Of a stretch of 64,000 nucleotides of DNA, positions 1 through 64,000 are shown piece by piece. The stretch spans positions 1 to 64,000 of the forward strand of contig JASJBF010000034.1 in assembly GCA_030066685.1 (NCBI GenBank), written 5' to 3'. The notes beneath the pieces were generated by a model. It did no database searches and was not told the DNA's origin. It saw only the letters and a list, made by a program, of their open reading frames with translations. Both the position numbers and the translations under genes were made by a program. This stretch comes from Kiloniellales bacterium. GTDB lineage: Bacteria; Pseudomonadota; Alphaproteobacteria; Kiloniellales; JAKSBE01. Numbering within the stretch: position 1 is the stretch's first letter; the number at the start of each line of letters is the position of its first letter.

Positions 1-492
1 CTCGGCGAAGTCGATCAGGGCCTGGCGGCTGTTCAGGTCCCACTCGCGCCAGGGCGAGATCACCTTGATGTCGGGGTTGAGGGCGTAGTAGCCGAGCTCG
101 AAGCGGACCTGGTCGTTGCCCTTGCCGGTGGCGCCATGGGCCACGGCGTCGGCGCCGGTCTCGGCGGCGATCTCGATCTGGCGCTTGGCGATCAGCGGCC
201 GGGCGATCGAGGTGCCGAGCAGGTAGACCCCCTCGTAGACCGCGTTGGCCCGGAACATCGGGAAGACGTAGTCGCGCACGAAGTCCTCGCGCAGGTCCTC
301 GATGAAGATGCTCTCCGGCCGGATACCCAGCAGCTCGGCCTTCTTGCGCGCCGGCTCGACCTCCTCGCCCTGGCCGAGGTCGGCGGTGAAGGTGACCACC
401 TCGCAGCCGTAGGTCTCCCGCAGCCATTTCAGGATGACCGAGGTGTCCAATCCTCCCGAATAGGCCAGCACGACCTTCTTGATCTCGCTCAT
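1..492 (-). CDS. argG: Argininosuccinate synthase, N-terminal part (runs off the window edge)
   Basis: This enzyme joins citrulline and aspartate with ATP to form argininosuccinate in cytosolic arginine synthesis. The 164 visible codons begin with [19 protein letters not shown], which contains the N-type ATP pyrophosphatase SGGLDTS loop. Further on are the family segments [16 protein letters not shown] and [15 protein letters not shown], which bind ATP and citrulline. The ATG at 492-490 follows a GAGGGG ribosome binding site. The C-terminal part (roughly 60 percent of a protein of about 400 residues) lies beyond base 1. The gene is divergent from the reductase at 597, and a promoter-like sequence lies between them. 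Identification is secure. Confidence 0.96.
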
Positions 493-533
493 AACCCCTC
501 CAAGCCCCTTTCCCCCGAGGACGAAGCCGCGCG

Positions 534-561
534 AGTATAGGAAAAGCGCCCGGCCGGGCAA
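534..561 (-). promoter_or_regulatory. Candidate sigma-70 promoter for argG
   Basis: Reading the minus strand, TTGCCC (561-556) and TATACT (539-534) are separated by 16 bases and sit about 42 bases before the argG start. This is a match by eye only. Confidence 0.4.
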
Positions 562-596
562 GCCGGGTCATGGCATCGAGGGAGGCGCGGAGGCTC

Positions 597-1661
597 ATGG
601 CGGAGGCGATCAAGACGGCGCTGGTGGTCGGCGCGACAGGAGTCATCGGACGCGGCCTCATGCAGCACCTCGACGGCCTGCCGGACTGGCACGCGATCGG
701 CATCTCGCGCCGGCCGCCGGTCGAGAGCCACTCGGCCTGGTCGCGCTACCTGGCGGTCGACCTGCTGGATCCCGACGACGCCGTGGCCAAGCTGGGCAGC
801 CTCGCCGAGGTCACCCACGTCTTCTACGCGGCCTTCGTGAACGCGCCCGACCAGGCGGCCCAAGTCGCGCCCAACCTTGCGCTGCTGCGCAACTGCCTCG
901 AGGCCCTGGACCCGGCGGCAAGAGATCTGCAGCGGGTGGTGCTGGTCGAGGGCACCAAGTGGTACGGCTCCCACCTCGGGCCCTTCAAGACCCCGGCCAA
1001 GGAGGACGATCCGCGCTGCCCACCGCCGATGTTCTACCACGACCAGGAGGACTTCCTGCGGGACCTGGCCGCGGCGCGGCCCTGGTCCTGGTGCAGCCTG
1101 CGGCCGCAGACGGTCTGCGGCTTCTCGCTCGGCTCGGCGATGAACCTCATGACCCTGATCGGGGTCTACGCGGCGATCCGCAAGCACCTGGGCCTGTCCT
1201 TCGCCTATCCCGGCAAGGAGGGGGCCTTCCGGGCGCTCTACCAGGTCGCCGACGCCGGCCTGCTGGCGCGCGGCCAGGTCTGGGCGGCGACCGCCGAGGC
1301 CGCCGCGGACCAAGCCTTCAACCTGACCAACGGCGACTTCTTCCGCTGGCAGAACCTCTGGCCGCGCCTGGCCGACTTCTTTGGGATGGAGCCCGGGCCG
1401 ATCGAGACCCAGCGCCTGACCGAGACCATGGCCGACAAGGCCCCGGTCTGGGACGAGATCGTCCGCCGGCACGGCCTGCAGCCCAACAGCTTCGAGAGCC
1501 TCGCCGCCTGGCCCTTCGGCGACTACTGCCTGGGCTGCGACTACGACGTCATGAGCAGCACCACCAAGATCCGCCAGGCCGGCTTTCCCGAGGTCCTGGA
1601 CAGCGAGGAGATGTTCCTGCGCCTCTTCGCCGAGTTCCGGGAAGCCCGGGTCATCCCGTGA
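597..1661 (+). CDS. PRISE-family SDR oxidoreductase (iridoid synthase/progesterone 5-beta-reductase-like)
   Basis: This is a 354-residue NAD(P)-dependent reductase of the extended SDR fold. The N-terminus has the Rossmann motif VGATGVIGRGL. The segments GTKWYGSHLGPFKTP and MFYHDQEDFL match the Lys and Tyr active-site motifs of the PRISE group, which reduces activated enones, rather than the usual YxxxK of classical SDRs. The substrate is unknown. The ATG at 597 is preferred over the in-frame ATG at 570 because the region between them looks like a leader with two GGAGG-like sites. No partner gene is linked to it. Family is confident, substrate is not. Confidence 0.82.
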   Translation: MAEAIKTALVVGATGVIGRGLMQHLDGLPDWHAIGISRRPPVESHSAWSRYLAVDLLDPDDAVAKLGSLAEVTHVFYAAFVNAPDQAAQVAPNLALLRNCLEALDPAARDLQRVVLVEGTKWYGSHLGPFKTPAKEDDPRCPPPMFYHDQEDFLRDLAAARPWSWCSLRPQTVCGFSLGSAMNLMTLIGVYAAIRKHLGLSFAYPGKEGAFRALYQVADAGLLARGQVWAATAEAAADQAFNLTNGDFFRWQNLWPRLADFFGMEPGPIETQRLTETMADKAPVWDEIVRRHGLQPNSFESLAAWPFGDYCLGCDYDVMSSTTKIRQAGFPEVLDSEEMFLRLFAEFREARVIP

Positions 1662-1801
1662 GGCGACGCGAGGCTCGGCCCGCCGACACGGCCGGACCCG
1701 CACTCGCTCACGTCGCGGAAATGCCTTCTTAACCCTTCTGCCCCTACTTCTAACCCTGGTTGCTGGCTGGCCATCCGAGGCAAGAAGAGGGATCGCAATC
1801 C

Positions 1802-2239
1802 ATGAGAAACGCTTTCATGCCGGCCGCCGCGCTGGCGCTGCTGGTCCTCGGGGCCACGCCCGGCTGTTCGGTCGGCATGGCTCTCAGCGGCGATGAAAAC
1901 CCCGACCTGAGCGTGATCAGAGTCGGGGCCACGCGCGGCGAGGTCGAGCTCCACCTGGGCGCCCCGATCAAGACCGAGGCCGGGCGCAACGGCGAGCGCA
2001 TCGACACCTACGAATACGAGATCGGCGACGAGCCAAGCGCGGGCCGAGCGGTCGCGCACGGGGTCGCTGACGTCCTCACCCTGGGCTTGTGGGAACTGGT
2101 GGGAACGCCGATCGAGGCGGTTCAGGGCGAGACCTACATCACGAAGATCACCTACGACTCCCGGGACAAGGTCCGGCAGATCGCGACCGAGAAAGCCCCC
2201 GATCCGGAGCCGAAACCCCAAGAAGCCGAACGCGACTGA
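1802..2239 (+). CDS. Small secreted, probable lipoprotein of unknown function
   Basis: The product is 145 residues. It starts with a signal-like segment (MRNAFMPAAALALLVLG) followed by ATPGCS. The Cys could be a lipidation site, although the residues before it are a poor lipobox. The mature part has a GATRGEVELHLGAP stretch that resembles the helix-turn opening of SmpA/BamE-like folds, then a glycine/alanine-rich hydrophobic segment, a short beta-rich region and an acidic Pro/Glu tail. An AGAGGGA ribosome binding site precedes the ATG at 1802. The BamE resemblance is weak and is inference. The gene stands alone and is followed by two palindromic elements. Confidence 0.7.
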   Translation: MRNAFMPAAALALLVLGATPGCSVGMALSGDENPDLSVIRVGATRGEVELHLGAPIKTEAGRNGERIDTYEYEIGDEPSAGRAVAHGVADVLTLGLWELVGTPIEAVQGETYITKITYDSRDKVRQIATEKAPDPEPKPQEAERD

Positions 2240-2435
2240 CGGGGCGTCGCTTCGAAGCTCGCCGAACTCGAAGCCCTGGAACTTCCCGGTCACCGAATAG
2301 CGATGCTCGGCGTCGGAGACCTCGACCGCCTTCTCGGCTGCCGGGTGACTGCGCGCACGGCCCGCCGCCGGTGCCTCCACGACGCAGGAGTGCAGTCTTC
2401 CCAAAGATATGGGAACAGGTTCCTGATTTCCTGCC

Positions 2436-2477
2436 TAGAGCAGCCTGCGTTCTTTCGAACGCAGATAAGCTGCTCTA
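2436..2477. repeat. Palindromic intergenic element 1 (TAGAGC...GCTCTA ends)
   Basis: An outer 9-bp stem (2436-2444 with 2469-2477) and an inner 8-bp stem (2445-2452 with 2457-2464) enclose a 4-base loop. Four unpaired bases (2465-2468, ATAA) sit on one side only. It lies between the convergent lipoprotein and xerC genes, 12 bases from a second element with the same layout. No T-run follows, so it is not a simple terminator. Confidence 0.8.
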
Positions 2478-2488
2478 TCTATATGGAA

Positions 2489-2540
2489 TAGATCAAATTA
2501 TCTGCGCTCAATTGATACCAATTGAGCGCAGTTTGATCTA
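2489..2540. repeat. Palindromic intergenic element 2, same layout in opposite orientation
   Basis: An outer 9-bp stem (2489-2497 with 2532-2540) and an inner perfect 13-bp stem (2502-2514 with 2519-2531) enclose the loop ATAC. The only unpaired bases are TTAT at 2498-2501, the reverse complement of the bulge in element 1. The rest of the 2240-2611 intergenic region holds no recognisable gene. Confidence 0.85.
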
Positions 2541-2611
2541 GTCGGGGCACAAATCCCCAGGACTCGACCGACCTTGGCCTTGGCCGGCTCGATAGGGTGG
2601 AAAGGTCGGGC

Positions 2612-3574
2612 CTAGCCCCGCGCCCGGGGGTGGGCGGCGTCGTAGACACCGAGCAGGCGCGCGCCGTCGACCGCGGTGTAGCGCTGGGTGGTCGAGAGCG
2701 AGGCGTGGCCGAGCAGCTCCTGGATCGCGCGCAGGTCGCCGCCGGCCCCGAGCAGGTGGGTGGCGAAGGAATGGCGCAGGGCGTGCGGCGTCGCGTCCTC
2801 CGGCAGGCCAAGCAGGACGCGCAGCTCCCGGACCTTCTCCTGGATCCGCCGCGGGCCGAGCGCGCCGCCGCGCTGGCCGAGGAACAGCGGCCCCTCGGGA
2901 CGCAGTGGGTAGGGACAGGCGGCGAGATAGGCCTGGACCGCCTCGATCACCGCCGGCAGCAGCGGCAGGCTGCGCTCCTTGCGGCCCTTGCCGCGCACGG
3001 TCAGGGCCTCCTGGCGCGGCCGCGGTGCCTCGGCGGCGGTCAGGGAGAGCGCCTCGCCGATCCGCAGGCCGCAGCCGTAGAGCAGCATGAGGACCGCCAG
3101 GTCGCGCTTGCCGATCCAGTCCTCGTCGCTGAGCTCAGTGACCGTCTCCAGGCTGCGCGCCGCCTCCTCCGGGGTCAGCGCCCGGGGCAGGCTTGCCGGC
3201 GGGCGCGGCGCGCGCAGGCTGCCGACGGCCGGGTTCTCGACCAGGCCTTCGCGCTGCAGCCAGCGGAAGAATCCGCGCAGCACCGAGAGTGCCCGGGCCT
3301 GGGAGCGGCGGCCCAGCCCGGCCCTCGCCCGCGCGCTGAGCCAGGCCCGGAAGTCGGCCGGCCGCAGCCGCGCCAGGTCGCCGAGGTCGGGGCGCCCGCC
3401 CAGGTGCTTGGCGAGAAAGCCGAGGAAGTCGGCAAGGTCCCGCCGATAGGCCGCGAGGGTGTGCGGCGAGGCCCGCTTCTGCTGCGCGAGCCAAGCCACC
3501 CAGTCGGCGACGGCGGCGCGCAGGTCGGCGGCGCAGGCCGCCTCCAAGTCGGTCAGGCCGGCAGGTCCAGCCAT
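2612..3574 (-). CDS. xerC: Tyrosine recombinase XerC
   Basis: This is a site-specific recombinase that, with XerD, resolves chromosome dimers at dif during division. The 320-residue protein has the N-terminal core-binding SAM-like domain (about 20-110) and a C-terminal catalytic domain with the full R-K-H-R-H-Y set: R171 (GCGLRIGE), K196 (VRGKGRKE), H264 and R267 (PHALRHSF), H290 (LLGHASLS) and nucleophile Y299 (TTQRYT). The start overlaps the end of the DUF484 gene by 22 bases, and the order fsa-DUF484-xerC suggests one transcript. DUF484 genes commonly neighbour xerC, so this is the housekeeping enzyme and not a phage integrase. Confidence 0.94.
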   Translation of the reverse strand: MAGPAGLTDLEAACAADLRAAVADWVAWLAQQKRASPHTLAAYRRDLADFLGFLAKHLGGRPDLGDLARLRPADFRAWLSARARAGLGRRSQARALSVLRGFFRWLQREGLVENPAVGSLRAPRPPASLPRALTPEEAARSLETVTELSDEDWIGKRDLAVLMLLYGCGLRIGEALSLTAAEAPRPRQEALTVRGKGRKERSLPLLPAVIEAVQAYLAACPYPLRPEGPLFLGQRGGALGPRRIQEKVRELRVLLGLPEDATPHALRHSFATHLLGAGGDLRAIQELLGHASLSTTQRYTAVDGARLLGVYDAAHPRARG

Positions 3575-4311
3575 GCGCGGATGGTGATCTCCAGCACCCG
3601 GGCGAGGAAGTTCAGGAGCTCGGTGCCCTGGCCCGGGTGGAAGTGGTCGGGCTGGCGCGAGCCGAAGGCGATCAGTGTCGGCGGCGCTGCCGGCGCGATG
3701 TCCAGGCGGATCAGCGCGTCGGAGCGGACCAGGCCGGCGGCCGCGCCGAAGATCTCCGGGTCGCCGGCGACCTCGGGGCGCAGAAGGACCGAGCGCTTGT
3801 CGCCCAGCAGCGTGCCGATCGTGCCGGGGGCGAGCTGCTGCAGGCCGGAGATGCGCCGCGGCGGCAGGCTGCCCTCGGCCGGCTCGACGCAGAGCGTGAC
3901 CACGTCGAGGTCGAGCACGATCGCCAGGTCGGTAGTCACCGTCTCGATCAGGTGCTCGAAGGAGCCGGCGGCGACAAGGGCCAGCACCGCCTGGTGAATT
4001 CGGATCTGGTGGTTCAAGTTGGCGCGGCTGTTGACGACCATGTCGTCGATCGTGTCGCGCAGGCCGTCGAGCTCCTTGCGCAGGCGCTCCAGCATGTAGT
4101 TCTGCAGGTCGACCACGGCGCCGCGACCGCGCACCGGCGGCTCCGCGTTGGGGCTCGGCGGGGTCAGGATCTCGATCAGGTCGCCGTTGCGCTCGAGGAA
4201 GTCCGGGTGCGCCCGCAGGTAGGCGGCGACCTCGGACTCCGTCGGCCCGGCCGCCCGCTTCTCGGCGGGGGATTCAGGCGCTGCGTCGCTCCGGTTCCGC
4301 GGCATTGTCAT
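3553..4311 (-). CDS. DUF484 family protein (GAF-like)
   Basis: The product is 252 residues. After a polar N-terminus it has the DUF484 opening [22 protein letters not shown], a short coiled helix around [19 protein letters not shown], and a GAF-like alpha/beta domain to the end. The family is of unknown function and is widely found beside xerC. The gene overlaps the transaldolase gene by 38 bases upstream and xerC downstream. An internal ATG at 4305 would shorten the first overlap. Confidence 0.9.
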
Positions 4312-4969
4312 CGCTCAGTATTTTCTGGCCGGTCTTGGCCCAGTCGTCGAGAAAGGCCGCCAGACCCTTGTCTGTCAAGGGGTGCTTGAACATCGCGCGC
4401 AGGACGGCCGGCGGAATGGTGGCGACGTGGGCGCCCAGCTTCGCCGATTCGACCACGTGCAGCGGATGGCGCACCGAGGCCACCAGGACTTCGGTGCCGA
4501 TCGCCGGATAGGCATCGTAGATCTCCACGATGTCGGCGATCAGCTGCAGGCCGTCGACGGAAATGTCGTCGAGGCGGCCGATGAAGGGCGAGATGTAGCG
4601 CGCCCCGGCCTTGGCGGCCAGCAGCGCCTGGGCGGGCGAAAAGCAGAGCGTGACGTTGACCTTGGTGCCCTCGTCGGTGAAGGCGCGGCAGGCCTTCAGG
4701 CCCTCCGGGGTCAGCGGCACCTTGATCACGACGTTGTCGGCGACCTGGGCCAGTCGGCGGCCTTCGGCGAGCATGGCCTGATGCTCGGTGGCGGTGACCT
4801 CGGCGCTGACCGGGCCCGGCACCAGCGCGCAGATCTCCGCCAGCACCTCGAAGAAGTCCCGGCCGGATTTCGCGACCAGCGAGGGGTTCGTGGTCACGCC
4901 GTCGACCAGTCCGGTCGCTGCGAGATCGCGGATCTCGGCCACGTCGGCGGTGTCGATGAAGAACTGCAT
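4274..4969 (-). CDS. fsa: Transaldolase, small (FSA/TalC-like) class
   Basis: This is a cytosolic class I aldolase-type enzyme of the pentose phosphate pathway, or a fructose-6-phosphate aldolase. The 231 residues form a single TIM barrel and match the short subfamily (about 215-230 residues). The opening [13 protein letters not shown] and [11 protein letters not shown] are typical, and the Schiff-base lysine is K83 in [12 protein letters not shown]. The C-terminal tail (EPERRSA) is slightly extended and overlaps the DUF484 start. Transaldolase versus fructose-6-phosphate aldolase activity cannot be decided from the sequence. It is divergent from priA. Confidence 0.92.
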
Positions 4970-5070
4970 CCAGCCTCCCGAAAGTGCCGATCGGACGCCT
5001 GCCGGCCGCCCGGACGGGGCAATCGCGGCCGGATTGGCCGGCGCGCGCTCACTTGGCTAGAGTGTAGCCG

Positions 5071-7323
5071 ATGCCCGAGCACCACGCCAGTTCCGCCGCC
5101 GCCGTCCTGCCCGGCCTGCAGCAAGGCCCGGAAAGGGCACGGCTTTCCGTGCTTCTGCCGCTGCCCCTCGCAGGAACCTACGACTACCTCGCGCCGCCCG
5201 GCGAGACGCTCGTGCCCGGCCGAATCGTGCGGGCGCCGCTCGGCAACCGCGAGGTCGTCGGAGTCGTCTGGGACGACCCGGCCGGCGCCGATTCGGTGCC
5301 GGCGGACAAGCTCAAGGCGGTGATCGGCAGCCTCGACCTGCCGCCCCTGTCCGAGGCGGAGCGGCGCTTCGTCGAATGGATGGCGGATTACACGGTGACG
5401 CCCCCCGGCGCGGTCCTCAAGCTCTGCCTCAGCGTGCGCGACGCCTTCCTGCCGCCACGGCCGATCCAGGCCGTGCGCCCGGCGGCGGATCCCGTGTCCC
5501 TGGGCCTCCGCCTGACCCCGGCGCGGCGCCGGGTCCTGGCCGAGCTGGCCGCGGGTCCGGCCCGGCCCGCGACCGAGGTTGCGCGCGCCGCCGGGGTCTC
5601 GGTCTCGGTGGTCAAGGGCCTGCTGGAGGCCGGGGCCCTGGAGTCCGTCGAGCTGCCACCGCCCCCGCCCTTCGAGCACCCCGATCCGGAGCGGCCCGGC
5701 CCCGACTTGACCGCCGGCCAGTCCGAGGCCGCTGCGTCGCTGCGCGCCAAGGTCGCGGCCGGCGGCTTCTCGGTGACCCTGCTCGACGGCGTCACCGGCG
5801 CCGGCAAGACCGAGGTCTACCTGGAGGCCCTGGCCGAGGCCCTGCGCGCCGGCCGCCAGGTCCTGGTGCTGCTGCCCGAGATCGCGCTCTCGGCCGTCTG
5901 GCTGGAGCGCTTCAAGGCGCGCTTCGGCGTGCTGCCGGCGGTCTGGCACTCCGACCTGACCGCGGCCGAGCGCCGCCTGACTTGGCGCTCGGTGGCCCGG
6001 GGCCAGGCGCCGGTGGTGGTTGGCGCCCGCTCGGCGCTCTTTCTGCCTTATCCCGATCTCGGCCTGATCGTGGTCGACGAGGAGCACGATCCCGCCTTCA
6101 AGCAGGAGGACGGCGTCGTCTACCAGGCCCGCGACATGGCGGTGGTCCGCGGCCAACTGGGCGAACATCCCGTGGTCCTGGTCTCGGCGACCCCCTCGCT
6201 CGAGACCGTGGTCAACGTCGAGCGCGGCCGCTACGAAGAGCTGCGCCTGCCCGAGCGCCACGGCGCCGCCGGCCTGCCCGAGGTCACCCTGGTCGACCTG
6301 CGCCGGGACCGGCCGCCTCGGATCCAGGGCCTGGGCCAGAGCTGGCTGTCCGAAGCCCTGCGCCAGGGCGTGCGCGAGGCCCTGGCGGCCGGGGAGCAGG
6401 CCCTGCTGTTCCTGAACCGCCGGGGCTACGCGCCGCTGACCCTCTGCCGCGCCTGCGGCCACCGGCTCGATTGTCCCAACTGCACCGCCTGGCTGGTCGA
6501 GCACCGCCTGGCCGGGCGCCTGCAGTGCCATCACTGCGGCCACGTCCTGGCGCTGCCCCGGCACTGCCCGGCCTGCCAGGCCGAGGACTCCCTGGCCGCC
6601 TGCGGCCCGGGGGTCGAGCGCCTGGCCGAGGAGGTCGCCGCGCTCTACCCCGAGGCCCGGACCGCGCTCTTGTCCAGCGACACCCTGACCGGCCCGGCGG
6701 CGGCGGCCGAGCTGCTGCGCCAGGTCCGCGACCGCGAGCTCGACCTCCTGATCGGCACCCAGGTGGTCGCCAAGGGCCACCACTTCCCCTATCTGACCCT
6801 GGTCGGCGTGGTCGACGCCGATCTCGGCCTGATGGGCGGGGACCTGCGCGCCGGGGAGCGCACCTTCCAGCTGCTGCACCAGGTCGCCGGCCGCGCCGGC
6901 CGGGCCGAGCGCCCCGGCCGCGTCCTGCTGCAGACCACCCAGCCCGAGCATCCGGTGATGCAGGCCCTGGTCTCCGGCGACCGCGACCGCTTCCTGGAGG
7001 TCGAGGCCGAGCAGCGGCGCCAGGCCGGCATGCCGCCCTTCACCCGCCTGGCCGCCCTCATCCTCTCCGGCCCCGACCCGGAGCCGGTCGACGGCGCGGC
7101 GCGCGACCTCGCCCGCTGCGCGCCGCAAAACCAGGGCCTCCAGGTCCTGGGCCCGGCCCCGGCGCCCCTCGCCATCCTGCGCGGCCTGCACCGCCGCCGC
7201 TTCCTGGTCCGCGCCCGCCGCGAGGTGAAGCTCCAGGACCTGCTCCGCGCCTGGACCGCCCAGGTCAAGCTGCCGGGCAGCCTGCGCCTCAAGATCGACG
7301 TCGATCCCTACAGCTTTTTGTGA
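5071..7323 (+). CDS. priA: Primosomal protein N' (replication restart helicase)
   Basis: This is a 3'-to-5' DNA helicase that recognises stalled forks and reloads the replisome. The 750-residue protein has the N-terminal DNA-binding domain, a winged-helix segment around 145-195, Walker A GVTGAGKT at 240-247, the DEEH box, and a zinc-binding insertion with paired cysteines ([14 protein letters not shown] and CHHCGHVL...HCPAC) between the helicase lobes. [11 protein letters not shown] is motif VI. The length is normal. It ends just before a dispersed 79-bp repeat. Confidence 0.96.
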
Positions 7324-7359
7324 ATGCCGGACATGTCGCTTCGATCCGCATCCACACCG

Positions 7360-7438
7360 CTGTCCTCCCCGGGCTCGACCTGGGGATCCATCGTGCCGCC
7401 CGCAGCATGGATGCCCGGATCAAGTCCGGGCATGACAG
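7360..7438. repeat. 79-bp dispersed repeat, copy A
   Basis: This copy differs at about 6 of 79 positions from the one at 30681-30759. The most conserved part is the right end (7407-7438), a hairpin built on CCCGGATCAAGTCCGGG. It sits between the convergent priA and threonine aldolase genes. Related sequences are abundant between genes in alphaproteobacteria. Confidence 0.85.
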
Positions 7439-7451
7439 CGAGTCGGGTCGG

Positions 7452-8501
7452 TTAGTCCGCCAGCACCGCGCGCACGGCCGCCAGGGCCGTGTCGACGCCG
7501 TCCTCGGGGACGTCGAGGTGGGTGACGGCGCGCAGGCGGCGCTGGTCGGCATCGCCGATGCGCACGCCGTGGCCCTCCTCCAGGCGCTGGGAGAGCTCCG
7601 GGGCGGTCAGGCCGGTGCTCTCCTCGACCTCGAAGAAGACCAGGTTGGTCTCGACGCTCGCCGGGTCGATCGAGATGCCCTTGATCTGCGCCAGGCCCTG
7701 AGCCAGGCGGCGCGCCTTGGCATGGTCCTCGGCCAGTCGCTCGACGTGGTGCGCCAGGGCGTGGACGCCGGCGGCGGCGATGATTCCGGCCTGGCGCATC
7801 GCGCCGCCGAAGAGGTGCTTGCTGCGGAAGGCCGCCTCGATGAAGTCGGCATCGCCGGCAAGGACGGCCCCGACCGGACAGCCCAGGCCCTTGGAGAGAT
7901 CGATCCAGACCGAGTCGCAGGGTGCGGCGTAGTCGCGCGCGGGGACGCCCGAGGCGACCACGGCGTTCATCAGGCGCGCGCCGTCCATGTGGACCGCGAG
8001 GCCGTGCTCCTTCGCCTTGGCCGCGACCTCGCGGATCTGCGCCAGGGGCCAGACGCTGCCGCCGCCCTGATTGCTGGTCTGTTCGATCGAGACGATGGCC
8101 GACTGCGGCTCGTGGCGGCTGTCCTTGGGTCGCAGCGCCGCCTCGACCTGCGCCGCCGTGAAGATGCCCCGCGCGCCCGCCAGCGGCCGGGTCATCAGGC
8201 CGCAGAGCGCGGCCGGGCCGCCGGCCTCGTAGTGGATGGCGTGGGCGGTCTGGTCGAGGATGATCTCCTGCCCCGGGCGGCCGTGCACCCGGTAGGCGAT
8301 CTCGTTGCACATGGTGCCCGACGGCAGGAAGACCGCGGCCTCCTTGCCAAGCAGCTCGGCGACCGTCTCCTGCAGGCGGTTGACGGTCGGGTCCTCGCCG
8401 CGCTGCTCGTCGCCGACCTCAGCCTCGGCGATGGCTTTGCGCATTGCCGGCGTCGGCCGGGTCTGGGTGTCGCTGTAGAGGTCGACCTCGATCTCGCGCA
8501 T
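7452..8501 (-). CDS. ltaE: Low-specificity L-threonine aldolase
   Basis: This is a PLP enzyme cleaving L-threonine or allo-threonine to glycine and acetaldehyde. The 349 residues show the fold type I features of the family: [15 protein letters not shown] at the N-terminus, [32 protein letters not shown], and the PLP-binding lysine in [16 protein letters not shown]. The ATG at 8501 is chosen because AGGAGGG lies just upstream and because the protein then starts like its relatives. A longer frame to 8573 exists. Monocistronic. Confidence 0.92.
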
Positions 8502-8591
8502 TCGGCCCTCCTGATCTGCCGTGGCTGGGATCAGAGGCGAAAGGCCGAAAGGGCGCAAGCGTGAAATCTTCATGACAGACCTGTGCCCGCC

Positions 8592-8620
8592 TTGACTCCC
8601 GGCAGGGTGTGTTCTTGTAT
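8592..8620 (+). promoter_or_regulatory. Candidate sigma-70 promoter for the VOC gene
   Basis: TTGACT (8592-8597) and TTGTAT (8615-8620) are 17 bases apart and about 40 bases upstream of the ATG at 8660. Confidence 0.5.
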
Positions 8621-8659
8621 TGTTCTCTTGGATGAAACGACGGACAGGGAGCGAGAACC

Positions 8660-9136
8660 ATGACCGACGACTCGCAGGCGGGCACGACCGCGAGCGTGAT
8701 CCCGCATCTGGTGGTCGAGGGCGCGGCCGATGCGCTGGAATTCTACAAGCGGGCCTTCGGTATGGAGGAGGTCATGCGCATGGAGAGCCCGGACGGCGGC
8801 AGCATCGTCCATGCCGAGCTGCGCCACGGCAACGGCGTGATCTTCCTCGCCGACGAGTTTCCGCAATGGGGCAGCTTTTCGCCGGTGAAGGTCGGTGGCA
8901 CCTCGGTCACCATCCATCTGCACGTCCGGGATATCGACGCCGCGTACAAGGTGGCGGTCGAAGCCGGTGCCGAAGCCATCATGCCGCCGGAGGACATGTT
9001 TTGGGGCGACCGCTACGGCAAGCTGCGCTGTCCCTTCGGCCACGATTGGGCCATGGCGCAGCACATCCGCGACGTCCCTCTGGAGGAAATGCAGGAGGGC
9101 TTGAAGAAGATGATGCCGGGGCCCGCCGAGGGCTGA
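8660..9136 (+). CDS. VOC/glyoxalase-like protein, PhnB-type
   Basis: The 158 residues form a vicinal-oxygen-chelate fold. The opening VIPHLVVEGAADALEFYKRAFG and the later FWGDRYGKLRCPFGHDWAMAQH match the PhnB/YdcE-like branch, whose activities are largely unknown. A strong AGGGAG ribosome binding site lies before the ATG. No linked pathway gene points to a substrate. Confidence 0.85.
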   Translation: MTDDSQAGTTASVIPHLVVEGAADALEFYKRAFGMEEVMRMESPDGGSIVHAELRHGNGVIFLADEFPQWGSFSPVKVGGTSVTIHLHVRDIDAAYKVAVEAGAEAIMPPEDMFWGDRYGKLRCPFGHDWAMAQHIRDVPLEEMQEGLKKMMPGPAEG

Positions 9137-9321
9137 TTCCCGACTTCGATTCCACCTTGAATTCCCGGGCTGCAAGGCGGCGCAAGTCGTCTTGCGCGCC
9201 CCCTGGGGCTGTGATACCACACGCCCGCCTTGAAAAGCGGCGATCAAACAGCAAATTCAAGGCACACACGGGAGAGCAGCCCCACTGAAAGGCTGCGGGT
9301 CACCACAAGGGGGCATCGGGT

Positions 9322-11411
<2,090 letters not shown>

Positions 11412-11444
11412 CCGACCGCACGACCAAAGGCGAGCGAGCCTCCC

Positions 11445-12347
11445 ATGCCGAGCCTCAAGGACCTCAGAGTTCGCATTGGCAGCGTCAAGTCGACGCAAAA
11501 GATCACCTCGGCCATGAAGATGGTGGCTGCAGCCAAGCTGCGCAGGGCCCAGGAGCAGGCCGAGGCCTCACGCCCCTATGCCGAGCGCATGGAGCGCATG
11601 CTGGCCTCCCTGGCCGAGGGCGCGGCGGAGCGGCCAGGCGCGCCGCCCCTGTTGGCCGGCAGCGGCAAGGACGAGGTCCATCTCCTGGTGGTCGCGACCG
11701 CCGACCGCGGCCTTTGCGGCGGCTTCAACGCAAACATCGCACGCGAGGCCCGGCGGCGCATCGACGACCTGGTCGAAGCTGGGAAGACCGTCAAGATCCT
11801 CTGCGTCGGCCGCAAGGGCCGCGACCAGCTGCGCCGCAGCTATGACCGGCTGATCCTCGAGACCCTGGAGAATGTGACAAAGCCGAACGTCAACTTCGAC
11901 GCCGCCAAGATGATCGCCGGCCGCATCACCCAGCTCTTCGAGGCCGGGGAGTTCGACGTCTGCACGATCATCTACGCCCGCTTCAAGTCCGCAATCACCC
12001 AGATCGTAACGCCGCAGCAGCTGATCCCCTTCGCGCTGCCCGAGGCCGAGGAGGGCGAGGCGCCGGCCGGGTCCAGCGCCGCCGCCGGCGGTGCGGTCTA
12101 CGAATACGAGCCCGAGGAGCAGGAGATCCTGGACGAGCTCCTTCCGCTCAACCTTTCGATCCAGGTCTTCAAGGCGCTTCTGGAGAACAACGCCAGCGAG
12201 CACGGCGCGCGCATGACCGCAATGGACAGCGCGACCCGCAACGCCGGCGAGATGATCGGCGCCCTGACCCTGCAGTACAACCGGGCGCGTCAGGCCGGCA
12301 TCACCAAGGAACTGATCGAAATCGTATCCGGCGCTGAGGCCCTCTAG
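11445..12347 (+). CDS. atpG: ATP synthase F1 subunit gamma
   Basis: This is the central rotor shaft. The 300 residues start with [31 protein letters not shown] and end with the conserved [23 protein letters not shown], the two helices that form the coiled coil inside the alpha/beta ring. A short acidic, alanine-rich insertion (about 203-220) is present, as in many alphaproteobacterial gamma subunits. 33 bases separate it from atpA. Confidence 0.97.
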
Positions 12348-13799
<1,452 letters not shown>

Positions 13800-13802
<3 letters not shown>

Positions 13803-13852
13803 AGCAACAATGACATGAGGTCGGATCGACCTCTTGTCTGAATCGTGCTCTA
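13800..13852. repeat. Palindromic element 3, within the atp operon
   Basis: Outer TAGAGCA/TGCTCTA stem (13800-13806 with 13846-13852) and inner 12-bp stem with one mismatch (13812-13823 with 13827-13838) around a 3-base loop. The atpD stop codon is the first three bases of the element. Confidence 0.85.
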
Positions 13853-13864
13853 GACTTTTGAAAG

Positions 13865-13914
13865 AGAGCGGGATTCAGACATGAAGCTGGGTCGGCTTCA
13901 TGTCATCCCGCTCT
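13865..13914. repeat. Palindromic element 4, within the atp operon
   Basis: Outer 10-bp stem AGAGCGGGAT/ATCCCGCTCT (13865-13874 with 13905-13914), one-sided bulge TCA (13875-13877), inner 10-bp stem (13878-13887 with 13895-13904), loop of 7. It ends 6 bases before the atpC ribosome binding site and shares the GATTCAGACA core with the reverse complement of element 3. Confidence 0.85.
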
Positions 13915-13935
13915 AGCCACAGGGAGGCCCCCGCC

Positions 13936-14343
13936 ATGGCCGAGGGCAAGGTTGCGTTCGAACTGGTGTCGCCGGAGCGGCTTCTGCTCTCGGTGGAGGC
14001 CGACATGGTGGTCGTCCCCGGCGCAGAGGGCGACTTCGGCGTCCTGCCGCGGCATGCTCCCCTGGTCTCGAGCGTGAAGACCGGTGTCATCACCGTCCAC
14101 GATGCCGGCCAGGTCACCGAGCGGATCTTCGTCGCCGGCGGCTTCGCCGAGGTGACGCCCGAGCGCTGCACCGTCCTGGCCGAACGGGCGATCTCGGTCC
14201 GCGACATTGACCGCGCCCAGACCGAAGTCGAGCTTCAGGCGGCGCGCGAAGAGCTGGCCGACGCTGCCAACGACGACGAGCGGCGCGCGGCCGAGCGCCA
14301 GATCGCGGTCGCCGAGGCGCTTCTGGAAGCCGCCGCCGGCTGA
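13936..14343 (+). CDS. atpC: ATP synthase F1 subunit epsilon
   Basis: This is the rotor-base subunit and an inhibitor of ATP hydrolysis. The 135 residues begin with VAFELVSPERLLLS and contain the beta-sandwich signature VPGAEGDFGVLPRHAPLVS, followed by the C-terminal helical hairpin rich in Ala, Glu and Arg. The ATG at 13936 has AGGGAGG eight bases upstream; an upstream ATG would place the start inside the hairpin. The 133 bases separating it from atpD are almost entirely the two palindromic elements, unlike the tight spacing of the rest of the operon. Confidence 0.95.
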   Translation: MAEGKVAFELVSPERLLLSVEADMVVVPGAEGDFGVLPRHAPLVSSVKTGVITVHDAGQVTERIFVAGGFAEVTPERCTVLAERAISVRDIDRAQTEVELQAAREELADAANDDERRAAERQIAVAEALLEAAAG

Positions 14344-14485
14344 TCCGGCCGGGTGCCGCGGCAGCGCATCTTTGGCGGGTAGAGGCTTTGCGCGAATCCG
14401 GGAGCGATGGCAAGCTTTAGCGCTTGCCGGAGAGCGATTGCGATCCAATCTCATCGAAAATGCGAAGCCCACTGCCGAATCGGTC

Positions 14486-15307
14486 ATGAAACACTGGACG
14501 CTTGACGATATCCCCTGGGATCGCTTCGAGGCCGAAAAGGTCGATCCGCACATCCTCCAGATCATGAAGGGGGTCAGTCTGGTCGAGCACAACGGCAGCG
14601 ACTACGCGACCTATCTCTGCAACGTCTTTCACGACGATCTGGCCTTCCAGGACGAAGCCCGTGCCTGGGCGGCGGAAGAGGTGCAGCACGGCCGGGCGCT
14701 GGGCCAATGGGCGACGCTCGCCGATCCCGGCTTCGACTTCGAGAGCGCCTTCGACCGCTTCATCGCCGGGTTCCGGCCGGATGTCGAGGCGACGCAGTCC
14801 ATCCGAGGCTCGCGCTCGGGCGAGCTAGTCGCCCGCTGCATCGTCGAGGTCGGGACCAGTTCCTACTATGCCGCCATGTCCGAGGCCTGCAGAGAGCCGG
14901 TGCTGAAGGAGATCTGCAAGCGGATCGCCGCCGACGAGCTGAGGCACTACCGGATGTTCTACAAGGCGCTGATGCGCTACCTGGAACATGAGGGCATCGG
15001 CCGCCTGCGCCGTGTCGCGGTGGCCCTCAGCCGAATCCGCGAATCCGAGGACGACGAGATCGCCTATGCGCATTTCGCCGCCAACGGGGGGGCGGGCGAG
15101 ATCTACGACCGGCAGCGCTCGAGCGACTTTATGCACGGCATCGCCTTCCAGCACTATCGGCCGAAGCACGTCGACCGGGTGGTCACCATGACCCTCAAGG
15201 CGGCCGGCCTCAATCCCCAGGCGGCCTGGGCGCCCTGGGTGTCGCGCCTGGCCTATCGCCTGATCCGCCGCCGCGGGGCGAGGACCGCGCAGGCCCTGGC
15301 CGCCTGA
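14486..15307 (+). CDS. Ferritin-like di-iron protein, acyl-ACP-desaturase-like
   Basis: The product is 273 residues. It carries two di-iron motifs with spacing like the soluble acyl-ACP desaturases: EEVQHG at 64-69 and DELRHYRMFY at 150-159, corresponding to the EExxHG and DExRHxxxY motifs that supply carboxylate and His ligands. A further helix pair contains the ERHN-type carboxylates less clearly. The sequence ends in a basic tail (YRLIRRRGARTAQALAA). No strong ribosome binding site is visible before the ATG at 14486, so the start is uncertain. Desaturase, hydroxylase or other oxidase activity is all possible. It follows atpC by 142 bases with no functional link evident. Confidence 0.8.
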   Translation: MKHWTLDDIPWDRFEAEKVDPHILQIMKGVSLVEHNGSDYATYLCNVFHDDLAFQDEARAWAAEEVQHGRALGQWATLADPGFDFESAFDRFIAGFRPDVEATQSIRGSRSGELVARCIVEVGTSSYYAAMSEACREPVLKEICKRIAADELRHYRMFYKALMRYLEHEGIGRLRRVAVALSRIRESEDDEIAYAHFAANGGAGEIYDRQRSSDFMHGIAFQHYRPKHVDRVVTMTLKAAGLNPQAAWAPWVSRLAYRLIRRRGARTAQALAA

Positions 15308-15387
15308 AGCAAGCTCGGACTTGCCGCTGTTGCCGGCCAGGCTTTAGGCTTTCCTAGTTCTATTCAACCCAGGAACGCAGCATCGCC

Positions 15388-17100
15388 ATGCGCCGCCTAG
15401 CCTCGCTCTGCCTTCTGGTCCTGCTGCTGCCCGGACGGCTCTCGGCCGAACAGGCCATCCTTTCGCCGCAGGACATCTTCCACCCCGTCGTCGGGACCCA
15501 GGGGATGGTCGCGTCGCAGGAGGCGACGGCGACCCGGATCGGCCTGGAGGTCCTGAAGCGCGGCGGCAATGCCGTCGATGCCGCGGTGGCCGTCGGCTTC
15601 GCCCTGGCGGTCACCCTGCCGCGCGCCGGCAACCTGGGCGGCGGCGGCTTCATGCTGATCCACATGGCCGAGTCCGGCGAGACCCTGGCGCTGGACTATC
15701 GCGAGGAGGCGCCGGCGGCGGCCGGTCGGGACCTCTTTCTCGGCCCGGACGGCGAGGTCGACAACCAGCGGGCGCGCTTCAGCTATCTCTCCGCCGGGGT
15801 GCCCGGAACGGTCGCCGGCCTCGCCGCGGCCCAGGCGCGCTTCGGCCGCCTGACCCTGGCCGAAATCCTGGCGCCGGCGATCCGGCTCGCCGAGGAGGGC
15901 GTGACCGTCTCGCCGTTCCTGGCCGAGGGCCTGGCCGCGCGGGCCGACCGGATGAAGGCCTGGCCTGAGACCGCGCGCATCTTCTTCAAGGCCGACGGCA
16001 GCCCCTACCGCGCCGGCGAACGCCTGGTCCAGGCGGACCTGGCCTGGAGCCTCAAGGAGATCGCCCTCAAAGGTCCGGAGGCCTTCTACACGGGCGAGAT
16101 CGGCCGGCGGATCGCCGCCGACATGAATGCCAACGGAGGCCTGATCACCGAAGCCGATCTGGCCGCTTACGACGTGGCCTGGCGCGCGCCGGTGACCGGC
16201 CGCTACCGGGGTTACGAGATCGCCTCCATGCCGCCGCCCTCCTCGGGCGGCATCCACCTGGTCCAGATCCTCAACCTGCTGGAATCCTATCCGCTGGCTG
16301 AGATGGGCGCGGGCTCCGCGGCGACGCTCCACGTCATGGCCGAGGCGATGAAGCTGGCCTATGCCGACCGCAGCCAGCACCTCGGCGATCCGGACTTCTG
16401 GGCCGTGCCGCAGCGCGGCCTGACCTCCAAGGCCTACGCCAGCCGCCTCAGGCAGCGGATCGACCAGGCGCGCGCCCTCGCCGCGGCCGAGATCGGGCCA
16501 GGGGACCCGGCGCCCTACGAGAGCAACGAGACCACCCACTTCTCGGTCGCCGACCGCTTCGGCAACGTGGTCTCCAACACCTATACCATCAACTTCAGCT
16601 ACGGCAGCGGCATCGTCGCCAAGGGCACCGGAATCTTGCTGAACAACGAGATGGACGACTTCTCGGCCAAGCCCGGTACGCCCAACGCCTACGGGCTGAT
16701 CGGCGGCGAGGCCAACGCGATCGAGCCCGGCAAGCGGCCCTTGAGCTCGATGACCCCGACCCTGGTCTTCAAGGACGGCAAGCCCTGGCTGGTGACCGGC
16801 AGTCCCGGCGGCAGCCGGATCATCACCACGGTCCTGCAGATCATCCTCAATACCGTCGACCACGGAATGAACGTGGCCGCGGCCTCAGCCGCGCCGCGCA
16901 TCCATCACCAATGGCTACCCGACGAACTGCGCGTCGAGCCGGGCCTCAGCCCCGATTCTCTGAGCCTGCTGGCCCGGAAGGGGCACCGCGTGGTGGTCAA
17001 GAACGCCATGGGGTCGACGCAGTCCCTGCTGCGCATCGAGGGCGGCTGGACCGGGGCCTCGGACCCGCGCCGGCCCGGCGCCCTCACGCTGGGTTATTGA
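15388..17100 (+). CDS. ggt: Gamma-glutamyltransferase
   Basis: This is a periplasmic Ntn hydrolase that cleaves or transfers the gamma-glutamyl group of glutathione. The 570 residues start with a signal peptide (MRRLASLCLLVLLLPGRLSA). The precursor self-cleaves before the catalytic Thr, here T382 in ESNETTHFSVAD, giving large and small subunits. GNAVDAAVAVGFALAV, NLGGGGFMLIH and the GSPGGSRIITTVLQ oxyanion segment are all present. Length is normal for the family. Confidence 0.95.
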   Translation: MRRLASLCLLVLLLPGRLSAEQAILSPQDIFHPVVGTQGMVASQEATATRIGLEVLKRGGNAVDAAVAVGFALAVTLPRAGNLGGGGFMLIHMAESGETLALDYREEAPAAAGRDLFLGPDGEVDNQRARFSYLSAGVPGTVAGLAAAQARFGRLTLAEILAPAIRLAEEGVTVSPFLAEGLAARADRMKAWPETARIFFKADGSPYRAGERLVQADLAWSLKEIALKGPEAFYTGEIGRRIAADMNANGGLITEADLAAYDVAWRAPVTGRYRGYEIASMPPPSSGGIHLVQILNLLESYPLAEMGAGSAATLHVMAEAMKLAYADRSQHLGDPDFWAVPQRGLTSKAYASRLRQRIDQARALAAAEIGPGDPAPYESNETTHFSVADRFGNVVSNTYTINFSYGSGIVAKGTGILLNNEMDDFSAKPGTPNAYGLIGGEANAIEPGKRPLSSMTPTLVFKDGKPWLVTGSPGGSRIITTVLQIILNTVDHGMNVAAASAAPRIHHQWLPDELRVEPGLSPDSLSLLARKGHRVVVKNAMGSTQSLLRIEGGWTGASDPRRPGALTLGY

Positions 17101-17138
17101 CGGCCTTCGCCGCCCTGAACTCACGGCAGGGGCGGAGG

Positions 17139-17522
17139 GTGGGACCGCCGGTTTGGGTCATGGTGATCCTGGCGGTGGCGAATGTTCCGCTTTTCTGCCT
17201 TGCCGTCTGGCTTGCCTTCGACGACCACGGTCTCCGGGGCTTTGCGGCTGTCCTCCTGGTGACCGCCGGTTTCGGCCTGCCCTGGTTTCTGCTGCAGCGC
17301 CAGCTCAACGTCTTCCCTGCCGTGGTGCCTTTCGCCGCGCTAGAGGAAGGCGCGATCGCGGTCCTCGTCGGCCGGGTCGAGCGGCGGACCCGGGATTGGC
17401 CGCTGCCGGTCTCCTCGCTGGTCTTTCCCCAGGCCGGCGTGCCGCGCGACCGCTTAAAGCTCCGGGTGACCAGGGCCGAGAACCGCGAGCCGCCGGCGCT
17501 GGGCGGTCACCGAGTATCGTGA
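17139..17522 (+). CDS. Small membrane protein of unknown function
   Basis: The product is about 127 residues from a GTG at 17139, or 120 from the ATG at 17160. Two hydrophobic segments near the N-terminus (VMVILAVANVPLFCLAVWLA and FAAVLLVTAGFGLPWFLL) should span the membrane, followed by a soluble tail of about 65 residues. I do not recognise the family. It lies 38 bases after ggt and 4 bases before a broken gene, and may belong to the same decayed segment. Confidence 0.5.
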   Translation: MGPPVWVMVILAVANVPLFCLAVWLAFDDHGLRGFAAVLLVTAGFGLPWFLLQRQLNVFPAVVPFAALEEGAIAVLVGRVERRTRDWPLPVSSLVFPQAGVPRDRLKLRVTRAENREPPALGGHRVS

Positions 17523-17526
17523 CAAC

Positions 17527-17940
17527 GTGAGCGACAAGGTCGAGCCCGAGTTTGAGATCTCCGGCCTGCGCTCCGTCCACGACCCGGTGGTGATCAGCTC
17601 CACGACCAGCTATCCCAAGGCCTTCGACGCCGAGAAGCTGGAGCTCTGTCGCGAGCCGCAGTCCTGGCTGGTCTACGAGGTCCAGACCTCGCAGGTCCAG
17701 AACAAGCACCACGCCGCCCGCTTCCCCGGTCTGAACTATGCCTAGGAGACCCTGTTCATCCTGCCCGCGGGACGTCGGTTCAGCCACAAGGGCGCCGTCG
17801 TCGATTTCGAATCACCTTATGGCAGATTCCAGCGCCGGCCGGAGGTGGCCGAAGGCGGCCTGCGCTTCCGCACCGAGTTGACCATCCCGGGCGGGGAGAT
17901 CCCGCTCAAGGAACTGGAGCAGTTCAACGCCCCTTGGTAT
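17527..17940 (+). pseudogene. Decayed gene fragment interrupted by an in-frame stop (possible DUF3857-type C-terminus)
   Basis: From a GTG at 17527 the frame reads 72 codons to a TAG at 17743, then continues open in the same frame for about 65 more codons. The part after the stop (ETLFILPAGRRFSH, then FESPYGRFQRRPEV and LTIPGGEIPLKELEQFNA) reads like normal protein and resembles the end of DUF3857 transglutaminase-associated domains. The match is by eye and tentative. The recognisable protein ends near 17940, where the frame runs into the end of rppH on the other strand. The N-terminal bulk of such a protein is missing, so this is most likely a remnant. Confidence 0.5.
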
Positions 17941-17944
17941 AACC

Positions 17945-18442
17945 TCAGCGCAGCAGCCCGGCGAACTCGGCCAGGACCTCGCGGTAGAGGCCGCGCTTGA
18001 AGGGCACGATCAGCTCGGTCAGCTGGCCGGCGGGCACCCAGCGCCAGGACAGGAACTCCGGCTCCTGCGTGTCGAGATCGATGTCGCTGTCCCGGCCCAG
18101 GAAACGCAGCGCGAACCACTTCTGCCGCTGACCGCGGTAGCGGCCCTTCCAGACCTTGGGCACCAGGTCCGGTGGCAGGTCGTAGCTCAGCCAGCCCCGG
18201 CTTTCGGCCAGGAACGCCGCCTTGTCGGTGCCGATCTCCTCCGCCATCTCGCGCAGCGCGGCGGCCCGCGGGGCCTCGCCCTTGTCGATCCCGCCCTGCG
18301 GCATCTGCCAGGCCTCCGCGGCTGTGTCGATACGCCGCCCGACGAAGACCTCGCCGGCGGCGTTCAGCAGAAGGATGCCGACGCCCGGACGGTAGGGCAG
18401 CCGGGCGTAGGGGTGGCCCGGTTCATCGCTCGAGCCGGTCAT
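17945..18442 (-). CDS. rppH: RNA pyrophosphohydrolase (Nudix)
   Basis: The enzyme removes pyrophosphate from 5'-triphosphate RNA ends and so starts mRNA decay. The 165 residues contain the Nudix box GGIDKGEAPRAAALREMAEEIG and the family motifs YRPGVGILLLNAAGEVFVGRR, WQMPQGG and YRGQRQKWFALRF. The ATG at 18442 gives the usual length; the frame extends further upstream into the neighbouring gene region. It is the last gene of the long minus-strand block, 22 bases after the deacetylase. Confidence 0.94.
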   Translation of the reverse strand: MTGSSDEPGHPYARLPYRPGVGILLLNAAGEVFVGRRIDTAAEAWQMPQGGIDKGEAPRAAALREMAEEIGTDKAAFLAESRGWLSYDLPPDLVPKVWKGRYRGQRQKWFALRFLGRDSDIDLDTQEPEFLSWRWVPAGQLTELIVPFKRGLYREVLAEFAGLLR

Positions 18443-18464
18443 GCCGATCGCCCCGCCATCCCGC

Positions 18465-19514
18465 TCAAGCCGGGCCCGGCTGCGGCACCAGGGCGGAGAC
18501 CGGGGCCAGGGCGAAGCCGCGCGCGCCGAGGTCACGCGCCCAGCGCGCGAGTTGCTCGACCGCCTGCGGATAGGGCCTGGCGATCGCGACCGCCTGACCG
18601 CGGGCCAGGGCCAGGCTCTCGACCTCGGCCAGCCGCGCCCGTATCACCGCGTCGCTCGCCTGGTTGTCGTCGAGCAGACGATCGTTGACCACCCAGGCGG
18701 TGCCCAGCGACGCTGCGAGCTCGGCCGCGATGCTGTCCCTGGCGCTGGCGTTGTCCAGGTAGATCAGCCCCTTGGTCTTGAGCGCGCGCAGCAGGATCCG
18801 CATGTCGGGCTCGGACGCGGCGAAGCGCGACCCCAGCGCGGCGGCCACGCCGATGTAGTTCGAGCCGCGCCCGAGGATGTCGTTCAGCCTCTCGAGGTTC
18901 TCGCGGTCGCCGGCGCCGGTCATCAGCGCCAGAGGGCCGGGATCGCTGCGGGGAAAGTCGAGCGGCTCCATCGGCAGGTCCAGCATGACTTCGTGGCCGT
19001 CGACCCGGGCCACCGCGATCCAGCGGTTCAGGTCGCTGGCGTAGGGCGTGAAGGACAATGTGACCGCTGCCGGCAGGCTCTGCACCGCGCGCTGGGTCGC
19101 CGCGCCGTCCAGGCCGAGCCCGGTGATCACGATGGCGATCCGTGGCCGCGGATCCTTGCGGTCGAAGGCCGCGGCGAAGCGGCGCCAGGTCGGCGGCCCC
19201 TTGCCGCTGCCTTGCTTCTGAAGGCGCTTTTTCAGCTCTTCGGGTGAAGGCTCGGCTTCGGCCCGGGGCGCCGGCGGCGCTGCGGGCGGGGCCCCGGCTG
19301 CGGTCTCGCCCGCAGCCGGTCTCGGCACGCCCGGCGCCGGCGCGTCCTTCTCCTCGGCCTGCTCGGCCCGGTGATCGCGCCGGGCCTCCGGATGGAGGTA
19401 GAAGACCCAGGCAAAGCCGGCACCGACCAGGGCGAAGAGCACGATCCACGCGGCGATCAGGGCCGCGAGGCCGCCTTTGCCGCCTGGCGGAGCGTCATCC
19501 TGCAGCCGGGCCAT
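18465..19514 (-). CDS. Divergent polysaccharide deacetylase (YibQ/DUF610-like)
   Basis: The 349-residue protein has an N-terminal membrane anchor (LAALIAAWIVLFALVGAGFAWVF), a Pro/Ala/Glu-rich linker (about 45-90), and a NodB-like barrel from RPRIAIVITGLGLDG onward. The family signatures AVTLSFTPYASDLNRW, GHEVMLDLPMEPLDFP and YLDNASARDSIA are clear. Members sit beside envC and ctpA in many proteobacteria and are thought to act in cell-wall processing at division, which fits this operon. Confidence 0.9.
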   Translation of the reverse strand: MARLQDDAPPGGKGGLAALIAAWIVLFALVGAGFAWVFYLHPEARRDHRAEQAEEKDAPAPGVPRPAAGETAAGAPPAAPPAPRAEAEPSPEELKKRLQKQGSGKGPPTWRRFAAAFDRKDPRPRIAIVITGLGLDGAATQRAVQSLPAAVTLSFTPYASDLNRWIAVARVDGHEVMLDLPMEPLDFPRSDPGPLALMTGAGDRENLERLNDILGRGSNYIGVAAALGSRFAASEPDMRILLRALKTKGLIYLDNASARDSIAAELAASLGTAWVVNDRLLDDNQASDAVIRARLAEVESLALARGQAVAIARPYPQAVEQLARWARDLGARGFALAPVSALVPQPGPA

Positions 19515-19549
19515 GGGTCGTCTCGGCGGCCCTCACGACCGCCGCACCC

Positions 19550-20842
19550 TCAGTTGACGACGCGTTCGCTGAACAGGCGCAGGCCGCGCAGCAGATCCAG
19601 GGCTCTGGTCAGCTGGTAGTCCTGCGGCGGCTCCGTCTCGCCGGTCTCGTTCGCGCTGGTCTCGCCGCCGTCCGGCCGCTCCTCGCCTTCGGGGGTGTCG
19701 AGCGCGCCGCGCAGGTCTGCCTCGCGGCTGCGCCGGCGGCTCTCGATGTCCTCGATGCGCGCCTGCTTGACCTCGATGTCCGGCTCGATCCCCTTGGCCT
19801 GGATCGAGCGCCCGGAGGGCGTGTAGTAGCGCGAGGTGGTCAGGCGCATGGCCCCGTGGCCCGGCATCGGGATGATGGTCTGAACGGAGCCCTTGCCGAA
19901 GGAGGCGGTGCCCAGGACGATCGCGCGCCGGTGATCCTGCAGGGCGCCGGCCACGATCTCCGAGGCCGAGGCGGAGCCGGAGTTGATCAGCACGACGATC
20001 GGAAGACCCTCCGCCAGGTCGCCGGGGCGGGAGTTGAAGCGCTGCCCCTCCTCGGTGTCGCGACCCCGGGTCGAGACGATCTCGCCCTTGTCAAGGAAGG
20101 CGTCCGAGACCGCGATCGCCTGGTCGAGCAGGCCGCCCGGGTTGTTTCGCAGATCGATCACGTAGCCGATGAGATCGTTGCCCAGTTCCTTCTTGGCCCT
20201 CTCGATCGCCTGTTCCAGCCCCGGTTTGGTCTGCTCGTTGAAGGTGGTGATGCGCACGTAGCCGACGTCGCCCTCGACGCGGCCGCGAACCGACTGGATG
20301 GTGATGATGTCGCGGGTGATGGTCACGTCGAAGGCGTCGCGGCCTTCGCGGCGGACCGTCAGAACGATATCGGTGTTGACCGGGCCCCGCATCCGCTCGA
20401 CCGCCTGGGGCAGGGTCAGGCCGAGCACGGCCTCGCCGTCCAGGTGGGTGATGTAGTCGCCTGCCTGGATCCCGGCCTTGAAGGCCGGGGTGTCGTCGAT
20501 CGGCGAGACCACCTTGACCAGGCCGTTCTCGTCCAGGGTCACCTCGATGCCCAGGCCGCCGAACTCGCCCCGGGTCTGCACCTGCATGTCGCCGAAGCTC
20601 TTTTCGTCCAGGTAGCTGGAATGCGGGTCGAGCGCGGCGAGCATGCCCCGGATCGCCGACTCGATGAGGTCCTCGTCCGAGACCTCTTCGACGTAGTCCG
20701 CGCGGACCCTCTCGAAGACGTCTCCGAAGAGCTTGAGCTGACGATAGGTTTCGGAACGGTCGGACTCGGCCCAAAGGGAGGCGGCCGGGGTGATAACGAG
20801 CATCAGGACGGCGCCCAGCGCCGCAAATCGGAACTCACGCAT
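19550..20842 (-). CDS. ctpA: C-terminal processing protease (S41 family)
   Basis: This is a periplasmic serine protease with a Ser-Lys dyad that trims envelope proteins. The 430 residues have a signal peptide (REFRFAALGAVLMLVITPAASLWA), an inserted PDZ domain (GGLGIEVTLDENGLVKVVSPI onwards), the catalytic Ser in SGSASASEIVAGAL and the Lys in LGTASFGKGSVQT. The ATG overlaps the envC stop by one base (TAATG), which decides this start over an upstream in-frame codon. The C-terminus is an acidic Glu/Thr-rich tail. Confidence 0.95.
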   Translation of the reverse strand: MREFRFAALGAVLMLVITPAASLWAESDRSETYRQLKLFGDVFERVRADYVEEVSDEDLIESAIRGMLAALDPHSSYLDEKSFGDMQVQTRGEFGGLGIEVTLDENGLVKVVSPIDDTPAFKAGIQAGDYITHLDGEAVLGLTLPQAVERMRGPVNTDIVLTVRREGRDAFDVTITRDIITIQSVRGRVEGDVGYVRITTFNEQTKPGLEQAIERAKKELGNDLIGYVIDLRNNPGGLLDQAIAVSDAFLDKGEIVSTRGRDTEEGQRFNSRPGDLAEGLPIVVLINSGSASASEIVAGALQDHRRAIVLGTASFGKGSVQTIIPMPGHGAMRLTTSRYYTPSGRSIQAKGIEPDIEVKQARIEDIESRRRSREADLRGALDTPEGEERPDGGETSANETGETEPPQDYQLTRALDLLRGLRLFSERVVN

Positions 20843-22140
20843 TAGCCTTGCACCTTGTCGTCGATGTTGGCGAGCCATGGAAGCGGGTTGATCGGCTGCC
20901 CGGTCCGTCGCAGTTCGTAATAGAGTTCTGGCTTGCCGTTCTGCGGGCGTCCCATGACGCCGACCGGTTCACCGGCAAGCACCCATTGGCCGACCGCCGC
21001 GTTTAGGCGCTCGACCCCAGCCAGCAGGCTATGATACCGCCCGCCGTGTTCGATGATCAATAACTGGCCGTAGCCTCGAAATTCCCCGGAATAGACGATC
21101 CTGCCGTCGTAGGGGGCGACGACCTGCGCCCCCGCCCGGGTCGAAACCATGATCCCCTTGGAGGTCGCGCCCGGATTGCCGTCGCTGCGCTCGCCGTAGC
21201 GCAGGGTCAAGCGTCCGCGCGCCGGCATCACCAGGCTCGACTGGACCGAGGGGAAGGGCCGGATGTCGAGCGGCTTGGCCAGGGCGGCGATGGTCGACGG
21301 CTCCGGCGCGGCGCCGGAGTCCTCGTCCTGCCTGGCCGCCTGCGCGCGCGCCAGCGACTCCTGCTCCAGCCGCTCGACCAGCCCGCGCAAGTTCTCGGCC
21401 TCGGCGGCTCGCTTGGCCGCGCGCTGAAGCGTTTCGTCGAGCTCGCGGCTGGCCTTCTGGTAGAACTCTTCCTTGCGCTTGGTCAGCGCCGCCAGGGATA
21501 CGGTCTCGGCCTCGAGCTCGCGGGCGACCTTCTTGAGCTCCTCGCGGCGCAGGGCGATCTCGCTGCGCAGGCTGCGCAGCTCGTCGAGCTGGTTGCGCAG
21601 GACTTCGGCACGCTCGTCGATCTCGGCGACCGCGACCTTCAGCAGCATGGCGCTGCGTACCGCGTCCAGCGGCCGGCCGGGCACGGCGAAGGCCAGTTCC
21701 GGCGGCTGCAGGGCGATCCGCTGCAGCGCGCTCAGGGTTCGGACCATTTGGTCGTGGCGGCCCTCCAGGTCGCGCAGGTTCAGCTGCTCGTCCGCCTGCA
21801 GCCGGGCCAGGGTGGTCTCGACCGCCGAGAGCTGATCCTCCAGGGTCTGGGCGCTGCGGCCCTTGTCGACCAGCTCCTTGTGCAAGTCGCCGACCTCGGC
21901 TTCGAGCGAATTGGCCTTTTCGCCCAGTTCCTTGGCGCGGTTGCGCTCCGCCTCCAGCTCCTGCTCGATCTGGCGCAGGCGCGCGCTCTCCTCGTCGTTC
22001 TCCTGCTGCGCGGCCACCGGCCCGGCGCTCAAAGCGCCGCCGGCAAGCATCAGGGCCGCGAGACCCGTGCCGGCGCGGAACCTCCGGCGCTTCCCTCTGG
22101 GGAAACCGGGCTTGCGCTCGACCTGGGGGACGCCGACCAA
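20842..22140 (-). CDS. envC: EnvC-type murein hydrolase activator (degenerate LytM domain)
   Basis: This is a periplasmic activator of cell-wall amidases at the septum. The 432 residues contain a signal segment (RAGTGLAALMLAGGALSAGPVAA), a long coiled coil (about 50-260) and a C-terminal M23/LytM domain. The zinc ligands of active M23 enzymes are missing: KGIMVST stands where active enzymes have HxG(x)D, as in EnvC itself, so it should not cut peptidoglycan on its own. The frame begins with TTG at 22140, five bases after the gpmI stop, with GGAG upstream. Translationally coupled to ctpA. Confidence 0.88.
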   Translation of the reverse strand: MVGVPQVERKPGFPRGKRRRFRAGTGLAALMLAGGALSAGPVAAQQENDEESARLRQIEQELEAERNRAKELGEKANSLEAEVGDLHKELVDKGRSAQTLEDQLSAVETTLARLQADEQLNLRDLEGRHDQMVRTLSALQRIALQPPELAFAVPGRPLDAVRSAMLLKVAVAEIDERAEVLRNQLDELRSLRSEIALRREELKKVARELEAETVSLAALTKRKEEFYQKASRELDETLQRAAKRAAEAENLRGLVERLEQESLARAQAARQDEDSGAAPEPSTIAALAKPLDIRPFPSVQSSLVMPARGRLTLRYGERSDGNPGATSKGIMVSTRAGAQVVAPYDGRIVYSGEFRGYGQLLIIEHGGRYHSLLAGVERLNAAVGQWVLAGEPVGVMGRPQNGKPELYYELRRTGQPINPLPWLANIDDKVQG

Positions 22141-22145
22141 GCCGG

Positions 22146-23708
22146 CTACTCCGCCGCCGCTTCCGCTTGCGCCGCCGAACCGCGCAGCAGGCTCTGCCCG
22201 GTCATGGCGGCCGGCTGCGGCAGGCCCATAAGGGCGAGGACCGTCGGTGCGATGTCGGCCAGGCGGCCGTCGGCTAGGCGCTCTGCGCCGCTTCCCGCAC
22301 CGGCCAGCAGTATCGGGACCCTGTTCATGGTATGGGCAGTGTGACGCTCACCGGTTTCCGAATCCTTCATCCTTTCGGCGTTGCCGTGATCCGCGGTGAT
22401 CAGCAAGCAGCCGCCAGCGCACTCGACCGCGGCGTCCAGCGCCTCGAGGCAGTTGTCTACCGCCTCGACCGCCTGGATCGCTGCCGCCAGATTGCCGGTA
22501 TGGCCGACCATGTCGCCGTTGGCGTAGTTGACCACGATCAGGTCGAACGTCCCGGACTCGATCGCCTCGACCAGGGCCTCCGTCACCTCGAAGGCCGACA
22601 TCTCGGGCTTGAGATCGTAGGTGGCAACCTTGGGCGAGGGGATCAAGATCCGCTCTTCCCCGTCGAAGACCTCTTCCCGGCCGCCGTTGAGGAAGAAGGT
22701 CACGTGGGCGTACTTCTCGGTCTCGGCGATCCGCAGCTGCTTCAGGCCCGCCTTGGCGACGACCTCGCCCAGCGTGTCGCCGATCTCGGCGGCGGGAAAC
22801 AGGGTGGCAAGCCAGCGATTGTGGGCCTCGGAATACTCGACCATGCCCGCCGCCGCGGCGAAGCGGACCACGCGCTCCCTGTGGAAGCCGTCGAAGGCGG
22901 GGTCGAGCAGGGCGGCCAGGATCTCCCGCGCCCGATCGGCGCGGAAGTTGGCCATCAGCACGCCGTCGCCGTCGCGCATGCCCGGATAGCCGCCGATCAC
23001 CGCGGGCTCGACGAACTCGTCGGTGACCGCCTTGGCGTAGCTGGCCTCGACGGCGGCGAGGGCATCGGCGGCCACGACCCCGTCTCCCATGACCAGGGCG
23101 CGATAGGCGCGCGCGACCCGGTCCCAGCGCTTGTCCCGGTCCATGGCGTAGTAGCGCCCGCTCACCGTGGCGACCTCCGCCTCCGGGGCCGCGGCCTGGA
23201 AGTCCGCGAGGTAGCCCCGGGCGCTCGACGGCGGCGTGTCGCGGCCGTCGAGGAAGGCGTGGAGCTTCACCGGGACGCCGGCCGCCGCCAGGATCCGGCA
23301 GAGCGCGGCGATCTGGTCCTGGTGGGCGTGCACGCCGCCGGGCGAGATCAGGCCCATCACCTGGGCCGTTCCGCCAGAGGCCTTGAGCTTCTCGATGAAA
23401 CCGCACAGCGCCGGGTTCGCCTCGATCTCGCCGCTGCGGACCGCCTGGTCGATGCGCGGCAGGTCCTGAAGGACGATCCGGCCGGCGCCGATGTTCATGT
23501 GGCCGACCTCGGAGTTGCCCATTTGCCCTTCGGGCAGCCCGACCTCGTGCTCCGAGGCGTCGATCAGGGCCTGGGGGCAGGACGCGTAGAGCCGGTCCAG
23601 CGTCGGCGTCCGGGCCAGTCGGATCGCGTTGTCTTCGCTGGCGTCAGCGTGGCCCCAGCCGTCGAGGATACAGAGGACGACGGGGCGGGGTCTGGCATCT
23701 GGGGTCAT
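22146..23708 (-). CDS. gpmI: Phosphoglycerate mutase, 2,3-bisphosphoglycerate-independent
   Basis: This manganese enzyme interconverts 3- and 2-phosphoglycerate in glycolysis. The 520 residues show VVLCILDGWGH at the N-terminus, the phosphoryl-acceptor serine in GQMGNSEVGHMNIGAGR, HAFLDGRDTPPSS, and the C-terminal metal site LLITADHGNAERM. The gene precedes envC by only five bases, a linkage common in alphaproteobacteria. Confidence 0.97.
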   Translation of the reverse strand: MTPDARPRPVVLCILDGWGHADASEDNAIRLARTPTLDRLYASCPQALIDASEHEVGLPEGQMGNSEVGHMNIGAGRIVLQDLPRIDQAVRSGEIEANPALCGFIEKLKASGGTAQVMGLISPGGVHAHQDQIAALCRILAAAGVPVKLHAFLDGRDTPPSSARGYLADFQAAAPEAEVATVSGRYYAMDRDKRWDRVARAYRALVMGDGVVAADALAAVEASYAKAVTDEFVEPAVIGGYPGMRDGDGVLMANFRADRAREILAALLDPAFDGFHRERVVRFAAAAGMVEYSEAHNRWLATLFPAAEIGDTLGEVVAKAGLKQLRIAETEKYAHVTFFLNGGREEVFDGEERILIPSPKVATYDLKPEMSAFEVTEALVEAIESGTFDLIVVNYANGDMVGHTGNLAAAIQAVEAVDNCLEALDAAVECAGGCLLITADHGNAERMKDSETGERHTAHTMNRVPILLAGAGSGAERLADGRLADIAPTVLALMGLPQPAAMTGQSLLRGSAAQAEAAAE

Positions 23709-23765
23709 CTAGGTCCTACGCTTTTGGCTGTATATAGGCGATCTTTGCGCCGCGGGACAGCCTCT

Positions 23766-24224
23766 TCAGGCCCGGTGATAGGGATGACCGGTAAGGATCG
23801 ATTGCGCGCGGTAGAGCTGTTCGGCCAGCATCACCCTGGCAAGAAGATGTGGCCAAGTCATGGCACCGAAGGCGAGGCGCCGATCGGCGGCCGCCAGCAC
23901 CTCGTCGGACAGTCCCTCGGCCCCTCCGATCACGAAGGCGAGATCCCCGGTTCCGGCCTCCCGATAGTCCTGGATCGTTCGGGCAAAAGCCTCACTGGTC
24001 AGAGACTTACCCCCGCCGTCGAGGGCGATGATCCTGGCCGGCTTGGGCAGGCTTTGGAGCAGCAGCTCACCTTCCCGGCGCTTCAGCGCGTCCGGCGGCA
24101 GCTGGCGCCGTTCTTCGACTTCCTTAACGTCGTGGGGCCAGGTCAGGCGGCGCAAGTAGTCGGACAGCAGATCCTGCATCGGGCCGGCCCGCAGGCGGCC
24201 GACGGCGGCGATGGTGATCCGCAC
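23766..24224 (-). CDS. rlmH: 23S rRNA (pseudouridine1915-N3)-methyltransferase
   Basis: This SPOUT methyltransferase modifies helix 69 of 23S rRNA. The 152 residues have the knotted SAM site (LAFVIGGAEGLSDEVL) and the C-terminal signature LARVMLAEQLYRAQSILTGHPYH. The start codon is GTG (24224), preceded by GAGGCGGG. It is a member of the rsfS-rlmH pair. Confidence 0.95.
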   Translation of the reverse strand: MRITIAAVGRLRAGPMQDLLSDYLRRLTWPHDVKEVEERRQLPPDALKRREGELLLQSLPKPARIIALDGGGKSLTSEAFARTIQDYREAGTGDLAFVIGGAEGLSDEVLAAADRRLAFGAMTWPHLLARVMLAEQLYRAQSILTGHPYHRA

Positions 24225-24286
24225 CGACCCGCCTCAGCCCCAGTCCGCGCCCGGAACCCGACGCGGGCCACCGGGGCCGGCCGGGC

Positions 24287-24712
24287 TCAAAGGCCGGCGC
24301 TGCTGCGCTCGGGCTCCGGCAGGTCCATGCCCCACATCTTCTCGAGGTTGTAGAAGGACCGCACCTCGGGTCGGAAGAGGTGGATGATCACGTCCCCTCC
24401 GTCGATCAGGACCCAGTCGCAGCGCTCCGCGCCTTCCACCGAGGGCGCCTTGACCCCGGCATGCTTGAGCCTCTCGCGGAGATGCTCGGCCATGGCGCCG
24501 ACGTGGCGTTGCGAGCGGCCGCTCGCAATGACCATGGAATCCGCAAAGCTGGTTTTGCCGGAGAGGTCGATGACGACAATGTCTTCGGCCTTGTCGTCTT
24601 CGAGAGAGGTCTTGACGAGGCCGAGCAGGCCGTCGCCAGAAAGCGACCCGTCTTTAAGCCTTCGGGTCTCCAAGGCTTCGCTCGTGACTATGACCGCAGT
24701 CTCCCTTCCCAT
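24287..24712 (-). CDS. rsfS: Ribosomal silencing factor RsfS
   Basis: The protein binds ribosomal protein L14 on the 50S subunit and blocks subunit joining when nutrients are short. The 141 residues include DDKAEDIVVIDLSGKTSFADSMVIASGRS and WVLIDGGDVIIHLFRPEVRSFYNLEKMW, the core of the RsfS/Iojap fold. The ATG directly follows the nadD stop (TGAATG), indicating coupled translation. Confidence 0.95.
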   Translation of the reverse strand: MGRETAVIVTSEALETRRLKDGSLSGDGLLGLVKTSLEDDKAEDIVVIDLSGKTSFADSMVIASGRSQRHVGAMAEHLRERLKHAGVKAPSVEGAERCDWVLIDGGDVIIHLFRPEVRSFYNLEKMWGMDLPEPERSSAGL

Positions 24713-25381
24713 TCATCGCCACAGGCCCGCGGACCGCGAGATCCGCGCCGCCCTGATGCGGGTCGCCGACTGGGTCGATAACGGGCCGTGAAGAAAAACC
24801 CAGGCCGGCGGCTCCATCTCCGGCAGGCGGCGGGCTGCGCGTTCCGGCTTGCGCCACCGGGAAAAGCGCCGCGCCGCCAATCCGGCTAGCGCCCCCAAAG
24901 CATAGGAGGGGCGATCCAGGATCGCAACGGGGAGTAAATGAAATATTTGCATCCAGTCTTTCCAGGCCGGAATCTGCTGAAGATTGTCGGCGCCCATCAC
25001 CCAAACGAAGGAAACTCTTGGTAATCGGCAGGTCAAGGCGCGCAGAGTCTCGGCCGTATACTGCGTTCCCAGGGCCGACTCCAGCGCTGTGACCCGGATT
25101 CGAGGATGATCGGCGATTCGCCGCGCCGAATCGAGCCGCTGCGCGAGGTCCGCCATGCCTTCGGCGGGCTTCAGCGGGTTCTGAGGCGATACCAGCCACC
25201 AGACCTCGTCCAGGCCAAGGCGCTTCAAAGCCACCAGGCTGATCATCCGATGGCCCTCGTGGGCCGGGTTGAAGGAGCCGCCAAGCAGGCCGGCCCTGTA
25301 GCCCGGCGGCGGCAGGAATCCGCCCAGGGCCCGAGCCAGGTTCCCCGACGAGATTTTGCGATCAGGAGTCGCCTTCGTCAT
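24713..25381 (-). CDS. nadD: Nicotinate-nucleotide adenylyltransferase
   Basis: The enzyme converts nicotinate mononucleotide to deamido-NAD in NAD synthesis. The 222 residues contain the nucleotidyltransferase motif GLLGGSFNPAHEGHRMIS, WWLVSPQNPLK, FVWVMGADNLQQIPAWKDW and the C-terminal LSTQSATRIRA (variant of the ISSTxIR motif). It lies between the GFA gene and rsfS in one minus-strand transcript. Confidence 0.95.
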   Translation of the reverse strand: MTKATPDRKISSGNLARALGGFLPPPGYRAGLLGGSFNPAHEGHRMISLVALKRLGLDEVWWLVSPQNPLKPAEGMADLAQRLDSARRIADHPRIRVTALESALGTQYTAETLRALTCRLPRVSFVWVMGADNLQQIPAWKDWMQIFHLLPVAILDRPSYALGALAGLAARRFSRWRKPERAARRLPEMEPPAWVFLHGPLSTQSATRIRAARISRSAGLWR

Positions 25382-25410
25382 CGCTGGGTCGCCGAATGCG
25401 TGTGCACGGC

Positions 25411-25842
25411 TCAGGAGTCGTCGCGGATCGCCGAGAAGCGGTCATGGCGCGGCAAGCCATCATCGAGGTGGAGCCAGGGCAGCCTTTGCGACTCGAAGGC
25501 ATGGTGACGGGGCGGGAAGGCCTCCGGCTCGTCCAGGGCGCCGAGGAAGAAATAGATCATGCCGGGCAGCCGCTCGTCCTGGTAGGCGATCGGGCTGCCG
25601 CAGCGCGGGCAGAAGCTCCGCCGGACGCCCGGCGAAGAACCATGCTGCGCCGGTTCTGTCTCGCCCTCGAAGCTGACTACGGCCGTGGCGGCGCCGACGA
25701 AGGCCGCCAGCGGAGCGCCGGTCGCCCTGCGGCAATCCCTGCAGTGGCAGTAGGAGGCCCACTCCGGGCGCTCGCCGAGCCGGAAGCGGACCGCGCCGCA
25801 GAGGCAACCGCCGGTCACCGGCCCCGCTTGTCCTGCGGCCAC
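25411..25842 (-). CDS. GFA-family zinc protein (glutathione-dependent formaldehyde-activating enzyme-like)
   Basis: The product is about 143 residues with the GFA/DUF636 cysteine pattern: GGCLCGAVRF, YCHCRDCRRATGAP and RRSFCPRCGSPIAYQ. These bind structural and catalytic zinc. Most family members have no proven activity. The GTG at 25842, five bases after the proA stop, is the likely start, with another GTG at 25818 just before the first Cys. It is an extra gene between proA and nadD, which are often adjacent in related genomes. Confidence 0.82.
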   Translation of the reverse strand: MAAGQAGPVTGGCLCGAVRFRLGERPEWASYCHCRDCRRATGAPLAAFVGAATAVVSFEGETEPAQHGSSPGVRRSFCPRCGSPIAYQDERLPGMIYFFLGALDEPEAFPPRHHAFESQRLPWLHLDDGLPRHDRFSAIRDDS

Positions 25843-25847
25843 GGCGT

Positions 25848-27127
25848 TCAGGGCCGGACCTGGCCTTCGCCGCGGACCAGGTACTTGTAGCTGGTCAGCT
25901 GCTCCAGGCCGACCGGGCCACGGGCGTGCAGCTTGCCGGTCGCGATTCCGATCTCCGCACCCATGCCGAACTCGCCGCCGTCGGCATACTGGGTCGAGGC
26001 GTTGTGCAGCAGGATCGCCGAATCGACCTCGGCGAAGAAGCGCGCGACCGCCGACTCGTCCTCGGTGACGATGGCGTCGGTGTGGTGGGAGCCGTGGCGG
26101 GCGATGTGCTCGATCGCGCCGCCCACGCCGTCGACCATCTTCACCGAGAGGATCGGCGCCAGGTACTCGGTGTCCCAGTCGATGGGCTTGGCCGGCAGGG
26201 CGCGGGGCTCGCGGGCGCAGACCGCCTCGTCGCCGCGGATTTCGCAGCCGCCGGCGATCAGGTCGTCGAGGATCGGCCCGAGGTGGGTCTCTGCCGCCCG
26301 GCGGTCGACCAGCAGGGTCTCGGTGGCGCCGCAGATCCCGGTCCGGCGCAGCTTGGCGTTGACCGCGATGCGGCGGGCCATCTCGAGCTCCGCCGCGCCG
26401 TCGACGTAGGTGTGGCAGAGCCCTTCCAGATGGGCCAGGACCGGGACCCGGCTTTCCTGCTGGACCCGCTCGATCAGGCCCTTGCCGCCGCGCGGCACGA
26501 CGATGTCGAGATAGTCGCTCATGCGCAGCAGCATGCCGACCGCGGCGCGGTCGCTGGTCGGCACGCGCTGGATCGCCGCCGCGGGCAGGCCGGCTTCCGC
26601 CAGGCCGCGCTGCAATCCGTCCAGGATCGCCGAGGCGGAATGGAAGGATTCCGAGCCGCCGCGCAGGATGGCGGCGTTTCCGGACTTGAGGCAGAGGCCG
26701 CCGGCGTCGGCGGTGACGTTGGGCCGGCTCTCGTAGATGATGCCGACCACGCCCAGGGGCACCGCGACCCGGGCGATCTTCAGGCCGTTGGGCCGTTCCC
26801 ACTCGGCCAGGGTCCGGCCGACCGGGTCGGGCAGGCGGGCGATGTCCTCCAGCCCCTTGGCCATGGCCTCGATCCGCTCGGGGGTCAGCTCCAGCCTGTC
26901 GAGCAGCGCCGGGGTCAGGCCCTTGTCGCGCCCGGCCGCCATGTCGCGGGCGTTGGCCTCGAGAATCTTTTCGCTATCGGCGCGCAGCGCGGCGGCGGCC
27001 GCCGCCAGCGCGGCGTTCTTGGTCGCCGTGGTCGCGATCGCCAGCTCCGCCGCCGCGGCCTTGGCGGCGACGCCGATTGCCTCCATCTCGCTCTGCAGGT
27101 CCTCGCGCAGGACCGCGGCTTCGGCGT

Positions 27128-27131
<4 letters not shown>
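25848..27131 (-). CDS. proA: Glutamate-5-semialdehyde dehydrogenase (gamma-glutamyl phosphate reductase)
   Basis: This is the second enzyme of proline synthesis, reducing gamma-glutamyl phosphate with NADPH. The 427 residues belong to the ALDH superfamily, with [20 protein letters not shown], the catalytic Cys in [14 protein letters not shown], and [22 protein letters not shown]. The ATG overlaps the proB stop by four bases (ATGA). Confidence 0.97.
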
Positions 27132-29596
<2,465 letters not shown>

Positions 29597-29611
29597 CGCG
29601 GCCGCCAGCCG

Positions 29612-29695
29612 AAAAGGGGTCAGAGTCATTTTTCGACAGGCCGCGGCATCACGGCTTTGTCTCGGTCGACACGAAAAATGACTCTGACCCCTTTT
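29612..29695. repeat. REP-doublet-like inverted repeat with perfect 24-bp arms
   Basis: The arms at 29612-29635 and 29672-29695 are perfect reverse complements beginning AAAAGGGGTCAGAGTC, separated by 36 bases. The compact paired layout resembles REP doublets mobilised in trans by a Y1-type transposase. No transposase is in the window. The arms end in A/T runs, so it could also terminate transcription in both directions. It marks the left edge of the segment that separates rpmA from obgE. Confidence 0.75.
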
Positions 29696-29774
29696 TTGGC
29701 CTTCCCGTCATCGCGGCGGCACCGCGAATCCAGATATAGAGGCTGTTAACCAAGGCACGACAGAGTGGCCCGCG

Positions 29775-30632
29775 ATGACCAAGCTCGACACCTTCGAATC
29801 CGTCTTCAAGTCCGCCGACAAGCCGGTCTTCGCCTACCGGGCGGTGACCCTGGGCCAGGTCTTGCTGGTCACCGACCTGGGCGAGGCGGCGGCCGAGGCG
29901 CTACTCGGCCGGGTCCGGGACTATCTCGGGGCGGTCGACGCGCCCGAGACTCGCTGGACCGCGGTTCCGGGCGGCGCCTTCGGCGATGTCCATCAGCTGC
30001 TCGAGCTGGTCGAGGCCCGGCGCCCGGACCTGATCGTGACCTACCGGCATCTGCACTCCGAGGCCTGGCGCTGGCCCTTCAGCCTGGGCGAGCACCTGGA
30101 CGTCCTGACCCAGGCCACCAAGACGCCGGTCCTGGTCCTGCCACACCCCGACGCCGAGCGCGGCCTGCCGCACAGCGTTCGCAACACCGACCGGGTCATG
30201 GCGATCACCGACCACCTGGCCGGCGAGAGCCGGCTGGTCAACGCTGCCCTGGCCTTCACCCGGCCGGGCGGGACCTGCTGGCTGACCCACGTCGAATGCA
30301 CCCAGCACTTCGAGCGCTACATGGACGTGATCTCGCGGATCCCGGCGCTGGAGACCGAGGTCGCCCGCGAGACCATCGCCGCCCAGCTGCTGAAGGAGCC
30401 GCACGACTTCATCCGCTCCTGCCGCGCGGTCATCGAGGCCGAGGGCCTGGACGTGCGGATCGAGGAGATCGTCACCATGGGCGACCGCCTGGTCGAGTAC
30501 GAGACGCTGATCCGCGATCACGAGGTCGACCTGCTGGTGCTCTACACCAAGGATGAGGACCAGCTCGCCATGCACGGCCTGGCCTACCCCCTGGCCGTCG
30601 AGCTCCGCCAGATCCCCCTGCTGATGCTGTAG
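29775..30632 (+). CDS. UspA-like protein with two alpha/beta halves
   Basis: The 285 residues contain two tandem universal-stress-like folds. The first half has ARRPDLIVTYRHLHSE followed by TKTPVLVLPHPD, the second DHEVDLLVLYTKDEDQLAMHG followed by RQIPLLML. The typical ATP-binding GxxGxxS motif of classic UspA is not obvious, so nucleotide binding is uncertain. It precedes the NhaD/ArsB-type transporter by about 210 bases on the same strand, and such proteins are often paired with ion transporters. Confidence 0.65.
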   Translation: MTKLDTFESVFKSADKPVFAYRAVTLGQVLLVTDLGEAAAEALLGRVRDYLGAVDAPETRWTAVPGGAFGDVHQLLELVEARRPDLIVTYRHLHSEAWRWPFSLGEHLDVLTQATKTPVLVLPHPDAERGLPHSVRNTDRVMAITDHLAGESRLVNAALAFTRPGGTCWLTHVECTQHFERYMDVISRIPALETEVARETIAAQLLKEPHDFIRSCRAVIEAEGLDVRIEEIVTMGDRLVEYETLIRDHEVDLLVLYTKDEDQLAMHGLAYPLAVELRQIPLLML

Positions 30633-30680
30633 GGGGTGGACTCAACCGCCATGTTCGCTCTTTGGCCCGCAACCTACCCG

Positions 30681-30759
30681 CTGTCATCCCCGGGCTCGAC
30701 CCGGCGATCCATTGTGCCGCCTGCACCATGGATGCCCGGATCAAGTCCGGGCATGACAG
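30681..30759. repeat. 79-bp dispersed repeat, copy B
   Basis: Same length as copy A at 7360-7438, with about 73 of 79 matching bases. It lies between the UspA-like gene and the transporter. The right end forms the hairpin around CCCGGATCAAGTCCGGG. Confidence 0.85.
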
Positions 30760-30841
30760 AGGAGAAAGTTACGGGCTCCGGCGACAAACGCCTGCTTGCC
30801 TTGCGGCCCTCCCGCACCGACTAAACTCCACCGCACCCGTC

Positions 30842-32203
30842 ATGCACCAGGTCCCGCTTTCGATCACCCTGCTCTTCGCCGCCCTGCTGGTGGCGATGAT
30901 CCTCAGCCTGGCGCTGGAGGAGAAGATCCACGCCAAGAAGTCGGTCATCGCCGGGGTCTTCGCCACGGTCTGCCTCTTCCTCGCGGTCTTTCTGGATCTG
31001 GTCCATCCGGAGACGGTGCAGATCCTCGGCCTGCCGGTCCATCTGCCGCTCTACATCCCCGGCGTCGACTGGGAGGTCATCGCGATCATCCTGGGCTCCT
31101 CGATCTTCGTCGACGTGACCAGCAAGTCCGGGCTTTTCACCTGGATCGCGATCCGCCTGACCAAGGCCTCCAGGGGCGATCCCCTGGTCCTGCTCTGCTT
31201 CTACGGGGTCATGACCGTGGTCTTCTCGGCGGTGCTCAACAACGTGACCGCGATGATCATCGTCGGGACCCTCAGCGGGGTGTCCCTCGCCCGCCTGGGC
31301 CAGGGCGGCAAGCTGCTCGGCTTCCTGATGGTCGAGGGCCTGCTGACCAACGTCGGCGGCCTGCTGACCCTGGTCTCCTCGGTGCCCAACATCATCGTCG
31401 GCAACGCCGCCGGGATCAGCTTTCTCGACTTCTTTCTGGCCTCCAGCCCCTACGTCGTGCTGGCGACGGTGCTGACCCTCTGGCTCGGCGCCCGCCTCTT
31501 CGGCGTCGCGCGCCTCAAGACCGCCGAAGAGAAGGCCCAGGCGGAAAAGCTGGTCGCCGGTTTCGACGAGAACGACGGCATCGAATCCGCCGGCTTCTTC
31601 TGGTTCGGCGCGGTCATGACCCTGCTGTTCATCGCCACCATCGCCAGCGCCTCGGTGCTGCCGGTGATCGAGGAACTGGGCCTCGGCTACGTCGCCCTGG
31701 CCTTCGCGGTGATCGCCCTGCTGCGCTACAAGGCGACCGCCGACCGCTTCTACCAGGGCATCGACTGGGACCTGCTCGGCTTCTTCGGCTGCCTCTTCAT
31801 CGTGATCAACATGATGGAGCACGCCGGGGTGCTGCACCTGATCGGCGAGGGCCTGGTTCCGATCCTGGAGCTCGGTGAGCTGGCCGGTCCCGGCACCCTG
31901 CTGGTCGCCGCGGCGGCCGCCAGCTCGGTCACCGACAACATCCCCCTGGCTGCGATGCTGGCCAAGATCCTGGGCGGCATGGACCTGCCGGCGGATTCTC
32001 CCTACTGGTGGTCGGTGGTCTTCGGCGCCAACCTGGGCGGCAACCTGACGCCGATCGGCTCGGCCTCGACCCTGGTCGCTGTCACCATCATCCACAAGAA
32101 CAAGCTGGGGCTGTCCTTCGCCGGCTTCGTCAAGCTGGCCCTGCCTTTCGCCACCGCCCAGCTGCTGCTGGCCGTCGCCTACGTGCTGCTGGTGCTGGGA
32201 TAG
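30842..32203 (+). CDS. SLC13/ArsB/NhaD-type ion transporter
   Basis: This 453-residue inner-membrane protein has 11-12 hydrophobic segments of the ion transporter superfamily. Motifs characteristic of the NhaD/ArsB branch are SSIFVDVTSKSG, NNVTAMIIVGTLSG, VPNIIVGNAAGISF, ASSVTDNIPLAAMLAK and GANLGGNLTPIGSAS. The two re-entrant NNVT/TDNIP loops are the likely ion-binding sites. Sodium/proton exchange is one option, but anion transport cannot be excluded. Start at ATG 30842; the frame is open further upstream across the repeat. Confidence 0.82.
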   Translation: MHQVPLSITLLFAALLVAMILSLALEEKIHAKKSVIAGVFATVCLFLAVFLDLVHPETVQILGLPVHLPLYIPGVDWEVIAIILGSSIFVDVTSKSGLFTWIAIRLTKASRGDPLVLLCFYGVMTVVFSAVLNNVTAMIIVGTLSGVSLARLGQGGKLLGFLMVEGLLTNVGGLLTLVSSVPNIIVGNAAGISFLDFFLASSPYVVLATVLTLWLGARLFGVARLKTAEEKAQAEKLVAGFDENDGIESAGFFWFGAVMTLLFIATIASASVLPVIEELGLGYVALAFAVIALLRYKATADRFYQGIDWDLLGFFGCLFIVINMMEHAGVLHLIGEGLVPILELGELAGPGTLLVAAAAASSVTDNIPLAAMLAKILGGMDLPADSPYWWSVVFGANLGGNLTPIGSASTLVAVTIIHKNKLGLSFAGFVKLALPFATAQLLLAVAYVLLVLG

Positions 32204-32283
32204 TTTTTGTCCATTCGGACAATAAGCTTGGTTGCTCAGACTGAATCAATCTGAGCCGTGAATCTTAATCTATTTTAACAAGT

Positions 32284-32335
32284 TAGAGCATGACTCACGT
32301 GTCATACCACGTCGGTGTGACACGATCATGCTCTA
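32284..32335. repeat. Palindromic element 5 (TAGAGCATGA...TCATGCTCTA)
   Basis: Outer perfect 10-bp stem (32284-32293 with 32326-32335), inner 11-bp stem with one G-T pair (32298-32308 with 32314-32324), loop of 5, and a larger bulge on the left. It lies downstream of the transporter in a stretch richer in A+T than its surroundings (32204-32290). Confidence 0.85.
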
Positions 32336-32467
32336 GGAAACGACCAGAGGAAACGCCCGGGCGATCCGCGGCTGGCGCCGGCCGCGGGCCTGCGCTTCGA
32401 CCTGCCGCCCTTTCAAACGACTGCTCAGGCAAGCCAGATGAAATAGATAAGTCTGCTGACTCCGTCG

Positions 32468-33460
32468 CTATTCGGACGCGGCGGCTAGTTTTATGGCGTT
32501 CTCCAAGCGAACCACGTAGCGGTTGGCATTGTCGACGACGGCTGCGACCGACAAGCGGCGCGTGATCATATCACGGACGACCTCCGGAGGGCCCGAATCG
32601 CTGAACACGTCCGTTCGGATCGATGCAAAGCGCTTCCTTAACATCTGCGCAATCTCCGACGTTTGTTGATTGAGAAGCGCCGAAATATTGGGGCCCAGAC
32701 CGTGCGCTTGGTAGACGGCCAGCTCCCTGATGAATTCCGTAGCGTCAGCATAGGCAATTAATTTCTCCGGAGTCCGGTCGAAGAAAAGCACCCAATCCAC
32801 ACCCTCGACATTTAGCCCGAACTCTTCGATGAAGGAGTCGTCCGGAAATGCCCCCCAAGCCTGCTGATCCGGAATAACATTCTCGATGGCTGACCGTGTG
32901 CGCTCGCTCGTAAGCAAGTAGGCAAGGAGCAGTCCCACGTCATAGGAATTGCCAGCGTTAAAGGTGAGCGACAGACTGGGCTTCGCCTCCTCGCCGTCAA
33001 TGGCTGCCAGCCAGTCTGCATAAGTAACCCACATTTCAGGCGAGCCCTTGGCGAAGGCGGCCAGTTCGTTGAACTCCCCCATGCCTGAACTGCGCACTGT
33101 AACAAGCGAGACGCCGACGTCATCAAATGTCTTGTTCTCGAGGCTTTCAGCTATTGAATCCACTGTGACTTTCGTGGAGGTGACGGTTGCTTCGATTTTC
33201 CTGATGATCTCAGTACGGGTCGTCTGCATCTCCTCCTCAATCTGCTCTTTGGTCGCCTTGCGGCGAGCCTCGTTCTGTTTCTCATTGAAATTCATGACTT
33301 GCTGACCGATCAAGATTGCGCAGCCAATCAGCGCCAACATTACTGTGTAGCGCGCTGGCATGCTTCCCCAAACGCGCTTGCTGATTGACACGAGTGTGGT
33401 AATGATTGCGCCGGCGATCCCCAGAGTGAGGAGCGGGTGGCTAGTAATGAACTCTATCAT
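32468..33460 (-). CDS. Orphan membrane-anchored coiled-coil protein of unknown function
   Basis: The product is about 330 residues. It has two N-terminal hydrophobic segments (HPLLTLGIAGAIITTLVSIS and YTVMLALIGCAILIGQQVM), a charged helical stretch (NEKQNEARRKATKEQIEEEM) likely to be coiled coil, and a soluble domain of about 220 residues with no motif I recognise. Codon use is less GC-biased than in neighbouring genes. The second Met (33460) follows a G-rich site; an upstream ATG at 33472 lacks one. It stands alone between palindromic element 5 and rpmA, in a segment that interrupts a conserved operon, so recent acquisition is likely. Confidence 0.6.
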   Translation of the reverse strand: MIEFITSHPLLTLGIAGAIITTLVSISKRVWGSMPARYTVMLALIGCAILIGQQVMNFNEKQNEARRKATKEQIEEEMQTTRTEIIRKIEATVTSTKVTVDSIAESLENKTFDDVGVSLVTVRSSGMGEFNELAAFAKGSPEMWVTYADWLAAIDGEEAKPSLSLTFNAGNSYDVGLLLAYLLTSERTRSAIENVIPDQQAWGAFPDDSFIEEFGLNVEGVDWVLFFDRTPEKLIAYADATEFIRELAVYQAHGLGPNISALLNQQTSEIAQMLRKRFASIRTDVFSDSGPPEVVRDMITRRLSVAAVVDNANRYVVRLENAIKLAAASE

Positions 33461-33472
33461 TTGCGCCCCCAT

Positions 33473-33833
33473 TTAACGCGGAAACGGCAAGAGCGTAAGA
33501 CCTATGAGAGTATTTTGCGCTGGAGCTCAGAGCCCTGTCAAAGGGCATCAATATGCGAGTTGTTTGCCGCCGCGATTGGAAAGGAATCCCAGGGCGCTGC
33601 CGCTCGATGCAGAGCGGGACCGTCGATCTCGGTCCTTTGGGATCGTCTTTGAGGAACCCAGATAGGAACCAGCGCTGCCGCCGGCCGCCACCTCGGCTTC
33701 GACGCGGCGGGCACCGCCGTGCCCGTCATCGCGAGCGAAATGACCGCGCTGCCGACCGTCTTGTTTGTCCCGGAAACGACGAAGGGGAGCGCCCGGGCGC
33801 CCCCCTCGAAAACGGTCGGCGTCTGGCGCCGTA
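33473..33833. other. Intergenic region without a recognisable gene
   Basis: About 360 bases lie between the orphan gene and rpmA. I see no convincing frame. Its only clear structure is the GC-rich hairpin near 33783-33806, downstream of rpmA. The left part shares the lower GC of the orphan gene, and the right part returns to the GC-rich host composition near 33660, which may mark an insertion boundary. Confidence 0.5.
33783..33806 (-). terminator. Hairpin downstream of rpmA
   Basis: A 12-bp stem with one mismatch (33783-33794 with 33795-33806) starts 28 bases after the rpmA stop. No clean T-run follows on the minus strand, so termination here may be Rho-assisted or weak. Confidence 0.4.
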
Positions 33834-34091
33834 TCAGTCCTGGCCGACCACCGAGACGTAGGTCCGCCCGCCGGTCGAGCGGTGGAACTTCACCTGGCCG
33901 CCGGTCAGGGCGAAGATGGTGTGGTCCTTGCCGATGCCGACGTTGTCGCCCGGATGGAACTTGGTGCCGCGCTGCCGCACGATGATGTTGCCGGGGACGA
34001 CGATCTGGCCGCCGAACTTCTTCACGCCCAGGCGCCGTCCGGCCGAATCGCGGCCGTTGCGCGAGCTGCCGCCTGCCTTTTTGTGTGCCAT
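33834..34091 (-). CDS. rpmA: Ribosomal protein bL27
   Basis: This 50S protein sits near the peptidyl-transferase centre. The 85 residues begin [28 protein letters not shown], the standard L27 N-terminus, with no cleavable extension. It follows rplU by 6 bases and starts after an AGGAGG site located in the gap. Confidence 0.97.
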
Positions 34092-34097
34092 AGGAGG

Positions 34098-34721
34098 TTA
34101 CTCCTTGTCTTTCTTGGCGGCCGGCTTCTTCGCGGCTGCCTTCTTGGCCGGCGCTTTCTTGGCGCCGCCGGCCGCGGCCTTCTTCGGCGCGGCCTTCTTG
34201 GCTTCGGTCTTCTTGGCGGGCGCCTTGGCCGCGGGCTTCTTGGCGGCGGCCTTCTTCGGCGCCGCCTTCTTGGGCTCGGTCTTAGGCGCCTCGGCCTTCT
34301 TCGCGGGCGCCTTCTTGGCCGGTGCCTCGGCCGCCTCGTCCTTGGCTTTGGCGGGCGCCTTGGCTTTCGCCGGCGCCTTGGCCGCCAGCTTGCCGCTCGG
34401 CTTCTTGCCGCCGGTCAGGATCTCGGTGACCTGCAGGACCGTGGTCTCCTGGCGATGGCCGTGGGTCCGGCGGTAGTTCTTGCGGCGCTTCTTCTTGAAG
34501 ACGACGATCTTGGCGTGGCGGTCCTGGCGCAGCACCTCGGCGGCCACCGTCGCACCCTCGACCAGCGGCGTGCCGACCGTGGTGCCCTTGTCGTCGCCCA
34601 GCATGAGAACCTGGTCAAGGGCGACGATCTCGCCGGCCTCGCCGGGCAGCTTCTCGACGAAGAGGGTGTCTCCGGGGGCGACTTTGTACTGCTTGCCGCC
34701 TGTCTTGATGACTGCGAACAT
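34098..34721 (-). CDS. rplU: Ribosomal protein bL21 with a long Lys/Ala/Pro tail
   Basis: This is a 50S subunit protein. Residues 1-105 are ordinary L21 ([37 protein letters not shown]). About 100 further residues, nearly all Lys, Ala, Pro and some Glu (repeats of APAKK and KKAAPKK), follow from about residue 106. L21 is normally near 103 residues. The tail is similar in composition to histone-H1-like or nucleoid-binding tails and is expected to be disordered and strongly basic. The promoter lies about 70 bases upstream. Confidence 0.95.
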
Positions 34722-34791
34722 GACCGTATTCTTTGACCAATTTCACGAAATTTCGGGCGGAATAGGCCTTCCGGCCTCCCGCGACCGGCGC

Positions 34792-34819
34792 ACTATACGC
34801 GCGGAAAGCCTTGTGTCAA
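34792..34819 (-). promoter_or_regulatory. Strong sigma-70-like promoter for rplU-rpmA
   Basis: On the minus strand TTGACA (34819-34814) and TATAGT (34797-34792) are 16 bases apart. The leader of about 65 bases contains a small AGGCC-GGAA-GGCCT hairpin (34766-34779). Confidence 0.65.
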
Positions 34820-34826
34820 CGGGGCT

Positions 34827-35819
34827 TCAGGCGGAAATCGCCGTCACCGCCGTGGCCGGGCCGTCGGCCTCGAAGCCCTGGGCGAGGATGCGGCCGCTGG
34901 CCGGCTCGGCGACCATGGCCAGGCGGGTCGTGGGGTTCAGGATCGGCGGCTTCAGCCACGCCAGGTCGTGCCCGGCGGCCGGTGCCTGGCGGGCCATCAG
35001 GGCGGCCCGGCCCTCGCTGTCCTCGCCCCGCGATCGGGCCCGGGGCCGCGGCCCCAGCCAGTGGTTGGCCGCCACCTGCGGGCCCTCGTGCACGAAGGCC
35101 TTGTGCTCCAGGCGCTCGATCACGCAGCCCTGGTCGGGTTCCGGCCCGGCCAGGGAGAAGATCGCCGGCATGGCCAGGGGCGCCTCGCTCAGGCGCCTGC
35201 GCGCCTCGGCGTAGTCCCGCGCCTGGTCGAAGACCTGACGCAGCAGGTGCGCCGGCGGCAGCCCGGAGGCGCGCCAGACCCCGACCCGGTCGAGGCCCCA
35301 GTCGAAGATCATCGAGGCCGAGCGCCGGCGCTGCGGGGCCTGGTTGAAGGCGGCGGCGAAGCGCCCCGGCGCCAGGCCCTGGATCGAGCCGGTGAAGCCG
35401 GGCCAGGTCAGGTTGATCCACTCGCCCGCCGGGCCGCGCTGCCGGGCCGCCACCAGGTTGCGGCCCAGGCCCTCGAAGGGCCAGTCCAGGACCCGTAGCA
35501 GGCGGCCCTGCGCGCCGTCGGCACCGGGCCCGACGGCGCAGGTGCAGCTCCACTCGTAGCTGAGGTTCAGGAAATAGGCCCCGGGCCGGCCCAGCCGGCG
35601 GGCGACTGTCTCGATCTCCTCCAGGTAGGGGTTGCCGCTCCGCTCCAGCCAGCGGCGCGAGACCCGGTCGCCGAAGCGGACCACGAACCCGGGGTAGGTC
35701 CGGGTCGCCCCGGCCAGCAGGGCGTTGAGCCGGGCGCCCTCGGCGTCCAGCAGGCAGCCCGGGCCCTGCACGTGGCGCTCGGGAATCGGCGGCAGTTTGT
35801 GGTGACGGCGCCCGGTCAT
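34827..35819 (-). CDS. Acid ceramidase/NAAA-like Ntn hydrolase
   Basis: The 330 residues match the conjugated-bile-acid/acid ceramidase type of N-terminal nucleophile amidase. The proposed nucleophile is the second Cys of SCTCAVG (about residue 93), followed by the family pattern of a G-x-L-x-R-x-x-D-W segment (GRLLRVLDWPFEGLG) and WINLTWPGFTGSIQGLAPGRFAAAFNQAP. In lysosomal relatives the chain self-cleaves before this Cys. No signal peptide is seen, so a cytoplasmic location is likely. The substrate could be an N-acyl amide or lipid. It lies 63 bases after the S2P-like gene in the same direction. Confidence 0.7.
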   Translation of the reverse strand: MTGRRHHKLPPIPERHVQGPGCLLDAEGARLNALLAGATRTYPGFVVRFGDRVSRRWLERSGNPYLEEIETVARRLGRPGAYFLNLSYEWSCTCAVGPGADGAQGRLLRVLDWPFEGLGRNLVAARQRGPAGEWINLTWPGFTGSIQGLAPGRFAAAFNQAPQRRRSASMIFDWGLDRVGVWRASGLPPAHLLRQVFDQARDYAEARRRLSEAPLAMPAIFSLAGPEPDQGCVIERLEHKAFVHEGPQVAANHWLGPRPRARSRGEDSEGRAALMARQAPAAGHDLAWLKPPILNPTTRLAMVAEPASGRILAQGFEADGPATAVTAISA

Positions 35820-35882
35820 GCCATCACAGATAGCACCACCGGCGGCGCTTTCACAGCGCTCTTGCCGCGCCGCGACGGCCGG

Positions 35883-37001
35883 TCAGAGCGGCGCCGCCAG
35901 CGCGATGACCAGGAACATCGCGGTGATCAGGATTCCCCAGGGCAGGAAGGTGACGTCGAGGCGGCCGCGCCGCGCCAGGCCGCGGCGAAGGGTCCAGAGG
36001 TTGCCGGCCAGCACTGCCAGGATGATCACCAGCAGGAGCAGCAGCCACGGGTTCTGCGCGCTGCCGAGGAGGATCGGCAGGCCGGTCAGGCCGAAGAGCA
36101 GGGCCGAGGTGACGACCAGCGGGGCGCGCGTCTCCGCCCCCCGTCCCGGGCCCCGGCCGGTGACCGCGGCGATCAGCCGCCCGCCGTCGAAGCCGGGCAG
36201 GGGCAGCAGCGACAGGCCGGCGAAGGCCAGCGACAGCAGCGCGAAGCCGTAGATCGACTTCGCCGCCACGGTGTCCCGCTCGAAGCCGGGCAGGATCTCG
36301 GCCAGAGGATAGAACAGGCGGTTGGTCAAGGTCGGCCGGATGCAGGGGTTGGGGACCGCGGCGGCGGCCCGGCAGGCCGCCTCGGCCAGGCAGACGCTGG
36401 GTCCGGCCGCGCCGTCGGTCCTGCAGGCCTGCGGCCAGCCCCCGATCAGCACGCGGAAGGGGTGCCGCACCAGACGCCAGGTCTCGTCCAGGGACAGCAC
36501 CAGCGCGGATCCTGGCCCGGGCCGCAGCGTGGCCAGGCCGGGCCGGAGGTCCTTGCCGGTCTGCAGGCTGGCGGCGGCGCTCTGCGGACCCTGCTCGCCC
36601 GGCGCTGACCCTCCGCCGGCGGGCGCGAAGCCGAGGAAGAAGACGTAGAGCAGCAGGACCGCCAAGGCGAGGTTACCGCCGGCACCGCCCAGGGCGAGCA
36701 GGATCCGCTGCGGTCGCCTCAGCTCCCGCCAGGCCAGACCCTGGACTGCCGGCGCCCCCGCGCCCTCGCCGGCCAGCCGCAGATGGCCGAAGAGCGGGAT
36801 CCAGCCAAGCTGCCACTGCGTCCCGCGGCGGTCGCGTCGCTGCAGCAAGATCGGTCCCAGGCCGACGCGGAAGACCTCGACGCCGAGCCCGAGCAGGCGC
36901 GCCGCCAGGTAGTGGCCCAGGTTGTGCGCAACGACCACCAGGGAGAGCAGCAAGCTCCAGGCGGCGAGCAGCAGGAGGCTCAGGCTGATGATGCTCCACA
37001 T
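35883..37001 (-). CDS. Site-2-protease (M50) homologue lacking the catalytic Glu
   Basis: This 372-residue polytopic membrane protein has the M50 fold: a first helix ending in VVVAHNLGHYLAARLLG, a VGLGP loop, an inserted periplasmic segment, and LSLLPLPGFDGGRLIAAVTGR in a late helix. In active enzymes the first motif is HExxH; here it is HNLGH (codon AAC), so the general base is gone although both His and the LDGG-type Asp remain. It may be a pseudoprotease that binds zinc or substrates. The C-terminus adds two or three more hydrophobic helices. Confidence 0.75.
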   Translation of the reverse strand: MWSIISLSLLLLAAWSLLLSLVVVAHNLGHYLAARLLGLGVEVFRVGLGPILLQRRDRRGTQWQLGWIPLFGHLRLAGEGAGAPAVQGLAWRELRRPQRILLALGGAGGNLALAVLLLYVFFLGFAPAGGGSAPGEQGPQSAAASLQTGKDLRPGLATLRPGPGSALVLSLDETWRLVRHPFRVLIGGWPQACRTDGAAGPSVCLAEAACRAAAAVPNPCIRPTLTNRLFYPLAEILPGFERDTVAAKSIYGFALLSLAFAGLSLLPLPGFDGGRLIAAVTGRGPGRGAETRAPLVVTSALLFGLTGLPILLGSAQNPWLLLLLVIILAVLAGNLWTLRRGLARRGRLDVTFLPWGILITAMFLVIALAAPL

Positions 37002-37114
37002 GACGGCGGGCTCGGCTCGCGGGTCGGCAGGGGCCGGACGGCAGGCGCTCCTTGGTACTACAGCCCCGGAACCTATCGCGGAGAGGTTAACGCCTTGCGC
37101 CGTCGCGCCGAGCG

Positions 37115-39256
37115 TCAGCGTGACGCCATCGCCGTCCGGCCCTCGCTATTGCCGGGCGCGTCGCTCCGGCGCCGCTCGCAGGTCCCCCGCAGACGCTCGG
37201 CGACCGCGTCCCGGCCGTGACGCAGCGCGTCGTCCAGGGGCGTGTTGCCCCAGCGGTCCCGCGGCTCGAGCGCGATCCCCTGGGCGATGAAGTATTCGAC
37301 GACCTTCAGGTGGCCTTCCGCCGCCGCCAGGTGCAGCGGCGTGCGCAGGTCGTAGTCGGCGATGTCGAGCGGCACGCCCTTGGCGACCAAGCGGCAGATC
37401 GTGGTCAGGTCGCCGGCGCTGGCGGCCCAGATCAGCTCGGCCGTGGTGCTGGCCTCGGCCTGCAGGCGCTGGGCCAGCGGCGGCAGGTCGGCGTTGCCGG
37501 GCAGGCTCGGCGCGCCGCGGCGGGCGCCGGCGCCTTCCAGCAGCGCGATGACCTCGCGATGGCCCTGCAGATAGGCGTCGTCCAGCGGCGTGCCGCCCCA
37601 GCGGTCCTTCGGGCTGAGGTCGACGCCAGCGGGGCTGCGCGCCTGCTCCCGGACGTAGAAGCCGACCACCTCGGCCTGGTTCTCCGCCGCCGCCAGGTGC
37701 AGCGGCGTGCGCAGGTCGTAGTCGGCGCAGCCCAGCTCGGCGCCGCGCAGGAGCTGGTCCTGGATCGCGCCCAGGTCGCCCTTGCTGGCCGCCCAGATCA
37801 GCTCGTTGACCCGGGTCGCCTGGCGGCGCGTGCCGCTGATCCGCGGGTCCTTCTTGGCCGAGGCGTCGGTCAGGGTGTCGTAGTTGTGGAAGTTGAAGGT
37901 CTCGACCAGGCGGCGGCAGAACTCGACGCCGCGCACGCTGTTGCCGTGGGCGTCCAGGCGCGGCGACCACGTGCAGAGCCCCATGACGTTGGGAATCACG
38001 ATCATGATCCCGCCGCAGACCCCGCTCTTGGCCGGCAGGCCGATGGTGAAGGCGAACTCGCCGGAGAAGTCGTACATGCCGCAGGAGGACATCATCGCCA
38101 GGCAGCGCTGCACGGTCTCGGTCCGGAAGACGCGGACGCCGCTGATCGGGCAGATCCCGCCGTTGGCCAGGGTCGCGGCCACGACCGACATCATCTCCGC
38201 GTTCATCTCGATGGCGCAGCACTGGAAGTAGAAGTCGAGCACGTCCTGCAGCTCTGCGTCTTCCGGAAAGGCGTCCTTTTCGCGCATGAAGTAGGCCAGC
38301 GCGAAGTTGCGGTCGGCGGTCTGCCGCTCCGAGAGGTAAACCGGCGTGGAGAAGCGCGGCTTCTCGCCGCCGCAGAGCGCCTGCCAGCAGGCCATGACGG
38401 CGTCGAAGCGGGCGCCCGCCCAGCCCCGGGCGTCGAGCCCGCCCTGTCCGGCCAGGCGGCGCTTCTCCCGCAGGCTGATCAGGGCGCTGCTCATGATCGC
38501 GCCGGCGTTGATCATGGGATTGTGCGGCCGGTTTTGCTTGTCGAGGGTCAGCTCGTTGAAGCAGGCGCCGCTCGGCTCGTGGCCGATGTAGGCATGGACC
38601 TCGGCCGCGCCGTGCTCCTCCAGCGCCAGGCAGTAGTTGATCGGCTTGCAGGTCGACTGCAGCGAAAAGAAGGTCCCGGAGTCGCCGAAGGCGGCACGCT
38701 GGCCGTCGACCGTGCAGATGCCGACGCCGAAGCGGTCGAGCTCGGGCCCCTTCAGGTCGAGCTGCGGGATGTAGTCGGCGGCCTTGCCGCTGCGGTTTGC
38801 CGCCGTTGCGGCGTGGATCCGCTCGATCTCCCGGCAGAAGTCGGTGAAGTCCGGGATCACCATCTGGCCCTGCAGCGCGCGTTCGATCAGCAGGATGTTG
38901 TGGCGGATCGCGGTGCAGAAGCTCTCCTGGGGGATCGCCGGTTCCGGCGCCTCCTCGCGCTGTGCGTCCTGCTCCCGCCGATGGGCCTCGAGGGCCAGCA
39001 TGCTCTCGCGCAGCCGCAGGTCGTCCGGGCTCAGGCCGACCTGGACCAGCATCTTCTCCAGGTCGCTGCACAGCACCCGGTCGTCGTTGTCCAGGTCCAG
39101 CGACTTGAATAGGCGGACCTCCCGCTGATCGAGGCCCTGGGCCGCGCCGGCGCTCTGCGAAGCCGCGGCGACGATCGAAAGCGAGCCGGACTTGCGCGGC
39201 GCCTTGGTGCTGCGCCCGGACCTCTCGCTCTGACGGGGGTTCTTGCGCGTGGACAT
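37115..39256 (-). CDS. glsA: Long glutaminase with EF-hand-like N-terminus and ankyrin repeats
   Basis: The enzyme hydrolyses glutamine to glutamate and ammonia. The 713-residue protein is more than twice the usual bacterial length (about 310). Residues 40-150 form an EF-hand-like helical region (LDLDNDDRVLCSDLEKML). The beta-lactamase-fold glutaminase domain spans about 160-470, with the Ser-x-x-Lys dyad STCK at 201-204, HNPMINAGAIMSSAL and KSGVCGGIMIVIPN. The C-terminal 200 residues hold two pairs of ankyrin repeats (YDLRTPLHLAAAE appears twice). This layout is that of animal kidney-type GLS. Its neighbours are amt and glnA, and it carries the shared upstream module. Confidence 0.92.
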   Translation of the reverse strand: MSTRKNPRQSERSGRSTKAPRKSGSLSIVAAASQSAGAAQGLDQREVRLFKSLDLDNDDRVLCSDLEKMLVQVGLSPDDLRLRESMLALEAHRREQDAQREEAPEPAIPQESFCTAIRHNILLIERALQGQMVIPDFTDFCREIERIHAATAANRSGKAADYIPQLDLKGPELDRFGVGICTVDGQRAAFGDSGTFFSLQSTCKPINYCLALEEHGAAEVHAYIGHEPSGACFNELTLDKQNRPHNPMINAGAIMSSALISLREKRRLAGQGGLDARGWAGARFDAVMACWQALCGGEKPRFSTPVYLSERQTADRNFALAYFMREKDAFPEDAELQDVLDFYFQCCAIEMNAEMMSVVAATLANGGICPISGVRVFRTETVQRCLAMMSSCGMYDFSGEFAFTIGLPAKSGVCGGIMIVIPNVMGLCTWSPRLDAHGNSVRGVEFCRRLVETFNFHNYDTLTDASAKKDPRISGTRRQATRVNELIWAASKGDLGAIQDQLLRGAELGCADYDLRTPLHLAAAENQAEVVGFYVREQARSPAGVDLSPKDRWGGTPLDDAYLQGHREVIALLEGAGARRGAPSLPGNADLPPLAQRLQAEASTTAELIWAASAGDLTTICRLVAKGVPLDIADYDLRTPLHLAAAEGHLKVVEYFIAQGIALEPRDRWGNTPLDDALRHGRDAVAERLRGTCERRRSDAPGNSEGRTAMASR

Positions 39257-39320
39257 GGCAAATCTCCGAAAGAGTGGCCTGGAAGGGCCGCACGGCGGCG
39301 CTTCACGTCTTGCCTAGCGA

Positions 39321-39383
39321 TTTAGGGGACCGCCGTTTCAGGGCGATGTCTCGGCTTGGACTTTAGTGTTGCAGTTGTGTCAG
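39321..39383 (-). promoter_or_regulatory. Shared upstream module, glsA copy
   Basis: Read on the minus strand, this 63-bp stretch holds ACAACTG, then after 27 bases ATCGCCCTGAAA, then after 9 bases CCTAAA, ending 65 bases before the glsA ATG. The same arrangement precedes amt, glnA and the DUF1127 gene. Confidence 0.7.
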
Positions 39384-39415
39384 CCGCGAAGTTCGCCGCT
39401 CGATGCAACGGAAGG

Positions 39416-39443
39416 CGCCCTCCCCCGCGGGAGGGGGAGGGCG
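39416..39443 (-). terminator. Hairpin downstream of amt
   Basis: A perfect 11-bp GC-rich stem (39416-39426 with 39433-39443) with a 6-base loop starts 46 bases after the amt stop. The following T content on the minus strand is low, so it is only a probable terminator. A second smaller hairpin lies at 39451-39470. Confidence 0.5.
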
Positions 39444-39489
39444 TTCCGGCGGCGACGTTTTCCCGTCGCCTCGGCGCCTCGAAGGGCTT

Positions 39490-40836
39490 TCAGGAGTTCG
39501 AGGGCGCCGCCGAGAATTCGGGATAGGCCCGCATGCCGGTCTCCACCTCGTCGACGCCGAGGGCCTCGCCGACCTCGGTCAGGCGCAGCCGCACGGTCAC
39601 CTTGAGGGCGAGCCAGACCAGGGTGCTGAGGCTCGAGACGAAGACCCCGACCGCGGCGATGCCCAGGGCCTGTGTCGCCAGGCTGGCGTCCGGATTGGTG
39701 AAGGTCACCGCCAGGGTGCCCCAGATGCCGGCCACGAGATGGACCGGGATCGCGCCCACCACGTCGTCGATCCGGAAGCGGTCGAGCAGCGGCGTGCAGG
39801 CCACGACCAGGCCGCCGCCGACCGCGCCGATCAGGCAGGCGGCGCCGACGCTCGCGGTATCCGGGCCGGCGGTGATGCTGACGAGGCCGGCCAGGGCGCC
39901 GTTGAGCGCCATGGTCAGGTCGACCCGTCCGGTAGTCAGCTGGTTCAGGCCCATCGCCGCCATCACGCCGCAGGCCGAGGCCATGGTGGTGTTGACGTAG
40001 ATGTTGGAGACGGCGACGGCGTCCGCGGCCGAGCCCAGGGCGAGCTGCGAGCCGCCGTTGAAGCCGAGCCAGCCGAGCCAGAGGATGAAGGTCCCCAGGG
40101 TCGCCAGCGGCAGCGAGGAGCCCGGCATGGGCATCACCTTGCCGTCGGGGCCGTAGCGCCCGCGCCGCGCGCCGACGATGATCGCGCCGCAGAGCGCGGC
40201 CCAGCCGCCGACCGAGTGGACCAGGGTCGAGCCGGCGAAGTCGACGAAGCCGAGCTCGGCCAGCCAGCCTCCGCCCCAGTGCCAGGCGCCCTGGATCGGG
40301 TAGATCACGGCGGTCAGCACGACCACGAAGCCGAGGAAGGGCCAGAGCTTGACCCGCTCGGCCAGGGCGCCGGAGACGATCGAGGCGGCCGTGGCGACGA
40401 AGACCATCTGGAAGAACCAGTCCGAGGCGGCGGCGTAGCCGGCGCTGTAGTCGCCGGCCAGGGCGGCCGTGTCGTCGGCCTGCCAGACCGCGAGCGAGCC
40501 CAGGAATCCGCCGTCGACGCCCTGGTACATCAAATTGTAGCCGACCAGGTAGAAGGCGATCCCGGCGATCGAGAAGAGGGCGATGTTCTTCAGCAGGATC
40601 GTGGTCACGCTCTTGGTCCGGACCAGGCCCGACTCCAGCATGGCGAAGCCGGCCGCCATCCAGAGTACGAGGAAGCCGTGCACCAGGAAGGACAGGGTGT
40701 TGAACACGTAGGCCGTTTCCTCCGAGACCGCGGCCTGGGCTGGCGTCGAAACGGCGACCAGGGCGAGCCCGGCCATGAGACCGCCACCCAGGCCGAGCCC
40801 GCGGTGCCCCTGCGGGCGGCGTAGTTTGCAAGACAT
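39490..40836 (-). CDS. amt: Ammonium transporter (Amt family)
   Basis: This is an inner-membrane ammonium channel. The 448 residues have a cleavable-type N-terminus (LMAGLALVAVSTPAQAA) and eleven hydrophobic helices. Family motifs include FAMLESGLVRTKS, DFAGSTLVHSVGGWAALCGA (with the first pore His) and DDVVGAIPVHLVAGIWGTLA (second pore His). The usual glnK partner gene is absent from both sides. The shared upstream module and a position between glutaminase and glutamine synthetase suggest a dedicated ammonium-handling unit. Confidence 0.95.
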   Translation of the reverse strand: MSCKLRRPQGHRGLGLGGGLMAGLALVAVSTPAQAAVSEETAYVFNTLSFLVHGFLVLWMAAGFAMLESGLVRTKSVTTILLKNIALFSIAGIAFYLVGYNLMYQGVDGGFLGSLAVWQADDTAALAGDYSAGYAAASDWFFQMVFVATAASIVSGALAERVKLWPFLGFVVVLTAVIYPIQGAWHWGGGWLAELGFVDFAGSTLVHSVGGWAALCGAIIVGARRGRYGPDGKVMPMPGSSLPLATLGTFILWLGWLGFNGGSQLALGSAADAVAVSNIYVNTTMASACGVMAAMGLNQLTTGRVDLTMALNGALAGLVSITAGPDTASVGAACLIGAVGGGLVVACTPLLDRFRIDDVVGAIPVHLVAGIWGTLAVTFTNPDASLATQALGIAAVGVFVSSLSTLVWLALKVTVRLRLTEVGEALGVDEVETGMRAYPEFSAAPSNS

Positions 40837-40910
40837 CGAATTGCTCCAATAGACAAAGGTGAACTGCGCAGGGCTGGCCGGAGTTTGGCCCCGCTGCGCC
40901 GTCTGCCTTA

Positions 40911-40973
40911 CCTAGGGGCCGGGGATTTCAGGACGATGTCCCGCCGCAAGAGAAGGGTTTCAATTGTAAACGC
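40911..40973 (-). promoter_or_regulatory. Shared upstream module, amt copy
   Basis: On the minus strand: ACAATTG, 26 bases, ATCGTCCTGAAA, 9 bases, CCTAGG, 75 bases before the amt ATG. Confidence 0.7.
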
Positions 40974-41008
40974 CGATCACGCCGCCGGCGGCGGTAAGGC
41001 AACGAAGA

Positions 41009-41038
41009 GGACCCGCCGGCGGAGAGGCCGGCGGGTCC
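41009..41038 (-). terminator. Strong hairpin downstream of glnA
   Basis: A perfect 12-bp stem (41009-41020 with 41027-41038) with a 6-base loop begins 34 bases after the glnA stop and is followed by TCTTCGTT on the minus strand. Confidence 0.55.
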
Positions 41039-41071
41039 GGGTGCAGCGGGTCTATCCGAAGGCAGCTGCGG

Positions 41072-42481
41072 TCAGGCGCTGTAGTACATCTGGAACTCGA
41101 CCGGATGCGGGGCCTGCTCGAAGGTCAGGATCTCGTCCCACTTGAGCTCGCTGTAGGCCGCGATCTGGTCCCGGTTGAAGACATCGCCCTCGAGCAGGAA
41201 GTCGTGGTCCTTCTCCAGGGCCGTGACCGCCTGGCGCAGCGAGCCGCAGACCGTCGGCACGCCGGCCAGATCCTCGGGCGGCAGGTCGTAGAGGTTCTTG
41301 TCCATCGGATCGCCGGGATCGATCTTGTTCCTGATCCCGTCCAGGCCGGCCATGAGCATGGCCGCGAAGGCCAGGTAGGGATTGGCGGTCGCGTCGGGAA
41401 AGCGCACCTCGATGCGCCGCGAGCTCGGGCTCGAGCCGTAGGGGATGCGGCAGGAGGCCGAGCGGTTGCGCGCCGAATAGGCCAGCAGCACCGGCGCCTC
41501 GAAGCCCGGCACCAACCGCTTGTAGCTGTTGGTGGTCGGGTTGGTGAAGGCGTTCAGGGTCCGCGCGTGGCGGATGATGCCGCCGATGTAGTGCAGCGCG
41601 TTCTCCGAAAGGCCGGCGTAGTCGTTGCCGGCGAAGACCGGCGTCCCGTTGTGCCAGATCGACTGGTGCGTGTGCATGCCCGAGCCATTGTCCGCGGCCA
41701 CCGGCTTGGGCATGAAGGTCGCCGACTTGCCGTGGGTATGGGCGACGTTTTGGACGCAGTACTTGTAGATCTGGAGGTTGTCGGCACAGCGCACCAGGGT
41801 GTCGTAGCGCAGCCCGAGCTCGTGCTGCGAGGGGGCGACCTCGTGGTGGTGCTTCTCGATGGTCAAGCCCATGGCCAGCATGGTGTCGACCATCTCGGCG
41901 CGCAAGTCGGCGCCGGAATCCACCGGCGGGACCGGGAAGTAGCCGCCCTTGATGGTCGGCCGGTGGCCCCGGTTGCCGCTGTCGAAGGCCTCGCCCGAGA
42001 CATAGGGGCCCTCTTCCGAGGAGAAGCGGAAGAAGCTGTGGTTCATGTCGTTGCCGTAGCGGACGTCGTCGAAGACGAAGAACTCGGCCTCCGGTCCGAA
42101 GACGGCGCGGTCGCCGACGCCCAGCGCGCGCAGGTAGGCCTCGGCCTTGCGCGCCGTGGAGCGGGGATCGCGGCCGTAGGCCTGGCCGGTCCCGGGCTCC
42201 AGGACGTCGCAGATCAGGATCAGCTGCGGCTGGGCTGAGATCGGATCGAGGACCGCGGTGGACAGGTCGGGCTTGAGCAGCATGTCGGACTCGTTGATCG
42301 CCTTCCAGCCGGCGATCGAGGAGCCGTCGAACATAACCCCGACCTTCAGCGCCTCCTCGTCCACGGCCTCGGCGCAGATGGCCAGGTGCTGCCACTTGCC
42401 GCGGGGGTCGGTGAAGCGGTAGTCGACGTAGCGGATCCCCTTCGCCTTGATCATCTGGAGAATCTTCTCGGGCTTTGACAT
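41072..42481 (-). CDS. glnA: Glutamine synthetase, type I
   Basis: The enzyme makes glutamine from glutamate, ammonia and ATP. The 469 residues carry [19 protein letters not shown], the metal-ligand segment [12 protein letters not shown], the ammonium-site [21 protein letters not shown] and the adenylylation-site Tyr in [11 protein letters not shown], so control by an adenylyltransferase is expected. The usual alphaproteobacterial glnB neighbour is missing, suggesting this may be a second copy in the genome. No sigma-54 or NtrC-type site is visible upstream; the shared module is there instead. Confidence 0.96.
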
Positions 42482-42551
42482 CTCGTGCTTCCTTTGTCTG
42501 ACAGGTCGAACGCGGCGACCACGGGGTCGAACCCCGCGCTTGCTGTCGAGA

Positions 42552-42614
42552 CTTAGGCGGCGAGTTTTTCCGGAGGATGTCGCGCGGCCCGGAAAAGGGT
42601 TTCCTTTGTATCCT
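42552..42614 (-). promoter_or_regulatory. Shared upstream module, glnA copy
   Basis: On the minus strand: ACAAAGG, 27 bases in all, ATCCTCCGGAAA, 9 bases, CCTAAG, 71 bases before the glnA ATG. Confidence 0.7.
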
Positions 42615-42847
42615 GCGGGGCCGGCCTTTCCGAAACAGGGGACGCTAACCGCGGCTGCAGGGGGATGGCAGTCCGCATCCCGGGCGCGTACTGGCCTGAA
42701 GCCCGTGCATTTTGAAGCCGTTGCCGTCGAATTCGGAGCTCTTGAAGGCCGCAGCGTCCATCGACGTGCCCGTACTCAATGGTTGCTGGGTTCTCGGATA
42801 AAGGATCAAGATCCTGGCCGCTTGTGTCTCCTGCGGCTGAAGAAGGC
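42615..42847. other. Intergenic region without a convincing gene
   Basis: This lies between the glnA module and higA. A minus-strand open frame crosses it but overlaps the higBA genes and has no ribosome binding site, so it is not called. Confidence 0.4.
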
Positions 42848-43162
42848 CTATACGGTCTTCGCCATCATCGGCCTTACGGTCTTGTTGATATCTGCAGCGC
42901 TTTCGATCTTCGCCTTGGACAGATCGTGCGAGGCCTGGAGGTTCATCCAGAACTCGGGCGTGGTGCCGAAGAACCGGGCAAGCCGCAGCGCCGTGTCGGG
43001 GGTGACGTTCCGCCTGCCGTGCAGAATGGTCGTCACACGGTTCGCCGGCACGCCGATGGCCTGGGCGAGCTTGTTGGCGCTCATGCCGAGCGGCACAAGG
43101 AACTCCTCCTTGAGAACTTCGCCGGGGTGCGTCGTGATCCTGTTGTCTGGCGTCCTGAGCAT
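42848..43162 (-). CDS. higA: HigA-type antitoxin (XRE helix-turn-helix)
   Basis: The 104 residues begin LRTPDNRITTHPGEVLKEEFLVPLGMSANKLAQAIGV, the typical HigA/VapI opening. The helix-turn-helix spans about 25-55 (MSANKLAQAIGVPANRVTTILHGRRN), followed by TALRLARFFGTTPEFWMNLQASHDL. It should neutralise HigB and repress its own operon. The gene starts 8 bases after the higB stop; the toxin-first order is typical of higBA. The C-terminal part, starting with KAKIESAADINKTV, is slightly extended. Confidence 0.92.
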   Translation of the reverse strand: MLRTPDNRITTHPGEVLKEEFLVPLGMSANKLAQAIGVPANRVTTILHGRRNVTPDTALRLARFFGTTPEFWMNLQASHDLSKAKIESAADINKTVRPMMAKTV

Positions 43163-43170
43163 GTTCAACC

Positions 43171-43449
43171 TCAATGGTAGTCGACGATTCCGACATTGTA
43201 GGCGTCGTGCTCCGCCCACTCGAAGCACACGCGCCACTGCCTGTTGATCCGGATCGACCATTGGCCGGCCCGATCCCCGGCCAGGGCCTCAAGGCGGTTT
43301 CCGGGCGGCGCGCGAAGGTCTTCGATCTCGTAGGCGGCGTTGACCATATCGAGCTTCCGCCTGGCGACCGACGCGAAAGGCCTGAACTGGCGGACATCCT
43401 GACCGTTCCAGAAGGCCTCGGTGCGTCGGTCCTTGAAGCTCCTGATCAT
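43171..43449 (-). CDS. higB: HigB-type mRNA endonuclease toxin (RelE superfamily)
   Basis: The 92 residues carry MIRSFKDRRTEAFWNG at the N-terminus, the hydrophobic AYEIEDLRAPPGNRLEALAGDRAGQWSIRINRQWRVCFEW core and the terminal VGIVDYH. These are standard for the HigB/GraT branch, which cleaves mRNA on the ribosome. The -10-like element ends only 7 bases before the ATG, suggesting a leaderless transcript. Confidence 0.92.
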   Translation of the reverse strand: MIRSFKDRRTEAFWNGQDVRQFRPFASVARRKLDMVNAAYEIEDLRAPPGNRLEALAGDRAGQWSIRINRQWRVCFEWAEHDAYNVGIVDYH

Positions 43450-43455
43450 GCAGCA

Positions 43456-43487
43456 AATGTATTTCTTATATGCTTTACGTCAAGCAT
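43456..43487 (-). promoter_or_regulatory. higBA promoter with overlapping palindromic operator
   Basis: On the minus strand TTGACG (43483-43478) and TACATT (43461-43456) are 16 bases apart. The palindrome ATGCTT-N6-AAGCAT (43470-43487) covers the -35 box and is a likely HigA-binding site. Confidence 0.5.
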
Positions 43488-43654
43488 AAAAACTATACAG
43501 TCCAGGTTCTGTCGGGTCGACGGCAGCAACAGGGTCGGAACGGTGATGGTGAGCAGCTTCCGGCTATGCCCGTGATGCCGAGCCGTCTCTGTCCAGGCTT
43601 GTCGAGGAGTGAAGCACGATCTCTCTGAACGGTGCCGGTCCGACTGGGAGGCAA

Positions 43655-44392
43655 TCAGACGTGCCAGGCCATCAGCTTGCGGGGGCTGTAGATGTAGCCG
43701 GCGCCGCGGACCGTCTTGATGATCTGCGGCTTCCCCGGGTCCTCCTCGATCTTGCGGCGGATCCGGACGATGCGGATGTCGATGCTGCGGTCGAAGGGCT
43801 CCCAGCTCCGGTGGTGCGCCATGTCGAGCAGCTGGTCCCGGCTGAGGACCCGGTTGGGGTGCTCGGCGAAGGCCTTGAGCAGGTCGTACTCCATGCTGGT
43901 CAGCGGGATCTCCCGGCCCTCGGCGTCGAAGAGCTTGTGAGAGTCGAGGTTGAGCCGGCAGTTGCCGAAGGGCACCTCGTTGGGCGGCCGCGGCGCCGCC
44001 TCCGGCCGGGCCTCGCCCCGGCCGTGCAGCCGCCGGGCGACGGCCTTGACCCGGGCCAGCAGCTCGCGCAGGTCGACCGGTTTGGCCAGGTAGTCGTCGG
44101 CCCCGACCTCCAGACCGACGACCCGGTCGACCACTTCGCCCGCCGCGGTCAGCATGATGATGCCGACCGCGGTCTTGTCGCGCAGGAAGCGGGCCAGGGA
44201 CAGCCCGTCCTCGCCCGGCATGGAGATGTCGAGAAGCACAAGGTCGACCCGGGTCTCCTCGATCGCGCGGCGCAGGGCACTGCCGTCCTCCGCGGTGGAG
44301 ACGTCGAAGCCCCGCAGCGTCAGGTACTCCTGAAGCATGTCTCGGATCTCGGGCTCGTCGTCGACGACGAGGATGTGGATGCGGCGATCCAT
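43655..44392 (-). CDS. OmpR-type response regulator
   Basis: The 245 residues comprise a receiver domain (ILVVDDEPEIRDML, phospho-acceptor Asp in VLLDISMPGEDG, Lys in DDYLAKPVDL) and a C-terminal winged-helix DNA-binding domain (LTSMEYDLLKAFAEHPNRVLSRDQLLD, RSIDIRIVRIRRKIEEDP, IIKTVRGAGYIYSP). The ATG at 44392 has AAGGA upstream. It lies about 100 bases after the six-PAS hybrid kinase and is probably co-transcribed with it. It is a candidate regulator of the nearby genes with the shared module, which is inference from proximity. Confidence 0.92.
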   Translation of the reverse strand: MDRRIHILVVDDEPEIRDMLQEYLTLRGFDVSTAEDGSALRRAIEETRVDLVLLDISMPGEDGLSLARFLRDKTAVGIIMLTAAGEVVDRVVGLEVGADDYLAKPVDLRELLARVKAVARRLHGRGEARPEAAPRPPNEVPFGNCRLNLDSHKLFDAEGREIPLTSMEYDLLKAFAEHPNRVLSRDQLLDMAHHRSWEPFDRSIDIRIVRIRRKIEEDPGKPQIIKTVRGAGYIYSPRKLMAWHV

Positions 44393-44490
44393 CGGGTCAC
44401 GTCCTTCTTCAAGTCGCTGTCGGTCGGTCCGGGGGCACCTCGTTCCAGCTGTTGGCTGCGGCGCGCGCGCCGCGAGACTTGTCATGTGGT

Positions 44491-47985
<3,495 letters not shown>

Positions 47986-48002
47986 ATCGGAACCTCCACA
48001 TC

Positions 48003-48025
48003 GCCCCGCCCCGGTGCGGCGGGGC
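48003..48025 (-). other. GC-rich hairpin just before the kinase ribosome binding site
   Basis: An 8-bp stem (48003-48010 with 48018-48025) with a 7-base loop lies about 10 bases before the GGAGG site of the hybrid kinase. Confidence 0.4.
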
Positions 48026-48210
48026 AGCGTGTGTCACGGGAGATCGGCAATCGGGAGGCGAATTCGGTCTAGCCCAGGTTGTGCGGCGAGGCAAGACAAT
48101 CCGCTGTGACGGGCCGGACGGCTTCGAGCGGTCGTGCGCCGGCGCCCGAACATCGGCTTCGATGCCAGGCGCCGTGCGCGGCAGGTTCGGGTCGGATCGG
48201 TCATCGCCGC

Positions 48211-48531
48211 TCAGCGGTCCCAGTAGGGCGGCAGCTGCCGGCGGCGCGCCTCGAGATCATGGGCCAGGCCCGCGATCTCGGACCGGTTGACCCCAATGTC
48301 CTTGAGGACGTGGTCGTCCAGGCGGGACAACTCGTCGATCGTCCGGTTGACCCGCCGCCAGGCCAGGGCGGCGTCGAGCAGGCGGTGTAGATGCCTGTGC
48401 CCGTAGGCGACGGCGGATAGGATGTCGTCCGCCACGTAGCTCAAGGGGTTGGAGGGCTCCGAGTGGCGCCCGCTCGCCGGCCTCAAGGCGAGGCGACGGC
48501 CGATCAGTCGGTCCTCGGGTAGGTACGACAT
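48211..48531 (-). CDS. DUF1127 small protein
   Basis: The 106 residues end in the DUF1127 module (WRRVNRTIDELSRLDDHVLKDIGVNRSEI), a small basic helical motif common in alphaproteobacteria. Family members have been tied to RNA turnover and to phosphate and carbon regulation. The N-terminal 55 residues are an unusually long extension. The gene carries the same upstream module as glsA, amt and glnA and lies just upstream of the hybrid kinase gene. Confidence 0.85.
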   Translation of the reverse strand: MSYLPEDRLIGRRLALRPASGRHSEPSNPLSYVADDILSAVAYGHRHLHRLLDAALAWRRVNRTIDELSRLDDHVLKDIGVNRSEIAGLAHDLEARRRQLPPYWDR

Positions 48532-48604
48532 GGTAGAGGCTCCTTCTCAAATCGCGGCGCCGGCCGGGACCTCCGGGTCCGGGCCTGCGCCGCTGTTCGA
48601 GGGA

Positions 48605-48667
48605 TTTAGGGACCGGGTGTTTCGGGGTGATAACGCGCGGTCGGCTTTTTTGTAACAGTTGTTTCAG
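48605..48667 (-). promoter_or_regulatory. Shared upstream module, DUF1127 copy
   Basis: On the minus strand: ACAACTG, 27 bases in all, ATCACCCCGAAA, 9 bases, CCTAAA, 74 bases before the ATG. It matches the glsA copy at 43 of 63 positions without a gap. Confidence 0.7.
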
Positions 48668-48707
48668 GCGCTCGGCCGGCTTCCCGGCCGCGATGGGACC
48701 GCCTGCG

Positions 48708-49676
48708 TCAGGCCAGGCCGAGGTCAGCGGCGTTGACGACCAGCCGGCCGTCCAGGCGCCCTTCGAAGAAATCGAGGATGTTATGCATGGCCGCGACGGA
48801 CATGCGTGATGCGCTCTCCCGCGACAGGCCGGCGGCGTGGGGCGTCAGCACTAGGCGGTCCTCGGCCAGGACCGGCGTTTCCGCCGGCGGCGGCTCGGCC
48901 TTGAAGACGTCGAGGCCGGCGGCGGCCAGGCGCCCGGAGCCGACGGCCGCCAGGAGGGCCGCCTCGTCGACCAGGGTGCCGCGGGCGGTGTTGATCAGGA
49001 TCGCCTCCTCCGGCAGCAGCGCCAGCTCCGCCGCGCCGATCAGCGGCGCGTCGCCGGTCTTGGGCAGGTGCAGGGTCAGGAACTGGGCCCGCTTCAAGCC
49101 ATCGGCCAGATCGACGGCCGGCGTGGCGCCCGCCGCCGCGATGTCTTCCGCCGGGACAAAGGGATCGTGGACCAGGACCCGCATCTCGAAGGCCTGGCAG
49201 AGACGCGTGACCCGCCGGCCGATGCGCCCGAAGCCGACGACCAGAAGGGTCTTGCCGTTCAGCTCGCAGGGTTCCAACGCCTCCCGATAGGTCCAGTTGC
49301 CGGCGCGCGTCGCCCGGTCGGCGCGGATCAGGCGCTTAGCTGCGGCCAGCATCAGGGTCAGGGTCTGCTCCGCTACCGACTGCGCATTGACGTCGCCGAC
49401 CACGGTCAGCGGAATGCCGCGGGCCGTCAGCGCGGCCACGTCGATCGCGTCGTAGCCCACGCCGTGGCGCGAGACGATCTTCAGGCGCGGCGCGGTGGCC
49501 AGGATCTCGGCGGTCAGGGGCTGGGTGCGCAGCAGCAGCGCGTCGGCGTCCGGCAGGCGGTCCAGGTAGGCGGTCTCGCCGATGGACTCGATGTAGTCGG
49601 AGGTGACACCGGCCGCGCCCTCGAGCAGGGCCAGGCCGTCGGGGTGAATCTTACCGGCGATCAGGACATGCGGCAT
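48708..49676 (-). CDS. D-isomer-specific 2-hydroxyacid dehydrogenase
   Basis: The 322 residues have the two-domain fold: substrate domain 1-95 with RLKIVSRHGVGYDAID, Rossmann domain with VVGFGRIGRRV, then NTARGTLVDE with the substrate-binding Arg, and LTPHAAGLSRES with the catalytic His. The substrate is unknown; 3-phosphoglycerate-like or glyoxylate-like substrates are both possible. The ATG starts one base after the aldolase stop, so the two are translationally linked. It is the last gene of the iolG-side transcript. Confidence 0.9.
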   Translation of the reverse strand: MPHVLIAGKIHPDGLALLEGAAGVTSDYIESIGETAYLDRLPDADALLLRTQPLTAEILATAPRLKIVSRHGVGYDAIDVAALTARGIPLTVVGDVNAQSVAEQTLTLMLAAAKRLIRADRATRAGNWTYREALEPCELNGKTLLVVGFGRIGRRVTRLCQAFEMRVLVHDPFVPAEDIAAAGATPAVDLADGLKRAQFLTLHLPKTGDAPLIGAAELALLPEEAILINTARGTLVDEAALLAAVGSGRLAAAGLDVFKAEPPPAETPVLAEDRLVLTPHAAGLSRESASRMSVAAMHNILDFFEGRLDGRLVVNAADLGLA

Positions 49677-49677
49677 T

Positions 49678-50496
49678 TCAATAGCCCGGTTTGGCACCGC
49701 TTTCCGCCGGCGCGGCCGTCTCGCCCAGGCGCTCGCGCATCTGCGCTACCTGGGCGGCGCAGGCACCGGCCAGCAGCCGGACGTCGTTGGACAGGGTGAC
49801 TAGGTCATAGCCCCAGCCGATCGCCCGGGCCGCATAGTCCGGGCTGCCGCAGTGCAGGCCGGCGCGGATTCCGGCCGTCTTGCAGGCCTGGGCGATCTTC
49901 TGGATGGCCTCGATCATCTCCGGTTCCTCGCGGTCGAAGCCGGGCGCCAGGCGGCCCTCGGTGAGCCCCAAGGTCAGGTCGGCGGGCCCGACATAGACCG
50001 CGTCTAGGCCGGGGGTGGCGACGATCTCCTCCAGGTTCGCCATGGCCTCGGCCGTCTCGACCATGGCGAAGCAGAGAACCTCGTCGTTGGACTCTCCCCC
50101 GTAGTTGGCCCCGGCGGAGAAGTTGGCCCGGGTCGGGCCAAAGGACCGCGTGCCCAAGGGCGGATAGCGCATGTAAGAGACCAGCCGCGCCGCGTCGGCG
50201 CCCGAGTTGACCATGGGGCAGATGATGCCGTAGGCGCCCGCGTCCAGCGCCTTCATGATCGCGCCCGGATCCAGCCAGGGCACCCGCACCAGGGGCGTGG
50301 TGCCGCGCGCGCCCAGGGCCTGCAGCATGCCCACAGCGGCCTGGTAGTCGACCACGCCGTGCTGGATGTCGACCGTCAGGCTGTCGTAGCCGGCCGCGGC
50401 CATGATCTCGGCGGAGAAGGGGCTGGCGATCGACAGCCAGCCGTTGACCACCGGGCGGCCCTCGGCCCAGATGCGCTTGATGGCGTTCGGTGTCAT
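49678..50496 (-). CDS. HpcH/HpaI-type class II aldolase
   Basis: The 272 residues match the 2-keto-3-deoxy-sugar/4-hydroxy-2-oxo acid aldolases: WLSIASPFSAEIMAAAGYDSLTVDIQHG, YGIICPMVNSGADAARLVSYMRYPP, a metal ligand Glu in AMVETAEAM and Asp in YVGPADLTLGLT. These cleave 2-keto acids to pyruvate and an aldehyde. The ATG at 50496 has AAAGGG upstream. The gene sits 42 bases after iolG, suggesting use with an inositol-related substrate. Confidence 0.9.
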   Translation of the reverse strand: MTPNAIKRIWAEGRPVVNGWLSIASPFSAEIMAAAGYDSLTVDIQHGVVDYQAAVGMLQALGARGTTPLVRVPWLDPGAIMKALDAGAYGIICPMVNSGADAARLVSYMRYPPLGTRSFGPTRANFSAGANYGGESNDEVLCFAMVETAEAMANLEEIVATPGLDAVYVGPADLTLGLTEGRLAPGFDREEPEMIEAIQKIAQACKTAGIRAGLHCGSPDYAARAIGWGYDLVTLSNDVRLLAGACAAQVAQMRERLGETAAPAESGAKPGY

Positions 50497-50538
50497 GCGC
50501 TGCCCTTTCACTTTGTGCCCGTCGCTCCGAGCGATTGC

Positions 50539-51546
50539 TCAGCCGACCTCGTCGACCCGGACCAGGCGTTTTTCCGCGACCGACTTGTAGGCGGCCTCGG
50601 CCAGCAGGAGCGCCCGGCGGCCGTCCTCGAAACCGACCTGCGGCGGCCGCCCCGCCCGGACCGCTTCGACGAAGGAGTCGATCTCGGCGTTGAAGCTCTC
50701 CTGATAGCGCTCGATGAAGAAAAAGAGATAGGGCGCCGCCGACTCCACCGTCTCGGCGCCGAAGCGGCGCATCTCGTGCGGCTTGCGGTTGTTCGACTGG
50801 ATCATGCCCTTGCGGCCCAAGAGCTCGACCCGCTGGTCGTAGCCGTAGACCGCCGTGCGGGAGCCGTTGATGTGGCACATCTTCCCGTCGGCGCAGCGCA
50901 GGATGATCATGGCCGTATCGACCTCGTCCAGCTCGGCGCCCAGTTCCGGGTCGATGAGCGCGCCGGCGACGGCGAAGACCTCCTCAGGCTCGTCGTCGAG
51001 CATGTAGCGCGCCAGGTCGAAGTCGTGGATGGTCATGTCGCGCAGCAGGCCGCCGGCCGCTTCCAGGTAGGCCCGCGGCGGGATCTCGGGGTCGCGCGAG
51101 GTGATGATCACCTGGTGCAGGTCGCCGATCTCCCCGGCCCGCACGGCCGCCCGCGCGGCGCGGTGGCCGGGGTCGAAGCGGCGGTTGAAGCCGATCTGGA
51201 TCGGCACGTCGTAGTCCGCGATGGCCGCGGCGCAGCGGTTCACCCGCTCGATGTTGATGTCGATCGGCTTCTCGCAAAGGATCGCCTTGCCGGCCTTGGC
51301 CGCGGCCTCGATCAGGTCGGCGTGGGTGTCCGTGGCCGTGGCGATCAGCACCGCGTCGATCCCGCCGCTGGCCAGCAGGTCCTCAAGGGAGTCGGCGGCG
51401 GCGACGTCCAGCTCCGCCGCGACGGCCTCGGCCGCGGGTCGGTGGACGTCGAAAACGGCGCTCAGGCGCGCCGTCTCGTGGCGCGCGATGTTGCGGGCGT
51501 GCATGGCACCGATCCGCCCGCAGCCCAGAACCGCCAAGTTTACCAT
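50539..51546 (-). CDS. iolG: Inositol 2-dehydrogenase
   Basis: The enzyme oxidises myo-inositol to 2-keto-myo-inositol with NAD, the first step of inositol breakdown. The 335 residues of the Gfo/Idh/MocA family have the N-terminal GCGRIGAMHARNI loop, CEKPID with the conserved Lys, IGFNRRFDPGH and TIHDFDLARYML, the catalytic Asp/His region specific to IolG. Divergent from iolD with a shared 152-bp control region. Confidence 0.94.
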   Translation of the reverse strand: MVNLAVLGCGRIGAMHARNIARHETARLSAVFDVHRPAAEAVAAELDVAAADSLEDLLASGGIDAVLIATATDTHADLIEAAAKAGKAILCEKPIDINIERVNRCAAAIADYDVPIQIGFNRRFDPGHRAARAAVRAGEIGDLHQVIITSRDPEIPPRAYLEAAGGLLRDMTIHDFDLARYMLDDEPEEVFAVAGALIDPELGAELDEVDTAMIILRCADGKMCHINGSRTAVYGYDQRVELLGRKGMIQSNNRKPHEMRRFGAETVESAAPYLFFFIERYQESFNAEIDSFVEAVRAGRPPQVGFEDGRRALLLAEAAYKSVAEKRLVRVDEVG

Positions 51547-51618
51547 TTGTCCAAGCCCTCACCCGAGATCCCGACCTCTGACATCCCTCATCTCCGTGTC
51601 ACAACTTGCAGAGATCAT

Positions 51619-51647
51619 TTCAAAATTCGAAGGCTGTCAATTATCAT
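51619..51647 (+). promoter_or_regulatory. Divergent iolD/iolG control region
   Basis: On the plus strand TTCAAA (51619-51624) and TATCAT (51642-51647) are 17 bases apart, about 50 bases before the iolD ATG. On the minus strand a perfect TTGACA (51640-51635) overlaps it and would serve iolG, though its -10 is poor. An imperfect direct repeat TTCAAAATTCGAAG lies between. Confidence 0.45.
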
Positions 51648-51698
51648 TCTCTGGCCCTTCGGGGCCAAGAAACATCAAGGAAAGACGGGGCGAGCAGG

Positions 51699-53546
51699 AT
51701 GAGGACGGACACGATCAGACTGACCATGGCGCAAGCCGTGGTCCGCTACCTCTGCGCGCAAGAGACCGAGATCGACGGCCAGCGGGTGCCGCTCTTCGCG
51801 GGCGTCTTCGGCATCTTCGGCCACGGCAACGTCACCTGCCTGGCGGAGGCTCTGGAGGCCGTGCAGGACCGGCTACCAACCTGGCGCGGCCAGAACGAGC
51901 AGTCCATGACCCTGGCGGCGATCGCCTATGCCAAGGCCAAGAAGCGGCGCCAGCTGATGGTCGCGACCTCCTCGATCGGACCGGGCGCCACCAACATGGT
52001 GACGGCGGCGGGGGTGGCCATGTCGAACCGCCTGCCGGTGCTGCTCCTCTCGGGCGACGTCTTCGCCAACCGGCGCCCCGACCCGGTGCTGCAGCAGGTC
52101 GAGCACTTCGGCAACCCCACCGTGTCGGTGAACGACGCCTTCAAGCCGGTCACCCGCTACTGGGACCGGATCACCCATCCGGAACAGATCATCGCCTCGC
52201 TGCCCCAGGCGGTCGCCGTGATGCTCGATCCGGCCGACTGCGGGCCGGCCTTCATCGGGCTCTGCCAGGACACCCAGGAGATCGCCTTCGACTATCCCGC
52301 CGCCTTCTTCGAGACCCGGGTTCACAAGGTGCCGCGGCCGCGGCCGGACCGCGAGCGGGTGGCCGAGGCGGCCGAGATCCTGCGCGGCGCGAAGAAGCCG
52401 CTGGTCATCGCCGGCGGCGGCCTGCGCTATTCCGGCGCCGAAGCGCGTCTGACCGCCTTCGCCGCCGTGCACGGCCTGCCGGTCGCCGAGACCATCGCCG
52501 GCAAGGGCAGCCTGGTCCACGACGACCCGGCTCATGTCGGCCCGATGGGCGTGATCGGCTCCGCCTCCGCCAACGCCCTGGCCGAGGAGGCCGACGTGGT
52601 GCTGGCCATCGGCACCCGGCTGCAGGACTTCACGACCGGCTCCTGGAGCGCCTTCCGGCCCGATGCCCGCTTCGTCTCGATCAACGCGGCGCGCTTCGAC
52701 GCGGTCAAGCACCGGGCCCTGCCGGTGGTCGGCGACGCCCTGGAGACCCTGGAGGAGCTGGGCGCGGCGCTGGGCGACTGGTCGGCCGACGCCGGTTGGA
52801 TGCAGAAGGGCCGCGACGCCTTCGCGGCCTGGAACGCCCTGCTCGACGACCGCCAGGCGCCGACCAACGCGCCGGTGCCGACCTACGCCCAGGTGGTCGG
52901 CGCGGTCAATCGCAAGGCCGGCGCGCGCGACCTGATGGTGGCCGCGGCCGGCGGCCTGCCGGGCGAGGTCAGCAAGGGTTGGAAGGTCAAGTCTCCGGGC
53001 ACCTTCGACTGCGAGTTCGGGTTCTCCTGCATGGGCTACGAGATCGCCGGCGGCTGGGGCGCGGCCATGGCCGACGACAGCCGCGACACCCTCGTCCTGA
53101 CCGGCGATGGCTCCTACCTGATGATGAACTCGGACATCTATTCCACGGTCCTGACCGGCCACAAGATGATCGTCGTGGTCTGCGACAACGGCGGCTTCGC
53201 GGTCATCAACCGGCTGCAGAACTTCAAGGGCGGCGCCTCCTTCAACAACCTGATCAAGGACTGCCGGGTCAAGGCGCCCTTCGCCGTGGACTTCGTCAAG
53301 CACGCGGAATCCATGGGCGCCCTGGCGCGCAAGGTGGAAAGCATCGCGGACCTGGAGCAGGCCCTCGACTGGGCCAAGGGCAACGACCGCACCACGGTCA
53401 TCTCGATCGTCACCGACGGCTTCGACTGGACGCCGGGCGACGCCTGGTGGGACGTCGGCGTGCCCGAGACCAGCGAGCGCAAGGAAGTACAACAGGCGCG
53501 CGCCGATCACGTGGCCGGCCGCGGCAAGCAGCGGGTCGGTGTCTGA
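51699..53546 (+). CDS. iolD: 3D-(3,5/4)-trihydroxycyclohexane-1,2-dione hydrolase
   Basis: This thiamine diphosphate enzyme opens the inositol ring after dehydration. The 615 residues have the three-domain TPP fold: the PYR domain with VFGIFGHGNVTCLAEAL and WRGQNEQSM, the central NAD/FAD-like domain, and the PP domain with the metal motif GDGSYLMMNSDIY followed by VVVCDNGGFAVIN. The gene begins the plus-strand iolD-iolE-SDR unit. ATG at 51699 with GCAGG upstream. Confidence 0.95.
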   Translation: MRTDTIRLTMAQAVVRYLCAQETEIDGQRVPLFAGVFGIFGHGNVTCLAEALEAVQDRLPTWRGQNEQSMTLAAIAYAKAKKRRQLMVATSSIGPGATNMVTAAGVAMSNRLPVLLLSGDVFANRRPDPVLQQVEHFGNPTVSVNDAFKPVTRYWDRITHPEQIIASLPQAVAVMLDPADCGPAFIGLCQDTQEIAFDYPAAFFETRVHKVPRPRPDRERVAEAAEILRGAKKPLVIAGGGLRYSGAEARLTAFAAVHGLPVAETIAGKGSLVHDDPAHVGPMGVIGSASANALAEEADVVLAIGTRLQDFTTGSWSAFRPDARFVSINAARFDAVKHRALPVVGDALETLEELGAALGDWSADAGWMQKGRDAFAAWNALLDDRQAPTNAPVPTYAQVVGAVNRKAGARDLMVAAAGGLPGEVSKGWKVKSPGTFDCEFGFSCMGYEIAGGWGAAMADDSRDTLVLTGDGSYLMMNSDIYSTVLTGHKMIVVVCDNGGFAVINRLQNFKGGASFNNLIKDCRVKAPFAVDFVKHAESMGALARKVESIADLEQALDWAKGNDRTTVISIVTDGFDWTPGDAWWDVGVPETSERKEVQQARADHVAGRGKQRVGV

Positions 53547-53548
53547 GC

Positions 53549-54448
53549 ATGCAGGCGCGGCTCGCCATCGCCCCCATCGCCTGGTCCAACGACGACCTGC
53601 CCGAGCTGGGCGGGGACACGCCGTTGGAGACCTGTCTCAGCGAAAGCCGGGCGGCCGGCTTCTCGGGCGTGGAAACCGGCGGCAAGTTCCCCAAGACCAG
53701 CGCCGAGCTGGGCCCGATCCTGCGGGAACACGGCCTGAAGCTCGCCTCTGGCTGGTACTCGGGCACGCTGCTGGACCAGGAGCTGGCGGCGGAGAAGGAC
53801 CAGGCCTGGGCGCAGCTCGAGCTCTTCCGCGACCTGGGCGCCGCCTGCATCGTCTACGGCGAGACCGCCGGCACGATCCAGAACAAACGCGACGTGCCCT
53901 TGCGCGGCCGTCGGCGCCTGTCCGACGACGAGATCGCCGACTACGGCCGCCGGCTGACGGCCTTCGCCGAGTTCTGTGCCGAGCAGGGCGTGCCGCTGGC
54001 CTTTCACCACCACATGGGCACGGCGATAGAGACGGAGCCCGAGGTCGACCTGCTGATGGCCAAGACCGGCGAGGCCGTCCAGCTGCTGTTCGACAGCGGC
54101 CACCTGCGCTTCGCCGGCGGCGACGGGCTGGCGGTGATCAAGAAGCACGGCGAGCGGATCCTGCACGTCCACATGAAGGACATTCGCGGCAAGGTCCTGG
54201 ACGGCCTGGACTGGGAGTCCGACAGCTTCCTCGACGCCGTGCTGCGCGGAGTCTTCACCGTGCCCGGCGACGGCGACATCGACTTCGGCGCGGTCGTGCA
54301 GCGCCTGGCGGACGTGGGCTACGAGGGCTGGTTCGTGGTCGAGGCCGAGCAGGATCCCGTCCAGGCGCCGCCCTTCGAGTATGCCCAGATCGGCCAGCGC
54401 GCCCTGACGGCGGCGCTCGGGGCGGCCGGCTACCAGATCGTGGAGTAG
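53549..54448 (+). CDS. iolE: Inosose dehydratase
   Basis: The enzyme dehydrates 2-keto-myo-inositol to the diketone used by IolD. The 299-residue TIM barrel of the sugar isomerase/epimerase type starts LAIAPIAWSNDDLPELGGDTPLE and has metal-binding stretches in LAFHHHMGTAIET, LLFDSGHLRFAGG and HVHMKDIRGKV. It starts two bases after the iolD stop. Confidence 0.94.
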   Translation: MQARLAIAPIAWSNDDLPELGGDTPLETCLSESRAAGFSGVETGGKFPKTSAELGPILREHGLKLASGWYSGTLLDQELAAEKDQAWAQLELFRDLGAACIVYGETAGTIQNKRDVPLRGRRRLSDDEIADYGRRLTAFAEFCAEQGVPLAFHHHMGTAIETEPEVDLLMAKTGEAVQLLFDSGHLRFAGGDGLAVIKKHGERILHVHMKDIRGKVLDGLDWESDSFLDAVLRGVFTVPGDGDIDFGAVVQRLADVGYEGWFVVEAEQDPVQAPPFEYAQIGQRALTAALGAAGYQIVE

Positions 54449-54451
54449 GCC

Positions 54452-55261
<810 letters not shown>

Positions 55262-55399
55262 GGGATGGCGGGATTTGGTGAGGAGGCGGGAAACGTGCAA
55301 GAATTCCAGGGAATGCAGGCTGGGCGAGCGCCATCGTGAAGGCGTGACCGACCCGCGCGGCAAACAAGCGCGGGCGACGTAAAGGGAGGACGAACGGGT

Positions 55400-56140
55400 A
55401 TGCCCGTTCTTGAACTGCGCAGCATTTCCAAGAACTTCGGGGCGATCCAGGCGCTGACCGAGGTGGATCTGACCATCGACAGCGGCGAGGTCGTCGGCCT
55501 GATGGGCGACAACGGTGCCGGCAAGTCGACCCTGGTCAAGGTGATCGCCGGCAACTTCCCGCCGAGTTCGGGCGAGATGCGGCTGGACGGCGACCAGGTG
55601 CGCTTCAGCAAGCCCGTGGAGGCGCGCCAGAAGGGCATCGAGGTCGTCTACCAGGACCTGGCGCTCTGCGACAACCTGACTGCGGCGGCGAACGTCTTTC
55701 TCGGACGGGAGGAGAAGCGCGGCTTCGGACCCTTCCGCTACCTGGACCACGCGGCCATGTTCAAGCGCGCCGGCGAGCTCTTCAAGGAGCTGAAGTCCGA
55801 GACCCGCCCGCGCGACCAGGTCCGGCAGATGTCCGGCGGCCAGCGCCAGGCGGTGGCCATCGCGAGGACCCGGCTGAGCGATCCGAAGCTGGTGCTGATG
55901 GACGAGCCGACCGCAGCGATCAGCGTCCGCCAGGTGGCGGAGGTGCTGGACCTGATCCGCCGGTTGAAGGAGACCAACCACGCGGTCGTGCTGATCAGCC
56001 ACCGCATGCCCGATGTCTTCGCCGTCTGCGACCGGGTCGCGGTCCTGCGCCGCGGCCGCAAGGTCTCCGACAAGGCAATTGGCCAGACCTCGCCCGAGGA
56101 GGTCACCGGACTCATCACGGGGGCGATCGAGGCGGCATGA
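55400..56140 (+). CDS. Sugar ABC transporter ATP-binding protein (single domain)
   Basis: The 246 residues hold one ABC module: Walker A GDNGAGKST, signature MSGGQRQAVAIAR, Walker B LVLMDEPTAA and the switch His in LISHRM. The ribose/xylose CUT2 group usually has two fused modules (about 500 residues). This one matches the short, fructose-transporter FrcA-like type and should work as a homodimer. The stop overlaps the permease start (ATGA). Confidence 0.93.
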   Translation: MPVLELRSISKNFGAIQALTEVDLTIDSGEVVGLMGDNGAGKSTLVKVIAGNFPPSSGEMRLDGDQVRFSKPVEARQKGIEVVYQDLALCDNLTAAANVFLGREEKRGFGPFRYLDHAAMFKRAGELFKELKSETRPRDQVRQMSGGQRQAVAIARTRLSDPKLVLMDEPTAAISVRQVAEVLDLIRRLKETNHAVVLISHRMPDVFAVCDRVAVLRRGRKVSDKAIGQTSPEEVTGLITGAIEAA

Positions 56141-57159
56141 CGACACTCAACCAGGATCCCGTTTCCCACGCCGAGATCGACCGGGAGATCACCTCCAAGA
56201 AGGAGATGACGGGCCTGCAGATGGTCTTCCGCACCCAGCCCTTCTGGGTCTTCATCGCCATCCTCGTCATCGGCTTCGTTATGTCGCTGGTCTCGGACGT
56301 ATTCCTGACCGAGCGGAACTTTTTCAACGTGACCCGCAACTTTGCCTTCTTCGGCATCATGGCGCTGGGCATGACCGCCGTGATCGTCACGGCGGGCATC
56401 GACCTTTCGGTCGGTTCGCTGATGGGCCTGACGGGCATCGTCGCGGGCCTGGTCATGCAGGCCGGCTACGGCATCGGCCTGGGCTTTCTCGCCTGCATGG
56501 GCACGGCGGCGCTGGTCGGCCTGGTCAACGGCGTCCTGATCGCCTACCTCAGGCTGGCGCCCTTCGTCGTGACCCTCGGCATGCTGGCGATCGCCCGGTC
56601 GATCGCCATGGTGATCTCCAACAACAAGATGATCTACCAGTTCGGCCCGGATCAGGAGATCTTCGAGTGGATCGGCGGCGAAAGCGTCTTCGGCGTGCCC
56701 AACCCGGTCTGGGTCCTGATCATCCTGACGGTCGTGTTCTTTCTGGCCTTTCGCTATTCGACCTGGGGACGCTGGGTCTTCGCGGTCGGCGGCAACGCGG
56801 AAGCCGCGAAGCTGTCGGGCATCCCGGTGGAGCGGGTGCTGGTCTCGGTCTACGTGACCTGCTCCATGACGGCCGGCCTCGCCGCCTTCCTGATGGTCGG
56901 CTGGTTCGGCTCCGTCACCAACGCCCTGGGATTGACCTACGAGCTCAACGTCATCGCCGCTTCCGTCATCGGCGGCGCCAATCTCATGGGCGGCATCGGC
57001 TATGCCATCGGCGCGCCGATCGGAGCCGCCTTGATGGAGCTGATCCGCAACTCCCTGCTGCTGGCCGGAATCGACGCGCTTTGGCAGAACTTCTTCGTCG
57101 GCCTGTTCATCATTCTGGCGGTCCTGCTGGGACGCTTCCAAAACCGAAACGGCTCGTGA
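56137..57159 (+). CDS. Sugar ABC transporter permease (CUT2 type)
   Basis: The 340-residue inner-membrane protein has about ten hydrophobic segments. AGIDLSVGSLMGLTGIV, RLAPFVVTLGMLAIARSIAM, YSTWGRWVFAVGGNAEAAKLSGIPVERV and AASVIGGANLMGGIGYAIGAPIGA are hallmarks of the BPD_transp_2 family. The CUT2 group includes inositol, ribose and fructose importers; linkage to iol genes suggests inositol. Confidence 0.94.
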   Translation: MTTLNQDPVSHAEIDREITSKKEMTGLQMVFRTQPFWVFIAILVIGFVMSLVSDVFLTERNFFNVTRNFAFFGIMALGMTAVIVTAGIDLSVGSLMGLTGIVAGLVMQAGYGIGLGFLACMGTAALVGLVNGVLIAYLRLAPFVVTLGMLAIARSIAMVISNNKMIYQFGPDQEIFEWIGGESVFGVPNPVWVLIILTVVFFLAFRYSTWGRWVFAVGGNAEAAKLSGIPVERVLVSVYVTCSMTAGLAAFLMVGWFGSVTNALGLTYELNVIAASVIGGANLMGGIGYAIGAPIGAALMELIRNSLLLAGIDALWQNFFVGLFIILAVLLGRFQNRNGS

Positions 57160-57209
57160 CGACACTTTCGCCAAGCATTTGCAAGCCACCTGACAAGGGG
57201 AGGATCAAA

Positions 57210-58202
57210 ATGAAGAAACTGCTACTCGCCACTTGCCTTGCCGCATTCGCCTTTCCCGGCGCCGCGGTCTCGGCCGACAAGCTCAAGCTCGCGCTGGTGC
57301 CCAAGGCCATGAACAATCCCTTCTTCGATCTGGCCCGCGACGGCTGCTACAAGGCCCAGGACGAGCTCGCCGACGTCGAATGCGTCTACATCGGCCCGGG
57401 CGAGCACACCGAGCTGGAGCAGATTCAGATCGTCCAGGATCTGATCAGCCAGAAGGTCGACGGCATCGCGGTCGCGCCGTCCAACGCCCCGGCCATGGGC
57501 AAAGCCCTGAAGGCGGCGGTCGCGGCCGGCATTCCGGTCATGACCTGGGATTCCGACGTGCTGCCCGAGGACGCCGAGGTCCGCGCCACCTATGTCGGCA
57601 CCAAGAACTACGACATCGGCGTCAACCTGGCCAAGATCGCCCAGAAGCTGCAGCCCAACGGTGGCAGCGTCTGCCTGCAGACCGGCGGTGCTGCGGCGGC
57701 CAATCACAACGAGCGGCTGCAGGGCATCCGGGACACGCTGTCCGGCGCCAGCGGCACCACGCCGCCGGGCAACGCGCTGAAGGGCGAGAACGGCTGGACC
57801 GAAGTCGCCGGCTGTCCGCTGATCACCGACGACGACGGCAACAAGGCGGTGCAGGGGATGACCGACATCCTGACCAAGGAGCCGAACCTGACGGCCTTCA
57901 TCTCCACCGGCGCCTTCACCCAGTGGTACGACAACGCCTATCGCCAGGCGGTGGCGCCTCACAAGAAGCGCCTGGAAGACGGCTCGCTCTCGATCATCGT
58001 GGCGGACACCCTGCCGATGCAGATGGAGCAGCTGAAGGACGGCTTGTCCAACGGGCAGGTCGGCCAGCGGCCCTTCGAGATGGGCTACAAGGCCATGTTC
58101 ATCATGAAGGACCTCGTGGCCGGGAAGTCGGTCGAAGATCCGATCTATACCGGCCTCGACGTCTGCACGGCCGACAACGCCGACAGCTGCCTGGCGCAAT
58201 AG
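57210..58202 (+). CDS. Sugar ABC transporter periplasmic binding protein
   Basis: The 330 residues start with a signal peptide (MKKLLLATCLAAFAFPGAAVSA) and form a type I periplasmic binding protein of the ribose/inositol group: KLALVPKAMNNPFFDLARDG, GIAVAPSNAPAMGKALKAAV, VMTWDSDVLPEDAEVRATYVG and a hinge region near IVADTLPMQM. An AAGGGGAGG ribosome binding site precedes the ATG. A terminator follows, which may keep the binding protein level separate from downstream genes. Confidence 0.93.
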   Translation: MKKLLLATCLAAFAFPGAAVSADKLKLALVPKAMNNPFFDLARDGCYKAQDELADVECVYIGPGEHTELEQIQIVQDLISQKVDGIAVAPSNAPAMGKALKAAVAAGIPVMTWDSDVLPEDAEVRATYVGTKNYDIGVNLAKIAQKLQPNGGSVCLQTGGAAAANHNERLQGIRDTLSGASGTTPPGNALKGENGWTEVAGCPLITDDDGNKAVQGMTDILTKEPNLTAFISTGAFTQWYDNAYRQAVAPHKKRLEDGSLSIIVADTLPMQMEQLKDGLSNGQVGQRPFEMGYKAMFIMKDLVAGKSVEDPIYTGLDVCTADNADSCLAQ

Positions 58203-58243
58203 GCAGCCCGAACCGGGAGCGACGACTCCCGGGATCGAGGGAG

Positions 58244-58275
58244 GGGCGGCGGTCGTCGGGACGCCGCCCTTCTTA
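58244..58275 (+). terminator. Rho-independent terminator after the binding-protein gene
   Basis: An 8-bp stem GGGCGGCG/CGCCGCCC (58244-58251 with 58262-58269) with a 10-base loop is followed by TTCTTAT. Confidence 0.6.
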
Positions 58276-58311
58276 TCTCGACGGCCCAGGCAGGAAAGGA
58301 GAAGGATCTCA

Positions 58312-59199
58312 GTGCCTCTGCAGGTGACGCATCAGCCGCCGGCGACCCACGAAGGCCTGACCCGCGCCGTTCAGGCGCGTTTCGACGGCCTCAGCCGCGG
58401 CTACCAGCAGATTGCGCGCTATCTGATCCAGAACCCCAACGAAGTCGCCATCCAGTCCGTCAGCGTCGTGGCGGAGCGCTGCGGCGTCCACGCCTCCAGC
58501 CTGGTCCGCTTCGCGCAATCCTTCGGCTATTCCGGTTTCAAGGAGCTGCAGGCCATCTTCCACGCCCGCCTGGCGACCGCCGCGCCTGGCTTCGAGGCCC
58601 GGGTCGAGGCGCTGCGAGAAGAGTTGGAGCTGCATTCCCAGCCCGGCGCGCGCGGCTTCCTGACGGATCTCGTCGCCCGCGACATCGCCTCGCTCAGAAC
58701 ACTCCTGGACGACGTCAACGAGGCGGATCTTTCCGCTGCCGTGGAGCTGCTGGCGCAGGCCGACACGATCTACCTGGCCGGACAGCTGCGCTCGGAGCCG
58801 ATCGCGCTGTTCCTGCGCTACGTGCTGACCATGCTGCGCCGCCGGGTCAACCTGCTGGACGCCAGCGGCGGCCTGGCGACGCACATGTCGCAGGTGCTGC
58901 GCCCGCAGGACGTTCTGCTGGCGATCTCCTTCCGCTTCTACGCCAAGGAAGTGGTCTCCGTCTGCGAGACCGGGCAGGCGCAAGGGACGCCGGTGATCGC
59001 GATCACCGACTCGACGCTCTCGCCGCTCGCCAAGTCGGCGCAGGTGCTTTTCACCGTGCCCGAGGACGAATACACCTTCTCGCGTTCCCTGGCCGCGCCC
59101 ATGTGCCTGTCGCAGGCGCTGATGATCGCCTTGGCGGCGCGCCTGGAGAAAGGCGAAGAGGCGCCGCGGATCCCGGTCGCGACCGAGTTTCTGGAATAA
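58312..59199 (+). CDS. RpiR-family transcriptional regulator (likely IolR)
   Basis: The 295 residues have an N-terminal RpiR helix-turn-helix (GLSRGYQQIARYLIQNPNEVAIQSVSVVAERCGVHASSLVRFAQ) and a SIS sugar-phosphate-binding domain (ADTIYLAGQLRSEPIALFL, DVLLAISFRFYAKEVV, AITDSTLSPLA). The start is GTG at 58312 with AAAGGAGAAGG upstream. RpiR proteins are the usual repressors of inositol genes in alphaproteobacteria, with a phosphorylated pathway intermediate as inducer. Confidence 0.9.
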   Translation: MPLQVTHQPPATHEGLTRAVQARFDGLSRGYQQIARYLIQNPNEVAIQSVSVVAERCGVHASSLVRFAQSFGYSGFKELQAIFHARLATAAPGFEARVEALREELELHSQPGARGFLTDLVARDIASLRTLLDDVNEADLSAAVELLAQADTIYLAGQLRSEPIALFLRYVLTMLRRRVNLLDASGGLATHMSQVLRPQDVLLAISFRFYAKEVVSVCETGQAQGTPVIAITDSTLSPLAKSAQVLFTVPEDEYTFSRSLAAPMCLSQALMIALAARLEKGEEAPRIPVATEFLE

Positions 59200-59247
59200 C
59201 GCTCCTTGGTATAGGCCAGGCACTCAAGAGAGAGGCATCGAGGCAGC

Positions 59248-59988
59248 ATGATCGATCTTCAAGGCAAACGGGCCGTCGTGACCGGCGCGGCGGGCGGCAT
59301 GGGCCTGGCCATTGCCGAGGCCTTCAGCGATGCGGGCTGCAAGCTGGTGCTGGTCGACGTCTCGGCAGACCGCCTGTCCGCGGCAGTCGGACGGGTCGAA
59401 GGCGCCCACGGCATCGCGGCCGACCTCGGCGATCCGGCCGCGGCCCGGGCCTGCTGCGAGGAGGCGCTCGGCGTCCTTGGCGGCGTCGACATCCTGGTCA
59501 ACAACGCGGGCATCCTGTCCAACAACAAGGTGCTGCAGACCACGCCGGAGGAGTGGCGCCGGATCATGAGCGTCAACCTGGACGGCTGCTTCTACATGAT
59601 CCAGGGCTGCCTGCCGGACATGAAGGCCCGCAAGTGGGGCCGCATCGTCAACGTCTGCTCGGTCGGCATGAAGACCGGCGGTATCACCGGCGGCACCGCC
59701 TACGTTGCCTCCAAGGGCGGCCTGGCCGCCCTCACCTTCTCGGTTGCGCGCGAGACCGCGGCCTTCGGCGTCACGGTCAACGGCATCGCCCCGGCCTACG
59801 TCAAGACGGCCATGGTGACCGACCAGCTGAACGAGGAACAGCGCGCGCGGCTGCTGACCCAGATCCCAGTCGGCCGCTTCTGCGAGCCGGAGGAGGCTGC
59901 GGCCTTGGTTCTGTTCCTGGCGTCGCCGGCCGCCGGATTCATAACCGGGGAGGTCGTCGACATCAACGCCGGCCTGCATATGGATTAG
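59248..59988 (+). CDS. Second classical SDR oxidoreductase
   Basis: The 246 residues carry TGAAGGMGLAIA, VNNAGIL, the catalytic Ser in NVCSVGMKTGG, and the YVASK motif. It resembles the sugar alcohol/3-oxoacyl reductase group. It ends in GLHMD, with its stop sharing two bases with the stop of the convergent aldolase gene. Probably an inositol- or polyol-linked dehydrogenase, by location only. Confidence 0.88.
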   Translation: MIDLQGKRAVVTGAAGGMGLAIAEAFSDAGCKLVLVDVSADRLSAAVGRVEGAHGIAADLGDPAAARACCEEALGVLGGVDILVNNAGILSNNKVLQTTPEEWRRIMSVNLDGCFYMIQGCLPDMKARKWGRIVNVCSVGMKTGGITGGTAYVASKGGLAALTFSVARETAAFGVTVNGIAPAYVKTAMVTDQLNEEQRARLLTQIPVGRFCEPEEAAALVLFLASPAAGFITGEVVDINAGLHMD

Positions 59989-60821
59989 CTGGGCCAGCCC
60001 AGCAGGCGGATCACCCGGATCGCCTCCTCGGTCACCCGCGGCATGACATCCGACATGATCTCCAGCCGGTCGAAGCGCGCCGGGTCGGCCGCCAGCGCCT
60101 CCCTGAGGCCCCGCCCGAAGGCTTGGCGCAGGGTGGTGCCGACGTTGAACTTGCAGACCCGCGTGGCGGCGAGCCGCCCGAGGTCCGCCTCGCGGATGCC
60201 CGAGGTGCCGTGGATCACCAGCGGCTGCGCGACCCGGGCCTCGATCTCCGCCAGGCGGCCGAAGTCGATCTCCGCCCCCGGGGCCTCGAGCCGGTGCACG
60301 TTGCCGACCGAGACGGCGAGCGCATCGACGCCGGTCTGCTCGGCCAGGACCACCGCTTCCGCCACTTCCGTCAGCGCCGCTTTGATGTGATCGCGGCCCT
60401 CGGCATAGGGCACCGAGCCGATCTCGGCCTCGGCCGCAGCGCCGGCCGCCCGGGCATAGGCCGCGACCTGCCGGGTCTTGCGGAGGTTGTCCTCCAGCGC
60501 CAGCTGGGACCCGTCGAACATGACCGAGGTGAATCCGGCGTCCACCGCCCGAAGCACCTCGTCGACCTCGTAGGTGTGATCCAGGTGGGCGCAGACCGGG
60601 ACCGTCGCGACCTCGGCCAGTTGGCGGAACATGCAAGCGATCACTTCGAGCGGCATGAAGCCGCGCAGGTCGAGGTTGGCGGAGAGGATCACCGGCGCCT
60701 CCAGCGCTTCGCCGGCCTGCACGACGGCCTTGGCGTCCTCCCAGCCGAAGACGTTGAAGCAGCCGACGCCATAGCCGCCCTCGAGCGCCGGCGCCAGGAT
60801 CTCCTTCAGGTTGACCAGCAC
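59985..60821 (-). CDS. Class II ketose-bisphosphate aldolase (IolJ/KbaY/FbaA-like)
   Basis: The zinc-dependent TIM-barrel enzyme has 278 residues: YGVGCFNVFGWEDAKAVV, the zinc His and Asp in VCAHLDHTYEVDEV, SVMFDGSQLALEDN, and PLVIHGTSGI with another His ligand. Beside the kinase it probably acts as the 6-phospho-5-dehydro-2-deoxygluconate aldolase of inositol breakdown. Tagatose or fructose bisphosphate aldolase activity is possible. Confidence 0.88.
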   Translation of the reverse strand: MLVNLKEILAPALEGGYGVGCFNVFGWEDAKAVVQAGEALEAPVILSANLDLRGFMPLEVIACMFRQLAEVATVPVCAHLDHTYEVDEVLRAVDAGFTSVMFDGSQLALEDNLRKTRQVAAYARAAGAAAEAEIGSVPYAEGRDHIKAALTEVAEAVVLAEQTGVDALAVSVGNVHRLEAPGAEIDFGRLAEIEARVAQPLVIHGTSGIREADLGRLAATRVCKFNVGTTLRQAFGRGLREALAADPARFDRLEIMSDVMPRVTEEAIRVIRLLGWPS

Positions 60822-60851
60822 GGCCGCCTCCCTTTCATGTCGCCCGGCGCT

Positions 60852-61859
60852 TCAATCGCTTGCGACCTTGGTCGGTTCGCGGGTCATCTGCCGCGCTGCC
60901 AGGAAGCTCTCCAGCTCGGCCCGGTCCGGCATGGCCGAGGCACAGCCGCGCCTGGCAACCACGATCGCCGCGGCCCCGGCCCCGCGCCGCAGGGCCTCCG
61001 CCAGGTCGCGGCCCTGCAGCAGGGCATGGGCCAGGTTGCCGAGGAAGGCGTCGCCGGCGCCATAGGGCTTTCTGGCTTCGACCGGGAAGACGCCGCAATC
61101 GATGCGCCAGCCGGGACCGAGGGCCGCGGCGCCCGCCGCGCCGGCCTTCAGCACGACGATCCGCCGGCCGTCTTCGGTCAGGCGCCGGGCCGCGGCCGCG
61201 CCGTCGCCGTTGAAGACCGCGAATTCCTCCGCGTTGCCGACGACCAGGTCGCTCAAGTCGGCCGCGGCCCCGTAGACCTCGGCCGTTTCCGACGACGAGC
61301 GCCAGGAATAGGCGCGGTAGTCCAGGTCGAAGACCGTTGCGGTGCCGGCCGCGCGTGCCGCCTCGAGCAGCGCCAGGACAGCGCCCCGGGAGGGATCGGA
61401 CACCAGCGCCGTGCCCGTGACGATCAGCAGAGCGGCGGTGCCGACCCGCGCCAGCAGGTCTGCGTCGGCCGTCAGCTGCAGGTCGGCCGCGTTGTTGCGG
61501 TAGATGGTCACCTCGCAGTCCTCGGACCGCACCTCGGCCAGCGCCAGGCTGGTCCGCGGGTCGCCTTCGACCCGGCGGACGCTCGCCGTGTCGACGCCGA
61601 AGGCCGCAAGACGGCGCAGAACGAAGCGGCCGACCGGGTCGTCGGAGACGGCGCCGATCAGGCCGACGGCCGCACCCTGCCGCGCCAGCGCCACCGCGAT
61701 GTTGCCGGCCGAGCCGCCGACGTCGCTGGTGAAGCCCTCGGCGTCGGCAATCTTGCCGGCGCCCTCGACCGGATAGAGGTCCATGCCCGCGCGGCCCAGG
61801 ACCAGGGCGCCCAGCGGCCGATCCCGATCGAGGGCCGAAAGGACGTCGCCGTCGCTCAT
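60852..61859 (-). CDS. iolC: 5-dehydro-2-deoxygluconokinase (PfkB family)
   Basis: The kinase phosphorylates the ring-opened inositol product. The 335 residues have the PfkB features DVGGSAGNIAVALARQGA, the iolC-type YRNNAADLQL segment, and the C-terminal ATP/catalytic motif YGAGDAFLGNLAHALLQG. The usual proteobacterial IolC is fused to a DUF2090 aldolase-like domain; this one is the short form, fitting the separate class II aldolase next door, 30 bases downstream. ATG at 61859 is preferred over a longer frame. Confidence 0.85.
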   Translation of the reverse strand: MSDGDVLSALDRDRPLGALVLGRAGMDLYPVEGAGKIADAEGFTSDVGGSAGNIAVALARQGAAVGLIGAVSDDPVGRFVLRRLAAFGVDTASVRRVEGDPRTSLALAEVRSEDCEVTIYRNNAADLQLTADADLLARVGTAALLIVTGTALVSDPSRGAVLALLEAARAAGTATVFDLDYRAYSWRSSSETAEVYGAAADLSDLVVGNAEEFAVFNGDGAAAARRLTEDGRRIVVLKAGAAGAAALGPGWRIDCGVFPVEARKPYGAGDAFLGNLAHALLQGRDLAEALRRGAGAAAIVVARRGCASAMPDRAELESFLAARQMTREPTKVASD

Positions 61860-62037
61860 GCCCGGCCACTCGATCGTGTGGTTGCGGCGCGGGGCACGAC
61901 TATGGCCGGACTGACTTGGCCCATCGGGCCACCTCCCGAACACCGTTGCCGATAGATCCCTTGGGTCCCATCATGATACGTCCCGGCGCAAATCTTGCCA
62001 GCGCCGGCCAAGCGGAACCGCTCCGGAGTCCGGCGCG

Positions 62038-63165
62038 ATGAAGACCATTCGAATGGGCGTGATCGGCGCCGGCTACATGGGCAAGGCCCACGCCATCGCC
62101 TACAAGTCGGCGGCCACGGTCTTCGACCTGCCGGCCGCGCCGCTCTGCGAGATGCTCGCCACGACCGATGCCGAGGGCGCGGCCGCCAAGGCGCGGGCGC
62201 TCGGGTTCCGCCGTTCGACCGGCGACTGGCGCGCCCTGGTCGAGGATCCGGAGGTCGACGCAGTCAACGTCTCCACCCCGCCCGCGACCCACCTGGAGAT
62301 GGTCCTGGCGGCGCTGGCGGCGGGCAAGCCGGTGTTCTGCGAAAAGCCCCTGGGCATGAATGCGGCCCAATCCCTGCAGATGGCCGAGGCCGCCGAAGCC
62401 GCCGGGCTCGCCAACCTGGTCGGCTACAATTACATCAAGCACCCGGCCAGCCAGCTGGCGAAGCAGATGATCGACGCCGGGGAAATCGGCGAAATCCTCC
62501 ACGTACGGGCCACTCACAACGAGGACTATCTGCATGACCCGGCCGAGCCGGGGAACTGGCGCATCACCCGGGACCAGGGCTCTGTCGGCGGCGCCCTGTC
62601 CGACGTCGGAAGCCACGTCATCAACGCCGTCCTGCGCTTGGCCGGGCCGATAGAGGCCCTGGTCGCCGACACGGGGATCGTGCATGCCCGCCGCCCGGAC
62701 CCGGCCGGCGGCACGCGCGCGGTCGAGAACCCCGACCAGGGGCATTTCCTCGCCCGCTTCGCCAACGGCGCCCTGGGCTCCGTCACCTTCAGCCGGGTCG
62801 CCGCCGGCCGCAAGATGGCCTACGCCTACGAGATCACCGGCACCAAGGGGGCGATCGCCTTCGACCAGGAGCGCATGGGGGAGCTGCACTACTTCGAGGC
62901 CGGGAAAGCGCCGGCACGCGAGGGCTTCAAGCGGATCCTGATCGGTCCCGAACATCCGGACTTCGTCGACTTCTGCCTCGGCGCGGGCCACGGCCTGGGC
63001 TACAACGACCAGATCGTCATCGAGGCCCGGGATTTCGTCCGGGCCATCGCCACCGGCCAGGCGGTCTGGCCGACCTTCCGAGACGGCTACGAGGTCGACC
63101 GGGTCGCGGACGCGGTCCTGCGCTCCCGGGACAGCGGTGCTTGGGTCGCTATCTCCGACATCTAA
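62038..63165 (+). CDS. Gfo/Idh/MocA-family oxidoreductase
   Basis: The 375 residues have the nucleotide loop [28 protein letters not shown] with the conserved Lys, and [15 protein letters not shown]. It is larger than IolG and matches the group that oxidises inositol isomers or sugar derivatives. It may be a scyllo-inositol or related dehydrogenase. It is divergent from the kinase, about 180 bases away. Confidence 0.87.
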
Positions 63166-63327
63166 TGCCAAAGGAGGATCCCGCTGATTGCGCGGCCGTC
63201 ATCGACGCAGGGAACGCCGGGCGGCAAAGGCTGTCGGCGCTCGTACTGAAGGTCTGTAATCCGGCGCTTGGGATGGCTACGCCTATTCGCATCCTGCGGC
63301 CACGTCGACCTATTCGATGACAAGGAC

Positions 63328-63855
63328 ATGATCGACAAACTCGAAATACGCGACTGCCTGCCCGACGACGTGACCTCCATCGAGGGGCTTTATCCGGACG
63401 CCTTCCCCGACGAGGACTTGCTGCCGCTCGTGAGGGAACTGCTGAGAGATGGACCGGTTGTTCTCTCGCTCGTCGGGATTGCCGACAAGGCACTGGTGGG
63501 GCATGTCATATTCACGGCATGCGGCATCGCCGGAAGCACCGACAAGGTCGCGCTCCTTGGACCGCTCGCCATCGCCCCCGCCTGGCAACGGCAAGGCATC
63601 GGCAGCGCCCTCCTGCGCGCAGGCTTGCGGCGGTTGGAAAACGCCGGCACGACCCAAGTCTACGTCCTCGGCGACCCTGCCTACTATGGGCGTTTCGGCT
63701 TTGAGCCAGATCACGGCGTCGCACCACCATATCCCTTGCCAGAGGAATGGCAGGGTGCATGGCAATCGCTCAACCTGCGCGGCGATGCGCCGCCGCGCCA
63801 CGGAAAGCTCTCGGTGCCGCACCCATGGCGCCGACCTGCCCTTTGGGCGCCGTGA
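63328..63855 (+). CDS. GNAT-family N-acetyltransferase
   Basis: The 175 residues have the acetyl-CoA pyrophosphate-binding loop in LAIAPAWQRQGIGSALLRAGLRRL, preceded by KVALLGPL, and GDPAYYGRFGFEP near the C-terminus, typical of the YhbS-like group (proposed N-acetyltransferases of unknown substrate). The ATG at 63328 is preferred because the protein then begins near MIDKLEIRDCLPDD; a longer frame starts at 63268. Unlinked to the inositol genes. Confidence 0.88.
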   Translation: MIDKLEIRDCLPDDVTSIEGLYPDAFPDEDLLPLVRELLRDGPVVLSLVGIADKALVGHVIFTACGIAGSTDKVALLGPLAIAPAWQRQGIGSALLRAGLRRLENAGTTQVYVLGDPAYYGRFGFEPDHGVAPPYPLPEEWQGAWQSLNLRGDAPPRHGKLSVPHPWRRPALWAP

Positions 63856-64000
63856 CTCATTCGTGCGGTCCGGCCCTCCTTCGCTTAAGGGGCGTGAGCC
63901 TGGTCCTCCTTGCCGGGCTTCCCGGGCTTGACCTGTTTGGAGCCGCGTTGCGGATCGAACGCATTTCTTCGTGAGGGGATATGGAGCGAGCACTGAGCTG

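Follow-up and report, generated by a model that had tools for sequence, protein, structure and literature searches.

A long, animal-type glutaminase gene in a Kiloniellales bacterium shares a putative control element with amt, glnA and a kinase-regulator cluster

The window analysed here, a stretch of 64,000 nucleotides from the genome of a Kiloniellales bacterium, carries a gene (gls) for a long glutaminase that groups with the animal enzymes KGA (GLS) and GLS2, and one DNA element is found ahead of this gene, ahead of its neighbours amt and glnA and ahead of a kinase-regulator cluster. We consider it probable, at about 0.62, that gls encodes a true long glutaminase serving a dedicated nitrogen module under two-component control. 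Four points behind this reading are established by sequence: the layout of the domains, the clade of the protein, the gene linkage and the presence of a shared element.

The gls reading frame runs uninterrupted through exactly the limits in the first of the following lines, and its domains lie within it:

37115..39256, minus strand: gls, long (animal-type) glutaminase, 713 aa (reading frame, Pfam, core tree)
38852..39115, minus strand: EF-hand_14 domain (profile search of the genome)
37880..38788, minus strand: glutaminase catalytic domain (PF04960, 342.8 bits)
37520..37816, minus strand: ankyrin block 1, in the place of the single human GLS block (residues about 481-579 by HMM; model helices 472-575)
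37172..37450, minus strand: ankyrin block 2, an extra block (residues about 603-695 by HMM; helices 602-698, pLDDT 74-94 by tens)

The preliminary description had proposed an EF-hand-like N-terminus, a glutaminase core and C-terminal ankyrin repeats, and Pfam detected all three. EF-hand_14 (PF17959, residues 49-135) scored 54.5 bits against a cut-off of 23.7, the core (residues 157-459) covered the complete profile (1-286 of 286) with 340.1 bits, and the ankyrin part reached 77.7 bits with Ank_2 in two stretches. The HMM positions of the two ankyrin blocks are 500-598 and 622-714 when counted in a frame with 19 residues ahead of the ATG. The profiles might have failed to support the EF-hand and ankyrin domains; both were supported. 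All ten of the active-site positions that we checked are retained, including S286, K289 and Y466 and, among those that we take to be catalytic, Y249, N335, E381, N388, Y414 and V484. By sequence, the nearest PDB matches were human KGA (E 1e-131) and GLS2, and KGA was the top Foldseek match of the AlphaFold model (mean pLDDT 70.4, pTM 0.52, built on an alignment of 8 sequences), in which helices are present in both ankyrin blocks and the inter-domain arrangement is uncertain. Judged by its sequence, the product is a genuine animal-type long glutaminase.

The PF04960 core and the catalytic residues are shared with bacterial GlsA proteins (YbaS of E. coli, YbgJ of B. subtilis and a second, short glutaminase of the same genome at C17:22725-23579), but Pfam and the core tree place the window protein outside the single-domain GlsA group, and YbaS and YbgJ were compared with it as weaker PDB matches only. 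KGA and GLS2 have the same EF-hand-like N-terminus, core (53% and 49% identity), C-terminal ankyrin repeats and active-site residues. The claimed likeness to kidney-type GLS holds for this three-part architecture, but not for the ankyrin part, which is doubled in Gls and single in both human enzymes; Gls also differs from them in its activation loop, filament contacts and EF-hand loop, described below, and has no mitochondrial setting.

Two ankyrin blocks are found in the window protein and in loci L003-L007 (L005 being from genome G239; the genome of the window is G000), compared to a single block in the remaining eight ankyrin-bearing bacterial rows. In G800, a separate ankyrin ORF of 95 aa starts in an ATGA overlap with the gls stop; the ORF coordinates give the same overlap in G807, and the order is the same in G813, where the sequence contains undetermined bases. 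In the ankyrin tree, which has 94 columns and long branches, the stand-alone blocks of this G800-type clade cluster with the internal ones at 97/93. The possibility that the stand-alone ORF of G800, G807 and G813 is an orthologue of block 2 was disfavoured by an AU test (p 0.019, for a group picked after the tree had been made), and a single clade for both blocks of the window lineage was not rejected (p 0.33). Because orthology with block 2 is disfavoured, two separate duplications appear the more likely history, one giving the second block within gls and the other giving the coupled gene.

As had been described from the first inspection, gls is co-located with amt and glnA, both of which lie directly upstream on the same strand:

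39490..40836, minus strand: amt, ammonium transporter, 448 aa (PF00909, 315.5 bits)
41072..42481, minus strand: glnA, glutamine synthetase, 469 aa (PF00120, 461.4 bits)
41009..41038, minus strand: terminator-like hairpin between glnA and amt, 12 pairs, a consensus match only

By length and sequence, glnA would encode a type I glutamine synthetase (GS), and it may simply be the housekeeping enzyme. Between 35500 and 43600, terminator-like sites were about as frequent as expected (4 versus 3.5), and in a sigma-70 scan of the same interval the only two promoter-like sites lay close to 43.5 kb; glnA, amt and gls had none immediately ahead of them. About 2.9 kb of anonymous sequence separates the end of glnA from amt in the sister genome G002 (L003:389-3331), compared to about 0.2 kb in the window, and the amt element is kept there. 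After gls, the window encodes a peptidase M50-like membrane protein (35883-37001), which is kept in G002 and had no match in the loci of G050, G055 and G057.

Among the 15 genomes with a long glutaminase, an amt gene lies within 1.5 kb of gls in seven, which belong to three lineages (G000, G002, G050, G055 and G057 in one, and G802 and G800). The gene order is GS-amt-gls in G802 and gls-ankyrin ORF-GS-amt in G800. A GS gene was found within about 5 kb of the long gls in G000, G002, G800, G802 and G813. For the window lineage this gene is glnA, the G002 copy being a fragment at a contig end; in the other three it is a form of about 360 aa (Gln-synt_C about 50 bits in G800 and G802), which from its length and sequence we take to be type II. 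None of the 16 short-gls loci, 15 from the order and one from G802 and 4-20 kb each, was matched by any of the amt and GS queries, two of each kind. Eight of the 15 long-form genomes have no adjacent amt, three of them on contigs under 7 kb (G801, G803 and G807), and in a search that covered 14 of the 15 genomes (all but G801) no amt match was obtained anywhere in G200, G298, G803 and G807. The amt tree requires four changes of the gls label, at least two of which are forced by well-supported branches, and so the amt-gls linkage is not one frozen event; common descent accounts for most rows.

Comparison of the upstream regions revealed an element of about 56 bp common to gls, amt, glnA and a cluster led by a DUF1127 gene, at 66-76 bp before the starts. 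The four copies and the genes of the cluster are as follows:

39323..39378, minus strand: control element before gls, 66 bp from the ATG, 0 mismatches, matrix score 37.6
40913..40967, minus strand: control element before amt, 76 bp from the ATG, spacer one base shorter, matrix score 47.2
42554..42609, minus strand: control element before glnA, 72 bp from the ATG, 0 mismatches, matrix score 40.4
48607..48662, minus strand: control element before the DUF1127-kinase-regulator cluster, 75 bp from the ATG, 2 mismatches, matrix score 33.2
48211..48531, minus strand: DUF1127 small protein, 106 aa, ahead of kinase and regulator (PF06568, 45.6 bits)
44491..47985, minus strand: multi-PAS hybrid histidine kinase, 1164 aa (Pfam)
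43655..44485, minus strand: OmpR-type response regulator (Response_reg and Trans_reg_C)

The consensus is ACAAnnGnnAC, 16/17 bp, GACATCnnCCnGAAA, 9 bp and nCTA, and the starts of the half-sites ACAAnTGAAAC and GACATCnnCCnGAAA are 27-28 bp apart. The shared control module that had been suspected for this region thus takes the form of one DNA element before gls, amt, glnA and the DUF1127 cluster. Each unit in the window has an element of its own, which suggests separate transcription and not a single operon; amt and gls in L040-L042, in contrast, look like one unit.

Six whole genomes were searched with a fixed-spacing pattern allowing at most three mismatches, which misses the amt site with its shorter spacer. 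There were 20 matches (four in G000, one in G002, one in G050, four in G055, two in G057 and eight in G239), compared to 0 for the reversed pattern. This 6-Mb genome has three of its four matches inside the window, and the amt site is a fifth. DUF1127/kinase genes, glnA, amt or gls follow 13 of the 20 matches, one match is a contig-end copy, and the remaining six stand before other or unassigned genes, including one in this genome (C17:54903). In G000, G002 and G239, gls itself is preceded by a copy of the element. Sigma-54 promoters were also considered for the window and were rejected, with 11 matches (at most two mismatches) against 10.67 expected in shuffles.

A matrix was made from 13 sites among 15 matches in G050, G055, G057 and G239, all of genera other than that of the window, a poor site (G057:C63) and the contig-end copy being dropped. 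Only four places in the window score 33 or more with this matrix, the training sites of which were found with the pattern first seen in the window; the next non-shifted window position has 18.6, and the best of 60 simulated 64-kb windows had 15.2. Stray scores in real loci were higher (24.4 in L044, 21.2 in L061, 20.7 in L082 and 19.7 in L081). Because the strays reach 24.4, we trust only scores well above 25, which leaves the amt site of L042 (25.3) at the edge and the glnA site of L110 (27.7) just above it. With the matrix, the element was not called before gls in the amt-gls loci L040-L042 or before amt in L040. The loci of G800, G802, G807 and G813 had none apart from the stray in L081, the other amt loci of the genus (L111, L114 and L115) had no score of 18 or more, and among the 15 short-gls loci of the order (L050-L064) such a score occurred only in L061.

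The kinase has no obvious membrane helix, its top 19-residue hydropathy being 1.61. Homologues of the regulator with 63-72% identity adjoin glnA-amt, amt or gls in other genomes. The kinase-regulator pair adjoins glnA-amt in G239:C110 and amt in G055:C121, and it occurs with DUF1127 and the element in G050, G057 and G055:C79. In G239, gls lies away from glnA-amt and beside a more distant copy of the pair (37% identity for the kinase, G239:C18). We propose that the soluble PAS kinase would phosphorylate the OmpR-type regulator, and that the regulator would bind the element at both half-sites, of which the inner one would lie near the -35 region, and would drive its own cluster, glnA, amt and gls together; regulator and element are paired by association only. 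Amt would then import ammonium, GS would make glutamine and the glutaminase would give back glutamate and ammonium. The direction of this cycle may be set post-translationally at the glutaminase, by the ankyrin blocks, the assembly state and perhaps calcium at the EF-hand loop. A role of gls in acid or osmotic stress, which had also been put forward, is unsupported.

Several arrangements around the kinase-regulator genes were observed in passing. A HigB/HigA-like toxin-antitoxin pair, named from the translations, lies between the regulator and glnA in the window (42848-43449); in G239:C110 (L110), glnA comes directly after the regulator. The end of G055:C170 and the start of G055:C121 (L139 and L112) carry the same 56-bp element, one with a GS (59% to the L008 form) and the other with kinase-regulator-amt, and they may be contiguous as GS-kinase-regulator-amt. 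A DUF1127-like ORF, and perhaps more, lies behind an element divergent from the gls-adjacent regulator-kinase pair of G239 (L043:2000-3321). In G800, genes for an NMT1-like binding protein, a histidine kinase and a LuxR-type regulator run divergently from the gls cassette (L008:4557-7703, Pfam), and by eye the arrangement in G813 (L076:10184-13238) is similar, which puts another two-component system beside a long gls.

Clusters of amt and glnA are common. It is possible, though on balance doubtful, that the window holds an ordinary clustering of nitrogen genes, in which a general nitrogen-limitation regulon includes a glutaminase as a mere glutamine scavenger, its ankyrin and EF-hand parts being an inherited scaffold with no regulatory role here. 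The element does precede kinase clusters without gls in G050, G055:C79 and G057, as this explanation would expect. However, the linkage is specific to the long form (7/15 versus 0/16 short), gls has an element of its own in the three genomes given above, and the ankyrin block was not only retained but doubled in two lineages.

Under the dedicated module that we prefer, the question is how the glutaminase itself would be controlled. According to the passages of PMC10912226 on the human enzyme, Lys320 is contacted by phosphate, Arg317 pairs with Glu325 and the K320A change gives a constitutive enzyme; roles of the activation-loop residues are also given in passages of PMC13142944. Aligned with human KGA, the window protein has K320E, E325K and R317C, and the signature of phosphate activation (Lys320 with the Arg317-Glu325 pair) is therefore absent from it. 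The same tendency was seen in all 15 bacterial long rows: K320 is replaced by Glu in 13 and by Ala in two (L018 and L019), R317 is lost in every one, and at position 325 there is a Lys or Arg in 11 rows and an Asn, His or Ser in the other four. The E320/K325 charge swap could keep the loop in place in the absence of phosphate. With Glu at 320 and Lys at 325, Gls should be active without phosphate, and the loss of all three residues, K320, R317 and E325, makes activation by phosphate unlikely. The window enzyme is thus probably phosphate-independent.

The filament contacts named in PMC10912226, in the passages concerned, are F355, F373, N375, F378, Q379, D412 and Q416. Four of these seven are identical in Gls, with F378 changed to Tyr, and 3-5 are kept in the other 14 bacterial long rows, compared to 0-2 in the ten short rows. 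PMC13142944 describes bacterial glutaminases, in the passage concerned, as being without the filament interface, and the figure there is of B. subtilis GlsA, a short form.

The EF-hand loop of the window protein, D-L-D-N-D-D-R-V-L-C-S-D (DLDNDDRVLCSD), has Asp at positions 1, 3, 5 and 12, whereas human KGA and GLS2 have E, Q and K at positions 3, 5 and 12 in the profile alignment. With what we take to be the canonical 12-residue calcium pattern, it agrees at positions 1, 3, 5, 8 and 12, and position 6 is not Gly. One such loop was seen in the protein, and EF-hand_7 gave 12.5 bits against a cut-off of 30. All six rows of the window lineage, L008 and L076 fit at the five positions; the fit is weaker in L077 (four), L010 and L020 (three), L011 (two) and L018 and L019 (one), and the loop region is missing from L009. 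These features could be combined in a PII-independent module with the glutaminase as its valve, where the two-component system would control the level, and calcium, the doubled ankyrin block and phosphate-independent filaments, with the Glu320-Lys325 pair replacing phosphate, would set the direction. We think it unlikely that this fuller proposal is correct. If it were, glutaminase filaments would predate animals and mitochondria, contrary to the current statement on the bacterial interface.

A PII gene was found beside none of the seven gls-linked amt genes, compared to 11 of the 17 others; this count covers 24 amt genes in 14 genomes, with the G800 fragment left out and two partial matches in G002. 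No PII protein was found in G800, G803, G807 and G813, all carriers of an EF-hand glutaminase. Both observations would agree with a long glutaminase that partners Amt in place of GlnK, its extra ankyrin block docking on the transporter and coupling ammonium flux to glutamine hydrolysis. We regard such a partnership as improbable, for two members of the same amt subfamily that are not linked to gls (G239:C110 and G055:C121) likewise have no PII beside them, which is perhaps a trait of the subfamily, and the four PII-less assemblies may be incomplete. In glnK-amtB/NtrBC control, Amt and GS are likewise controlled together; in contrast to that system, the window has an amt without an adjacent PII gene, an OmpR-type regulator and sigma-54-like sites at chance level. 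No match of the window circuit to a named nitrogen-control circuit was found.

Long glutaminases are rare among the relatives of this bacterium. Glutaminase genes occur in 19 of the 61 genomes of the order, and of these 20 genes 15 are short (frames of 309-403 aa) and five are long (722-773 aa; G000, G002, G050, G055 and G057). EF-hand_14 was above its cut-off in 5/58 relatives of the window genome, 5/385 genomes of the class, 1/398 of the phylum (the window's own), 1/116 relatives of G179, 4/143 of G800 and 1/144 of G802, in sets that partly overlap and each include their own centre genome; the profile search found it in none of the 14 control genomes. A further scan of contigs gave nine long-form loci, five of them contigs of G002, G050, G055, G057 and G239, and in total 15 genomes have a long glutaminase (G000, G002, G050, G055, G057, G239, G179, G200, G298, G800-G803, G807 and G813). 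The long form of G803 (L011) has the EF-hand and core without an ankyrin match, and the frame of G801 (L009) is missing its N-terminal part. The reservation in the preliminary description, that long forms might prove common and without special linkage, was not borne out. Plasmid carriage of the long forms was considered and rejected, with none of 202 matching plasmid records covering 80% of the protein at one place.

The ancestry of the long form was examined by a maximum-likelihood analysis of the aligned core (27 rows, 295 columns), with 15 bacterial long rows, 10 of the 16 short genes and two animal rows, both human, and no protists. The 17 long rows, human KGA and GLS2 among them, split from the 10 short ones at 100/99, and human GLS falls among the bacterial long forms, its exact neighbour being weakly placed (89/34). 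Core identity to human KGA is 52.9% for the window protein and 49.8-56.5% for all bacterial long rows, those of G807 and G813 among them, compared to 33.3-39.2% for the short rows. Human GLS/GLS2 thus appears as a branch inside the bacterial long-form clade, apart from GlsA. The term animal-like is apt in that the window protein groups with animal GLS, but the direction has to be reversed, as it is the animal enzyme that branches among bacterial forms. A recent transfer from an animal or protist, which the 53% core identity to human KGA might suggest, is hardly credible, since human GLS lies among 15 bacterial long rows, the window gene has relatives in its genus and order, and an animal-to-bacterium transfer is disfavoured by the core tree.

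Pasquali et al. reportedly derived the multidomain glutaminase layout from bacterial ancestors in 2017, and the position of the animal enzyme as a branch of bacterial long forms is in accordance with this, as earlier work had proposed. An early acquisition of the ankyrin repeats is stated in a passage of PMC13142944, which cites Pasquali et al. 2017. A bacterial long glutaminase is not new in itself because such enzymes are already in print; what goes beyond the known architecture is the shared element, the linkage of long gls with amt and the doubled ankyrin block. The doubled block, the regulon and the charge swap in the loop may or may not be covered already by Pasquali et al. 2017. The open-licence literature yielded no account of a bacterial glutaminase with an ammonium transporter, ankyrin repeats and GS, or of an ankyrin-repeat glutaminase of alphaproteobacteria, which is weak evidence of absence, and for an EF-hand in a bacterial glutaminase it gave only a passage on human GLS. 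For DUF1127 in combination with GS and a response regulator it gave a Rhodovulum genome comparison.

Human glutaminase is a cancer target, and the explanation of what its ankyrin and EF-hand regions do is still incomplete. The bacterial relatives have these regions too, and their genes form a compact regulon with those for GS and an ammonium channel; they offer a tractable system for studying the regions, and for asking which arose earlier, filament formation or the phosphate switch. A nitrogen-control circuit is indicated by the shared element, and this circuit may show how ancestors of the human enzyme were used.

A last observation concerns G800, in which an amt fragment (L008:3889-4159; G800:C34:13970-14234) is 97.7% identical to the intact amt over 44 aa. 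At the same spot there is a weak glutaminase fragment with stops, below the cut-off. Both fragments are about 4 kb from the intact cassette and on the opposite strand, and they are perhaps the remnants of a second copy.
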